Assembly (NCBI GenBank): GCA_015062825.1
Contig: SUTR01000001.1
Span: 1 to 51,367, forward strand
Length of the DNA stretch: 51,367 nt
Direction: 5' to 3'
From: Methanosphaera stadtmanae
GTDB lineage: Archaea; Methanobacteriota; Methanobacteria; Methanobacteriales; Methanobacteriaceae
The notes beneath the pieces are model-generated. The model worked only from the letters and a program-made list of their open reading frames with translations. It was not told the DNA's origin and made no database searches. Within the stretch, counting starts at the first letter, position 1. The number at the start of each line of letters is the position of its first letter. This document shows, piece after piece, positions 1 to 51,367 of this stretch. The translations under genes were made by a program, and so were the position numbers.

Positions 1-311
1 TAATCATATCAACAATAATATCAATATACATCAAAAAAATAATCACACCAAAACACAAAACCAAATAAACTACTTCTTTTATTTTAATTTTTTTAGATAT
101 GACAAAAAGTTTAAAACAAGTCAATAAATAATAATAAACTTAATATAATTAGATTAATAAAAAAAGTAATTTAAATAAGTATAAAAATATTATAAGAATA
201 TAACTTTTGAAAAAACATGTTTTGATAATAATTAAAAGGGGATTTTAAAAAAATAAAACTTTATAAAGTATTAGATTTTATACTAAAAAAATATTATAGA
301 AAAAATGAAGG
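1..311. other. AT-rich stretch without a confident gene
   Basis: I see no complete gene here. On the plus strand an A/C-rich frame is open from base 3 to a TAA at 66-68 and could be the last 21 codons of a gene entering from the left. The peptide, hydrophobic then basic, is too short to identify. The rest (about 70-311) is A/T runs lying downstream of the convergent methyltransferase gene, and the T/A tracts could serve in transcription termination. Nothing else is recognisable. Confidence 0.4.
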
Positions 312-1568
312 TTAATCTTCATTATCGAAGATTTCTTTAAGATATTCACCTAATTTATCAATTATACCAACAACTAAAGCATTACCCATCATGAAATATC
401 TTCTACGTTCAGTCATACTTTTTTCATTTATATTTGTCCAGTTGTCTGGAAACATATTAATACGTTCAGCTTCAATAGGAGTTAATGTTCTTAATTTACC
501 TGTTTTCACATCTTTCACAACATGTGAACTTCTATTTGTAGTACTTTCACTAGTTAACATAGTTCTAGCAGGTACATCCAATTTATCTGGAAATGGTATA
601 GAACCTTCAGCAAATATATATTTAGATCCATTTTTATGTGTTCTTTCTATTCTTTTTTTACCTTTAAGATATGTGAATTTTTCTAGTTTTTCGCCATCAA
701 GAAAATATTTTTCATCAACAGCATTTTGTTCTAATATATCTCCCAGATTAGTTGTTTTAGTAGATATTGGCTCAGTTTTATGTGTTAATATTTCTCCATT
801 TATCATTATTCCAGTATTAAAAAAATGTAAATGAAAATTATCACTAACATCAACTAAATCAACATATTTATCTTTATCAATAATACCTTTAGACTTATCT
901 AAACTTTTTTGTTTAATTGGAAAAACTTTAGCAAATATTCCTTCTTTGAAAATAATATCTGATAAATTATAATTTAACATTTCTTTATAATATTTTGTTG
1001 TTTTATGATATGCAAATATAAAAACACGCCTACGTTTTTGTGGAAATCCATAATCAGCAGCATTTATTACTCTCCACTGAACTGAATAACCATTATCATT
1101 CAATGACCTAAGCATTACACCGAAATCACGACCTCGTTGTGAAGAAGGTGATCTTAATAACCTATCAACATTTTCCAATAAAATAAATGGTGGATTTTTA
1201 CTTTCTATTGTATCAATTATATCCCACCATAGAACGCCTTTTTTTCCTTGAATTCCTTTTTCATTAGATAACGTTCTAGCTACACTATAATCTTGACATG
1301 GAAAACCACCAACTAGTAAATTATGATCAGGTATATTATTTTTATCCACTTTATTTATATCTTGATTAATATGTGAGTCTGTTTTTCCAAATCGTTTAAC
1401 ATAACAATCATATGCTGCTTGTGATTTAGTAGAAGGTTCCCATTGATTAGCATAGACAAAATTCCAAGTATCATCTTCTGTTACCAAATCATTTTTTAGT
1501 TTAACATGATTTAGTCCACAACGAAATCCTCCTACTCCTGCAAAAAGTTCAGCTACAGTTTTTTCCAT
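312..1568 (-). CDS. DNA (cytosine-5) methyltransferase, M.Sau3AI-like
   Basis: This 418-residue protein transfers a methyl group from S-adenosylmethionine to carbon 5 of cytosine in its DNA site. Visible motifs are ELFAGVGGF (residues 7-15, SAM binding), GGFPCQDYS with catalytic Cys91, ENVDRLL (133-139), QKRRRVFIF (167-175) and a C-terminal MMGNALVVG (motif X). Length and many stretches (ANQWEP, GGFPCQDYSVARTL, SPSSQRGRDF) recall M.Sau3AI, whose known target is GATC methylated on the cytosine. The GATC specificity is therefore inference from family resemblance. The gene lies 24 bp downstream of the cognate nuclease in the same direction, so the two probably share a transcript. The family is best known from Firmicutes, which suggests horizontal transfer. 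Confidence 0.95.
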   Translation of the reverse strand: MEKTVAELFAGVGGFRCGLNHVKLKNDLVTEDDTWNFVYANQWEPSTKSQAAYDCYVKRFGKTDSHINQDINKVDKNNIPDHNLLVGGFPCQDYSVARTLSNEKGIQGKKGVLWWDIIDTIESKNPPFILLENVDRLLRSPSSQRGRDFGVMLRSLNDNGYSVQWRVINAADYGFPQKRRRVFIFAYHKTTKYYKEMLNYNLSDIIFKEGIFAKVFPIKQKSLDKSKGIIDKDKYVDLVDVSDNFHLHFFNTGIMINGEILTHKTEPISTKTTNLGDILEQNAVDEKYFLDGEKLEKFTYLKGKKRIERTHKNGSKYIFAEGSIPFPDKLDVPARTMLTSESTTNRSSHVVKDVKTGKLRTLTPIEAERINMFPDNWTNINEKSMTERRRYFMMGNALVVGIIDKLGEYLKEIFDNED

Positions 1569-1592
1569 ATTTAAACTCCTAATATATTGTAT

Positions 1593-2984
1593 TTATATAA
1601 AATTTAATTTTTTATTTAAAAAATCTTTAGTTAATGCTAATGCCACTTTAGTACTGTCATTATCATTTACAAATAATGTATAATAAGAATCTTTACCTTT
1701 TGATGATTTTGGTAAAACATCCATAATTTGTCCTTCAAAAGATTTAGGTGTTGGTAATAATTCTACGTATTTATCTAAATCATTCCCATAAGTTTTATTT
1801 TCATATTCTTTAATTGCATTTTTAATCATATTAAATGTTCGTCCAATACAATCAATTTCATCTGGTGTAAAAGTTAAAGATTTAACATCTTTAAGTATTC
1901 TAAATCCATTTTTAATTGATGGATTTTTCCCTTCATATAAAATATTTATTATATTAATTTCTTCGAAATAATTTTTCCAAGAGGAATTATCCCAATCAAC
2001 ATCAAAATCACTTAATTTTATATTTTTAAATGACATTCTTTCTTTAAATCCATTTTTTGTAATAGGTGAGTTTTTTATAACATAACTTGAATATTGGAAT
2101 ATTTCATCTATTTCTTGAAGTTCGTTATCTTTGCCAATAATTTTATCTGAAATTAATTTATTGATATTTTTTGGAATCCTTTTATTTATATCATATGTTA
2201 TTCCAATTTCATCAGCAATCTCAATTTGAGTCATTCCAAAGAATGGTTCCATTTTAGATTTTATAAAATCAATAACAGATAAAAATTCATGTTTTTTAGG
2301 TGTAGTATGAATTTCTTTATTATTTAATAAATCATTTAAAATTAAATTCATATATTTATTTTTTAAACAAAATGCTCTTGGTTTAGCAGGTATATCAGAG
2401 AATGGTTGTTTTCTTGTAACTTTAGAAGTAGAACTTTTAGTGCACGCACCTAAATAAGTTGTATCCCCTTCAGATAATTCATGTGCTTTACCTTCTAAAA
2501 CTTTATTTTTTATAATATTAAAATCATTTTCAATAATATCTTGATCCCTATATAATGAATATAAAAGTATTGAAATAAATTTAAAATCTTTAAAATCTTT
2601 ATTAGTTTGATAACAGTACCATAATATTAAAATTAAATTATTTTTTTCCATTAAATGACTTGTTTCAAATTCTTCATTAATTATTTCCATATAATTAATC
2701 ATATTAAGAACTAATCTTTCTTTAGCACGGATTCCTTTAGAATTTTTAATAATTCCTGTGGTTTTTAATTCTATGCCTAATTTTTCAAAATCTGCTTTTG
2801 ACACATTATTATTTGGATATTTATAAAATTCTGTTTCTACTAATTCACCCAAAATACCTTTGGTTTTTTTCATTGTGTGTTTATCCGAAAAATCCCCCTC
2901 ATTCTCATTAATAATATCATTTAATGATTTACCAATAATATTTTCTGAATATTTCATTAATTCAGCTATTGAATCAAATTCCAT
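1593..2984 (-). CDS. Type II restriction endonuclease, Sau3AI-like (MutH fold)
   Basis: A 463-residue nuclease of the Sau3AI/MutH family, which cleaves unmethylated GATC in the described members. The metal-binding PD-(D/E)xK residues are visible as E50 (in GELVE), D65 and E72-x-K74. The motif KERLVLNMINY and the stretch KAHELSEG...YLGACTKS also match what I recall of Sau3AI, and the length is close (Sau3AI is about 490). The second half is expected to be the pseudo-symmetrical DNA-binding domain. I place the start at ATG 2984 because AAGGTG (2996-2991) sits six bases upstream. The GTG at 2993, which would add three residues, is part of that ribosome binding site. It is transcribed first, ahead of the methyltransferase. 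Confidence 0.93.
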   Translation of the reverse strand: MEFDSIAELMKYSENIIGKSLNDIINENEGDFSDKHTMKKTKGILGELVETEFYKYPNNNVSKADFEKLGIELKTTGIIKNSKGIRAKERLVLNMINYMEIINEEFETSHLMEKNNLILILWYCYQTNKDFKDFKFISILLYSLYRDQDIIENDFNIIKNKVLEGKAHELSEGDTTYLGACTKSSTSKVTRKQPFSDIPAKPRAFCLKNKYMNLILNDLLNNKEIHTTPKKHEFLSVIDFIKSKMEPFFGMTQIEIADEIGITYDINKRIPKNINKLISDKIIGKDNELQEIDEIFQYSSYVIKNSPITKNGFKERMSFKNIKLSDFDVDWDNSSWKNYFEEINIINILYEGKNPSIKNGFRILKDVKSLTFTPDEIDCIGRTFNMIKNAIKEYENKTYGNDLDKYVELLPTPKSFEGQIMDVLPKSSKGKDSYYTLFVNDNDSTKVALALTKDFLNKKLNFI

Positions 2985-3121
2985 AAAATACACCTTTATT
3001 ATTATTATTTATATGATTAATAAATATAAATTTTAATAAATAATAATCTGTTCACATGTCTTTATTTTAAATATTTTAACTTCAATATATATTAGTATAA
3101 TTATATGAGGATATTTTTTTC

Positions 3122-4768
3122 ATGTCTTGGAAGGAACTTTTTGATGAGACTCGTCTTAATCGTGGTTATGATTATTTTGTTCATGGTAATGTTTTTGATG
3201 TTGTCATTGATGATAATGGTGTTTCTGCGAAGGTTGAGGGTTCTCATAAGCGTATTTATAATGTCAGTATTTCTTTTAGCAATAATATGGTAGATGAGGT
3301 AAGTTGTACTTGTCCGTATCATTATAGTAATAAGTATTGTAAGCATCTTGTTGCTGTTTTGTATAAGTATGATGAGATTGAGTCTAGTAAGAATGCTAGT
3401 GTTGATGATAGTTATCAGCAGGAGTTGTTTGTTGATATTTTATCTAATGTTGATGATGCTAGTCTTCGTCGTTTTGTTTATGATTTTTATCGTAGTGATG
3501 AAACGTTTGTCAATCGTTTTTTTGCTGAGTTTGAGAGTGATTATAGTATTATTGATGTTGATAGTTATATGAGTATGCTTGATGATATTTTCAAGGTTGA
3601 GCTTGTTGAATTGTATAACAGGCAGGGCTTTTATGAGGAGTCTCCTTTTGAGAGGTATTTGCAGAAGTTTATTGATAGTCGTATTGCTAATCTTTATGCT
3701 AAGGGTCATACCAGGGAGGCTAAGAAGTTACTGTTTACTATTGTAAGCCGCTTGTCGGAGAAGGTGGATAATGCCGAGTTTGTTGATGTTGATAGTATTT
3801 TAGTTTCCTGTGATTATTATCTTAGCCGTATATTTAATGGTGAGGATACAAGTGGTCATGATGAGAGCTTTAATTATTTGATTAGTAATTTGTCCTTTAA
3901 CTATAATGAGTATACGGCAAGTCATATTATTCGTTGGTGTATCCGGTACTTTAATAGCAGTGTTTATTATGGTCAGTTGGATAGTGTCTTGGATGATATT
4001 TTATCCAGTCGTAAGGTTGGAGAGGAAGTTATTCTTCTAAGGTATCAACTGATGAATTTGATGAAATATCCCTCTGTTGAAATGGATACTTTTCTTAAAA
4101 AATACAATTATTTTGAAGCCATTATGGATTTATTAATTGCAAAGGCATTGGATGAAAAAAATTACTTGCTTGCTATAGATTACCTGCTTGAAAATGAGAA
4201 GATTCATGGAGAATTTTATAGCTTGGACAATACATTGTCATTGATTGAATTGTATGAATTAACAGAAAACTGGGATAAGTGTATTTTAAAATTAAAAAGT
4301 GTAATATTTGACTTTGGAATATGTGACATGGACTATGTCAATAAGATTAAGCAATATTCTGGTGATGATTGGAATAAACATAGGAATGAGATTATTGAAT
4401 TCTATATGAATAAGCATGAATATGAATTTCTCAATCAGATATATGTTGAAGAGACAATGTATGAACAGTTATATGTAAATGTTACAAAAAACTGTCCTAT
4501 TGGTGATATTGAAAGGTATAGAAAGTATATTATAGAGGGTCATGTACTTGATATACTTGATATCTATCGTAAATTCATACTAGATCAGGCTAAGACTGCA
4601 AAGCATAGTGGAGCATATACGGTTATAATCAATTATCTGAATGTTATGCTTAGCTATAAGTATAGTGATAAGATTGTATCTGATCTGATTGATGTATTGT
4701 TAAATAAATATAAGAATAAAAAGTTACTTGTAGAAGAGTTGAACGAGATTAAACAGAATATGAGGTGA
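3122..4768 (+). CDS. SWIM zinc-finger domain protein
   Basis: A 548-residue cytoplasmic protein. The N-terminal part carries a SWIM zinc finger, CxCx8CxH (C62, C64, C73, H75), a fold known to bind DNA or proteins. The remaining 450 residues are mostly helical, with repeated Leu/Tyr/Asp-rich segments reminiscent of TPR-like solenoids, but no catalytic motif is visible. A gAGG-type ribosome binding site precedes ATG 3122. The first 900 bp use G/T-rich codons (gat, gtt, agt) and the remainder A-rich codons, an intragenic change in composition. It overlaps the leader of the small gene that follows, so the two are probably translated together. Function unknown; bacterial and archaeal SWIM proteins of this layout are usually annotated only by the finger. 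Confidence 0.85.
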   Translation: MSWKELFDETRLNRGYDYFVHGNVFDVVIDDNGVSAKVEGSHKRIYNVSISFSNNMVDEVSCTCPYHYSNKYCKHLVAVLYKYDEIESSKNASVDDSYQQELFVDILSNVDDASLRRFVYDFYRSDETFVNRFFAEFESDYSIIDVDSYMSMLDDIFKVELVELYNRQGFYEESPFERYLQKFIDSRIANLYAKGHTREAKKLLFTIVSRLSEKVDNAEFVDVDSILVSCDYYLSRIFNGEDTSGHDESFNYLISNLSFNYNEYTASHIIRWCIRYFNSSVYYGQLDSVLDDILSSRKVGEEVILLRYQLMNLMKYPSVEMDTFLKKYNYFEAIMDLLIAKALDEKNYLLAIDYLLENEKIHGEFYSLDNTLSLIELYELTENWDKCILKLKSVIFDFGICDMDYVNKIKQYSGDDWNKHRNEIIEFYMNKHEYEFLNQIYVEETMYEQLYVNVTKNCPIGDIERYRKYIIEGHVLDILDIYRKFILDQAKTAKHSGAYTVIINYLNVMLSYKYSDKIVSDLIDVLLNKYKNKKLLVEELNEIKQNMR

Positions 4769-4773
4769 AATAT

Positions 4774-4977
4774 ATGTTATATAAGTATCATTTAGCTATT
4801 TTAAAGGATGATAAGATTATATGTGACAGGTATTATATGGATGGACAAAAACCGGATAATGAGGAGTTGAAAAACCTGGTAAAACAGTTTGATGCTGAAG
4901 AATTATATATGAATACTGTTGAGGATAATGAACTTGAAAGCTTCAACAAGGAAAAGATTGACATAGAATCATTATAG
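4774..4977 (+). CDS. Small acidic protein coupled to the SWIM protein
   Basis: A 67-residue acidic protein of unknown function, rich in Asp, Glu and Asn, with no membrane segment or cysteine motif. ATG 4774 is preferred because AGGTGA (4763-4768) is five bases upstream and contains the stop codon of the SWIM gene. The GTG at 4765 belongs to that binding site and is unlikely to be the start. The gap of five bases to the preceding stop implies translational coupling and suggests that the two products act together. Confidence 0.65.
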   Translation: MLYKYHLAILKDDKIICDRYYMDGQKPDNEELKNLVKQFDAEELYMNTVEDNELESFNKEKIDIESL

Positions 4978-5007
4978 AATGTCTCTTTGTTAGGAATTTT
5001 ATTTAAT

Positions 5008-5017
5008 CCCCCCCCCC
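5008..5017. repeat. Run of ten C residues
   Basis: Ten consecutive C residues lie between the stops of two convergent genes, followed at 5031-5039 by a T run. In DNA this AT-rich a C10 tract is conspicuous. It is outside any reading frame I can support, so a coding phase switch is not evident. It may be a slippage-prone tract or part of a transcription end. Confidence 0.8.
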
Positions 5018-5164
5018 AATTGCATATTCTTTTTTTTTTAAAATTTTAACAAAACTTTGAAAACTAATTTAAAATAAAGTAGTGATTAAAAAAAATCATT
5101 TATATGTAAAGGTGATGTATGTTATTGAATTATTTATTAAAAAGAATAAAAGGGTGGAGAGTTA

Positions 5165-5899
5165 TTAAATTGGCCATTGATTTATAAGGAATTTGTAGTT
5201 TTTATCGTTTTTGGCACATTTGATTTTATTGTTTTCCACGTCAATAATGTCATTATTATTGTTTAGTATTATGTATGCCTTTGCTTGTTTTATATCTAGG
5301 TTGTAGTGGGTGTAGTTTTTATATCCATTTGCCTCTAGTGTATGGATGTAGCTTAGTGTTCTGTCTTTGTATTTGAATGATTTGCTGGTTATTTTACCAT
5401 CTGATATGGATTGTACTGTTACTTTTTTTCCTACTTCCTGACTGAATTTATTTAATTGTCTTTCCTGTTTATATTTGTTATCTTTTCTGATTTTATTATT
5501 CATATTTTGTATGAAGTTATTGAATTTATCTTTTGTATTGTGTATCTTGTCTGATGCTGTGTTTACATGAGTATTTATGTTGTTTGCATGTCTGTACATA
5601 TTCTGTGGACTTGCATAGTCTGATCCGAATATTCTTGATATTAGCTTATGTAATAGTTGTAGTATGAATGAGGGTGCTTTGATTGATTTGTTTTTTATTA
5701 TTAGCATTGATATTGCATCTAGTATGAATATTACGAATAATGGTATTCTAATTATACCTAATGTAAATAGGTTTATTATCATTGATAATATTGACCATTG
5801 GAATATGAAGGATATGATATATATCATCTTCATCATTCCATTTATGTTAAAGTTTTGAAAATTCATATTTTGAAAATTATAATCTTTCATTTTATTCAC
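5165..5899 (-). CDS. Membrane protein of unknown function
   Basis: A 244-residue protein with an Asn/Met-rich N terminus, two hydrophobic segments at about residues 23-50 and 52-68, then a long polar, Asn/Lys-rich region with coiled-coil character (about 95-155) and a mixed alpha/beta C-terminal part. I do not recognise the family. The membrane anchor and cytoplasmic or external tail can be seen, but no enzymatic motif. Its promoter (see 5960-5982) carries an inverted repeat identical to one found 40 kb away in front of another small gene, so it is probably co-regulated with that gene. Confidence 0.65.
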   Translation of the reverse strand: MNKMKDYNFQNMNFQNFNINGMMKMIYIISFIFQWSILSMIINLFTLGIIRIPLFVIFILDAISMLIIKNKSIKAPSFILQLLHKLISRIFGSDYASPQNMYRHANNINTHVNTASDKIHNTKDKFNNFIQNMNNKIRKDNKYKQERQLNKFSQEVGKKVTVQSISDGKITSKSFKYKDRTLSYIHTLEANGYKNYTHYNLDIKQAKAYIILNNNNDIIDVENNKIKCAKNDKNYKFLINQWPI

Positions 5900-5959
5900 T
5901 TTATTTATTAATTTTTTCTATATCATTGCCATATTAAGTTACTTATTTACTTTATAACA

Positions 5960-5982
5960 TTTAGTATATAAAGGTTACTAAA
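5960..5982 (-). promoter_or_regulatory. Palindromic promoter element, copy 1
   Basis: On the minus strand the element reads TTTAGTA, nine bases (ACCTTTATA), then TACTAAA. The two 7-bp arms are perfect inverted repeats around a TATA box, about 70 bp upstream of the start at 5899, which leaves room for a leader of about 40 bases. All 23 bases recur identically at 45758-45780. An operator for a dimeric regulator overlapping the TATA box is the likely reading. Confidence 0.6.
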
Positions 5983-6061
5983 ATATTTTTGTAGTTAGGC
6001 TTTATGATTTTTCTAAAAATGATAATATAAACTGATTTGAAAAAAAAGGAATATAAGAGGG

Positions 6062-9000
6062 TTAGTTTATCTTATTTCTACTAATATATCCATATAATAA
6101 TGATATAAACATTATTACGAAAAATGCTATTTCTGCATATATGTTTTCATCTAATATTTTCATTATTTGTTTTTGATTCAATTCATAAACTTTCTGAGAA
6201 TCAGTGAGTGTTTGTGTAACTTGAATCTCATTTGGATTGTCGCCTGCTTGACTATTTGATTCATCATCCTGATTATCATTATTAATATCTGGACTTTCAG
6301 ATTTTATTTCATTCATTATGCTTGATTGACTAGTTGAATCTCTTTGATTGCTGTCTGTTTGTGTATTTTCCATTTCTTGATTATCTATATCAATTATTGG
6401 AGTATCCACCTTATTTATTGGTGGTTGTGGCTTGAGTGAATCTGCAGGTGAATTAATCTCGGGAGTATCTCCAGCGCTGATTGATATATTAGTGTTATCT
6501 GTACTATTATGCATAGTTATTGTTTGATTGGTTTCCTCGACTTTATCGGTTATTGTACTTGTATTGTTTTCTTCGGGTACTGTCTGATTTTCTATTGTTA
6601 TATTTTCCAACAAGTCATTATTGTCTTCTATAATTATATCCGCCGGTTGCGTTTGATTAGTCTCTTCTGTATTTGACTGGTTTTTATGTGTTTGATTCAT
6701 ATCCTGGTTGCTTATAGTTTGATTTATAAGGGAAGTGTTATTTTCATCTGTATTTTGTTGTTTATGTTCATCACTTGTAGTTTTATTAGTCTCTTGATTA
6801 ATTACTGTTTCATTCCTGTTATCAATAGAATCTGTATTGTTTTCTTTAACTGCTTCTTGAGTATGATTTTCAATAACTGATGGTTCTGTAATGTTTTCTT
6901 TAACTTCTTCTTCTGGTAATACTGGAATTGTTTGATTGGTCTCATCTGTTGGTACGGTAATATTTTCAGTTTCATTATTTTGCTCGGATATTGTAATGTC
7001 TTCAGTCTTGTTAATATCTTCGGGTATGGTTATATTTTCCGATTGATTAATCTCATCAGGAACTGTGATATTCTGTGTTTGATTAATCTCTTCAGGACTA
7101 GTTATGATCTCGGTATGATTGATATCTTCAGGTATTGTTATATTCTCCGTTTGATTAATCTCTTCAGGAAGTGTGATATTTTCAGTTTTATTGTTTTCAT
7201 CAGGTATTGTTGTATTCTGTGTTTGATTAATCTCTTCCAGATTAGTTATATTCTCTGTATGATTGATATCTTCAGGTATGGTTATATTTTCCGTTTGATT
7301 AATCTCATCAGGAACTGTGATGTTCTCAGTCTGATTAATCTCTTCCGGAATAGTTATATTCTCCGTTTGATTGATTTCTTCTGGTATGGTTATGTTTTCT
7401 GTTTGATTATTTTCTTCAGGTATTGGATTTTCGGTTTGGTTATTTTCTTGTGTTTGATTGGTATTGTTTAAATTAGTGTCTGTTGTATTTGTTGGAGTAT
7501 CATCTGTTGTATTGGTTGTAGCATTATCTGGTATATTTTCTGTTGTATTGTTGGATGTTGGATTGTCTGTTGGATTTTCCTGATAGTTAGGATCATGGTT
7601 GTCTTCCATGTATATGTTTTTTCCATTTATTATTTGATTTTCAAGGTCTGCAATAATATTTCCTATTATGTCTGTGAATCCTCTTGGATTTTGTATGTCA
7701 ATTGTTACTATGTTGTTGTCTACTTGCATATAATTGTCTGCTATGATTGTTGATGATTCCAGTAATGTTCTTATTGCAGTTCCATTGTCTGTTGTTATCT
7801 GGTTTCCAATTATTGTTGCATCGTTTCCATAGAATAGGTATATTCCAGTAGTTTGTGGTTTTAGATAATCTAATGAATCTTCACTTTGATTTGTATATCC
7901 TCGTACATTGATGCTGTTGCCTTCTATTTGTGTATCTGATCCAATTACGGCTATACCCATTGGTGCGCTTCCTTCAATGTCAATGTTATTGTTTCTTATT
8001 ACTGTATCTTTTCCACCAAATTGTTCAAAGCCATACATATGATTTGAATATCCCATGATATTATTGTCTTCAATGACATTTCCTTCCATTTTTGAATTTA
8101 TTATATTGTATGATCCTCCATGATATGCATTTTCTGTAAGTACTATTGCATATGCAGCATCAACCAATCCAAATAATTCTTTTGATTCATTTTGGGTTGT
8201 GAGTATTATGGTATTGTTTTTAATGATGTTATATGAGCTTTCTCCATTTATTGCTATTCCACTTGCATATCTTATGGAGTGCACTTCCATATAATTGTTT
8301 GTTATTACATTTTCATGATAGAATATTGTTATTGCATATAGGTATAATGTACCATTCATGTAGATGTCATTTCTATTTATAATGTTTTTATTTCCATAGA
8401 TTGACAGTGTTCTTGTTAGTCCAAATGGATATTCTTTTGGTTGTCCCTCATATACTTCAAAGTAGTTGTCTTCTATGATGTTGTTGTCTCCATGTACACT
8501 TATCACATCACCTTTACAGTCATCTCCATAATACATCCATTCTCTATGCATGGCAGGATATGTCACTGTAAACTGGGACGTTCTTATTGTATTGTTGTTT
8601 CCTGTTACTTCTATTATTCTATATAAATCATCTCGTATTTGTTCTCGGTATTCATTGAATGTTAGATTTTCAAGTATGTTATTGTCTGTTTCTATATAGA
8701 TATCTATGGTACTTTCACATTCATCGTCATTTTCAAAGCTTATATTTGAAAGGTGTATGCATCCATCATCATATACATTTATAATTGAATTTATTAGTTT
8801 TGGATTGTTTATACCTGTTATGCTTATGTTTGGTTTGGTCAGTTCCATGTATAGGTCATTTACTGTTCCATTGATTATTATCTGTGAGTTCTCTTCAAAC
8901 TCATAATATTGATATTCATCCTTGTTGTTTTGGTTGATTTGTATATATTCATTTTCTTGTTTGATTGTTTTGGATTGAATTTTATCATTTTGTATTCTTG

Positions 9001-9181
9001 TATTGTTTTGATATTGTATATTGGCGGTGTCCTGTTCTATTGTATCTGTTTGCATTTTATTTACATCATTTGCATGGGTTGTGTTATTGTCCTCTATAGC
9101 TGTTGCAGTATTTAATGCAGTTATTAGTATTATCATGGATATTAGTAGTATTAATCCATGTTTTTTATTGAACTTTTTCAC
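6062..9181 (-). CDS. Adhesin-like surface protein, beta-helix with glycosylation-rich repeat stalk
   Basis: A 1,039-residue exported protein. Residues 1-29 form a signal peptide (basic KKFNKKHG, hydrophobic core, ATA). About residues 100-530 show repeated Asn/Ile-rich strands (NNIIEDNY, NTIILTT, ITNNYMEV) typical of parallel beta-helix proteins of the NosD/PbH1 type. A stalk of fourteen 12-residue units (6941-7444) follows, then a long Asn/Thr/Gln-rich region and a single C-terminal membrane segment (about 1012-1032) with a short basic tail, so the protein is anchored with its bulk outside. GTG 9181 is the start, within a GGATGGGGGGTG context. No ATG precedes the signal peptide. Such adhesin-like proteins are abundant in gut Methanobacteriales and are thought to mediate contact with other cells or host glycans. 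Confidence 0.88.
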   Translation of the reverse strand: MKKFNKKHGLILLISMIILITALNTATAIEDNNTTHANDVNKMQTDTIEQDTANIQYQNNTRIQNDKIQSKTIKQENEYIQINQNNKDEYQYYEFEENSQIIINGTVNDLYMELTKPNISITGINNPKLINSIINVYDDGCIHLSNISFENDDECESTIDIYIETDNNILENLTFNEYREQIRDDLYRIIEVTGNNNTIRTSQFTVTYPAMHREWMYYGDDCKGDVISVHGDNNIIEDNYFEVYEGQPKEYPFGLTRTLSIYGNKNIINRNDIYMNGTLYLYAITIFYHENVITNNYMEVHSIRYASGIAINGESSYNIIKNNTIILTTQNESKELFGLVDAAYAIVLTENAYHGGSYNIINSKMEGNVIEDNNIMGYSNHMYGFEQFGGKDTVIRNNNIDIEGSAPMGIAVIGSDTQIEGNSINVRGYTNQSEDSLDYLKPQTTGIYLFYGNDATIIGNQITTDNGTAIRTLLESSTIIADNYMQVDNNIVTIDIQNPRGFTDIIGNIIADLENQIINGKNIYMEDNHDPNYQENPTDNPTSNNTTENIPDNATTNTTDDTPTNTTDTNLNNTNQTQENNQTENPIPEENNQTENITIPEEINQTENITIPEEINQTENITVPDEINQTENITIPEDINHTENITNLEEINQTQNTTIPDENNKTENITLPEEINQTENITIPEDINHTEIITSPEEINQTQNITVPDEINQSENITIPEDINKTEDITISEQNNETENITVPTDETNQTIPVLPEEEVKENITEPSVIENHTQEAVKENNTDSIDNRNETVINQETNKTTSDEHKQQNTDENNTSLINQTISNQDMNQTHKNQSNTEETNQTQPADIIIEDNNDLLENITIENQTVPEENNTSTITDKVEETNQTITMHNSTDNTNISISAGDTPEINSPADSLKPQPPINKVDTPIIDIDNQEMENTQTDSNQRDSTSQSSIMNEIKSESPDINNDNQDDESNSQAGDNPNEIQVTQTLTDSQKVYELNQKQIMKILDENIYAEIAFFVIMFISLLYGYISRNKIN
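6941..7444 (-). repeat. Fourteen 36-bp coding repeats in the adhesin stalk
   Basis: The repeats encode units of the form INQTENITIPEE. Thirteen are about 12 residues and the first is 11. Nearly every unit holds two N-x-T/S sequons. A higher-order period of four units (144 bp) is visible: the series QTEN..PED, HTEN/HTEI, QTQN repeats, pointing to block duplication. Confidence 0.9.
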
Positions 9182-9240
9182 CCCCCATCCATATTAATTA
9201 ATTGTATCTTGTTTAATTATTCAAAAATACTTAAATAAGT

Positions 9241-9332
9241 AATATACAATTTTATTAATGTAATTTAATATATACTTTTTTATTATTATATTTTTATCCA
9301 ATAATAACTGCTAATAGGTAAAATTGTATATT
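9241..9332. promoter_or_regulatory. 14-bp inverted repeat upstream of the adhesin gene
   Basis: AATATACAATTTTA at 9241-9254 is repeated exactly as its reverse complement at 9319-9332, 64 bp apart. Both lie within the 255-bp intergenic region upstream of the adhesin start at 9181. The spacing suits two bound regulator dimers or a loop. No other gene occupies the region. Confidence 0.5.
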
Positions 9333-9436
9333 AAAACTTTTTAATTATTTATTTAAAACATATTAATTAATATATCCTTGAATAAAATCATTTAACTTAA
9401 AAAAAGAGTTATGAGGTTAGATAATTTCTATTATCA

Positions 9437-9685
9437 TCATATTAAATCATGAATCATACGTAATGCATCAAGCAATCCATGACTATATTCTATACATCCA
9501 AAAGCTGTACGCATATCCTCCTTTTCAAGGTAGTACTTGGAATCATTCATATAATCTACTGCCCTGTCATATACTTCCTTCTGTTTACCAGTAAATGAAA
9601 TATCCTCTACCTGTCTTAGGTTTCTTTCAAGTTTCTCTATATCAATCTGTATTTTCTCTTTGCTTTCTAAATCTATATTATTCAT
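9437..9685 (-). CDS. DUF357 family protein
   Basis: An 82-residue helical protein of the archaeal DUF357 family. The family signature is visible in the second half as YDRAVDYMNDSKYYLEKED followed by AFGCIEYSHGLLDALRMI. GGAGGT six bases upstream supports ATG 9685. It is the last gene of a probable three-gene transcript with the DUF2284 gene (27 bp upstream) and dtd. The biochemical function is unknown; the family is nearly universal in euryarchaea and often sits beside RNA or translation genes. Confidence 0.85.
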   Translation of the reverse strand: MNNIDLESKEKIQIDIEKLERNLRQVEDISFTGKQKEVYDRAVDYMNDSKYYLEKEDMRTAFGCIEYSHGLLDALRMIHDLI

Positions 9686-9712
9686 AATTCTACCTCCATT
9701 ATTAATTTATTC

Positions 9713-10294
9713 TCAATACAATAGTCCCATAAGCAATGATAAGTTCTCTGGAAGATATCCATTATCAGTATCTATCCATTTAATCTCTTCATCAAATACA
9801 TCCTTCAATGTATCAGGCACCAATCCTCCAATGGATTCTATGCTGAAATGACATTTATCAGGATACCTGCATGGCTTATTGTTTATCTTTGAACACTCAT
9901 CACATACACCACAATACCCAGCTGACAACAGACATCCATCTTTTTCTATTTCCAATATTTCCAGTTTGTCAATTAACTTGTTTCTCTCATGGAATAATGT
10001 GTTGTCTGTTATATATTGTAACTGGTCCATAGTGTATTTAGTCTTCTGTGCCTCTTTTGTAAAGTTTATTTTTACAAAGTATAAATCCAAATTATCATAT
10101 TTATCCCAGGATTCAAGTTCATCGTTTTGAAAATCAGGACATGCCCAGTTATTGTTATGCATATGACAATTGCTGCAGGCTTCGCTTGTACTTTTCAAGT
10201 CTACAAACCTATCCTTGTATTGACTAGTGGATATTGTTTTATGGGTCATCACAGGTTCATATAAGCTTTTTACATCTAATTCATCCATAATCAT
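9713..10294 (-). CDS. DUF2284 cysteine-rich metal-binding protein
   Basis: A 193-residue cytoplasmic protein. Cysteine clusters CSNCHMHNNNWACPDF (C40, C43, C52) and GYCGVCDEC...CRYPDKC mark the DUF2284 family, predicted to bind a metal or Fe-S cluster. The gene starts 11 bp after dtd and is probably co-transcribed with it. ATG 10288, two codons in, is an alternative start with slightly better spacing from GAGTTG. A diverged paralogue lies at 42132-42698. No substrate is known for the family. Confidence 0.85.
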   Translation of the reverse strand: MIMDELDVKSLYEPVMTHKTISTSQYKDRFVDLKSTSEACSNCHMHNNNWACPDFQNDELESWDKYDNLDLYFVKINFTKEAQKTKYTMDQLQYITDNTLFHERNKLIDKLEILEIEKDGCLLSAGYCGVCDECSKINNKPCRYPDKCHFSIESIGGLVPDTLKDVFDEEIKWIDTDNGYLPENLSLLMGLLY

Positions 10295-10305
10295 GCAACT
10301 CGTTA

Positions 10306-10746
10306 TTATTGGTAACTTTTCTCAAGCAGTATTGTAACAGGTCCATTGTTTACCAGTGATACATCCATATGTGCACCGAATACTCCACATTCAGTATGTA
10401 CATGTTCACGACATTTTTCGACAAAATAGTCAAATAGTTTGCTTGCATCACTTGGATTTAATGATCTGTGAAATGATGGCCTGTTCTTCTTGGTAGATGC
10501 ATATAATGTAAACTGTGGAACAAGCAATAGTTCATATCCTGTATCCAATAGTGATTTGTTCATCCTATCCTCATCATCTTCAAATATTCGAAGTTTAACT
10601 AATTTATTTGATAGATAATCAGCTTCACGTTCGGTATCTTCAGTTCCAAATCCTACAAGTACCATAAATCCTTTATCAATACTTCCTGTTATTTTACCAT
10701 CAACTTCTACTGATGCATTATCTACTCGTTGTACTACTAATCTCAA
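10306..10746 (-). CDS. dtd: D-aminoacyl-tRNA deacylase, bacterial (DTD1) type
   Basis: A 146-residue enzyme that hydrolyses D-amino acids mischarged on tRNA, acting in the cytoplasm as a homodimer. The start MRLVVQRVDNASV, the mid motif QFTLYAS...RPSF and the cis-proline motif NNGPVT (133-138) identify the bacterial/eukaryotic DTD1 family at its usual length. The usual SQFTL motif reads PQFTL here (P77). Most archaea use the unrelated DTD2, so this gene may have been acquired from bacteria. It heads the minus-strand group dtd, DUF2284, DUF357 and is divergent from the MFS gene. Confidence 0.93.
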   Translation of the reverse strand: MRLVVQRVDNASVEVDGKITGSIDKGFMVLVGFGTEDTEREADYLSNKLVKLRIFEDDEDRMNKSLLDTGYELLLVPQFTLYASTKKNRPSFHRSLNPSDASKLFDYFVEKCREHVHTECGVFGAHMDVSLVNNGPVTILLEKSYQ

Positions 10747-10869
10747 GACTAAACCTCATCCTATTAAATTCTATTTATATTATTTGTTAATCTAAAAATT
10801 TATAGTTATATCAACTACATGTAAAATATTATTAAACTAACTTCATTAGGATAAATTTAACCATATCTA

Positions 10870-10882
10870 ACCGTTAGTCGGT
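10870..10882. promoter_or_regulatory. ACCG-N5-CGGT inverted repeat, candidate operator
   Basis: ACCG and CGGT arms separated by five bases lie 36 bp upstream of the MFS exporter start, in an otherwise GC-poor promoter region. Short operators with ACCG/CGGT arms are common for TetR-family repressors of drug exporters. No such repressor gene is in the window. Confidence 0.35.
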
Positions 10883-10917
10883 AATCTAAAATATTAAATC
10901 CTATATAAATATATTAT

Positions 10918-12291
10918 ATGGAAATAAATAGAAAATATGCTTATATTATTTTAACCTCCACTTTAGGCTCTTTTGCCATGGCATATGCATCTAATGGACT
11001 TTCTGTTATATTGCCTACACTTGCAAATGTTTTTGGCATCAGCAATATATTGGAAAACTGGATAGTATTCAGTTATCTGTTGGTATTGTCTGTAGCTGGT
11101 GTTCCCTTAGGTAAGATATGTGGAAAGTATGGCCTGAAGCGTTCATTTAAACTGGGACTTATAATTTTCTCGGCAGGTTCATTGATATCTGCAATTTCAA
11201 TCAATATTGCCATGATGATACTGGGCCGTATCATACAGGCTATTGGTGCATCCATGGTATTTGTTACTAATGTATCCATGATAACTGCAGAGATTCCTGC
11301 AAGCAATCGTGGAAGAGCATTGGGTATTAATGTAACAGGTGTTTATCTTGGAATAACAATATCCCCTACCATAAGTGGTATTCTAACCAATAATCTATCA
11401 TGGAGATTTGTATTTATCATTACAATTATCCTTGCCCTGATATCATATTATCTATTATGTAAGATTGATACTGAATGGATTATGCAAAAGGACGAACTTG
11501 ACAAGGTAGGATCAATTATATATGTAGTGGCAATTGCCTTGTTATTGTATGGATTTACAATATTAAATACTATGCTGGGAGTTGTTCTTGTACTGGCAGG
11601 ATTGGTGCTTCTTGTCATCTTTGCAAGATATGAATTGAAAATATCAAATCCTGTATATGAGATGAGACTATTTAAGAACATTAACTATACAACTGCTAAT
11701 CTTGTTGCAATGATTGCTTATCTTACAACTTATGTGGTAAGTTATGTTTTAAATTATCATTTCCAGTATATACTTGGACTTGATGCACAGACATCTGGAC
11801 TCATCCTGATATCAACACCAGTTATGATGCTGCTTATTGCAGCTCAGGCAGGTAAACTATCAGATAAGATTAACCCGGGAATACTGCAATTAATAGGAGT
11901 AAGCATCATAACAATAGCAATAGGAATACTCTCACAGATTAGCTATACAACACCAATCTATGTAATAGTAATTGCTATGATACTGCAGGGTATAGGTCAT
12001 GGATTCTTCTCCACACCAAACAACAATATCATACTAAGCAATGTGGATGACAAAAAGGATATACCTACAGCATCAGCATCAGTTGCTACAGTCAGAAATC
12101 TTGGACAGTCATTTAGTCTTGGAATACTAACAGTTACATTTGCATTTATCATGGGAAATGTGGCAATACAGCCATCAAACTATGATCTATTAATACTTAG
12201 TAATCAGACAACACTGCTTATAATAACAATACTGGGTATTGTTGCAGTAATTCTATCAGTAATAGGATTGAAAAATTCAATGAAAGAGTAA
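10918..12291 (+). CDS. MFS multidrug-type exporter (DHA2-like)
   Basis: A 457-residue polytopic membrane protein with about 12-14 hydrophobic segments. The first (IILTSTLGSFAMAYASNGLSV) is followed by PLGKICGKYGLKRSF, the loop 2-3 motif of the major facilitator superfamily, then GRIIQAIGASMVF and a WRFVFIITIILA segment typical of the DHA2 drug:H+ antiporters. It is likely to expel small lipophilic compounds using the ion gradient. No clear Shine-Dalgarno precedes ATG 10918. An AAATATTAAA box about 25 bp upstream suggests a leaderless transcript. Regulation through the nearby inverted repeat is possible. The substrate cannot be inferred. Confidence 0.9.
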   Translation: MEINRKYAYIILTSTLGSFAMAYASNGLSVILPTLANVFGISNILENWIVFSYLLVLSVAGVPLGKICGKYGLKRSFKLGLIIFSAGSLISAISINIAMMILGRIIQAIGASMVFVTNVSMITAEIPASNRGRALGINVTGVYLGITISPTISGILTNNLSWRFVFIITIILALISYYLLCKIDTEWIMQKDELDKVGSIIYVVAIALLLYGFTILNTMLGVVLVLAGLVLLVIFARYELKISNPVYEMRLFKNINYTTANLVAMIAYLTTYVVSYVLNYHFQYILGLDAQTSGLILISTPVMMLLIAAQAGKLSDKINPGILQLIGVSIITIAIGILSQISYTTPIYVIVIAMILQGIGHGFFSTPNNNIILSNVDDKKDIPTASASVATVRNLGQSFSLGILTVTFAFIMGNVAIQPSNYDLLILSNQTTLLIITILGIVAVILSVIGLKNSMKE

Positions 12292-12333
12292 AAATATAAA
12301 CTCCCCCATTTTCTTATTTTAAAAAAAAAATAG

Positions 12334-12753
12334 TTATTCGTTTAATTCTTTATGAAATATGGATAATACATATTCAGCTATTATATTATCCTCATTGCCA
12401 CGTCCTCCACCAACACCAATACCTCCAATGCATTTATCATCCACATATAATGGATATCCACCGGATACTAGTGTGATGTTGGAGTTGTTGTTTTGAAGTC
12501 CCATCAATGGACCGCCATCACAGGATAATTCTTTAAGCTTCTCTGTTGGCATGAACATTACAGCAGCAGTATATGCCTTCTGGGGTACTAGTGTAGTACT
12601 AAGTACAGGTGCATCACCAAAACGTCTATATAAGAGAGGATGACCATTTGCATCATATATTGCAAAGCTTATGTCTATTCCCATTTCTTTTGACTTTTCT
12701 CTTGCTGCTTGACATAACTTGTCACATAACTTATCATCTAAAATTCTATTCAT
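12334..12753 (-). CDS. GlcG/HbpS-like heme-degrading family protein
   Basis: A 139-residue cytoplasmic protein of the GlcG/HbpS (DUF336) fold. Recognisable features are AIYDANGHPLLYRRFGDAP, QKAYTAA, the central GGPLMGL, SGGYPLYVDDKCIGGIGVGGG and the C-terminal helix. Family members bind heme, corrinoids or related cofactors, or accompany diol-utilisation enzymes. Which applies here is unknown. ATG 12753 is chosen because AGTGAT precedes it. The GTG at 12762 is part of that binding site. It is a single gene convergent with the exporter. Confidence 0.85.
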   Translation of the reverse strand: MNRILDDKLCDKLCQAAREKSKEMGIDISFAIYDANGHPLLYRRFGDAPVLSTTLVPQKAYTAAVMFMPTEKLKELSCDGGPLMGLQNNNSNITLVSGGYPLYVDDKCIGGIGVGGGRGNEDNIIAEYVLSIFHKELNE

Positions 12754-12781
12754 AAATATCACTATTTATTTAATGTTAAAT

Positions 12782-13960
12782 CTACATTGGATATTGACCT
12801 TCCGTTTCCTTTTTGTATTTAAGCCAAGTTTCTAACATTTTATCATTTAATGCATATGTATTTTGACGTGAATACTTAAGTATTGCCTTATTATTTAATG
12901 AATCAATGTATTTTGTTAGTGTTGACTTGGAATATCCTGTTTTTTTAAGAAGTTCATTCCATGTTAGTTCATTATCATCTGTTAATATCTTTATTATTGT
13001 CTTTTCATATTCATTTAAGTTTCCCCAGATGTATAACCACATTATAACAATTTGATCCATTTTCATCATAAATGTCTCTTTAATCATATTTTCATCATAT
13101 GTTTTACCGGAATCCAATACATTACAGAATGTATTAATATATGCAGGTATGCCTCTGGTACACTTATAAAATCTTTCAAAGCCATCGGTTGTAAATTTTA
13201 ATTCATTTGCTTTCTCATCAATATAATTTTTTGTTTCTTCTTTAGTGAATGCTTCAATGTCTATTTGAATCATACGTCCTGCAAATGCACCAGTTTGACC
13301 ATTGATATCCTCAATTATATCTGCACTTTTACTTACAGAACCTGTAAAAATATAACATACATTTGATTGATCCTGAATATAACTCCTAAAAAGCCAGAAA
13401 AATGCTTCAGGATTTTCTACATGTTTAATAAATTGAAATTCATCAAAAACTATTATATATCCATCAATTTCATCGGAGGAATCCACTATTTTTTGTGGAA
13501 GTTCCATTACAAGTTTGCTTAATGTTTTATAGTTATCTTTAATTTTTGGAATAGGTATATCAAAGATACTTGCTACATCAGTAAATTCATATTCATGTAA
13601 TTTGACATTGCTTATGAAATGTTTTATATTATCCTGAAAATTCTTTAAAACGGATTGACGTTGCTGTAATGATTCATAAATATTTGACAATATTTCCTTT
13701 AATATTTCTTCCTCTGTGACTTTTTTATTAGTTGAATAGATTTTGGATATGTCAATATATGCTGTTAAAGTTCTATCATTGGTATCGTTTAATATTTTTT
13801 TCAATAGAAATGTTTTACCCACACCTCTATTTCCTGTTATTAACAATTGATTAGGTAAATCTTCATAGATACTGCTTATTTGTATATTTATTTTTTTAAT
13901 ATCTTTTTTTCTGTTAAAGAAATATTTATTTATATTCCTAGGTACTGTTGTAGGCATCAT
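12782..13960 (-). CDS. Archaeal AAA-type ATPase with C-terminal winged helix
   Basis: A 392-residue P-loop ATPase of the archaeal-specific family related to Orc/STAND proteins (ATPase domain 2). Walker A is GNRGVGKT (43-50) and Walker B is IIVFDE (169-174). A sensor-like FTGS follows at about 207. The C-terminal part has a winged-helix segment, NELTWNELLKKTGYSKSTLTKYIDSL (about 337-362), that could bind DNA. AAGGAG lies nine bases upstream of ATG 13960. The intergenic region behind it contains five ACTAGT sites, plausible autoregulatory or loading sites. Roles of this family are poorly defined (some act in defence or as replication-like factors). Confidence 0.82.
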   Translation of the reverse strand: MMPTTVPRNINKYFFNRKKDIKKINIQISSIYEDLPNQLLITGNRGVGKTFLLKKILNDTNDRTLTAYIDISKIYSTNKKVTEEEILKEILSNIYESLQQRQSVLKNFQDNIKHFISNVKLHEYEFTDVASIFDIPIPKIKDNYKTLSKLVMELPQKIVDSSDEIDGYIIVFDEFQFIKHVENPEAFFWLFRSYIQDQSNVCYIFTGSVSKSADIIEDINGQTGAFAGRMIQIDIEAFTKEETKNYIDEKANELKFTTDGFERFYKCTRGIPAYINTFCNVLDSGKTYDENMIKETFMMKMDQIVIMWLYIWGNLNEYEKTIIKILTDDNELTWNELLKKTGYSKSTLTKYIDSLNNKAILKYSRQNTYALNDKMLETWLKYKKETEGQYPM

Positions 13961-14315
13961 ATTGAATAACTCCTTATAATATAGATATGTTCAAGTAAAT
14001 ATTTATATTATACTAGTTCGCACAAAAAAACTAGTCCATGATAATTTCAATATTGAAAATTATAAAATATAAAAAACCAGTTTTATTAAACGAACTAGTT
14101 TGAATAAATTTCAATATAAAGATATTAAAATCTATATGGACTAGTTCATAAGAAAAAACTAGTTCGATCAATTTAATATAAAAAAAATAATTGTGATGAA
14201 AAAAATAACATTTAATATATTCAAATTAAAAAAAATAACATATAGAATTTTCTTAAAAATAAGAATAGATTAACTGTTATAATAATAAATAATTACAATA
14301 CTGTATCTGATAGAA
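13961..14315. other. Divergent intergenic region with the ACTAGT array
   Basis: No gene fits in these 355 bp between the divergent ATPase and dihydrouridine synthase genes. It contains the ACTAGT array (14012-14166). An AT-rich stretch follows that holds the promoter of the synthase gene, with a TTATAATAATAA box at about 14276. Confidence 0.6.
14012..14166. repeat. Five ACTAGT-centred sites, two pairs spaced 18 bp
   Basis: ACTAGT occurs at 14012, 14030, 14094, 14140 and 14158. Most copies extend to CGAACTAGT or GGACTAGT on one side. The outer sites form two pairs, each with an 18-bp period and A-rich spacers, arranged in opposite orientation: CTAGTTCG...CTAGTCC on the left and GGACTAGTTC...ACTAGTTCG on the right. 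The middle copy, CGAACTAGTT, stands alone. The pattern looks like an array of protein-binding sites. Confidence 0.75.
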
Positions 14316-15314
14316 ATGAAGTGGAAAATTGGTGATGTAACAATAGACAACCAGATAGTACTTGCACCTATGGCAGGAGTATGTGATTATACCTTTAGAA
14401 ACATTGTCAAGTCATTTGGATGTGGACTAATCATAAATGAGATGGTATCAGACAAGTCAATCATATATGGAAACTGTAGAATTGAGGAACTATTATATAT
14501 GAAAGAATCTGAAAGGCCATTCTGTCAGCAGATTTTTGGAGCAGAAAGTGATACACTGACACAGGCAGCCACATACATTGAGGAGAATATGAAACCGGAT
14601 ATTATAGATATTAATATGGGATGTCCCGTCGCAAAGGTAGCAATACGCAGCAGTTCTGGAAGTGCACTGCTAAAGAATCCGGAGAATATACATAAGATAG
14701 TGGAAGCTGTGACAGATGCCGTGGATACACCTGTGACTGTTAAGATAAGAAGTGGATGGGATGAAGATTCCATCAATGCAGTTGAGGTTGCAAGAATAAT
14801 AGAAGAATCAGGAGCTGATGCAATAACAGTACATCCCAGAACACGAAGTCAGCAATATGAAGGAAAATCCGATTGGAATATAATAAAAAGTGTAAAGGAC
14901 AATGTAGATGTACCTGTTATTGGAAATGGTGATATTGATTCATGTTATAAGGCAGAAGAGATGATAGAGCATACGGGTTGTGATGCTGTTATGATAGGTC
15001 GTGGAGTACTGGGAAATCCATGGCTGGTATCTGAGTGCATTGACTACCTTGATAATAATGTCAAACCGAAACCTGTTTCATTAAATGCAAAGTTAGAAAT
15101 GGTGAAAAAACACATACAAGAACTATATGACTTTAAGAAACCAAAGATTGCACTCATTAGAAGCAGGATGCATGCTGCATACTATGTAAAGGGATTATAT
15201 GGAAGCATTAATATTAAGAAACAGATATTTCAATCAAAATCTAAGGATGACCTAATTAATCTACTGGAGGAATACTTCCAATCACTGATGGAATATGAAC
15301 AGACAAAAGAATAA
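14316..15314 (+). CDS. tRNA-dihydrouridine synthase
   Basis: A 332-residue flavoprotein that reduces uridine to dihydrouridine in tRNA with FMN and NAD(P)H. The TIM-barrel family motifs are APMAGVCDYTFRN (17-29), the catalytic Cys103 in INMGCPVAKV, VKIRSGWD, ITVHPRTRSQQYEGKSDW and IGNGDI...DAVMIGRG. The C-terminal helical domain binds tRNA. Length is normal for the family. There is no Shine-Dalgarno, and a TATA-like box about 30 bp upstream suggests a leaderless or near-leaderless transcript. Confidence 0.93.
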   Translation: MKWKIGDVTIDNQIVLAPMAGVCDYTFRNIVKSFGCGLIINEMVSDKSIIYGNCRIEELLYMKESERPFCQQIFGAESDTLTQAATYIEENMKPDIIDINMGCPVAKVAIRSSSGSALLKNPENIHKIVEAVTDAVDTPVTVKIRSGWDEDSINAVEVARIIEESGADAITVHPRTRSQQYEGKSDWNIIKSVKDNVDVPVIGNGDIDSCYKAEEMIEHTGCDAVMIGRGVLGNPWLVSECIDYLDNNVKPKPVSLNAKLEMVKKHIQELYDFKKPKIALIRSRMHAAYYVKGLYGSINIKKQIFQSKSKDDLINLLEEYFQSLMEYEQTKE

Positions 15315-15450
15315 TTTGAATTATGATATAAATTCTCTTTAGCTATAAAAATGAGCATAATAAGACTTTAATATACAATAAATAAATGCAATATTAAATG
15401 GAAATATAACAACAATCCAAAGATTAAATAATATACTCAATATTAACTAG

Positions 15451-15549
15451 GCAAAGGAAGATTTAATAGTATACAGAGAGGATAATGTAGTATTCTCTGA
15501 TACAATAACAGGTGATTTGAATAAGATACTCTTTGAAATAATAATGTAA
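15451..15549 (+). pseudogene. Possible C-terminal gene remnant
   Basis: Thirty-two codons ending in TAA at 15547-15549 give a peptide of alternating strand-like residues ending in NKILFEIIM. There is no start codon or ribosome binding site, and TAG closes the frame at 15448-15450. I do not recognise the family. It could also be chance. Confidence 0.25.
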
Positions 15550-15800
15550 TTATTAGAAGACACGAAAAATAGAATTCATAATAGTAACAAATCCACTTAA
15601 ACTTATGTAAAAAATATCCTAGAAGAATAAAATTATCGTATCGCCCCCTATTATTTTTAATGAATCTTATTTTTTTAATAAGAAAAAATTTTTCCTATAT
15701 AAATAATTTTTCTCATATATGAAATTAATACTAATTTTGATTAAAGTAACCTTTAAATAATTGAAAAATGAAAATAAGATTATATATTAAATTATAAGAA

Positions 15801-15847
15801 AAAAGTATTACTTTTTGATGATATTTTATATGAAAAGTATTACTTTT
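15801..15847 (+). promoter_or_regulatory. Twin 15-bp palindromes flanking the ABC operon TATA box
   Basis: AAAAGTATTACTTTT, a perfect palindrome around a central T, occurs at 15801-15815 and 15833-15847. The copies are 32 bp apart, about three helical turns. A TATA-like TTTTATATG (about 15823-15831) lies between them, and the first gene starts at 15881. Binding at both copies would block the promoter. Similar GTAATAC sequences overlap the promoter of the acetyltransferase at the other end of the cluster. Confidence 0.6.
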
Positions 15848-15880
15848 GTTTAATATGTGTTTTTATAGGAGTAAGTAAGT

Positions 15881-17509
15881 ATGAATAACAAAATTAAATA
15901 TGCTATTATAGCAGTTGTTGTTATTATCATAGCTATTATTGCTGCTTCTTCATTTTTAGGTACTTCTACCGATAATGATCCGACTCATATCGTAATAACA
16001 GTACCTGGACATACTGGAGAACCAGAAACGGGTTTTAACCCGTTAACTGGATGGGGTAATGGACACTTAAACTTTAATCCTTTAGTACAAAGTACATTAT
16101 TCGGTTCAGATGAAAATGGTAGTTTTGTAAATGATTTGGCAACAAATTATACTATAAGTGCAGATAGATTAACTTGGACAGTAAACATTAGAGATGATGT
16201 AGTATTTTCAGATGATACTAAATTAACAGCAAAAGATGTAGCATTCACATTTAATGAAGCTAAAAAAACAGATGGTGAATTAGATTTAACTAATTTAAAA
16301 GAGGCTAAAGCTGTTAATGATACAACTGTTGAATTTACATTAGAAAAACCACAATCTACATTCATTTATGATTTAAGATATGTTGGTATAGTTAAAGAAG
16401 ATGGTTATAACAATGAAACTTATGGTTCTAATCCTATAGGTTCCGGACCATACAAACTTAAACAATGGGACAAAGGACAACAAGCAATCTTTGAATACAA
16501 TGACAAATACTATGGTAAAGAACCATACTTTAAACAGGTAACCATGGTATTCCCTGAAGAAGACAATGTATTACAAATGGTAAAATCAGGACAAATCGAT
16601 GTAGCTGAAGCACCAATTTCTGCATATGGTGAAAATGTTACAGGTTACAAATTAGTAGAATTTGAAAGTCCTAGAGCACAAGGTTTCTCATTACCTTATC
16701 TACCAGATACTGGTTTAAAAACAGATAATGGTAATCCTGTAGGAAACAATGTAACATCAGACCCTGCAATAAGAAAAGCTTTAAATGTAGGTATTAACCG
16801 TGAAGCAATTGTAGAATCTGTTTATAAAGGTATAGGTAAACCAGAATATACTGGAGTAGATTCATTACCATTTGCAAATGAAAAAGCTAAAATTACAGAT
16901 AATAAACCTGATGAAGCTAAAAAGATATTAGAAGAAGCTGGATGGGTTGACACTAATGGTGATGGAATAAGAGAAAAAGATGGAGTAAAAGCATCATTCG
17001 AAGTTTATTACCCACCTAACAAAGAAGACAGACAATCACTAGCAACTATTATATCAGAACAAGCAAAAGATTTAGGTATAGAAATAGTTTTAAAATCTGC
17101 TGACTGGGATACTATTTACACAAAAATGTATTCACAAGCAGTTGTAATGCAACAATCATCTGATAATCCATACTCTGCAGTATATCAGCAATACTACAGT
17201 AAAGATGCTGAAGGATTCTTAGAATCTGATTACAGAAACCCTAATGCATATAATAATTCCCAAGTAGATGGAATATTGGATCAAGGTATGAATGCAGGAA
17301 CTCTTGAAGATGCATATCAATACTGGAGTCAGGCAGCATACACTGGCAGTGGATCTGGATTTGGTCCTAATGGTGATGCACCATGGTTATGGGCAGCAGA
17401 TAACCACTTTGCATACTTCGTAAAAGATGACGTGGATATGGGTACACTTTCAAAATTAGGTCAAGATTATTATGCAAATATTCTTGATTGGACCCGTAAA
17501 TCATCATAA
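15881..17509 (+). CDS. ABC transporter substrate-binding protein, peptide/nickel (SBP_bac_5) family
   Basis: A 542-residue extracellular binding protein of an ABC importer. Residues 7-27 are one hydrophobic segment followed by a polar linker. No lipobox cysteine is present (the protein has none), so it is probably anchored by the uncleaved segment. The family pattern is visible: TGFNPLTGWGNGHLNFNPLVQSTLF near the N terminus, LTAKDVAFTFNEAK, GSGPYKL, IRKALNVGINREAIVESVY, DEAKKILEEAGW and a C-terminal lobe. The GWG...QSTL motif resembles nickel or metal-chelate binders more than classical oligopeptide binders, but the ligand is not certain. AGGAG precedes ATG 15881. It is the first gene of a five-gene operon and is probably repressed through the twin palindromes. 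Confidence 0.9.
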   Translation: MNNKIKYAIIAVVVIIIAIIAASSFLGTSTDNDPTHIVITVPGHTGEPETGFNPLTGWGNGHLNFNPLVQSTLFGSDENGSFVNDLATNYTISADRLTWTVNIRDDVVFSDDTKLTAKDVAFTFNEAKKTDGELDLTNLKEAKAVNDTTVEFTLEKPQSTFIYDLRYVGIVKEDGYNNETYGSNPIGSGPYKLKQWDKGQQAIFEYNDKYYGKEPYFKQVTMVFPEEDNVLQMVKSGQIDVAEAPISAYGENVTGYKLVEFESPRAQGFSLPYLPDTGLKTDNGNPVGNNVTSDPAIRKALNVGINREAIVESVYKGIGKPEYTGVDSLPFANEKAKITDNKPDEAKKILEEAGWVDTNGDGIREKDGVKASFEVYYPPNKEDRQSLATIISEQAKDLGIEIVLKSADWDTIYTKMYSQAVVMQQSSDNPYSAVYQQYYSKDAEGFLESDYRNPNAYNNSQVDGILDQGMNAGTLEDAYQYWSQAAYTGSGSGFGPNGDAPWLWAADNHFAYFVKDDVDMGTLSKLGQDYYANILDWTRKSS

Positions 17510-17569
17510 ATCTAAATAAAAGTTCTATTACTTTTATTTTTTTATTTTTTTTACTAGGAGGTTTTATTA

Positions 17570-18562
17570 TTGAATAATAAAACAAAAAAATTTATTAGAA
17601 ATAAAGCAATACATTTCATAGTTTTAATGTTTGCAGTAGCAATTTTTAGTTTTATATTATTAGAATTGTCTCCTATAGATCCTGTAAATGCATACCTCAA
17701 ACAAGCAGTGGTTAGCCCAGAACAAAGATTGATACTTGAACAATATTGGGGTGTAAACCAACCACTTACTACTAAAGTTTGGGGATGGTTAAGTAACTTG
17801 TTACAAGGAAACTTAGGAAATTCCTTAATATACCGTGTTCCAGTAGTGGATGTTATCGTTGAAAGATTTAAAGCATCCTTTGTTTTAATGATTATTTCTT
17901 GGATAATTAGTGGTTTTATAGGATTTGGATTAGGAATTGTTGCTGGAAAAAACAAGGGTGGTTGGATTGATAAAATAATAAAACTTTATTGTTACATTTT
18001 ACAATCAGCACCATCATTCTGGATTGGACTTGTAATATTAATAATATTTTCAGTAGAACTGGGTTGGTTCCCTATAGGACTGGGAGTGCCTATTGGAACT
18101 GTCAGTACAGATGCAACAATATGGCAATGGATAGCTAGACTAGTATTACCGACATTAACATTGAGTTTAGTTGGTGTTGCACCGATTGCAATGTATACTA
18201 GAAATGAATTGGTAAATGTATTATCAAGTGAATATATCTTGTTTGCTCGTGCCAGAGGAGAATCCGGCTGGCCATTGATAGAAAGACAAGCATTAAGAAA
18301 TGTACTTTTACCTGCATTAACCTTACAATTCCAGAATTTTTCAGAATTATTTGGTGGTGCAGTACTTGTGGAACAAGTATTTTCTTATCCGGGAATAGGA
18401 CAGACGGCTGTAGCAGCAGGACTGCAAAGTGATGTGCCTTTACTATTAGGTATAGTATTGATAAGTGCTGTATTTGTATTTGTAGGTAATTTAATGGCAG
18501 ATATATTATATTACTTTGTTGATCCAAGAATTAGGGAGAATGAGAATCTTGACAGAAACTAA
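17570..18562 (+). CDS. ABC transporter permease (DppB/NikB-like)
   Basis: A 330-residue inner-membrane subunit with about six transmembrane segments. It has the DppB-type N-terminal helix and long loop containing LSPIDPVNAYLKQAVVSPEQ. The conserved coupling loop, RARGESGWPLIERQALRNVLLPALT, contacts the ATPase. The start is TTG at 17570, preceded by AGGAGGT with seven-base spacing. It follows the binding protein by 60 bp and overlaps the second permease gene by about 20 bp, so the two permeases form a translationally coupled heterodimer. Confidence 0.92.
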   Translation: MNNKTKKFIRNKAIHFIVLMFAVAIFSFILLELSPIDPVNAYLKQAVVSPEQRLILEQYWGVNQPLTTKVWGWLSNLLQGNLGNSLIYRVPVVDVIVERFKASFVLMIISWIISGFIGFGLGIVAGKNKGGWIDKIIKLYCYILQSAPSFWIGLVILIIFSVELGWFPIGLGVPIGTVSTDATIWQWIARLVLPTLTLSLVGVAPIAMYTRNELVNVLSSEYILFARARGESGWPLIERQALRNVLLPALTLQFQNFSELFGGAVLVEQVFSYPGIGQTAVAAGLQSDVPLLLGIVLISAVFVFVGNLMADILYYFVDPRIRENENLDRN

Positions 18563-19400
18563 CAAAAAACCAAATGTTTTAATACCATTGAATCTTAGAA
18601 CAAAAACTCTATTAATTATAGTTATATCTGCTTTAATCTTGGTATCAGTATTTTTAAGTAATTTTTTGATAGATTCTTCTAGTCTTACAAGTAATTTCCT
18701 TAATTATAACCAAGCTCCATCTTTAGAACATATATTTGGAACTGATTGGATGGGTCGTGACATGTTTACACGTACCATACTGGGATTAGGAATAAGTATT
18801 GGTGTAGGAGCATTTGCATCTGTAATAAGTACTATTGTAGCAATTCTTCTAGGAGTATTATCAAGTGTAAATGTTGTAGTGGATGAATTTGTAGCGGCAG
18901 TTATTGATTTATTTGGTTCAATACCACATATTCTGTTAATCATTTTAGTTTCATTAGCATTTGGTGGAGGATATTATGGAGTAATTATGGCTGTGGGATT
19001 GACTCACTGGACACCTCTTGCAAGGATTTTAAGAGCTGAAATCAAGAAAATAAAGACAACAGAATACGTGAAATTAGCTAATGAATTAGGAAAATCTAAA
19101 TTATGGATTGCAAAAAAACATATATTACCTCTTATAATCTCTCAAATTATTGTGGGTGTAATATTAATGTTCCCTCATGCAATCATGCACGAAGCAAGTA
19201 TTTCATTCTTAGGATTTGGACTTCCTCCACATGAACCTGCTATAGGTATAATCTTATCAGAATCAATGAAATATTTAAGTATGGGTTATTGGTGGTTAGC
19301 ATTTTATCCAGGATTATCATTATTAATCTTAGTATTACTATTTGATGTAATCGGAGAAAATGTCCATAAATTATTAGATCCAACAAGTGCACAAGCATAG
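18540..19400 (+). CDS. ABC transporter permease (DppC/NikC-like)
   Basis: A 286-residue membrane subunit with a first segment at about residues 25-45, the DppC motif FGTDWMGRDMFTRTILG and the EAA coupling loop VKLANELGKSKLWIAKKHILP. It pairs with the upstream permease to form the channel. ATG 18540 and TTG 18549 are both possible starts; AGGGAG at 18533-18538 fits the TTG better. An upstream ATG at 18516 would force a longer overlap with the first permease and lacks a binding site. Confidence 0.9.
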   Translation: MRILTETNKKPNVLIPLNLRTKTLLIIVISALILVSVFLSNFLIDSSSLTSNFLNYNQAPSLEHIFGTDWMGRDMFTRTILGLGISIGVGAFASVISTIVAILLGVLSSVNVVVDEFVAAVIDLFGSIPHILLIILVSLAFGGGYYGVIMAVGLTHWTPLARILRAEIKKIKTTEYVKLANELGKSKLWIAKKHILPLIISQIIVGVILMFPHAIMHEASISFLGFGLPPHEPAIGIILSESMKYLSMGYWWLAFYPGLSLLILVLLFDVIGENVHKLLDPTSAQA

Positions 19401-19409
19401 GTGATTATT

Positions 19410-20360
19410 ATGAGCAAATTATTAGAAGTAGATAAATTATCAATTTCTTTCTCACAATATGTCAAGGGTTTGGAACAAAGGGAACTTAAAGTAATATCTG
19501 ATTTAACTATGGATGTTAATGATCATGAAATATTAGCTGTACTTGGTTCTAGTGGTTCTGGTAAAAGTTTACTTGCCCATGCAATACTTGGTATTTTACC
19601 TTTAAATGCTAAAGTATCTGGAAGCATGAAGTATAAAGGTGAAGAATTAACAGAAGAGTTAAAAGAAGAATTAAGAGGTAAAAAGATTAGTTTTATCCCT
19701 CAATCTGTAAACAATTTAAATCCACTCATGAAAGTTAAGGAGCAGGCAATAGGATACATTGAAGATGAATCAGAAAAAGAAAAAATTCAGAAAAAACAGA
19801 GAGAAATCTTTAAACAGTACGATTTATCTGAAGAAGTAGATGAAATGTATCCGTTCCAATTATCTGGAGGAATGGCACGTAAAGTATTAATTTCAACTGC
19901 ACTTCTAAATGATCCGGAAATAATCATTGCAGATGAACCAACACCAGGTTTAGATGAAAAATCAGTAGAAGAAACTATCAATAATCTAGTTGAACTTAAA
20001 GAAAATGGAATTGGAATGATTTTAATTACACATGATATATACACTGCTATCAATACAAGTGACAGAATTGCAATTTTATATTTAGGATATGTGATTGAAA
20101 TTACTGAAACAAAAAATTTCTCAGGTCATGGAGAGAATTTATTACATCCATATACCAGATCTTTATATCAGGCATTACCTGAAAATGATTTTAAACTTAC
20201 CGAAGGACATCAACCATCATATTTGAACATTCCTAAAGGATGTCCATATCATGAAAATTGTCCTAATAAAACAGATAAATGTGATAATATATTACCAGAA
20301 CTTAAAACAATTGGAAATACTATTGTCAGATGTTTTAATCCATTAGATGGTGGTGATTAA
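19410..20360 (+). CDS. ABC transporter ATP-binding protein (DppD/NikD-like)
   Basis: A 316-residue cytoplasmic ATPase. Walker A is GSSGSGKS (46-53), the Q-loop IPQSVNNLNPLM, signature LSGGMARK and Walker B IIIADEPTPGLDE. The C-terminal segment CPYHENCPNKTDKC is the cysteine-bearing oligopeptide/dipeptide transporter extension, which may hold an Fe-S cluster or metal. ATG 19410 is preferred over GTG 19401, because AGGTGA straddles the upstream stop and lies five bases before it. It works with the second, shorter ATPase as a heterodimer. Confidence 0.93.
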   Translation: MSKLLEVDKLSISFSQYVKGLEQRELKVISDLTMDVNDHEILAVLGSSGSGKSLLAHAILGILPLNAKVSGSMKYKGEELTEELKEELRGKKISFIPQSVNNLNPLMKVKEQAIGYIEDESEKEKIQKKQREIFKQYDLSEEVDEMYPFQLSGGMARKVLISTALLNDPEIIIADEPTPGLDEKSVEETINNLVELKENGIGMILITHDIYTAINTSDRIAILYLGYVIEITETKNFSGHGENLLHPYTRSLYQALPENDFKLTEGHQPSYLNIPKGCPYHENCPNKTDKCDNILPELKTIGNTIVRCFNPLDGGD

Positions 20361-20361
20361 A

Positions 20362-20967
20362 ATGAATAAATTAAAAGCTGAAAATATTAATTTTTCTTAT
20401 AATGATCATCAGATTCTATCTAATTTAGATTTTGAAATGGAAAGTAATCAAGTAATAGGATTATTTGGAGATAGTGGTAGTGGTAAAAGTACACTTTGTA
20501 AAATATTAACAGGATTTATTAAAGATTATGAAGGAAATGTACTTATCAATGATAAAATACATGACAAAGGTTATAATCCAGTACAATTAATCTATCAGCA
20601 TCCTGAAAAGATAATGAATCCTCGTTGGAAAATGGAGGATGTACTTAAAGAGTCTTGGATGCCGTCAGATAATATTTTGGATGAATTTGGAATAAAAAAG
20701 GAATGGTTTATCAGATATCCTTCTGAACTATCTGGTGGTGAATTACAACGTTTTAGTATTCTACGTGCACTAAATCCTAAAACAAAGTTTATTATTGCAG
20801 ATGAAATCACAACAATGCTTGATGCTGTAACACAAATACAGATAATTACAAGTTTATTAAAACAATGCAAAGAAAATGGTATTGGCTTACTACTTGTAAG
20901 TCATGATAAAAAATTGTTAAAAAGAGTTTGTGATAAAATAGTATATTTATCGGATATCACTGATTAA
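20362..20967 (+). CDS. ABC transporter ATP-binding protein (DppF/NikE-like), short
   Basis: A 201-residue ATPase, the second motor of the importer. Walker A is GDSGSGKST, signature LSGGELQR and Walker B FIIADEIT, where the usual ADEPT reads ADEIT as in NikE-type proteins. It lacks the C-terminal oligopeptide extension of its partner. GGTGAT at 20352-20357 lies four bases before ATG 20362, so the longer reading from 20347 is not needed. Last gene of the operon, starting directly after the stop of the previous gene. Confidence 0.92.
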   Translation: MNKLKAENINFSYNDHQILSNLDFEMESNQVIGLFGDSGSGKSTLCKILTGFIKDYEGNVLINDKIHDKGYNPVQLIYQHPEKIMNPRWKMEDVLKESWMPSDNILDEFGIKKEWFIRYPSELSGGELQRFSILRALNPKTKFIIADEITTMLDAVTQIQIITSLLKQCKENGIGLLLVSHDKKLLKRVCDKIVYLSDITD

Positions 20968-20985
20968 ATATACTTCTTTATTTTT

Positions 20986-21549
20986 TTATAATATTTCTAT
21001 TTTTTCAATTGATTCCGATTTATTTTTTAAGATGTTACTGTTTTTTAATACTTTTTCCATATGTATAGTACCCATTTCATCATGAGTATCCTGTACAATA
21101 TCATAATCCCTATTTAACCAAAATGGTAAAGCACCATAACTATCTCTTTGTGTATGTAAGTAAATTTCATTGTAATCCTCTTTTTTACAAAAGTTTTCAA
21201 TGCTTTTTAACATATTAGATGCTATTTTATTATGTCTATATTCAGAATCTACAAACAATCGGTATATGCTTGCAGTAGATTGTTGATTATATGTTCTATC
21301 AGGTATAATATAGTTTTTGTCATATGCTCGGACAGCAGCAGTTCCAATTAGCTTATCATCTTCACTGATAGCTATAAAAAAGTTACTTCTTTTTGGATTA
21401 ATATAATACTCATCCATATTTACAACATCATAGTGATATTCCGGAACATAATCCAAGCCATAAGAATCCTTAATCATTTTAAAAACGAATTTTTTAACAT
21501 CATATTTTTCTAAGAGGTTTTCATTTAATTCTAGTATTTTGAAATTCAT
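20986..21549 (-). CDS. GNAT-family N-acetyltransferase
   Basis: A 187-residue acetyl-CoA-dependent transferase. The GNAT core is visible as LIGTAAVRAYD (strand 4), IYRLFVDSEYRHNKIASNMLKSIENFCKK (acetyl-CoA loop, here RHNKIA) and EIYLHTQRDSYGALPFWLNRDY. The substrate is unknown. It is convergent with the ABC importer, and its promoter region contains AAAAGGTAATAC and AAAAAGTAATA, close to the importer palindromes, so shared control is plausible. GTGAT precedes ATG 21549. Confidence 0.85.
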   Translation of the reverse strand: MNFKILELNENLLEKYDVKKFVFKMIKDSYGLDYVPEYHYDVVNMDEYYINPKRSNFFIAISEDDKLIGTAAVRAYDKNYIIPDRTYNQQSTASIYRLFVDSEYRHNKIASNMLKSIENFCKKEDYNEIYLHTQRDSYGALPFWLNRDYDIVQDTHDEMGTIHMEKVLKNSNILKNKSESIEKIEIL

Positions 21550-21943
21550 TTTATCACTTATTACTTTTTGTTTATTTTAAGATAGAATAGTATTACCTTT
21601 TATACATAACTTATTAAATCATTATATGTCTTAAGTAATATAAATACTTTATTTAGTATTATTGGCTTTATAGAAAAAGCTTTTAAGTTAATTAAAGCAG
21701 TACTAAAACTAAATATCATAATAAAAATCTTCCATTTTGACTGTTCTCATTTTTAATCAATAATTTTACAATTCATAGATAATACTTGAATTATATAAAT
21801 AAAAAAAAGAATGTGTATAGTCTTGAAGATCAGAGGTTTTAAACATTCCTGAACTAAATTAATGGAGGATATAACTTGGTACAATTTGAATCGTTATATA
21901 GAACTATTTCTGATGTTCATATTCAAGAAGATGAAAAGTCAAA
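21550..21943. other. 394-bp region: promoter of the GNAT gene and a truncated reading frame
   Basis: The left 80 bp carry the acetyltransferase promoter with GTATAAAAGGTAATAC on the minus strand. The middle is AT-rich and empty. The right end contains the start of the short frame at 21876. No other gene is seen. Confidence 0.5.
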
Positions 21944-21962
21944 TTATTCTAAAGATTTCTGA
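21876..21962 (+). pseudogene. Possible truncated gene start, 28 codons
   Basis: GGAGG (21864-21868) is followed seven bases later by TTG and 28 codons (VQFESLYRTISDVHIQEDEK...) ending at TGA 21960-21962, overlapping the 3' end of the Fe-S gene on the other strand. The strong binding site and protein-like composition suggest the beginning of a gene cut off by rearrangement. A genuine micro-ORF is also possible. Confidence 0.3.
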
Positions 21963-22645
21963 TGAATATATCTTTGAGTATATGGACATGCATATATACA
22001 TTTACCACACACAGTATCAGGTTTTCCCAGGTTAATCTCGGATACTTTAAGTGCATACTGTTCGCAATTTTTATCATTGTAAAAATCACTTCGTTTCATA
22101 TTAACATTCCATAGTTTTCCATTGATTGCATTTCCTTTACAGGCCTGTTTACATTTCATACATTCCCCACACTTTGATTTAGTGATGGGCGTACCAAATT
22201 CTAGAGGAGCATTTGTTAGGATAGATGTCATTCTGAGTGCAGGTCCATATTTTGGTGTTATCAATAATGCTGATTTACCAATCCATCCCAATCCTGCTTT
22301 TGTAGCAAAAGTTTTATGAGGTAATTCAAATGAGTTAAATTCTCCAAAATCCTGTCCTAATCTTTGTTTAGTTTGTGCATATGCTTTATAACCATGATTG
22401 ATTAAATATTCTTCACAAAGTATGCCTAATTTATCAAGCTGAGTATTAAGTTCCACTAATTTTAAAACATATTCCATAGATGGTGCATTTGTCATGGTTT
22501 TAATAATACTTTTAGGGTATGCAATATAAATAACAACTCCAGTATTTAATCCCTCAATTATTGAAACGTCACTAATATCTGCAAAACCTACTTCAGTTGC
22601 ACCATTTTTAATTAAGTGATCCTTTAAATTTTTTGTTAAACTCAT
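21944..22645 (-). CDS. QueG-like iron-sulfur protein
   Basis: A 233-residue cytoplasmic protein related to epoxyqueuosine reductase QueG and its many anaerobe homologues. It has the family stretch FATKAGLGWIGKSALLITPKYGPALR and two Fe-S motifs, CGECMKCKQAC and CGKCIYACP. It is much shorter than true QueG (about 380) and the second cluster region is compact, so it is probably a redox protein of unknown substrate. No clear ribosome binding site precedes ATG 22645. The insertion sequence lies upstream. Confidence 0.8.
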   Translation of the reverse strand: MSLTKNLKDHLIKNGATEVGFADISDVSIIEGLNTGVVIYIAYPKSIIKTMTNAPSMEYVLKLVELNTQLDKLGILCEEYLINHGYKAYAQTKQRLGQDFGEFNSFELPHKTFATKAGLGWIGKSALLITPKYGPALRMTSILTNAPLEFGTPITKSKCGECMKCKQACKGNAINGKLWNVNMKRSDFYNDKNCEQYALKVSEINLGKPDTVCGKCIYACPYTQRYIHQKSLE

Positions 22646-22783
22646 AAATAATTATTTTTAATCTTCTTTTATTTAAAACTTCCTTAGATAGACAAATATT
22701 TTATACCATTAATTCTTTAATACAAGCAGTATTCTTTATGATAATAAAAATTTATAAGACTCAAATTTTTTTAAAAAAAAAAG

Positions 22784-22801
22784 TCAATGCTGTCAACTTA
22801 A
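22784..22801. repeat. Left terminal inverted repeat of the IS4-like element
   Basis: TCAATGCTGTCAACTTAA, partner of 24479-24496, with two mismatches. It lies on the side of the transposase stop codon. Confidence 0.85.
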
Positions 22802-22853
22802 TTTTTGATTTGTGTTGTTTAGTTTTTCTTTTTTCTGGAAAATTTTTTTGTTC

Positions 22854-24182
22854 TTAAAAGCTTCTTCTTAAATTGTAAGGGTATTTTACTCTTCGTTTAG
22901 TTTTTCTGTTTGTTGAGGGTCTGTTGAATTTATGATCTGTGGTGAATTTTATGGATTTACCTACTAAATTCTCCAGATGTTTTTTAATTGTTGTTAATGG
23001 CTTTAGTAATATTTTGATTAGTTTATTTTTGAGATGTCCAATTCCTAGGCTGGTGTTTGGTCGTTTTTCTTTGTCTGATTTTTCTCGTAATTCTTTGTTT
23101 TCTTGTTCTAGTTCTTTTTGTGCTTTGTTTTGTATTGCCATTTGTAAATTGAAGAGGTATATTTGTGAATAGAAGTCTTGTTCTATTATGGTTCTTCTTT
23201 TTCCAGAGAAATTTTCTATTCGTAGTTTATTTTTGATTTTTTCGTAATTTAATTCGATTTCCCACCTCATTTTGTATAGTTCTTTGAGTTTGTGAATGTC
23301 AGCTTCTGATTCTGTGATGTTGGTAAATAGTATTTCTGTGACATTATTGTCTAATAATGGTTTGCTTATTCTTGTTTGATAATATTTTAGGTTTAATGCT
23401 TGTTTTTTAATGTTTTTATCGTTAATATTTTGAGTTCTATTTGAATTAATTTCTAATTGTACGGTTTCATCTCGAGATTTCATAGCCAATATTTCATTTT
23501 GGTAGTATCTTCCATTGGATCTGAATAAATATTTAATACCTTTATTTTCAAGGAATAACATTAATTCAAGTGATATATAACCTCTATCAAATATTATCAC
23601 AGTTTTTTCCAAGTTTATTTTATCTTCAATATTTGATATGTGTTGTTTAACTAATTCCCGTTCATTAGATTTATAATCACCCAAAATTGCATCAACTACA
23701 AGATTATATTTAGCATCTATTAACATAGAAGCTTTAACACTAGGAGATTGCGTGTAAACAATAGTATCCTGTGCAACATTAAATTCTTCTTTAGTAATTT
23801 TAATATTCGGTAATTGAAAATCAGAACCATCAATTAATAATATCGTATAATCTTCAAAATCATGTTCAAATTCAGAACTATTAAATACATCCCTTATAAA
23901 ATCTAAATTCATATCTTTAAAGATTTTAGGTTTAATTTTAAGCCGTTGTTTTGATAAAGCTTGTTTAGAAATGATTTTAGACTCATCACCCCAACGATCT
24001 TCAACATACTCTTCAATCTCAATAACACTACTACGACCTTTATTAACCAAAATAAAAATCACATAATCCATAAAACTCCATTTACGAACACGAGTAAAAG
24101 CTTTACGCCCATACCAATACTTATAATCATTATAGTCCTCAATCCGACAAATAGAATTCTCAACCTCAGCCATGAAATTCAT
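22854..24182 (-). CDS. IS4-family transposase
   Basis: A 442-residue DDE transposase. The catalytic residues appear in LLIDGSDFQLP (first Asp), FDRGYISLELM (second Asp) and YKMRWEIELNYEKIK, which is exactly the Y-(2)-R-(3)-E-(6)-K signature of the IS4 family. The protein is full length and uninterrupted, with a basic C-terminal tail. ATG 24182 has no obvious binding site. ATG 24173 is an alternative. The coding strand changes from G/T-rich to A/C-rich about midway. Confidence 0.93.
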   Translation of the reverse strand: MNFMAEVENSICRIEDYNDYKYWYGRKAFTRVRKWSFMDYVIFILVNKGRSSVIEIEEYVEDRWGDESKIISKQALSKQRLKIKPKIFKDMNLDFIRDVFNSSEFEHDFEDYTILLIDGSDFQLPNIKITKEEFNVAQDTIVYTQSPSVKASMLIDAKYNLVVDAILGDYKSNERELVKQHISNIEDKINLEKTVIIFDRGYISLELMLFLENKGIKYLFRSNGRYYQNEILAMKSRDETVQLEINSNRTQNINDKNIKKQALNLKYYQTRISKPLLDNNVTEILFTNITESEADIHKLKELYKMRWEIELNYEKIKNKLRIENFSGKRRTIIEQDFYSQIYLFNLQMAIQNKAQKELEQENKELREKSDKEKRPNTSLGIGHLKNKLIKILLKPLTTIKKHLENLVGKSIKFTTDHKFNRPSTNRKTKRRVKYPYNLRRSF

Positions 24183-24478
24183 AAACTAACACCATAAATA
24201 CAACCAATTCAAACAAAAATGAATACAATAAAACCATAACCAAAATCAAAAAAATATAGAAATCATATTCACTAATAATAAATATATTAAGACTTATATA
24301 TAAACTTGACCCTAATTAATTATTAAAAACACAATTAAAATAATATACTCAAAGAATAATAACTATAAAAATAATAAAAGCATCTATTAATTAAAATAAA
24401 GATAAAATAATTAAAACAATAAAAATAAAAATCAAACAACAATATAAAATAAAAATAAACTAAAAAAATAACAACTTC

Positions 24479-24496
24479 TTAAATTGACAGTATTGA
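24479..24496. repeat. Right terminal inverted repeat of the IS4-like element
   Basis: Partner of 22784-22801. About 300 bp of gene-free, A-rich DNA separates it from the transposase start and probably carries the transposase promoter. Confidence 0.85.
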
Positions 24497-24582
24497 AAAA
24501 AAAGTAAAAATATACTGATTATTATATATCTAAATATGATTAATTACATAGAGTAATAGTAACTAATGATTAATGTGATTAA

Positions 24583-25692
24583 ATGACTGATGATAAAATA
24601 CGAATGAATAACCTTGATGAATTTCTAAGAGAAAATTATAATCATATATACATTGCAATGCAACAGGAAGGATATACTATTGAATATCCTGATGACCATA
24701 TTATATTTAAGGAGTTAAAATATGATGATATGGTTGTAGGATTTGCAGCAGTTGATCTGGTTATGGGCCAAAGACCACAATATTCTCTTAGTGAATGTTA
24801 TATTATGCCAGAATATCGCAGAAACAACATACTATTTGGCTTTATAATACATAATATGTTAAATCCAAATTATGAATTTAGCATTCGCAGACCTAACCGT
24901 GCCATAATTAATCTTTTACTTAAATATGATTTGGCATTTAGCCTTAAGGGCAATATCATAATTAGTTATATTGGACTTAATGCATCACTAGATGAAGTTG
25001 TAACCAATAAGAAGATTAAAAAACTATATAAAAGAGTAGAAGATGAATATAAAAATGAATTAATCAGCAGCAGCTATTACAATATGAATTTAGGATGTAT
25101 GGTCTTTTTTGATGTAACTGGAGATTTTGCAAAGAATAATTATACATTATGTATTACCAAGCCAAGAGTTGATGATAATCGTAAATATAAGCTTAGACGT
25201 AGATTCAAGGATGTGACTGAAAGCACATTGGACAATATTGCACTTAATATTAGCCAACATAATAGTAAGATTCATGAATTTAAGGAAGATGTCAATAGTC
25301 GATTTGAGGAAATCTATTCTGTAGATAATATTATTGGAACTAGTGATCAATTAAATGATAATACTATATCCATACTTGAAGCTAATAATCTATGCATTGA
25401 TGATGGATTTAAGTTCAGGGATATTATTATTAAGAAACTGGAGGATGAGGATATAGTAAATTATACAATTCCTGAATATTTCAACTTCCTAGTTGCAACA
25501 AAGGATATTCAGAAGAAGGAATATGTTCCTAAGGATGATGTACAGTTGCAGGAACATAATGGTATTAAGTATTATGATAATGGTTATATGGATATATTAG
25601 TATGTCCGGAATGTAACTGTGAAAATCAGGATTATAATAGGGTATGTAGTCTTTGTGGATTTAATCTTTCCAAGTACTGGAATAAGGATTAA
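24583..25692 (+). CDS. Protein with GNAT-like N terminus and C-terminal zinc ribbon
   Basis: A 369-residue protein. Residues 35-120 resemble an acetyltransferase fold (VVGFAAVDLVMG, then LSECYIMPEYRRNNILFGFIIHNM), but the acetyl-CoA loop is degenerate. The middle is charged and helical. The C terminus has a two-knuckle zinc ribbon, CPECNCENQDYNRVCSLCGFN. I do not recognise a named family, and it may be specific to Methanobacteriales. ATG 24604 is an alternative start. It lies just outside the right end of the IS. Confidence 0.6.
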   Translation: MTDDKIRMNNLDEFLRENYNHIYIAMQQEGYTIEYPDDHIIFKELKYDDMVVGFAAVDLVMGQRPQYSLSECYIMPEYRRNNILFGFIIHNMLNPNYEFSIRRPNRAIINLLLKYDLAFSLKGNIIISYIGLNASLDEVVTNKKIKKLYKRVEDEYKNELISSSYYNMNLGCMVFFDVTGDFAKNNYTLCITKPRVDDNRKYKLRRRFKDVTESTLDNIALNISQHNSKIHEFKEDVNSRFEEIYSVDNIIGTSDQLNDNTISILEANNLCIDDGFKFRDIIIKKLEDEDIVNYTIPEYFNFLVATKDIQKKEYVPKDDVQLQEHNGIKYYDNGYMDILVCPECNCENQDYNRVCSLCGFNLSKYWNKD

Positions 25693-25772
25693 TCCCTAAA
25701 ATATTTTTTTTATAAAAATCGTTGAGAATATAATAAGGCAGCTTAAAAAGAGAAAGAGAAATGATTAATTAT

Positions 25773-25991
25773 TTAATCATCATAAACTTCTATACACATA
25801 CCGGTACAGTTGTCTTCTGCTTCTTCATATACTGAAATGTCATCTACTTCTATTTCATCTACGTTATCGTCACGTTCTGCACCTATGAGCATAGCTTTAT
25901 CATCATCATCAAAGTTAAATAATGTTTCGTCTATTTCTACACAATGTCCACACATTGTACAATTATCTCTTTCTAATATTACTGTTGCCAT
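25773..25991 (-). CDS. Single-cluster ferredoxin
   Basis: A 72-residue, very acidic ferredoxin with CTMCGHC near the N terminus and CTGMC near the C terminus, the layout of monocluster [4Fe-4S] (or 3Fe) ferredoxins. It shuttles electrons in the cytoplasm, probably to partners such as the neighbouring nitroreductase. AGGTGAT lies just upstream of ATG 25991. It is divergent from the ferredoxin-nitroreductase gene, with 228 bp between them. Confidence 0.9.
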   Translation of the reverse strand: MATVILERDNCTMCGHCVEIDETLFNFDDDDKAMLIGAERDDNVDEIEVDDISVYEEAEDNCTGMCIEVYDD

Positions 25992-26208
25992 TTTAAATCA
26001 CCTATTATATATTTTAATAATTATTACTTTGTTAATATATTATTTATACTTTTGTTACTATGAAGGTTAATTTATAAGGATATTATGTAAATATCAAGAC
26101 AATTATCAGAATGCAAATTATTTAAATAGTTAATACTCAACAAATCATTAATATTTAAATAGGATAAGATATTTAGATTAATAATAATAATAAAAGTTAA
26201 GTTTAAAT

Positions 26209-26215
26209 AGGTGAT
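26209..26215 (+). promoter_or_regulatory. Shine-Dalgarno AGGTGAT placing an ATT start
   Basis: AGGTGAT is followed after four bases by ATT (26220-26222), the same spacing seen before ATG in other genes here (for example 19410 and 20362). No ATG, GTG or TTG occurs in frame between this site and the first ferredoxin cysteine. Confidence 0.6.
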
Positions 26216-26219
26216 TTGA

Positions 26220-27020
26220 ATTAAACATTTAAGTATTGATGAAGAAAAATGCATAGGCTGTGGATTATGTAAGAGTGTATGTATACGGGACAATATTGAA
26301 ATTATTGACAATAAGGCAGTTGATGTTGAAAGTAACTGCTTTGACTGTGGACAATGCAGTACATCATGTCCAGTAGGTGCAATTAGCATAAAAAGATTTG
26401 AAAATCAGGAAAATGAAGTAGAATCATATAATCCTGATGAAATACCTGTTGACTATGATGATATGCTTCAATTTTATAAACAAAGACGTACATGCAGATG
26501 GTTTAAAGATGAAAAAATTGATGAAGAAACATTTGAAAAACTATTGAAAGGAGCATATTACAGTCCTAATAGACAGAACAATCAGGATGTTGAATTTGTA
26601 GTTATAGACAAACAGATGCCAGAGTTTATGCAGTTAATCTATGACATTATAAAAGTTAAGGAAGATGAGCTATTTCGTATAAAACAGTTTGGCCAATATC
26701 TAAGAGATCCAGATCATGATGTTAATCGTCATCCATTACTATGGGAAGGAAAACAGATGCTTTTGGCCTTTTCAGAAAACAAAACTGATGCTACTGTAGC
26801 AATGTGCAGAGTTGAACTATTGGCCTATACTATGGGTCTTGGAGGGTTTTATTCCCTGTTTAGTATGATGAGTGATGAGATTAATCATGAAAAGCTTATG
26901 GAATTTTTCCCAGAAATAGATAAGAATAAGCATATGTATGCATGTTTTATCATAGGCAAACCTCGTATAAAGTATATGCGTACAAGAGCTCATGATAAGA
27001 TAAAATTAACTTACAAGTAA
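26220..27020 (+). CDS. Ferredoxin-nitroreductase fusion protein with ATT start
   Basis: A 266-residue redox protein. Residues 1-60 form a two-cluster ferredoxin domain (CIGCGLCKSVC and CFDCGQCSTSCPVGAI). Residues 80-266 form an FMN nitroreductase domain (RRTCRWFKDEKIDEE, YYSPNRQNNQDVEF, CRVELLAYTMGLGGFYS). This fusion is common in anaerobes and probably reduces flavin-accessible substrates with ferredoxin electrons. Reading only from ATG 26463 would drop the ferredoxin domain. The frame continues upstream to an AGGTGAT site, where the only fitting initiator is ATT 26220. TGA closes the frame just before. Either a rare ATT start or a mutated ATG is implied. Confidence 0.85.
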   Translation: MKHLSIDEEKCIGCGLCKSVCIRDNIEIIDNKAVDVESNCFDCGQCSTSCPVGAISIKRFENQENEVESYNPDEIPVDYDDMLQFYKQRRTCRWFKDEKIDEETFEKLLKGAYYSPNRQNNQDVEFVVIDKQMPEFMQLIYDIIKVKEDELFRIKQFGQYLRDPDHDVNRHPLLWEGKQMLLAFSENKTDATVAMCRVELLAYTMGLGGFYSLFSMMSDEINHEKLMEFFPEIDKNKHMYACFIIGKPRIKYMRTRAHDKIKLTYK

Positions 27021-27059
27021 GTTTAAAAGAAGGTTATGGATGGAAAAAGTATTTATCAT

Positions 27060-27257
27060 CTATAAATGATAGAATACTTCACCATTTTCTTCAGTTTTTT
27101 GGATTTTACCTTGCTGTACTAATTGATCAAGTAATCCTTGTACAACAGCACCTGGTACTGGAATTGGACTTTTTTGTGATACCATATCTGCTATTTGATT
27201 TGCTGATAATCGGCCAGAATCTCCAAGCATTCCAAGAATTGCATTTGCATCTACCAT
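27060..27257 (-). CDS. Small winged-helix-like protein
   Basis: A 65-residue protein (ANAILGMLGDSGRLSANQIAD...VQGLLDQLVQQGKIQKTEENGEVFYHL) with the helix-helix-wing pattern of FeoC-like or MarR-like mini DNA-binding proteins. ATG 27257 is chosen because GGAGGT falls nine bases upstream, inside the longer reading from 27272. Its target is unknown. Confidence 0.7.
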   Translation of the reverse strand: MVDANAILGMLGDSGRLSANQIADMVSQKSPIPVPGAVVQGLLDQLVQQGKIQKTEENGEVFYHL

Positions 27258-27368
27258 ATTATTTACCTCCATTTTATTTTAATTATAATATTATTTGTTT
27301 ATCATAATACTTAAATTATTGAAAGTATTTTATCCATATTTTATTATTTATAAATCAATTATTATAGA

Positions 27369-27683
27369 TTAATCAACATCTTCATCCATTGTCTCAAGAA
27401 GAAAACTAACTGGTCTGAATCCATCATTGCATGATATCATTGCAGATTTTTTATCTTTCATCCATCCATCATAGATATCTTCCCCACCAGAAGATAATGC
27501 CAATACAAAGGGACTTATTGAATCCCATGCGCTTTGACAGAAGTCATCAGGCCTATTCCATCCATTGGCAATATATACTTCCCCTTGCTCTACACTACAT
27601 GGATGTTCTAATGGATTTTCATATTTTTCTATCAAGTCAGTATAACAGGCTTTTCTCATTACCGTAATTTTGACCTTTTTCAT
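27369..27683 (-). CDS. TIGR04076-family protein
   Basis: A 104-residue protein with the family pattern KITVMRKACYTDLI...CSVEQGEVYIANG...FCQSAWDSISPFVLALSSGGED and a closing PVSFLLE. Members are small cytoplasmic proteins of anaerobes with conserved cysteines and no known activity. AAGGTGAT lies five bases upstream of ATG 27683. Confidence 0.8.
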   Translation of the reverse strand: MKKVKITVMRKACYTDLIEKYENPLEHPCSVEQGEVYIANGWNRPDDFCQSAWDSISPFVLALSSGGEDIYDGWMKDKKSAMISCNDGFRPVSFLLETMDEDVD

Positions 27684-27808
27684 TAAATCACCTTATTAGA
27701 ATATTATATCTATTTTAGATAAATAATTAATCATCCAAAAAAAAAGGACTATTTCAGAAAAAATATTTAAAAAAATAAATGTAGGTGGTGATGGAAGGAT
27801 GCATATAG

Positions 27809-28417
27809 TTATGGATTGTATATTACACCATATCCTCCTCTAGGACTATAGTAATAACTATATTTTGAACGTTTATCTTTATGACTGGAACTTCTTGAAT
27901 AGCTATCTTCAATATCCTCTAATGCATATTGCTGTTGTTGCTGCAGGTAATCAGCCCGTTGGGTATCATAGTCATCAAAGTAGCTTTTCTGTTCATTTGT
28001 TAAACGTGAATCTTTAATATCCAGTTTTGGTATTTCAGACCCATCTTTTTTATACATCTCCAGCATTATGCAATCATATGAACGATTTTCTACAATTAAG
28101 CTATGTTTTACATCTATATGCTCAGATAGCTTAAAGCTACCTTCTGTAATATATGCAATGGAACGTACATTTTCTACTGGAAGGTAATATGTTAGTCCAT
28201 CATCTCTGTTTTTTGCATATGCTCCTTTCAATCCACTGTCACCTTCATATTTGGTGGTGTTATGATCATTATATTCAAATATGAATTCATCAGTATAAAA
28301 GTCATGTTTTTCTTCAATTATCCTGTTTTGTTCATCTGTTAATGCAGAACAAACAGTTATTGATGAAAATAGTATTATTAATACTAATATTATAATAGTT
28401 TTTTTAATGTCTTTCAT
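27809..28417 (-). CDS. Secreted protein of unknown function
   Basis: A 202-residue protein with a signal peptide (MKDIKKTIIILVLIILFSS, core to about residue 22, cleavage probably near CSA). The mature part is charged, with a helical QQQQQYALEDIEDSYSRSSSHKDKRSKYSYYY tail rich in Tyr, Ser and Arg ending in a Gly/Tyr motif. ATG 28417 is preferred over 28429 because GGTG lies in front of it. I do not recognise a family. The adjacent aldo-keto reductase gene, 28 bp upstream, may be co-transcribed. Confidence 0.6.
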   Translation of the reverse strand: MKDIKKTIIILVLIILFSSITVCSALTDEQNRIIEEKHDFYTDEFIFEYNDHNTTKYEGDSGLKGAYAKNRDDGLTYYLPVENVRSIAYITEGSFKLSEHIDVKHSLIVENRSYDCIMLEMYKKDGSEIPKLDIKDSRLTNEQKSYFDDYDTQRADYLQQQQQYALEDIEDSYSRSSSHKDKRSKYSYYYSPRGGYGVIYNP

Positions 28418-28445
28418 TACAAACACCATCCTATAAATTTATTTA

Positions 28446-29660
28446 TTACATGAATCTCTTCATTAGTTTCTTTGCAACTGGCACTATAGGACGTAGCAGA
28501 TTTCCATGATAACTTTTATCCACCATCTTCAATAGTTTTGGTATTTCAAGTCTTTGTGGACATTTAGATGTGCATAATCCACAATCTATACATAATGCGC
28601 CATCATGACGCTGTCCAGTAAATCCTAACATATTACCTGCATATTGGATGTATGTATGATGAATTCCATGTGTTTTATCTTCTGGAAAGAGATATTTATC
28701 ATTATATAACTTGAATATGTCTGGTATATTGATTTGTTGTGGACATGGCATACAATAGTTACATGTTGTACATCCTATCTTGTTTATCTCCAATATAACA
28801 TCTTTGACCTGTTCTAACAAGATTTTTTCATCAGAGGTTAGAGGATTTTCTGTAAAGTTATCTGTTATTTCAATATTTTCTTCTAGCATCTCCATAGTAT
28901 TCATACCACTAAGGACACATGTAACCTCCGGTGTATCATATATCCAACTGAGAGCCAAATCCACATTGCTTCTTTGGGTTGTGGATTTATCTATTAAATC
29001 CTGTGCCTGTTTTGGCATTGTACCTGCCAGTAATCCACCCTTTAATGGTTCCATTATAATAACGCCCATATCTTTCTGATGAGCAAGTTTTATACCCCTT
29101 AATCCTGCCTGTAATTGGTTATCCAAATAATTGTACTGTAATAGTGTCATATCCCAATCATAAAGTTCCAATATCTTCTCAAAATCTCCATATGATCCAT
29201 GATATGAAAAACCAAGGTTGATTATTTGTCCATTGGATTTCTTATCTTCTATGAAGTCAAACAATCCCATATCAATTAGGTCTATAATGTCCTGATAACT
29301 AATTACATTATGTATAAAATAGTAATCAATGTAGTCAGTACATAGATTATCCAGTTCCTGCTTAAACATTTTCTCCATATCATCTCTTGAATGTATAGCT
29401 AAACGATTCATTTTAGTTGCAAGATACACATCATTTCTACAGCCACACTTAAGTATAATTTCACCCAATGCCTTTTCATTAGAGCCCATACCATAAAGAA
29501 ATGCTGTATCAAAGTAGTTGATGCCGTTATCGATTGCATAGTTAATTACTTGACTTGCAAGGTCCATATCGATTTTACCATTTTTCTGTATTAATCGCAT
29601 TGCACCAAAACCTAAGAGCGATATTTTATCATCATTCTTTTTAACAGTCCTATATTCCAT
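28446..29660 (-). CDS. Aldo-keto reductase with C-terminal ferredoxin domain
   Basis: A 404-residue redox enzyme. Residues 1-270 are an aldo-keto reductase barrel (LGFGAMRL, YFDTAFLYGMGSNEKALGE with Asp and Tyr of the catalytic set, YIDYYFIHNV, GFSYHG). Residues 280-380 carry Fe-S motifs CTTCNYCMPCPQQINIP and CIDCGLCTSKCPQ. This fusion is frequent in anaerobes and links carbonyl reduction or oxidation to ferredoxin. The substrate is unknown. AGTGAT lies upstream of ATG 29660. Confidence 0.9.
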   Translation of the reverse strand: MEYRTVKKNDDKISLLGFGAMRLIQKNGKIDMDLASQVINYAIDNGINYFDTAFLYGMGSNEKALGEIILKCGCRNDVYLATKMNRLAIHSRDDMEKMFKQELDNLCTDYIDYYFIHNVISYQDIIDLIDMGLFDFIEDKKSNGQIINLGFSYHGSYGDFEKILELYDWDMTLLQYNYLDNQLQAGLRGIKLAHQKDMGVIIMEPLKGGLLAGTMPKQAQDLIDKSTTQRSNVDLALSWIYDTPEVTCVLSGMNTMEMLEENIEITDNFTENPLTSDEKILLEQVKDVILEINKIGCTTCNYCMPCPQQINIPDIFKLYNDKYLFPEDKTHGIHHTYIQYAGNMLGFTGQRHDGALCIDCGLCTSKCPQRLEIPKLLKMVDKSYHGNLLRPIVPVAKKLMKRFM

Positions 29661-29839
29661 TATTTATCACTATATTATAATTATTCACTATCATATATTA
29701 CTTTTTTGACTATATAAACTAATATAACTTAATATTTTATTTCCAAAGTAAAATATTTAAAATAATAGTAACAATATATTATTAATAATTAAAGAATAAT
29801 ATTTAGTCAAAAATTATCTTATTATTAATGGTGAAAATT

Positions 29840-30175
29840 ATGGATGAAAGACCATCAAAACAGTTATTAAAGGCTATTCAAAGAAAATTTCCTAACCTTA
29901 AGTTTACACATGAACAGGAAGAACTTCCACTTCAGTTGGTAGATGAAATATGTAAAGTAGATAAATATGCTTTCCTTGATATTTACAACAGGTTCGTAAC
30001 CGGAATTGAAAGTGAAGATGCAGAAGTATCACCAATCCTTGAGGATACATCAAAAGGTTTAACCTATGATTATGTATTTGTTACAGAAATTTACATTAAA
30101 GTAAATGGTAAAAACATTACATTATACTATTATTTAACACGTAAATCCACTAGAAACATGAAAAAGTGGAAATAA
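29840..30175 (+). CDS. Conserved-looking protein of unknown function
   Basis: A 111-residue protein (DERPSKQLLKAIQRKFPNLKF...LVDEICKVDKYAFLDIYNRF...) with an alpha-helical first half and strand-rich second half. No motif is recognised. ATG 29840 follows GGTGA by five bases. The ATG at 29828 overlaps that binding site. It is the first of three plus-strand genes. Confidence 0.6.
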   Translation: MDERPSKQLLKAIQRKFPNLKFTHEQEELPLQLVDEICKVDKYAFLDIYNRFVTGIESEDAEVSPILEDTSKGLTYDYVFVTEIYIKVNGKNITLYYYLTRKSTRNMKKWK

Positions 30176-30289
30176 CAATATAATAATCTATTTTAATCTA
30201 TTTTTTAACCTTTATATTTTTTTTTAACAAATTTTAAATAACATGAATCCTATAATTAATAAATAAGTATTTTTTAGGACTTATTTATT

Positions 30290-30961
30290 ATGAACATGGA
30301 TTTTTTTACAATACTTGGACAGATAACTGCAATTGTATTAGTTATATTAATTGCTCTCATAGTAATCACATTAATTTTAGGTTTATACTTTAAGAAGAAA
30401 AAGAAATTATTATTTCCTGGTTTATTATTGTTTACTCTTAATTTAACTTATCCTCTCATTAAAAAATTATTCAAACTGTTCCAATTAAATGACTTGCTGA
30501 TAGATGCTATTAGTATTGATTTAAGAAATAGAATTAATCATGATAATTTCATCAAACTTGATGCAAGGGATGTTATAATGGTATTACCTCATTGTCTTAG
30601 AGCACCGGATTGTCCTGCAAAGCTTGGAGAATCAGGACTTGAATGTATATGCTGTGGCAACTGTTCAATTGGAATTATATACAGCATCAGTCAAAGAAAG
30701 GCAATTGACATGTATATTGTACCGGGTTCCACATTTATTAAAAATGTGCTTCGGAAACGTTCATTCAAGGGTGTCATAGGTGTTGCATGTCCTGTTGACT
30801 TAAATCTAGCTATGATGTCACTTGATGATTTTTGTGTACAAGGAGTATATCTTTTAAGGGATGGCTGTATCAATACATTAGTTGATGTGGATGAGGTTAT
30901 TGAATTGATAAATTCCACCAAACCTTATACGGATTATAAGAAAGAAGATTTCATCCAATGA
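30290..30961 (+). CDS. DUF116 family protein
   Basis: A 223-residue protein of the DUF116 family. A hydrophobic segment (about residues 9-34) and a second at 40-56 anchor it in the membrane. The cytoplasmic part carries the family cysteine pattern LPHCLRAPDCPAKLGESGLECICCGNC, predicted to bind Fe-S or zinc, then the conserved GVACPVDLNLAM. Function unknown; the family is widespread in methanogens and other anaerobes. ATG 30296 is a near alternative start. Confidence 0.88.
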   Translation: MNMDFFTILGQITAIVLVILIALIVITLILGLYFKKKKKLLFPGLLLFTLNLTYPLIKKLFKLFQLNDLLIDAISIDLRNRINHDNFIKLDARDVIMVLPHCLRAPDCPAKLGESGLECICCGNCSIGIIYSISQRKAIDMYIVPGSTFIKNVLRKRSFKGVIGVACPVDLNLAMMSLDDFCVQGVYLLRDGCINTLVDVDEVIELINSTKPYTDYKKEDFIQ

Positions 30962-31038
30962 TTAGATAAAACAATAAAAGATAATAATATCCTACAATAT
31001 ACTATATAATATATTTGATAATAGGGAGGATAAAATTC

Positions 31039-31248
31039 ATGGCTAATAGAGTTATTGCTTTTATAGTAGGATTCATATTTTCCGGTCTTGGATATTTATT
31101 TACTGGTGATTACTTCTATGCAATTGGAACATTTGCAGTATGTGTACTGTTAAATCTAACCGGTAATATATATGCACTGATCTTTTCATTGATCTTATGG
31201 ATTTTTGCATTAATTGATGTAGATCGTAGAATTAGAATCACTGCATAA
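31039..31248 (+). CDS. Small two-helix membrane protein
   Basis: A 69-residue membrane protein with hydrophobic segments at about residues 5-20 and 28-60 and a short charged tail (DVDRRIRITA). GGGAGG nine bases upstream fixes ATG 31039; the frame is open from TTG 31015, but that lies upstream of the binding site. It resembles TM2-like small proteins. A terminator-like hairpin follows the stop. Confidence 0.7.
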   Translation: MANRVIAFIVGFIFSGLGYLFTGDYFYAIGTFAVCVLLNLTGNIYALIFSLILWIFALIDVDRRIRITA

Positions 31249-31249
31249 T

Positions 31250-31300
31250 GGCATTAGTTAGGATGAATTTAGTTCATTCATTCAACTATGCCAACTTTTT
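31250..31300 (+). terminator. Hairpin followed by T tract
   Basis: GGCA-TAGTT and AACTA-TGCC arms (31250-31292) enclose an inner GGATGAA/TTCATTC stem, followed by a T-rich tract from 31295. It starts one base after the TAA of the small membrane protein gene. Confidence 0.55.
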
Positions 31301-31505
31301 TATTAGAAATCTTTTTTTTTAACAGGAAATTTATTATCCTATCTTTATTTAACAATTCGATCAAGAAAAATATTAATTTCAATGCAATCTGATATATCCA
31401 AAGTCTAATTTTTAACAAATCCTCAAATATTAAATGGTTATTGGAGTTTAAGAAAAATAATGAGGGGTAAATTAAATAATAATCTTTTTTTTAGTGTATG
31501 ATTAA

Positions 31506-32213
31506 CTATTTATCCTGTTTGAATAAATGATAAATGTACCATATTGACTTTTTATTCATCTTTGATATAGCCCTTTGAGTTGGAATGTTCATTGGACAGA
31601 CATCCTCACAGACTAATGATTTTACGCAATTGTTGTAGAAATGCTTTTTATATATTTGTTTATGTTTTTTTAGCATATCCTCGTTAGTCTCTTGTGCTGT
31701 TATTTTTGAAGATGATACTGGTAGTATTACACCCATGAAGTCCTCTTCAACATTATAATTGGGACATGACTCTAGACAGCATCCACACATCAGACATTGT
31801 GATACTTCATATTCAAATTGTATATTGTCAGGATTGATTTTTGCATCATCATCAAGCCATTGATGTGCCTTTTTCATATTTTCATATAATATGCTTCTAT
31901 CAATGATTAAATCTTTTATTACTGGAAACTTAGTTAACGGCTCTATTGTTATTCTATGAAAATGCTTGGTCATGACCAGTTCATTTAAAAATGTTTTACA
32001 TGCAAGTTTTGGCCATCCATTTATTAGCATTGCACAGCTTCCACATAATCCCTGCAGACAGCTTGATGAGTAATGAATTTTTGTATCATATCTGTAGTTT
32101 ATTTCATCAAGCAGTGCTGTAACTGGAATGTTTAGCTCTCCTGTATATTCAAATTCCCTGACAACATCTTTATCATCTTCAAATGTTTTAATTATGACTT
32201 TTAATGTTTCCAT
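31506..32213 (-). CDS. Fumarate reductase iron-sulfur subunit (TfrB/SdhB-like, no CCG domain)
   Basis: A 235-residue iron-sulfur subunit. A plant-type [2Fe-2S] site (C52, C57, C60, C72 in SSSCLQGLCGSC...AC) is followed by CLMCGCCLESCP and CVKSLVCEDVCP, the usual two further clusters of SdhB/FrdB. In Methanothermobacter, TfrB is about twice as long and ends in an HdrB-like cysteine-rich domain that handles coenzymes M and B. That domain is absent, since the frame stops at 31506. ATG 32213 starts one base after the stop of the flavoprotein gene, so the two are coupled. The electron donor is therefore open. Confidence 0.88.
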   Translation of the reverse strand: METLKVIIKTFEDDKDVVREFEYTGELNIPVTALLDEINYRYDTKIHYSSSCLQGLCGSCAMLINGWPKLACKTFLNELVMTKHFHRITIEPLTKFPVIKDLIIDRSILYENMKKAHQWLDDDAKINPDNIQFEYEVSQCLMCGCCLESCPNYNVEEDFMGVILPVSSSKITAQETNEDMLKKHKQIYKKHFYNNCVKSLVCEDVCPMNIPTQRAISKMNKKSIWYIYHLFKQDK

Positions 32214-32214
32214 A

Positions 32215-33891
32215 TTACCATCCCATCTTTTCATCAGTATCATTAAATGATATTCTGTATTCATTGTTGATTAACTGTATTACTGTTGTCTTCTGATATC
32301 TTTCATCCATTTCTGGATATTCTATTCGTTGATGTGCTCCTCGACTTTCCTTTCTCTCGAGTGCCGATATAATAAATGCCTTTGCAAGTTGTATCAATGA
32401 TTTAATTAATATGTATTCATAGTAGCTTTCATGAGAGTATATTTCCTTTTCCTCAAGTTTTTCTAATTGATTTAATGCTTCTTTTAATGTTGTTTCATCT
32501 CTGTAGATTCCCATTGCTTTATTCATTATATCAGATAATTCCTGTTCTATTTTATATGATGATATATAATCTGATGATTGACTTTTTTTCCAATGATCGT
32601 ATTCAAGTAGTTCATCCTCAAGCAGTGCATTTACTAGTTGATTGGTGTTTTTATTTGGTTCTGGTTGGTTGTTTATTTCTTCTGCTGCTATAAATCCTCC
32701 ATGTATCGCTCCCAACAGTGAATTTCCTCCTAGTCTGTTTGCACCATGGTATTGTACTGAGCATTCTCCGATTGCATATAGGTTTTTGATGCTTGTTTTA
32801 TGTTCATCATCTGTTAATATTCCACCCATAAAGTAATGTATTCCTGGATATACTGGAATTGGCTGTTTTGTCGGATCAAGATTTAGGTATTTGGTACATA
32901 CTTCATAAACTTCATCCAGCTTTACTTTAACTGTTTCTTCCGGTAGAAATGATACATCCAGGTATACATAGTCTTCGGCGTCAATTCCAAGGTTATGTTG
33001 ATTGCATACCTTGTATATGCTACATGATACTACATCCCTTGGCATTAGTGCTCCAAGTTCAGGATACCATTCTTCCATAAAGTACCATTTCTTATCATCA
33101 CGCATTGTATAGAGTCGTCCACCTTCTCCTCTTGCAGCTTCTGTTATCAGCATGTTTTTTACTGGTGTTTTTATAGTGGTTGGATGATACTGTATCATTT
33201 CTAGATTTGCTAGTTTTATCTCTTGTCTGAGAAGTCTTGCTGTTGTACCGGCATCATTTTGTTGTGAACCCGATATTTTTCCAAAAATCCTGTTTGTTCC
33301 ACCTGTTGCTATTACCACACAATCTGATGTAAATGCCTTGATTTCATCGGTTAGTTCATTGATTAATATTACACCATTACATTTATCATCTTCATTTAAT
33401 AATACTGACAAGAATCTCCATCCAATATAACGTTCTATAAGATGTTCCTCTTCATATTTTCTTGCCATTGCATTAATAGCAGTTACAACCTGTTTTCCTG
33501 TTCTTGCTCCGGCATATACAGTTCTTTTCTTTTTTTGTCCACCAAAGTATCTTTGATCTATATTATTATTTTCATCTCGTGTAAAACTGGTTCCTATATT
33601 ACTTAGCCATTCTATTATTGTTGGAGCATCCTGTGTTAATTTCTCTACTGCACTGTGATTGTTTATGTTCTGTCCACCATTTATTGTATCTGTATAATGT
33701 TGACTGGGTGAATCTTCCTGTCCCTTATTATCCAGTGCTGCATTTATTCCACCCATTGCCATTACGGATTGTGACCTTTCAGATGGTGATGGTGAAAATA
33801 GCTTTACATGATTTCCATATTCTGCTAGCTTTACACTGCATGTAAGACCTGCTAATCCTGCTCCTATAACTATAACGTCTTTTGTATCCAT
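32215..33891 (-). CDS. Fumarate reductase flavoprotein subunit (TfrA-like)
   Basis: A 558-residue FAD protein that reduces fumarate to succinate for biosynthesis. The Rossmann motif VIGAGLAG (8-15), substrate residues in QYHPTTIK, ITEAARGEGGRLY (catalytic Arg), PGIHYFMGGI and GANRLGGNSLLGA are all present. The histidine that binds FAD covalently in respiratory enzymes (in SHTVSAQGG) is replaced by Gln41 in RSQSVMAMGG, so FAD is probably non-covalent, as reported for methanogen Tfr. MDTKDV (33891) is taken as the start. The ATG at 33906 gives a five-residue extension. Operon: tfrA then tfrB. Confidence 0.93.
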   Translation of the reverse strand: MDTKDVIVIGAGLAGLTCSVKLAEYGNHVKLFSPSPSERSQSVMAMGGINAALDNKGQEDSPSQHYTDTINGGQNINNHSAVEKLTQDAPTIIEWLSNIGTSFTRDENNNIDQRYFGGQKKKRTVYAGARTGKQVVTAINAMARKYEEEHLIERYIGWRFLSVLLNEDDKCNGVILINELTDEIKAFTSDCVVIATGGTNRIFGKISGSQQNDAGTTARLLRQEIKLANLEMIQYHPTTIKTPVKNMLITEAARGEGGRLYTMRDDKKWYFMEEWYPELGALMPRDVVSCSIYKVCNQHNLGIDAEDYVYLDVSFLPEETVKVKLDEVYEVCTKYLNLDPTKQPIPVYPGIHYFMGGILTDDEHKTSIKNLYAIGECSVQYHGANRLGGNSLLGAIHGGFIAAEEINNQPEPNKNTNQLVNALLEDELLEYDHWKKSQSSDYISSYKIEQELSDIMNKAMGIYRDETTLKEALNQLEKLEEKEIYSHESYYEYILIKSLIQLAKAFIISALERKESRGAHQRIEYPEMDERYQKTTVIQLINNEYRISFNDTDEKMGW

Positions 33892-34176
33892 GTATTCAGA
33901 CCCCATTTAACAAATAATATAATGTTCACCAACTAGTATGATGAAAATTGCAGATAACTATAGTATCCCAAGATTATATTTAAGAGATAATGAAAACTTA
34001 AATCTTAAAATTAAGATAATGTTATTGCCAGAAGTTATAAAATAATATTAACTTGTTTACAATTCATAATTAACTCATAATATTAATGAATATATTTATA
34101 TAATACATAGCTTAAAATTCTTATGATAAAAAAATAAACATTCTATTTAATGTATAAAAAAAGAGATTGTGGGAGT

Positions 34177-35118
34177 TTAAATGTGTGTCAATTCATGTTT
34201 TCTTAGTATTGATGCATTTACCAGATTATCTTCATAGAATATGAATGATCCTGTTATTTGATCATCTTCTAATCTGTAGTCATTAGTATTGTTTTCTTGA
34301 TATTCTTCTATCTTGGATAATCTTATTCTATTTATGAATTCCTCTGATAGTTTTGCAGCATCCACATTATCATCGGCATGTTCATCTTGTTGTGTTATTG
34401 CATCTATTATATAGCTTTCCATATATCTTTGATGGTATTGGGAGTATTTATCTGCATTATATAATAATTCCATTCCTATTACTTGATTGTTGATGATGAT
34501 TATTGATGCATTCTGTTTTTGCTGTAGGGGAAAGTGTTTAAGATAATTATCTATGTCCTTCTCTAGGCTTATAAACGTATCTTGTTGGGCATGTGTACTG
34601 GATTCTATATTTAATGATGCTTGAGTTGATTCTATATCATCCCATACTTGGCTTTGATTTGATATTCTTTGATTTGATGTTCTGAGACTATTGTTTACAC
34701 TTTCCTGTTTTGATCGTCTGACTTTTGATGATGCCATATGATATGAATGTTTAAATGTCTGACTATTATAATTCCATCTTCCTGATTCACTGCAGCTTAC
34801 ATCTATTATCTGCTGACTTTTTGCAGGTATAATCATTGTTGCATTAATGATTCTATTTTGCTTTGCTCCCTTTATTTCTTCACCATCCATCAATAACAGA
34901 GGTGTTACTGCATTGTTTATTACATTTAATTGTCCTACACTTCCATTTTCATCCACTTCTGTGATTTCAACCAGTCCCATACTTAATCCTACATCCAATG
35001 GCATTAAGTCTGGTGGTCTTGTATTAGGTGTGTTCAATCCAATTACTGTCATGTTTTGATATTGTTGAATATCCAGCAATTCTATGGATTCCAAGTTATC
35101 CTCTATTACATTTGTCAT
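34177..35118 (-). CDS. ARPP-1-like domain protein
   Basis: A 313-residue protein. The N-terminal half has the pattern I associate with the ARPP-1 domain: LLLMDGEEIKGAKQNRIINATMIIPAKS followed by IDVSCSESGRWNY. The C-terminal half is polar and helical. The domain is poorly characterised; Aravind and colleagues placed it in predicted prokaryotic conflict or phosphatase-linked systems (from memory). GGTGGGGT lies upstream of ATG 35118, within the longer reading from TTG 35133. The gene begins 21 bp after the HIRAN gene, so the two are probably co-transcribed. The gene product itself has no visible catalytic motif. Confidence 0.75.
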   Translation of the reverse strand: MTNVIEDNLESIELLDIQQYQNMTVIGLNTPNTRPPDLMPLDVGLSMGLVEITEVDENGSVGQLNVINNAVTPLLLMDGEEIKGAKQNRIINATMIIPAKSQQIIDVSCSESGRWNYNSQTFKHSYHMASSKVRRSKQESVNNSLRTSNQRISNQSQVWDDIESTQASLNIESSTHAQQDTFISLEKDIDNYLKHFPLQQKQNASIIIINNQVIGMELLYNADKYSQYHQRYMESYIIDAITQQDEHADDNVDAAKLSEEFINRIRLSKIEEYQENNTNDYRLEDDQITGSFIFYEDNLVNASILRKHELTHI

Positions 35119-35139
35119 AATATACCCCACCAATTCATA

Positions 35140-35490
35140 TTATATATAGTTAATATCACTATCAGGATTATCCTTTTGTTCATCCAATTCCTTTTGGGAT
35201 AATGTTTTTGCAATTACATAATCATCTATTGCAAATTTTACTATTGCATAGTCTTCATCGAGTATCTTATCATATAATCGTCCTGCACTCATTGTACCTT
35301 TGGCAACTGTTTTAACGCTGTTTGATACATATCCGACATCTCCGGCATATCTCATTTGTACCTTGATTGCTTCTTGATCATAGTCATTGTCTGGTTCCTT
35401 TATTAGTTTGAGTATCTTGCCTATTTTGAATGGCTTTATTCCATGATAATGATTTACTCCACTTATTGTAAAATAGCATTCATCATCCAT
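35140..35490 (-). CDS. HIRAN domain protein
   Basis: A stand-alone 116-residue HIRAN domain (FTISGVNHYHG...LIKEPDNDYDQEAIKVQMRYAGDVGYVSNSVKTVAKGT). HIRAN domains recognise single-stranded 3' DNA ends or damaged DNA and are usually fused to helicases or nucleases. GGGGAGG is ten bases before ATG 35490. The TTG at 35499 is too close to it. It precedes the ARPP-1-like gene, suggesting a DNA-damage or conflict-response pair. Confidence 0.88.
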   Translation of the reverse strand: MDDECYFTISGVNHYHGIKPFKIGKILKLIKEPDNDYDQEAIKVQMRYAGDVGYVSNSVKTVAKGTMSAGRLYDKILDEDYAIVKFAIDDYVIAKTLSQKELDEQKDNPDSDINYI

Positions 35491-35778
35491 TGATTTCAAT
35501 CCTCCCCTTAGTTCTTTTTCAAATAATTATTATTTTTTGTTGTAATTCTATGTTTTGGATTTTTAAGTTAATATACTTTAGTTTATTATGATAGAAAGTT
35601 TTATATAATGAATTTTATAAGACCTGTATGTTCAATAGGTCTAATTACACATCTTAATTAAATTATTGATTCAAATAATTATCTTATACGACAAAAAGAT
35701 ATAAGATACAATGAAAGTTATGATGATGTTAAAATAGGAATTTAATAAAAAAAATGGAGGTTAGTAGATGATTAATCA

Positions 35779-36270
35779 TTAATCAACATCTACCTTGTCT
35801 TTTCTGGATGCCTTTTCTGCATCTATTGCTACGGCAAACATCACTACAAATATTGCATCTTCAGGATTTACTATGTCCATACAATATGTATCAGATAAGT
35901 GAAGGTGTTCTTTTGAGACTTTTGCCACCCTGTTTCCATTCTTGTCCTTTATGGTATAGTTCCATTCTAGTATGTCTCCATCTATCTTCCAGCCCTTGTA
36001 ATCTATTGCATATCCAGGACCTATTAGTTTGAACATTTTTCTATGAATGTTTCCTATATGCTTGTTAAGATATGTGATATTGTATGTTGGTGTGATTGAA
36101 ATTATTTTTTCCTTTACCATTCCTATTTCATTGTCCTGCATATCATATATCTTTACACATTTACCCCATGATAGCTGACCCTTGATATTGTATACCTTAT
36201 TTCCATTATCATCATATACATTGAAGCTGTCAAACCATGAGAATATTTTCTGCTGTATATGTAATTTCAT
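35779..36270 (-). CDS. LURP-one-related (LOR) protein
   Basis: A 163-residue protein with the tubby-like LOR fold. Recognisable are LHIQQKIFSWFDSFNVYDDNGNKVYNIKGQLSWGKCVKIYD, IGMVKEKIISITPTYNI and the single hydrophobic C-terminal helix AIFVVMFAVAIDA. Plant relatives respond to pathogens and others act in membranes as scramblase-like proteins. The archaeal role is unknown. GGGGAG supports ATG 36270. It sits 280 bp from the HIRAN gene in the same direction. Confidence 0.85.
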   Translation of the reverse strand: MKLHIQQKIFSWFDSFNVYDDNGNKVYNIKGQLSWGKCVKIYDMQDNEIGMVKEKIISITPTYNITYLNKHIGNIHRKMFKLIGPGYAIDYKGWKIDGDILEWNYTIKDKNGNRVAKVSKEHLHLSDTYCMDIVNPEDAIFVVMFAVAIDAEKASRKDKVDVD

Positions 36271-36336
36271 TTTAATTAGCTCCCCTTAATACTTAGTCAA
36301 TATATTGTTGTTTATTTTAATCAGTTATTTCATGTA

Positions 36337-36726
36337 TTATAGTTTTAGTCTTTTAAATCTTGTACATGATTGCTGTGCAAGGCTTATTGAATATTGTATG
36401 TTTATTGGAGTATCCACTATTATTGATATGATATCTGTCCCGTCATGTCCTTGTCTTGGCTGTACATCATATTTATGTACTAAATCCACTATTCTTTCAT
36501 AATAGAATTCTGTGGATACTCTTACTCCTTCATCTAATGGCTCTACTGTTACGAATGTCATGTTTCTTACCTGGAATAGTATCTTATCTTCTTCCTGTAT
36601 TTCTTCTACATAGTTATAGAAGTTTCTTATTCTTTTTAGTATACTTTGCAGTATATGTTGGTATGGGTATTCATCATCTTCCAGGATTTCCTGTATTGAT
36701 TTGTTTTGGTATGTTATTCTAATCAC
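36337..36726 (-). CDS. Unknown protein, 129 residues
   Basis: A 129-residue alpha/beta protein (IRITYQNKSIQEILEDDEYPYQHILQS...ILFQVRNMTFVTVEPLDEGVRVSTEFYYERIVDLVHKYDVQ) of no recognised family. It is the upstream member of the group including LOR, HIRAN and ARPP-1 genes. The initiator is unclear: GTG 36726 is itself part of an AGGTGATT site, and the codon at the usual spacing is ATA (36717). If ATA is not used, GTG starts the protein with a weak GGAA in front. Confidence 0.55.
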   Translation of the reverse strand: MIRITYQNKSIQEILEDDEYPYQHILQSILKRIRNFYNYVEEIQEEDKILFQVRNMTFVTVEPLDEGVRVSTEFYYERIVDLVHKYDVQPRQGHDGTDIISIIVDTPINIQYSISLAQQSCTRFKRLKL

Positions 36727-36856
36727 CTTCCAATAAGAGTATTGTATTTATATTATTTATTTGTAGGTTTTGTTTTAAATTATTTTTTCTTTATTACTTA
36801 TTTTAAATGATGAAATACAAATATATTAAATAATTATTATATAGAATTTGAGTTTT

Positions 36857-37756
36857 ATGATTGATTTAGTAAAGAAGACACCTATACCCATTTGTGGATT
36901 GATGCTTGCATGTTTTTCATTAGGATTGTATCTGGGTAATTTCAGCATTTATCCTAAGTTCTTCTTTGGATTTCTGGGATTAGTAATCTTATTGTTATTG
37001 ATTGTTAAGTTATTCGTTGATTATGACAGCTTTAGGAATGCTTTAGATATTATCACTGTATGCAGCACCATGGGTACATTCAGTATGTCCCTTATGATTT
37101 TCAGCAATTATTTCATAGATGTTAACGGGATTTTTGCATTTGTATTGTGGATTATTGGATTGTTGTTGCATATGCTTTTAATAGTTTACTTTAGCTATAG
37201 GTATATATTTAATGATTTTTCATTGGATAATGTATATCCATCCTATTGGATTGTATATATTGGTATATCAATGGCTTCCATTTCAGGTACTTTCCATATG
37301 TTTAATGGTTATACTTGGATATTCTTTGTATTTGCATTTATATTGATGTTTCCTACTATGATTATAGTCTGTTACAGGTACTTTATGATTCCAGTAAGTG
37401 ATGAGATTAACAAGCCATTGATTTGCATCTACACTGCCATTTACAGCATTCTCATAGTTGCTTATGTTAATTCATTTAATAAAATAAACCATGAGTTTTT
37501 AATCATATTATATGTTATTGCATGCATATGCTATGTATTATCATTTGTTAAGTTGGTTGAGTATAGAAGTTTGGATTTTTATCCTAGCTTTTCAGCATTT
37601 AGCTTTCCATTTGTAATTAGTGTAGTTGCTTCATATACAGTCTATAATATTACTCATTATTCATTTATTAGGGCAATTGTACTTGTTGAAAGTGTTATTG
37701 CTGTTTGTTGTGTTTGTTATGTATTATATGAGTATTTAGTAAATGTTTACTTATAA
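36857..37756 (+). CDS. TDT/TehA-SLAC1 family transporter
   Basis: A 299-residue polytopic protein with about nine to ten membrane segments. Family features are PIPICGLMLACFSLGLYLGN in the first helix, PSYWIVYIGISMAS midway and FYPSFSAFSFPFVIS near the end. TDT proteins carry dicarboxylates, sulfite or act as anion channels; the substrate here cannot be assigned. ATG 36857 is a better start than TTG 36848, and the weak leader suggests a nearly leaderless mRNA. Confidence 0.85.
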   Translation: MIDLVKKTPIPICGLMLACFSLGLYLGNFSIYPKFFFGFLGLVILLLLIVKLFVDYDSFRNALDIITVCSTMGTFSMSLMIFSNYFIDVNGIFAFVLWIIGLLLHMLLIVYFSYRYIFNDFSLDNVYPSYWIVYIGISMASISGTFHMFNGYTWIFFVFAFILMFPTMIIVCYRYFMIPVSDEINKPLICIYTAIYSILIVAYVNSFNKINHEFLIILYVIACICYVLSFVKLVEYRSLDFYPSFSAFSFPFVISVVASYTVYNITHYSFIRAIVLVESVIAVCCVCYVLYEYLVNVYL

Positions 37757-37878
37757 TTTCAATGATTTAATAAATCTTTTTTTTCATTTTTTTTAACAAG
37801 CTATAAATAGTATTAACAATAATATATATTAATAATACTTTTTTATGTAATTTAATTATTAATTATGGAGGTCTCTTG

Positions 37879-40413
37879 ATGATATATTTAGATATTCAGA
37901 AGAAAATTGTAACAATGTATAATCTAGGAAAAACTAAGTTTAGTCATAACATCAAAGCAAAAGTAAAAACAAAGTCATCATTTAAAATCAAAAAGGAACA
38001 TAACATTCTAAAAGCATCCGATTATAAAATCATCCTATCAAACATTACAAGAAAGGAGAAAATTGATAAGTTATTCCAATTACTTAAAAAAGAGAAAATT
38101 ATAATAAGCCCATATAAGCCGTTACTGGAGCAGTTTCTAACTGAATATGATATAAAATATAATATCCAACAATCATGTCATATATGCAAACAAAAAAATA
38201 GAATTACATTCATTAATCCAAAGACATCACACACGTATAATAAATATAAGATCTGTGAGGATTGCCTGGATAATCTTATACTAAATATGCTGTTGGAATA
38301 TGGTTATTCATCCAATTCATTGAAGATATTTAAAAAACTATATGAAAAAACCGGTGACTTGAATATTGTATATGATATGATAGAAAATGAATATAATCCT
38401 ATTGAAAACCCGGAACTAACATTATATGATCAGTATGAAGAGACTGAGGATGAATTTGCCAGGGTAGATGTAGATAATTTAAATATACCCAGGGCATTTA
38501 AGAATATACTAAGAGAAAAGATTGAATATCTGTTGCCTGTTCAGATAATGGCACTTAATGAGGGATTGTTATTTAATGAAAATCTGCTTGTCGTGTCACA
38601 GACTGCCTCTGGTAAAACATTGATTGCAGAGCTTGCAGGCATTACAAGAGCGTTGCAGAATAGGAAATTTGTCTATCTTTCACCACTTGTCGCATTGGCA
38701 AACCAGAAGTATAGGCAGTTCAAGAAGGATTATGAAAAATTAGGTTTGAAGGTTGCAATAAAGGTTGGAAAGAATCGTGTACATGCAGATGATGAATTGA
38801 CAATAGATGATATGCCAATTGAGGATGCTGATATAATAGTTGCAACATATGAGGGATTGGATTTTATATTAAGAAGTGGACAGTACCATATGCTTGATAA
38901 TCTGGGTGTTGTGGCAATTGATGAGATACATATGCTGGATAATGTTGAACGTGGATGCAGATTAAACGGATTAATACATAGGTTGATGGATTTATTTAAA
39001 CATGCACAATTGATAGGATTATCTGCAACTATTAATAATTCCAGGCAATTGGCTAAGGAATTTAACATGACATTAGTTGAGTATGATAAAAGACCTGTTA
39101 TGCTAGAGCGACATCTAGTATTTTGTGAAAGTGATGAGTATAAAAACAGAATTATAGAAGAGTTATGCAGGAAGGAATATGATTCATTAAGTTCAAAGTC
39201 ATATAAGGGACAGACTATTATCTTTACTGATTCCAGACGTAAGACCAATATGATTGCACGTAACCTACAGAAGAAAGGGATTAATGCAGAAAGTTATCAT
39301 GCAGGACTTACATATGCAAGTAAAGTGAGAATTGAAGAGGCATTTGCTAATCAAAAGATATCTGTAGTGGTTACTACTGCAGCATTAGCTGCTGGTGTGG
39401 ATTTTCCTGCCAGTCAGGTGATTTTTGATTCTCTTCGTATGGGAAAGGAATGGCTTACACATAATGAATTTCATCAGATGCTTGGTCGTGCTGGAAGACC
39501 TAGCTTTCATGATAAGGGATTGGTATATCTTCTTCCGATTACTGGCAATTACATGTTTCATAAGCTTGAAGAGAATGTTGCATATGACCTGCTTGAAAGT
39601 AAGGTAGATAATATTCATGTAATTTATAGATCGTCTGATGTATATGAACAGGTACTTTCTGATATTTCTACAGTAGGTGTATGTGATTTGGAAGAACTTC
39701 AAACGAAATACTCAAAGTTTTCTCTTCCAATACGATTTAATGATGCTGTTGATGAATTATTTGAATATGATATGATAGAATATAATTATCAAAATAAATT
39801 GCATAACATTACAGATTATGGACGTGCAACAGCAATGTCTTTCTTAACCGTTAATGAAGCAGAGTTTATACGAGAACATATTACAGATAATCCTGTTGAT
39901 ATAATAACTAGTTTATATCCAATAAATAATGCATATTTATCAGGTGGACTGTTAAAATCATTCAAAAGAATATTGGGTCATAATCCAAGTACTAGATTAT
40001 TCTCTGACAGTACTAAGGAGTTGATAACGGATGGATTCTTTACTAATCAGTTATCAAGGAAACATCAAAATCAATTACAGGATTTATATAGGGATTTTAT
40101 GATGTGTGACTGTTGGTATTCACCATATTGTAATTGTTTGGAGGAAAATGTTTCAAAGCATATTATTAAAAGACGACTGGAAGGTCATAGTCCATATGAA
40201 ATTTCAAAGGAGTTTATGATAAATTATTCCATTAATATTTATTCAGGTGATATCTATAATTGGCTTGATCAAACAATAAGATATTCTGAGTCAATAGGTA
40301 GAATTGCATTGTCACTGGATGTACCAAATGTCAGTAGTGAATGTGAAAAATTAACCAAGCAGATTGAATTTGGTGATGCTGATAAAAATAGTATAGAGAT
40401 TAAAAAGGATTGA
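37879..40413 (+). CDS. Ski2-like DEAD/DEAH helicase with zinc finger (DUF5814-type)
   Basis: An 844-residue superfamily 2 helicase. A zinc knuckle (C100, C103, C126, C129) precedes the core. Motifs are TASGKT (242-247), DEIH (348-351), SAT (382-384), FTDSRRKTNMIARNLQ and QMLGRAGRP (motif VI). The C-terminal region is winged-helix/ratchet-like, with a second Cys cluster CDCWYSPYCNC. Ski2-like archaeal helicases act in RNA decay or at stalled forks. This subgroup is confined to methanogens and related archaea, as far as I know. GGAGGT six bases upstream fixes ATG 37879. Confidence 0.92.
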   Translation: MIYLDIQKKIVTMYNLGKTKFSHNIKAKVKTKSSFKIKKEHNILKASDYKIILSNITRKEKIDKLFQLLKKEKIIISPYKPLLEQFLTEYDIKYNIQQSCHICKQKNRITFINPKTSHTYNKYKICEDCLDNLILNMLLEYGYSSNSLKIFKKLYEKTGDLNIVYDMIENEYNPIENPELTLYDQYEETEDEFARVDVDNLNIPRAFKNILREKIEYLLPVQIMALNEGLLFNENLLVVSQTASGKTLIAELAGITRALQNRKFVYLSPLVALANQKYRQFKKDYEKLGLKVAIKVGKNRVHADDELTIDDMPIEDADIIVATYEGLDFILRSGQYHMLDNLGVVAIDEIHMLDNVERGCRLNGLIHRLMDLFKHAQLIGLSATINNSRQLAKEFNMTLVEYDKRPVMLERHLVFCESDEYKNRIIEELCRKEYDSLSSKSYKGQTIIFTDSRRKTNMIARNLQKKGINAESYHAGLTYASKVRIEEAFANQKISVVVTTAALAAGVDFPASQVIFDSLRMGKEWLTHNEFHQMLGRAGRPSFHDKGLVYLLPITGNYMFHKLEENVAYDLLESKVDNIHVIYRSSDVYEQVLSDISTVGVCDLEELQTKYSKFSLPIRFNDAVDELFEYDMIEYNYQNKLHNITDYGRATAMSFLTVNEAEFIREHITDNPVDIITSLYPINNAYLSGGLLKSFKRILGHNPSTRLFSDSTKELITDGFFTNQLSRKHQNQLQDLYRDFMMCDCWYSPYCNCLEENVSKHIIKRRLEGHSPYEISKEFMINYSINIYSGDIYNWLDQTIRYSESIGRIALSLDVPNVSSECEKLTKQIEFGDADKNSIEIKKD

Positions 40414-40420
40414 AAATGAG

Positions 40421-40546
40421 TTATATATTACTGGATGATTCATCATAACAATCCGGCAGTACCTGTGAGATATCTTTTTTACATTCCTCACATTCTGTTG
40501 CATCATCCAAGTTTTCCCACCAACCACAATATGGACAGATTTTCAT
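40421..40546 (-). CDS. Tiny zinc-ribbon protein (41 residues)
   Basis: A 41-residue protein with two CxxC knuckles, KICPYCGWW (C4, C7) and ECEECKK (C19, C22), plus one further Cys. It resembles mini zinc ribbons that dock on RNA or transcription machinery. GGTG lies eight bases upstream of ATG 40546. It is convergent with the helicase, its stop being eight bases from that gene's stop. Confidence 0.8.
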   Translation of the reverse strand: MKICPYCGWWENLDDATECEECKKDISQVLPDCYDESSSNI

Positions 40547-40927
40547 AATAAACACCACATATATGCATTCTAATATATACTATGAAGTTAGACTGTTTTA
40601 AGTTTAACTCATAATATTGCTCTTTATAAATCATCCACACCAAAATATTTATAATAATTTTATAAAAATATCAAAAATAATTGAATTAATTTATTTTTTT
40701 GTTATTTATTTAGTTATTTAAGAAAAATTCCAATATAATAATATTAAAACTCAAACCAAGATATAAATTATTACCTTTTTGTCTAAAAAGAGCTAAAAAG
40801 TATTAAATACATTTATATTTACTGAATAATATAATATCAATATTAATAAAAACATGAATTTAAAGTAATACCTATTTACTAAGACAATATAATTACAATC
40901 AATAAATATATTGGAAGGAAGATAAAA
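40547..40927. other. 381-bp intergenic region, promoters of flanking genes
   Basis: No gene is visible. The right part holds the promoter of cfbA and contains AAAAAGTATTAAA and TTATTACCTTTTT, loosely similar to the palindromes of the ABC importer, which may be chance in such AT-rich DNA. Confidence 0.4.
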
Positions 40928-41812
40928 ATGAAAAAAGACACTGGAATATTACTGGTAGGACATGGAAGTAGAATACCCTACAATAAAAAAGTTGTAAAAG
41001 AAGTAGCAGAAAAATATGCAAAAACAATGCCAGAATATAATGTTGAAATAGGATTTATGGAACTTGTAGAACCAAATATACCAACAGCATTTAACAAGCT
41101 TAAAAAAACAGGAGTTAAAAGAATCATAGTAAATCCAATATTTCTTGCCCATGGAATGCATACAAAAGTAGATATTCCTACAATATTAACATTAGAACCA
41201 ATGAAGATAGAAGGACACCATCATTCCCATTCTCACGGACATCACCACCACCATGATAGACAGGCAAAATCAGAGCCGGTAGAATTTGATGGAGAAATCA
41301 TATACCTGGAACCGTTGGGTGCAGATGATAAAATAGTAGATATTGTAGAAGAAAGAATTAATACAGAATTGTCAAAATATCCTGATGCAAGTCCTAGAAA
41401 TACAGGCATATTACTTGCAGGACATGGAAGCAGCCTGCCATATAATAATGAAGTTATAGAAACAATAGCAGAAAAATATATAGAAAGAACTCCAGGATAT
41501 CATATAGAAGCAGGATTTATGAGATTAAGCAAGCCATCAATACCTGAATCATTCAATAAGATTAAAGATTATGGAGTAGAAAGAGTAATTGTTGTACCAG
41601 TATTTTTAGCTGATGGCATTCATACAAAACTTGATATTCCCACAACCTTGAACTTGGATCCTGAACCTATTGAAAATTATCCAGAGCCTAATGTATCCCG
41701 GACGGATGTGATAGAATTTGATGGTGAAATAATATATACAAGGCCATTAGGTGCTGATGACAAGATTGTTGAAATTGTATCTGAGAGAATAAAGCCCTAC
41801 TTGGATGAATAG
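40928..41812 (+). CDS. cfbA: Tandem-duplicated sirohydrochlorin chelatase (CfbA/CbiX), F430/cobamide route
   Basis: A 294-residue cytoplasmic chelatase that inserts Ni2+ (F430 synthesis) or Co2+ (B12 synthesis) into sirohydrochlorin. Archaeal CfbA is usually about 120-140 residues and works as a homodimer. Here two copies are fused: residues 1-150 and 156-294 repeat LLxGHGS...PYN, EPNIPTAFNKLK/KPSIPESFNKIK and FLA[HD]GxHTKxDIPT. Catalytic histidines are visible in both halves (H12, H78; H166, H232). The first half carries a His-rich insert with ten His between 97 and 109, typical of metal storage or delivery; the second half lacks it. AAGGAAG lies upstream. A single-gene unit. Confidence 0.93.
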   Translation: MKKDTGILLVGHGSRIPYNKKVVKEVAEKYAKTMPEYNVEIGFMELVEPNIPTAFNKLKKTGVKRIIVNPIFLAHGMHTKVDIPTILTLEPMKIEGHHHSHSHGHHHHHDRQAKSEPVEFDGEIIYLEPLGADDKIVDIVEERINTELSKYPDASPRNTGILLAGHGSSLPYNNEVIETIAEKYIERTPGYHIEAGFMRLSKPSIPESFNKIKDYGVERVIVVPVFLADGIHTKLDIPTTLNLDPEPIENYPEPNVSRTDVIEFDGEIIYTRPLGADDKIVEIVSERIKPYLDE

Positions 41813-42131
41813 ATATAAATTATTAACCTCCCATTAATTTTTTCTACAGGGATAATTATAAATGCAGTGATAATAAGGAGTAGTTATCAAAACCCCCCCG
41901 AGTAGTTATCAAGACCCTTCGGATTATCTTTATATGTAAATCTAACATACATTATAGTAACAAGTAAGAATGATGATTTAGACTTATCTTAATATACAAG
42001 GAGGATCTAAACACATATCTTAATATATTTTTTAAGATAGATTCATTTCAACAAGAAAGTAAATACATACTAGACATGTAGTCTTGAATTGAAAATAATA
42101 ATAAATATCATATAGGATTATATAATTAAAT
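41813..42131. other. Intergenic region with 22-bp repeat and orphan ribosome binding site
   Basis: No gene is visible. It contains the repeat at 41878-41917. A GGAGGATC at about 41999 has no following start codon, and ATCTTAA...TTAAGAT forms a short inverted repeat at about 42018. It may hold remnants of a lost gene and the promoter of the DUF2284 gene. Confidence 0.4.
41878..41917 (+). repeat. Two 18-bp direct repeats with 22-bp period and C7 tract
   Basis: GAGTAGTTATCAA[AG]ACCC occurs at 41878-41895 and 41900-41917, identical at 17 of 18 bases. The first copy runs into CCCCCCC. It is immediately downstream of the cfbA region and is relatively GC-rich for this window. No known element is recognised. 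Confidence 0.7.
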
Positions 42132-42698
42132 ATGCAGAGTGTTAAACTAGACAATATTGATTATGTAATACATAAGAGTACTAGGAAGTTATCTGTAAAG
42201 GAATTTCTAGAAAACTATTATGATTTTGAATACACAAGTCAAAAATGTAAGAAGTGTCATATGTATAATAAACGATGGAGCTGTCCATCATTTAATAATA
42301 AAATAGACGTTTACTGGAAAAAATTTGATATTGTTGAATTGATTCATCTTAAAATAATATTAGATGAAAATCTCCTTAACAAGCGTTTTAGTAAAGATGA
42401 AATATACACCATTTTAAATAATACTTTGTTCAAAGAAAAGAGAATGTTAATTGGTAAATTAGAAGATAACAATAAGTATTATCTATCTACAGGTTATTGT
42501 AATATATGTGAGAGATGTTCTAAAGAAGATAATTTACCTTGTAGATTTCCCGAAATGAAAAAGTATAGTATTGAATCACTTGGTGGTATTGTTACCAAAA
42601 TTAGTAATGAATTGTTTAACAACCAGATTAAATGGATTGATATGAATAACGGAATTCTTCCAGAGTATTTAACTCTAGTTATGGCTGTACTAGATTAA
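42132..42698 (+). CDS. DUF2284 protein, second copy
   Basis: A 188-residue paralogue of the protein at 9713-10294. CKKCHMYNKRWSCPSF and GYCNICERC...PCRFP match its cysteine clusters, and both end with IKWIDMNNGILPEYL/IKWIDTDNGYLPENL. The last cysteine of the first copy (in PDKC) is missing here. Start ATG 42132 lacks a Shine-Dalgarno; the mRNA may be leaderless. It is flanked by long empty regions, so it is probably a monocistronic accessory copy. Confidence 0.85.
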   Translation: MQSVKLDNIDYVIHKSTRKLSVKEFLENYYDFEYTSQKCKKCHMYNKRWSCPSFNNKIDVYWKKFDIVELIHLKIILDENLLNKRFSKDEIYTILNNTLFKEKRMLIGKLEDNNKYYLSTGYCNICERCSKEDNLPCRFPEMKKYSIESLGGIVTKISNELFNNQIKWIDMNNGILPEYLTLVMAVLD

Positions 42699-43438
42699 TG
42701 ATAAATGATAATTGGTCATGAATAGTTCATTCTCCTATTATTACATTAACAGTAAAATAATTCATCTTTAAAAATGTTAATATCATAGATAATCTAAATT
42801 TATTTTATTCTTATTTGTGATATGAATATACTACTTTTTAGATTAAAGCAGAAATTAATTTTATAATATTTAATTAACCTGATTAATGAAAATTAGCCGA
42901 TAAGAAAATGGATAAAATAAACATCAATGATTATTACTAATCTGATGAATATTTTATTTAAATATAGCAAGAATCTAAAGATAATATATCTATAGAAATG
43001 TCTTTAATTTAATCCTTATCATAACAGTTATGTTAATCAAATAATTAACATAATAGTTATATAATTAGTAATTACTTACTAAAGTCATATTAAATCAAGA
43101 AGGTTGTAACACTATTGTATCACATATCCTGTTTTAATACATTTATTACTATTGATATATTAATATATAAAATTATGGGATATTTTTTAAAAATAAGAAG
43201 TTAATAAGCTTATTTTTTAAATCAATTTGATTAAAATAGACTTTTTAAGACTAATTATGAAGTCAAAAAATAAAAAAAAGCAAATTTAATCAAAACAATA
43301 GATAAAATAATACGATACAATTTAGAAATTAAGAAAATAAAATATTTAATGAACTTAATTTATACATGTCAATCTATCTTAAAATAAATAAGATAATAGC
43401 ACTATTAAAAATAATAAAAAAAATGGATTAATGGAGGA
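42699..43438. other. 740-bp AT-rich intergenic region with a 40-bp palindrome
   Basis: No gene or gene remnant is convincing. The only structured element is the inverted repeat at 43021-43060. Short direct repeats of A/T type abound but are not significant by eye. It separates the second DUF2284 gene from the convergent M50-like gene. Confidence 0.5.
43021..43060. repeat. 40-bp palindrome (arms 17, loop 6)
   Basis: ATAAC-AG-TTATGTTAAT, six bases, then ATTAACATAA-TA-GTTAT. The outer 5 and inner 10 pairs are exact, the middle two are A.A and G.T. It could form a cruciform, an RNA hairpin or a regulator site. It is not attached to a gene start. Confidence 0.7.
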
Positions 43439-44077
43439 TTACAACAGATAATTTGTAAAAGACAATACTGATAATATACCTGATAATACAATTAATATTA
43501 TCCATACGGATGTTTTATAGTTAAAGAGATTTAATCCATCAGTAACTACAAATGGGATTAAATTAAAAAATGACATATAACTATTGACATTAAATCCTAT
43601 AATTGCAGCCAACATTATGTAAAAATTAATGTCCACAATATTTAATGAGAAATATGGTTTAATAATCAACAGGATTATCATGAATATTACTGCTAGAATA
43701 ATGTTAAATACAGGTCCAACTAGTGATATTTTATATTTCTCATTGTCACTAATCATTCTTTCATATAATCCATAGTCTATATAGCTTGGTATAAGAACAA
43801 TTATATTAAATATCATGGTAATTATTGAGAATATTAATCCATAGCTGTACAACTTATATTGTATGGTATATCTGTAGTCTAATGCAATCTTTTTCTGAAT
43901 AAAAGTTCTGAGAATTAAGCTAATAACAAATACTATTAATGTCAAGGGCAATACAGTTATAAATTCATTTGTTGACCAATGATATTTATTCGTTAAATGT
44001 ATTGAAAAAATTATAGTAACTGCAATAAATGATAATAATAAATGTTTAATTTCATCTTTTGTAAATTTAACTAACAT
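43439..44077 (-). CDS. M50-like membrane protein with lost active site
   Basis: A 212-residue membrane protein with five to six hydrophobic segments that follows the plan of archaeal site-2 proteases: VFVISLILRTFIQKKIALDYRYT aligns with the position of the family HExxH helix, KISLVGPVFNIILAV with the central GPxxN segment, and FFNLIPFVVTDGLNLF with NLIPxPPLDG. The catalytic H, E and H are replaced by R, T and Q, so it cannot be an active metalloprotease. It may be a regulatory pseudo-protease. AGGA lies upstream of ATG 44077. Confidence 0.75.
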   Translation of the reverse strand: MLVKFTKDEIKHLLLSFIAVTIIFSIHLTNKYHWSTNEFITVLPLTLIVFVISLILRTFIQKKIALDYRYTIQYKLYSYGLIFSIITMIFNIIVLIPSYIDYGLYERMISDNEKYKISLVGPVFNIILAVIFMIILLIIKPYFSLNIVDINFYIMLAAIIGFNVNSYMSFFNLIPFVVTDGLNLFNYKTSVWIILIVLSGILSVLSFTNYLL

Positions 44078-44265
44078 TTTAAAATATTTCCTAATCTTAT
44101 TTATTATAGATTTATATCAAACATATTATTAAAATATTTAGTTATTCCTAAATTCCAAATGATAATTTGTTTATTAAACTATTATGACAAAACAGTAACA
44201 AACTAATTATTTAAAAAAAAGAGGGGTTTATGAAAGAATCAATGATTCTATGATTTATATATCCA

Positions 44266-45603
44266 CTACAATCCTATGAATAAATATAATACAAATACAA
44301 CAACCATTATCCATGTCATCGGAGTAATCTGTCGTGTATCATTAGTTACAATACTACCTATAGCATATATTGTAAATCCCCATGCAATACCTAATGAAAT
44401 GGAATAAGTTAAGATCATCATAATAATAGTCATGAATACTGATGCTGATATTACAAGATTATTCCAATGAACATCCTTCAATTGTTCTATCATCAATATA
44501 CCAACTATTATTAATGCTGATGCAGTTACAGCAGGAGTAAATAATGATAATACTAATGGTGCGATAAATATGGACAATATGAAAAATATTCCAGTAAATA
44601 TTGCAGTAAGACCAGTACGACCACCTAATCCAATACCTGTTGCACTTTCTACATATGCCGTTAATGTACTTGTTCCCAATATTGCACCGATTATTCCACC
44701 AAGTGAATCACCTAAAAATGCCTTATCCAAGTCAGCTGCATTACCTTCTTCATCTGTAAAACCACAAATCTTGGCAAGAGGAATTAATGTACCCGTACTA
44801 TCAAAGAATGTTACAAACAGGATAGAGAATAATATCATTATAAGATTTGGAATATTGGAGAATATTTCACCAAATCCATATAAGAATCCGGCAATAACTG
44901 TCGTATCAAAATTGAATGTTATTATCTGTGTAGGTAGTGTAGGCATTGTGGACTCTCCAACACCAAAGCCTAACAATGTAAATATTACACCAATTATGGA
45001 AGTAATGACAAGACCCAGAAATACTGCTGCAGGTACCTTTCTGACATATAATATTAGCGTAATGAATATTCCTATAATTGCAAGCAATACAGGAGCAGAT
45101 AATAATGATCCCATTGATACAATAGTTGATGGATCTGAAACTATTATACCCGAACCTTTAAGACCTATAAATGCAAGGAAGAATCCTATACCTGCACCTA
45201 TTGCTAACTTTAAGTCAATTGGTATGGCATTAAGTACTGCTTCTCGAAGCCCTGATACTGTTACAATCAGGAATATTATACTTCCGATGAACACTGCAGA
45301 TAATGCTGCCTGCCATGAATTTCCCATATCTAATACAAGAGTATATGTAAACAGTGCATTCAATCCCATTCCTGGTGCTAATCCTATTGGATAATTGGAG
45401 ATTAATCCCATCACAATACATGCAATTCCAGAGGCTAATGCTGTTGAGAAGAATATTGCGGTAGTTGGCATTCCGGTTTCAGACAGCATTGTAGGATTAA
45501 CTCCTAATATATATGCCATTGCCAGAAATGTAGTTAATCCTGCAATAAATTCTCTTTTTAGATAGGTGTCATGTTCTTCTAACTTGAAGAATTTATTTAA
45601 CAA
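44266..45603 (-). CDS. NCS2-family purine permease (AzgA/PbuG-like)
   Basis: A 445-residue polytopic transporter for guanine, hypoxanthine, adenine or xanthine, driven by H+. Typical motifs are LTTFLAMAYILGVNPTML, YPIGLAPGMGLNALFTYTLV, FLAFIGLKGSGIIV, FVTFFDSTGTL, and ESATGIGLGGRTGLTA. TTG 45603 is the likely start because AGGTGG is five bases upstream. GTG 45612 lies inside that site. Not part of an operon; the upstream region contains the convergent small gene. Confidence 0.93.
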   Translation of the reverse strand: MLNKFFKLEEHDTYLKREFIAGLTTFLAMAYILGVNPTMLSETGMPTTAIFFSTALASGIACIVMGLISNYPIGLAPGMGLNALFTYTLVLDMGNSWQAALSAVFIGSIIFLIVTVSGLREAVLNAIPIDLKLAIGAGIGFFLAFIGLKGSGIIVSDPSTIVSMGSLLSAPVLLAIIGIFITLILYVRKVPAAVFLGLVITSIIGVIFTLLGFGVGESTMPTLPTQIITFNFDTTVIAGFLYGFGEIFSNIPNLIMILFSILFVTFFDSTGTLIPLAKICGFTDEEGNAADLDKAFLGDSLGGIIGAILGTSTLTAYVESATGIGLGGRTGLTAIFTGIFFILSIFIAPLVLSLFTPAVTASALIIVGILMIEQLKDVHWNNLVISASVFMTIIMMILTYSISLGIAWGFTIYAIGSIVTNDTRQITPMTWIMVVVFVLYLFIGL

Positions 45604-45757
45604 TTTAACCACCTTTAAAATTTTATTTTTTAATCAAATAATCATTATCTTTTTTAATTATTAAAAGATGTTTCGACTATTTAATGATGTGATTATATTT
45701 ATTTTTCAAATAATATCAATATTTTATTTTAGATTGAATGATAATATTTGAATTAAA

Positions 45758-45780
45758 TTTAGTAACCTTTATATACTAAA
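45758..45780 (+). promoter_or_regulatory. Palindromic promoter element, copy 2
   Basis: TTTAGTA, ACCTTTATA, TACTAAA: identical in all 23 bases to the minus-strand element at 5960-5982. The TATA box lies between two perfect 7-bp arms, and the gene start (45845) is about 65 bp downstream, similar to copy 1. Confidence 0.65.
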
Positions 45781-45844
45781 ACAATATATAGTTATTATTA
45801 CCAAAAGTAAATAAAATATTTAAACTAAACAGGAGTTGACAAAG

Positions 45845-46075
45845 ATGAACACAGATATCAGAAAATCAATACTAAGAAGTATACTAGTAAACAAGAAAGT
45901 TGGAACAAAAATAGACAGTAAAAAATATAATAAACTACAAATATGGAAAGATGAACTAACACCCCTACTTGAAAAACTACAAGAAAAAGGATACATTAAA
46001 GGATACTGGAAAAAACTAAATGTAACACTAGAAATAATAAAACCCATATCCCTAAAAACAATAACAAACCTATAA
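45845..46075 (+). CDS. Small basic winged-helix-like protein
   Basis: A 76-residue basic protein (TDIRKSILRSILVNKKVGTKIDSKKYNKLQIWKDELTPLLEKLQEKGYIKGYWKKLNVTLEIIKP) whose pattern of helix, helix and wing resembles a small DNA-binding protein. ATG 45845 follows GGAG by nine bases. TTG 45836 abuts that site. It shares a palindromic promoter with the membrane protein at 5165-5899, so it could itself be the regulator. That is inference. Confidence 0.65.
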   Translation: MNTDIRKSILRSILVNKKVGTKIDSKKYNKLQIWKDELTPLLEKLQEKGYIKGYWKKLNVTLEIIKPISLKTITNL

Positions 46076-46219
46076 CTAAAAGAAAATAAAAATAATCACA
46101 TAAAAAGGATTTATGTGTTAAAAAAATAACACATTACACATTTTTTCACCCTCCAAAAAACAACTGAAGCATTTTTTTCTAAAATAAATTATTATACAAA
46201 AAACAATATAAACAATAAT

Positions 46220-46615
46220 ATGTTTAAAAGAATAATAGAAGTAAGTTCACAAGATACCGATGCACTAGGACATGTAAACAATACAACAATACCACTATGG
46301 TTTGAATCAGCAAGAAATCCATTCTACAAAATATTCAATCCCACAATGAAACTAGATGCAAACACGTGGAATCTGATAATGGTACATACAGAATATGACT
46401 ACCTCGATCAAATATACTATGCTGACAAAATAGAAATCAGAACCTATGTTGAAAAAATAGGAAACACATCATGCACAGTATATCAAGAAGCATGGCAAAA
46501 TAATCAAAAAAAGGCAACAGGAAAAGCAGTACTTGTATACTATGACTTTAAAAAACAAAATAAAATGACAATACCTGACAAAATCAAAGAAAAACTAGAA
46601 GAACATAAACTATAA
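46220..46615 (+). CDS. 4HBT-family acyl-CoA thioesterase
   Basis: A 131-residue hotdog-fold thioesterase. QDTDALGHVNNTTIPLWFESAR contains the family Asp and HVNN; EYDYLDQIYYADKIEIRTYVEKIGNTS follows. It cleaves acyl-CoA or acyl-carrier thioesters. Length and layout are those of the YbgC/acyl-ACP type. Its codons are A/C-rich, unlike most of the window. Substrate unknown. Confidence 0.9.
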   Translation: MFKRIIEVSSQDTDALGHVNNTTIPLWFESARNPFYKIFNPTMKLDANTWNLIMVHTEYDYLDQIYYADKIEIRTYVEKIGNTSCTVYQEAWQNNQKKATGKAVLVYYDFKKQNKMTIPDKIKEKLEEHKL

Positions 46616-46667
46616 AAACTAAAAAAAATAGAAAGAATTAAAAAGAAATTAAATAAAAAAAAATTAT

Positions 46668-46832
46668 TTAATATACCTTTTTAGGACAGAAACGTACAAT
46701 TACTTCTCCATTTGTTTGAGGATACCATTCAATAGTAGTATCATCACTTACATGAAACTTTTTCATTAATTCTTCAGGAATTTCTGTTTTACCACTTTCA
46801 GTTTTCTTAGTTACATATACAATTTCGCTCAT
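46668..46832 (-). CDS. AbrB/SpoVT-like small DNA-binding protein
   Basis: A 54-residue protein, SEIVYVTKKTESGKTEIPEELMKKFHVSDDTTIEWYPQTNGEVIVRF, which has the swapped-hairpin AbrB pattern (KxxESGKTEIPEEL, then WxxxxNGEVIVRF). Such proteins dimerise and bind DNA, as antitoxins or transition-state regulators. No toxin gene is adjacent. The GTGAT motif is upstream of ATG 46832. It is convergent with the thioesterase. Confidence 0.8.
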   Translation of the reverse strand: MSEIVYVTKKTESGKTEIPEELMKKFHVSDDTTIEWYPQTNGEVIVRFCPKKVY

Positions 46833-47278
46833 TTATATCACTAATAGATATATCTGTATCTGTAATTATTTAATCATTACTACTTAAAACAGTTTAATAA
46901 CTACCACTTAAATAAAATATTTGTATAAAAATCATTCACCAAAAAAAATACAAAACACTAAAAAAAATACCCGTCATATAATTAACTAATTTTTACTAAT
47001 ACAACAATTTTCCACACTACTACCAATTAAGCTATATGAATATTAAATTTTACAAAAGAAAATGCCAATATTTTTTAAACCAAAATATAATTCAACAATA
47101 CTTTATAAAAAATAATTTATATTATAAAAAATATAAATTAAATTACATATTTATATTGTTTTGAATGATGTAACAAAATAATGCTTTAAAATAGGTTAAA
47201 TCCTATATAAAAGCATTACAATAATACATTACTGACAAAAAATGTAAATATGCTTGTAAATCTCGAGATGATAAAAGT
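46833..47278. other. 446-bp intergenic region upstream of the giant adhesin
   Basis: No gene is visible. The last 100 bp contain the promoter palindrome at 47179-47218. GAGATGAT (about 47265) acts as ribosome binding site for the adhesin. The left part holds the promoter of the AbrB-like gene and otherwise only AT-rich DNA. Confidence 0.5.
47179..47218 (+). promoter_or_regulatory. 40-bp palindrome over the adhesin TATA box
   Basis: TAATGCTTT, AAA, ATAGG, TTAAAT, CCTAT, ATA, AAAGCATTA: arms of 9 and 5 bases pair exactly, symmetric around a 6-base centre. The right half contains the TATA box CCTATATAAAAG, about 60-75 bp upstream of ATG 47279. A bound dimer would occlude it, or a hairpin could form in the transcript. 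Confidence 0.65.
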
Positions 47279-50200
47279 ATGTTGAAAAACAAGACTAAAC
47301 TATTTTTATTATTCTCATTAGTATTAATAACATTGGTTGGAGTCTCTGCAGTATCAGCAGTAGCAGTTGACAATTCAACAACTACTCTTGAAGCAGCCCC
47401 TTCATATACAGCAGATACCCAGGCAAACATTAATACCGCAGACGATAATAATAAAAATCTAGAACAAGATGATGTAAGTACAATTACATCAACACAGAAA
47501 GATACGGCCCAGGAGGCAAAGGCAGTATCAACCAAGACAGTCGAAAAAACAAATACAAAACAATTAAAAACAGTAGATCCACAAAATGGAATTGATGTAT
47601 CATTCCCATCAACTGTTATAGCAGGAAATGATTTAACTGTAACAGTTACCTATGATCAAACAGTAGAAGAAGGAGATATTACTGCAGTTATTATGAAAAA
47701 TGAAGAATATCAATCTGATTTTACAGATGCTCCACTAGCATGGAATGATGAAACCTTTACTGGTACTACTGGAAGTGTTTCAGTATCAATTCCACTAAAC
47801 AGTACTGATGGAACATATTATGTTTATGTTAATTTAATGGATGATAATTTTGATGAATATAAATCTGCATTATATCCATTGGAAATTACTGGAGGAATAG
47901 TTCCTGTAGTAAATACATCAGTTGATATTGATTTTGAATCTCCAGTAACAGCTGGTTCTGATGTACTGGTAAATGTTACTACTGGTGAGTCTTTAAATGG
48001 AGCACTTTTAAATATTGAGTTATATTATCCAGATAATGACCCAGAAGAATTTGGTAGCATGCCAGATCAAAGTTATTGGTTAGATCACCAGGGATATATT
48101 ACTTTAACAAGTACTTTTAATCAGTATACATTCACAATACCTGAGGATATAAATGGTACTTGCCATTTAATGGCTACAGTAGATGCATATGAAACTGAAT
48201 TTCTGGATGAATTTAAATCAGAAATTAAGCCATTAGAAGTAATAGCAAATGTAGAAAAAACTACACCATCTTTAACTATGGATGTAGATGAAGATCATTA
48301 TCAAGAAGATGGTATAGTTGTCTATGGTGAGTTACGCGATGAGGATTATGAAGGTATTTCTAATGCTAGTATTACTGTTACAGTAACTTATACTCAGGAT
48401 GGAAATGATACATCACTTAAAGGTGATGAAGTACAAACAGTTGATACAATAACTGATGAAGAAGGTCAGTATCAAGTAACTATCCCAGCATTATATACTG
48501 GTACAATTAATGTTGTAGCAGATTTTGCTGGTAATGATAATTATAATCCAGCTACATCTGAAACAAAATCCACTAGAGTTATCAAAAATGAAGATAAACC
48601 AAAAGAAACAGTGGAAATTATATTTGTAGAAGATCCATTCTATTATGATGATGATGTAATTTCTGTAAATGGTTATTTAGAAGATGTTAATGGAGATCAA
48701 ATTGATGCTAGTGATATTACAGTTACAGTAACTGTAACATATTCTGATAATACACAGTTTAGTAATTCTTCAGTTACAGAAAATGGTGAATTCGATGTTA
48801 CTATTCCAGCTAATGCTGTTTTAGGTGATGCTACCATAGTCATTACAACAACTGCTAATGATGTATATGATGCAGCTACAGAAACCTATCAGACAGAAAT
48901 TATAGCTAGACCAGATGTAAATATTACACTTGAAAGTAGTAATGTAACATATCCTGATGATATAGTTATCAATGGTCAAGTAACTAGTAATGTGGATGAT
49001 GTAATTACCAATGTAGCAGGTTCAAATATCAACATATCAGTTACAAACAAAAATGGTGAAAGTAGAAACTATACTACAACAACCGATTCTGAAGGTAAAT
49101 ATACATATAGTATACCTGTAAGTGAAGATGATATTGGTGAAGTAACCATTAGCGTAGCATTAGATGATGTGGAATATAAAACTAAAACTAATACTACAAC
49201 AGTAGAAGTAACTGAAGTTATAAAAACCACACCAACTATTCAATGGGAATTAGACCAAGAATATCCAGTTGATGCAGTAGTATCCATTAATGGATATGTA
49301 ATTGTTGAAGATGAAGGTATTGAAGATTTACCAGTAACAGTTACATTAACCTATGCTGGTGAAGAACCAATAGTTAAGGAAATAACCACAACTACAGATG
49401 GTGAATTTGAATACGTATTCACAACTGAAGATGGTAAAAAAGCTGGAGATTTAACAGTTACAGTTACAACTGGTGAAACTCAGGAATATGAAAGTACAAG
49501 CCAAACAGAAGAAACTGTAATTACACCAGCAGAAGCTAAAGAAACTAGTCTATCATTAGATCCTATGGATGATTATTATGATGATACTATAGAAGTTGAA
49601 GGTACAATATCATATATTGATGTTGATGGTAATGAACAGGATTTACCAGCTGGTATGAATGTAAATGTAGTAGTTACATTTGCTGACAGTACAACTGTTG
49701 AAGAAACAGCTACTGTAGCTGATGAAGGTATATTTACAGTAAGTATTCCAACAGAAGATAAATATGGAGTTGCTCAAGTAGTGGCTACATTTGTTGAAAC
49801 ACCAGAATACCTAGGTTCATCTGATAATAAGGATGTAACAGTACGTTATCCTACTGATTTAACTATCTTTGCTGATGAAAGTACTCAGGAAGAAGGATTA
49901 ACTATAACTGGTTATCTTACATATGGTGATTCTGAAGACTTTGCAGATCAAACTATTACAGTTACTGCAACTTATACTAATGGTGATTTAGTAGATACAT
50001 TTGATGTAACTACAGAAGAAGATGGTACATTTACAATTACACGTGATGCATTAGCTACTGGTGAAGTAACAATTGTTGCTGAATATGATGGAACTAATGT
50101 GTACAGTGGAAGTGAAGATATCGCTACAACCACTATTAATGAAAATGAACCAAAAGAAACAATCATCACACCAGCATTAGATGACACAGCTACTGACATT

Positions 50201-51367
50201 ATTGATGTAGAAGCACAAATAGACTACATTGATAACAATGATCAACTTCCATTACCAGATGGAGAAGTAACAATAACTGTAACCTTTGCTGATGGAACCC
50301 AAACCACAACACCAGCAACAATAAACAACGGTGAAATATCCACAACAATCCCAACACAAGGAAAAACTGGACAAGCAACCGTAAACATATCATACCCAGG
50401 AACCGAAGAATACAAAGCAACTGAAGCAATCGTAACCGTAAACATCCTTGAAGTACCAGACTTATTTGTTGATGCAAATGAAAACCCATTATCAGAAGGA
50501 TTAACCGTAAACGGATACCTTGATGATGCAGAAGGAAACGGAATAGCAGGTCAAACCATAACCATAACAGCTACATACGATGACGACTTTGTAGACACAT
50601 TCACTGCTACAACCGAAGATGACGGTACATACACAACAACAGTACCAGCACATAAAATCGGTGAAGTATCAATCGTCGCAACATTCGACGAAACCACACA
50701 ATACGCAGCAGCAGAAGATCAAACAACAACCACAATCACAGAAGACGAACCAAAAGAAACAATCATCACACCAGGAATAGATGACACAGCAACAGACATA
50801 ATAGACATACAAGCAACAATAGACTACATAGACATCAACGGCGACGAAATCCCATTACCAACAGGAGAAGCAACAATCACAATAACATTCGCAGACGGAA
50901 CCACAACCACAACACCAACAACAATAAACAACGGTGAAATAACCACAACAATCCCAACACAAGCAAAAACCGGACAAGCAACCATAAACATATCATACCC
51001 AGGAACCGAAGAATACAAACCAACCGAAGCAATCGTAACCGTAAACATCTTAACACAAACATATTTAAGTGTTGAAGCTGACGATGCTGCAATGGATGAA
51101 GAACTAGAAATATATGGATCATTAGTTACCAAAGATGATGAAGAAGGTATTGCAGATGCAACCATAAACATCAAAGTAACCTACGCAGATGGCCAAACAC
51201 AAGACCTAACTGTAACAACCGATGAAAACGGTGACTACCAAACAACCACAACACCACTAGCAATAGGAAATGTAACAATTGTAGCAACATTTGATGAAAC
51301 TGAAGTTTATTCAGAAGCAACAGCTACTGATGATGCTGAAATCACACCAGCAGAACCAAAAGAAACA
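47279..51367 (+). CDS. Giant Ig-repeat adhesin-like surface protein (5' part, runs off the window)
   Basis: The frame is open for 1,363 codons, to the last base; the C terminus is outside. Residues 1-30 form a signal peptide (LKNKTKLFLLFSLVLITLVGVSAVSA), followed by an acidic, Thr/Ser/Asn-rich linker. From about 48254, Ig-like domains of about 102 residues repeat (boundaries near 48254, 48600, 48906, 49220, 49537, 49845, 50150, 50455, 50750, 51053), each ending in strand-rich TVTxTYxDG and a PKET or similar linker. A 600-bp block is duplicated at 50150-51349. The codons shift from T-ending to C/A-ending after about 50215. Such proteins mediate adhesion. Start ATG 47279 follows GAGATGAT. Confidence 0.9.
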   Translation, partial: MLKNKTKLFLLFSLVLITLVGVSAVSAVAVDNSTTTLEAAPSYTADTQANINTADDNNKNLEQDDVSTITSTQKDTAQEAKAVSTKTVEKTNTKQLKTVDPQNGIDVSFPSTVIAGNDLTVTVTYDQTVEEGDITAVIMKNEEYQSDFTDAPLAWNDETFTGTTGSVSVSIPLNSTDGTYYVYVNLMDDNFDEYKSALYPLEITGGIVPVVNTSVDIDFESPVTAGSDVLVNVTTGESLNGALLNIELYYPDNDPEEFGSMPDQSYWLDHQGYITLTSTFNQYTFTIPEDINGTCHLMATVDAYETEFLDEFKSEIKPLEVIANVEKTTPSLTMDVDEDHYQEDGIVVYGELRDEDYEGISNASITVTVTYTQDGNDTSLKGDEVQTVDTITDEEGQYQVTIPALYTGTINVVADFAGNDNYNPATSETKSTRVIKNEDKPKETVEIIFVEDPFYYDDDVISVNGYLEDVNGDQIDASDITVTVTVTYSDNTQFSNSSVTENGEFDVTIPANAVLGDATIVITTTANDVYDAATETYQTEIIARPDVNITLESSNVTYPDDIVINGQVTSNVDDVITNVAGSNINISVTNKNGESRNYTTTTDSEGKYTYSIPVSEDDIGEVTISVALDDVEYKTKTNTTTVEVTEVIKTTPTIQWELDQEYPVDAVVSINGYVIVEDEGIEDLPVTVTLTYAGEEPIVKEITTTTDGEFEYVFTTEDGKKAGDLTVTVTTGETQEYESTSQTEETVITPAEAKETSLSLDPMDDYYDDTIEVEGTISYIDVDGNEQDLPAGMNVNVVVTFADSTTVEETATVADEGIFTVSIPTEDKYGVAQVVATFVETPEYLGSSDNKDVTVRYPTDLTIFADESTQEEGLTITGYLTYGDSEDFADQTITVTATYTNGDLVDTFDVTTEEDGTFTITRDALATGEVTIVAEYDGTNVYSGSEDIATTTINENEPKETIITPALDDTATDIIDVEAQIDYIDNNDQLPLPDGEVTITVTFADGTQTTTPATINNGEISTTIPTQGKTGQATVNISYPGTEEYKATEAIVTVNILEVPDLFVDANENPLSEGLTVNGYLDDAEGNGIAGQTITITATYDDDFVDTFTATTEDDGTYTTTVPAHKIGEVSIVATFDETTQYAAAEDQTTTTITEDEPKETIITPGIDDTATDIIDIQATIDYIDINGDEIPLPTGEATITITFADGTTTTTPTTINNGEITTTIPTQAKTGQATINISYPGTEEYKPTEAIVTVNILTQTYLSVEADDAAMDEELEIYGSLVTKDDEEGIADATINIKVTYADGQTQDLTVTTDENGDYQTTTTPLAIGNVTIVATFDETEVYSEATATDDAEITPAEPKET
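50150..51349 (+). repeat. 600-bp tandem duplication inside the adhesin
   Basis: The block beginning CCAAAAGAAACAATCATCAC at 50150 recurs at 50750 with the same offset in the codons and encodes two Ig-like domains. Long matching stretches such as ISYPGTEEYK, INNGEI and VTVNIL occur in both. A third PKET linker begins at about 51353, six bases later than the period predicts. Confidence 0.85.

Follow-up and report, generated by a model that had tools for sequence, protein, structure and literature searches.

A conserved two-gene neighborhood of ARPP and HIRAN was predicted by Iyer, Burroughs, Anantharaman, and Aravind (2022, Viruses 14:1977; PMC9503650). In their paper, ARPP carries an absolutely conserved cysteine and glutamine, a sugar-acting role is proposed for it, and it also appears in predicted conflict systems centered on ADP-ribosylglycohydrolases. 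The locus described here lies in a 51,367-nucleotide stretch of the Methanosphaera stadtmanae contig SUTR01000001.1 (assembly GCA_015062825.1), hereafter the window. It resembles the two-gene neighborhood in that ARPP stands beside a stand-alone HIRAN, the pair is conserved, and the cysteine and glutamine are invariant. The initial annotation of the locus had suggested a system with no described member, a claim that the 2022 prediction contradicts. Relative to the available part of that work (PMC9503650), what is new is the range of the pair, its apparent single origin and joint inheritance in Methanobacteriaceae, and the exclusion of two adjacent genes, one encoding a LOR-family protein and one a protein of 129 residues. 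Also new are the residues invariant in archaea and bacteria, a confident predicted model of ARPP without a match in the PDB, and a predicted HIRAN model that matches the HIRAN domain of HLTF.

The ADP-ribosylglycohydrolase-centered systems of PMC9503650 share with the window the ARPP domain and its invariant residues; the window's ARPP differs in having no neighboring ADP-ribosylglycohydrolase, rhodanese-type phosphatase, or WYL regulator, and has HIRAN in their place. The window's HIRAN resembles those of HLTF and Rad5 in predicted fold and in residues aligned with N91 and D94 of HLTF, but it is a stand-alone, acidic protein of 116 aa with a conserved tail (GTMSAGRLYDK) and without a SNF2 helicase or RING domain. 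SRAP proteins (HMCES) crosslink to abasic sites in DNA via a cysteine at their N-terminus. Here the likeness is one of proposed analogy alone, namely that the invariant cysteine of ARPP may also react with a sugar. In ARPP, however, the cysteine is not N-terminal but lies within the protein, at residue 114, and its best-ranked fold matches in the PDB included no SRAP structure. To our knowledge, there is no biochemistry or other experiment on any ARPP.

Genes of the locus

The features of the locus are as follows, with the starts of the first two genes revised as explained below.

34177..35118, minus strand: ARPP-1 (PF20208) gene, 313 aa from the ATG at 35118 (Pfam, aligned N-termini, GGTGGGG site)
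35140..35490, minus strand: stand-alone HIRAN gene, first of the pair, 116 aa from the ATG at 35490 (Pfam PF08797, fold match)
35500..35778, minus strand: A+T-rich spacer preceding HIRAN, probably the promoter of the pair (read from the sequence)
35779-36270, minus strand: LOR (PF04525) open reading frame (Pfam)
36337-36726, minus strand: open reading frame of 129 aa with a sub-threshold match to DUF5655 (PF18899) (Pfam)

The initial annotation had placed four open reading frames here on the minus strand; all four are present at those positions, and Pfam upholds the ARPP-1, HIRAN, and LOR identities. ARPP-1 matches PF20208 over nearly the whole profile (294.6 bits, cut-off 27, E=1.1e-87, positions 2-296 of 297), HIRAN matches PF08797 (38.5 bits, cut-off 24.7, E=1e-9), and LOR matches PF04525 (41.7 bits, cut-off 24.5, E=1.3e-10), with weaker Tubby_C_like and Scramblase matches over the same stretch. 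The 129-residue protein had been called unknown. It is not wholly so, because its DUF5655 score falls just under the cut-off (22.5 against 24 bits, E=1.2e-4), and a distant relationship to that family is possible.

The mechanically called reading frames of ARPP-1 (34177-35133, TTG start, 318 aa) and HIRAN (35140-35499) are probably slightly too long. Aligned relatives and ribosome-binding sites point to better starts at ATG 35490 for HIRAN, after AAGGGGAGG, and at ATG 35118 for ARPP, after GGTGGGG; with these starts, the two genes are therefore 21 nt apart. The LOR and 129-residue genes are separated by 66 nt, and HIRAN and LOR by 279 nt that are very A+T-rich. At the edge of this longer spacer lies the ribosome-binding site of HIRAN, and within it is a TATA-like stretch, ATTATATAAAA, at ~35607-35597, which was read from the sequence and carries no statistical call. 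The spacer is the probable promoter of the HIRAN-ARPP pair. A sigma-70 promoter scan of the locus was uninformative, its model not being applicable to archaeal promoters.

On the opposite strand, a gene for a SLAC1/TehA-type anion channel protein (36848-37756) adjoins the 129-residue gene. Also opposite in strand to the pair is a Hel308-like DEAD/DEAH helicase with a C-terminal DUF5814 (37876-40413), whose scores are far under the Hel308 equivalog cut-offs.

Pairing and inheritance of HIRAN and ARPP

Among the 151 Methanobacteriales genomes that we sampled, 92 contain ARPP-1. When these genomes were searched with a profile of the HIRAN subfamily, against which the window's protein scores 194 bits, strong matches were found mostly in genera g1, g6, g9, and g10. 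Coordinate matching placed 66 of the 74 strongest HIRAN matches, in 66 different genomes, immediately upstream of an ARPP gene in the same orientation, an adjacency that is far beyond chance. The eight without a linked ARPP comprise two at contigs that end just past HIRAN (G129 and G045), one in which HIRAN and ARPP are on different contigs (G064), and paralogs that lack ARPP. Spacing in the called reading frames runs from a short overlap to ~150 nt in nearly all sampled loci. In the 61 loci inspected, the order of HIRAN and ARPP is constant and the neighbors vary between, and partly within, genera; inside each larger genus, the location of the pair is largely stable. HIRAN followed by ARPP is an operon-like conserved unit that is co-inherited in gut methanogens, and the likely operon of these two genes proposed in the initial annotation stands on their same-strand adjacency across the 66 genomes. 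The pair is nonetheless accessory, since both genes are missing from seven of the 20 Methanosphaera-group genomes, five of which are at least 94% complete.

A maximum-likelihood tree of 80 ARPPs gathered all 44 HIRAN-linked proteins into a single clade, which has 50 rows and a support of 100/99. Of the six unlinked rows in that clade, five are second copies, their genomes having a linked copy as well. Because the linkage label needs four changes on this tree, the simplest reading, though not a proven one, is that the pair was gained once and later lost or duplicated. Pairwise distances of HIRAN and ARPP are correlated at r=0.82 (maximum of 0.18 in 999 permutations), a value due in part to shared genome ancestry, and it therefore speaks for joint inheritance rather than for direct contact between the proteins.

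Tandem copies of ARPP were also observed. At L078:5989-6873 and 8867-9790, one copy has a HIRAN and the other does not, with a 470-aa gene between them, and L079 has the same arrangement.

Features of the two proteins

Across 61 Methanobacteriales and 63 other ARPP rows, the residues Q92, N93, R94, V112, C114, E116, R119, Q160, W164, and S240 never vary (numbering of the 318-aa reading frame). Q92, R94, C114, E116, R119, Q160, and W164 are invariant in archaea and bacteria alike, and C114, Q92, and Q160 agree with the conserved cysteine and glutamine of Iyer et al. An AlphaFold2 model of ARPP reached a pLDDT of 91.9, and it had no fold match in the PDB at E<=0.001; when ARPP was compared with the PDB by sequence, every match was insignificant. 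The strand order of the model, which is the one property compared, appears to fit the description of ARPP as a fold that lacks characterized relatives and has an inserted beta-barrel carrying the conserved residues. A scan of GTDB genomes with an alignment as the query confirmed at least 522 relatives in many phyla, where a single-sequence search of genome contigs had found nothing. Among the matches listed, those with a named record show close relatives of the window to be from Methanosphaera and others from Methanobrevibacter. The locus, ordinary in itself, is a useful entry to this uncharacterized enzyme family found across phyla.

The HIRAN model is less confident than that of ARPP (pLDDT 77), and its first 16 PDB matches are all of HIRAN type, consisting of HLTF, including several DNA complexes, and lp_0118. 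N38 and D41 of the HIRAN reading frame are the residues that align with human HLTF N91 and D94, and they are invariant in the subfamily; in the alignment, the window's HIRAN keeps the DNA pocket of HLTF in part only. The HIRAN of HLTF is disrupted by an N90A-N91A double mutant (PMC11237066). That of yeast Rad5 binds single-stranded DNA with no preference for a 3'-OH (PMC7804152), so end recognition by a HIRAN is not to be assumed. Given this difference and the acidity of the window's HIRAN (pI 4.9), we infer, rather than observe, that it would bind DNA ends.

HIRAN domains occur in other settings as well. In Methanobrevibacter-type genomes, some paralogs of the window's HIRAN subfamily that lack ARPP are close to Cas1 and Cas2 (L242:101-2020), with similar genes at L243:1498-5348 and L255:4602-9263, the HIRAN of L255 being broken. 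Others lie beside a gene of ~1130 aa that combines a UvrD helicase with PDDEXK (L241:887-4921, and L243). Proteins of ~300 aa that combine TPR repeats with a HIRAN at the C-terminus are found at L241:6849-7769 and 11480-12382. Genomes of genus g10 contain several HIRAN-bearing reading frames of ~300 aa each, and the HIRAN matches of a single genome number as many as seven.

Possible roles of the pair and its neighbors

We tentatively favor the view that HIRAN and ARPP form an accessory unit: HIRAN would guide ARPP to the ends or forks of DNA, where ARPP would act on a sugar. The small HIRAN protein would recognize a DNA 3' end or a fork, perhaps a stalled one, and would recruit ARPP to it. ARPP, through its putative inserted beta-barrel with the invariant Gln, Cys, Glu, and Arg, would then process or covalently capture a sugar, either at an end that is abasic or damaged in some other way or in an ADP-ribose attached to the DNA. 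Such a unit would serve in DNA-end maintenance or in a damage response that some Methanobacteriaceae do without. The binding, contact, and chemistry that we infer here come from HLTF and from the proposal of Iyer et al. (PMC9503650), and gene pairing is no proof of contact between the proteins. With two small proteins, one of which has a recognizable DNA-binding fold, the pair is among the simplest contexts in which ARPP occurs and is for that reason a good entry point to its function, for which the invariant residues of ARPP offer direct mutants.

Alternatively, ARPP may act on free ADP-ribose or nucleotide sugars, HIRAN being a regulatory or adaptor subunit and no sensor of DNA ends. We place this possibility on the unlikely side, but it has several observations behind it. 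The putative catalytic residues are identical in all ARPPs, and the acidity of the window's HIRAN would suit a protein of this kind. Outside the window's family, WYL-type regulators make up 18 of the 103 ARPP neighbors scanned, and ADP-ribosylglycohydrolases and DSP-type phosphatases account for a few more; HIRAN is not among the commonest families in this set. Such contexts point to nucleotide-sugar chemistry, and they agree with the sugar-acting proposal of Iyer et al. 2022 (PMC9503650). Genes for ADP-ribosylglycohydrolases are also widespread in the order (110 of 151 genomes), with two in the window's own genome. However, neither of these two is reported near the pair, no ADP-ribosylglycohydrolase or phosphatase gene lies beside ARPP in the window, and no ADP-ribosylglycohydrolase is among the named neighbors of HIRAN-ARPP loci. 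The HIRAN subfamily, moreover, has kept its counterparts of HLTF N91 and D94, which counts against this alternative.

An antiviral module, in which HIRAN would detect viral DNA ends or forks and ARPP would disable them or act on a virus-derived ADP-ribose signal, is unlikely. In its favor, the pair is patchily distributed, ARPP is known from the predicted conflict systems centered on ADP-ribosylglycohydrolases (PMC9503650), and in some Methanobrevibacter-type genomes a HIRAN paralog that has no ARPP stands close to Cas1/Cas2 or to a UvrD-PDDEXK gene. Yet PADLOC models match a minority of the 86 genes that flank the pair, and a Pfam tally of the same genes yields mostly ordinary metabolism, leaving the idea of a defense island weak. 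The largely stable location within the larger genera is unlike that of typical defense islands. ARPP had no match in 50,697 phage records, one weak match in plasmids, and one partial match in IMG/VR; six HIRAN-like loci were found on viral contigs. A defense role for the pair is possible but weakly supported. The initial annotation had suggested a DNA-damage or phage response. A link to DNA ends is plausible; a dedicated phage role gains little support from the phage, plasmid, IMG/VR, and flanking-gene scans.

The pair might also guard archaeal DNA ends, with HIRAN locating a stalled fork or a 3' end, at which ARPP would react, covalently or hydrolytically, with a damaged or ADP-ribosylated sugar, so that an HMCES-like function would be performed by a different fold. 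We regard this as distinctly improbable.

The LOR and 129-residue genes look like chance neighbors and are not part of the HIRAN-ARPP unit. LOR was found in eight of the 151 genomes and the 129-residue gene in 15, all of the latter in the window's genus, and neither was near HIRAN-ARPP in any other sampled locus. Wherever a single contig carries both kinds of gene, the distances are large: G122 has LOR at 991,976, ARPP at 1,108,797, and the 129-residue gene at 1,201,195, and G119 has ARPP at 642,316 and the 129-residue gene at 862,187. Genomes G115, G124, and G128 have the 129-residue gene and neither ARPP nor a HIRAN of the window's subfamily. Since the two genes are unlinked to the pair elsewhere, the quartet is particular to the window's genome; its four-gene order was conserved in no other genome examined across Methanobacteriales. 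A four-gene DNA-damage or phage-response unit, as first proposed, is therefore highly improbable, even though all four genes run in the same direction within 2.6 kb, and the 279-nt gap between LOR and HIRAN also counts against it. This lack of conservation averts a false claim of a new system.

In genus g13, a 325-aa protein (L247:4998-5975) fuses a HIRAN of the window's subfamily (48% identical) to a C-terminal DUF5655-like domain. With the weak DUF5655 match of the 129-residue protein, this fusion could be taken to favor the larger unit, but it was set aside as support because, by BLAST, the fused domain is not similar to the 129-residue protein, whose gene is unlinked to the pair elsewhere.

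In many g10 genomes, HIRAN-ARPP lies tail to tail with genes for an N6_Mtase-like protein of ~560 aa and a specificity-subunit-like protein of ~190 aa (as at L124:6287-7990 and 7975-8538). These type I methyltransferase-like and specificity-like genes were considered as third and fourth partners and rejected: several genomes carry the methyltransferase at a distance from the pair or have no pair at all, so shared synteny better explains their proximity. The methyltransferase has the consensus SFDVIxSRIPI in place of the expected NPPY/F motif, and from this reading of the motif the protein may be inactive.
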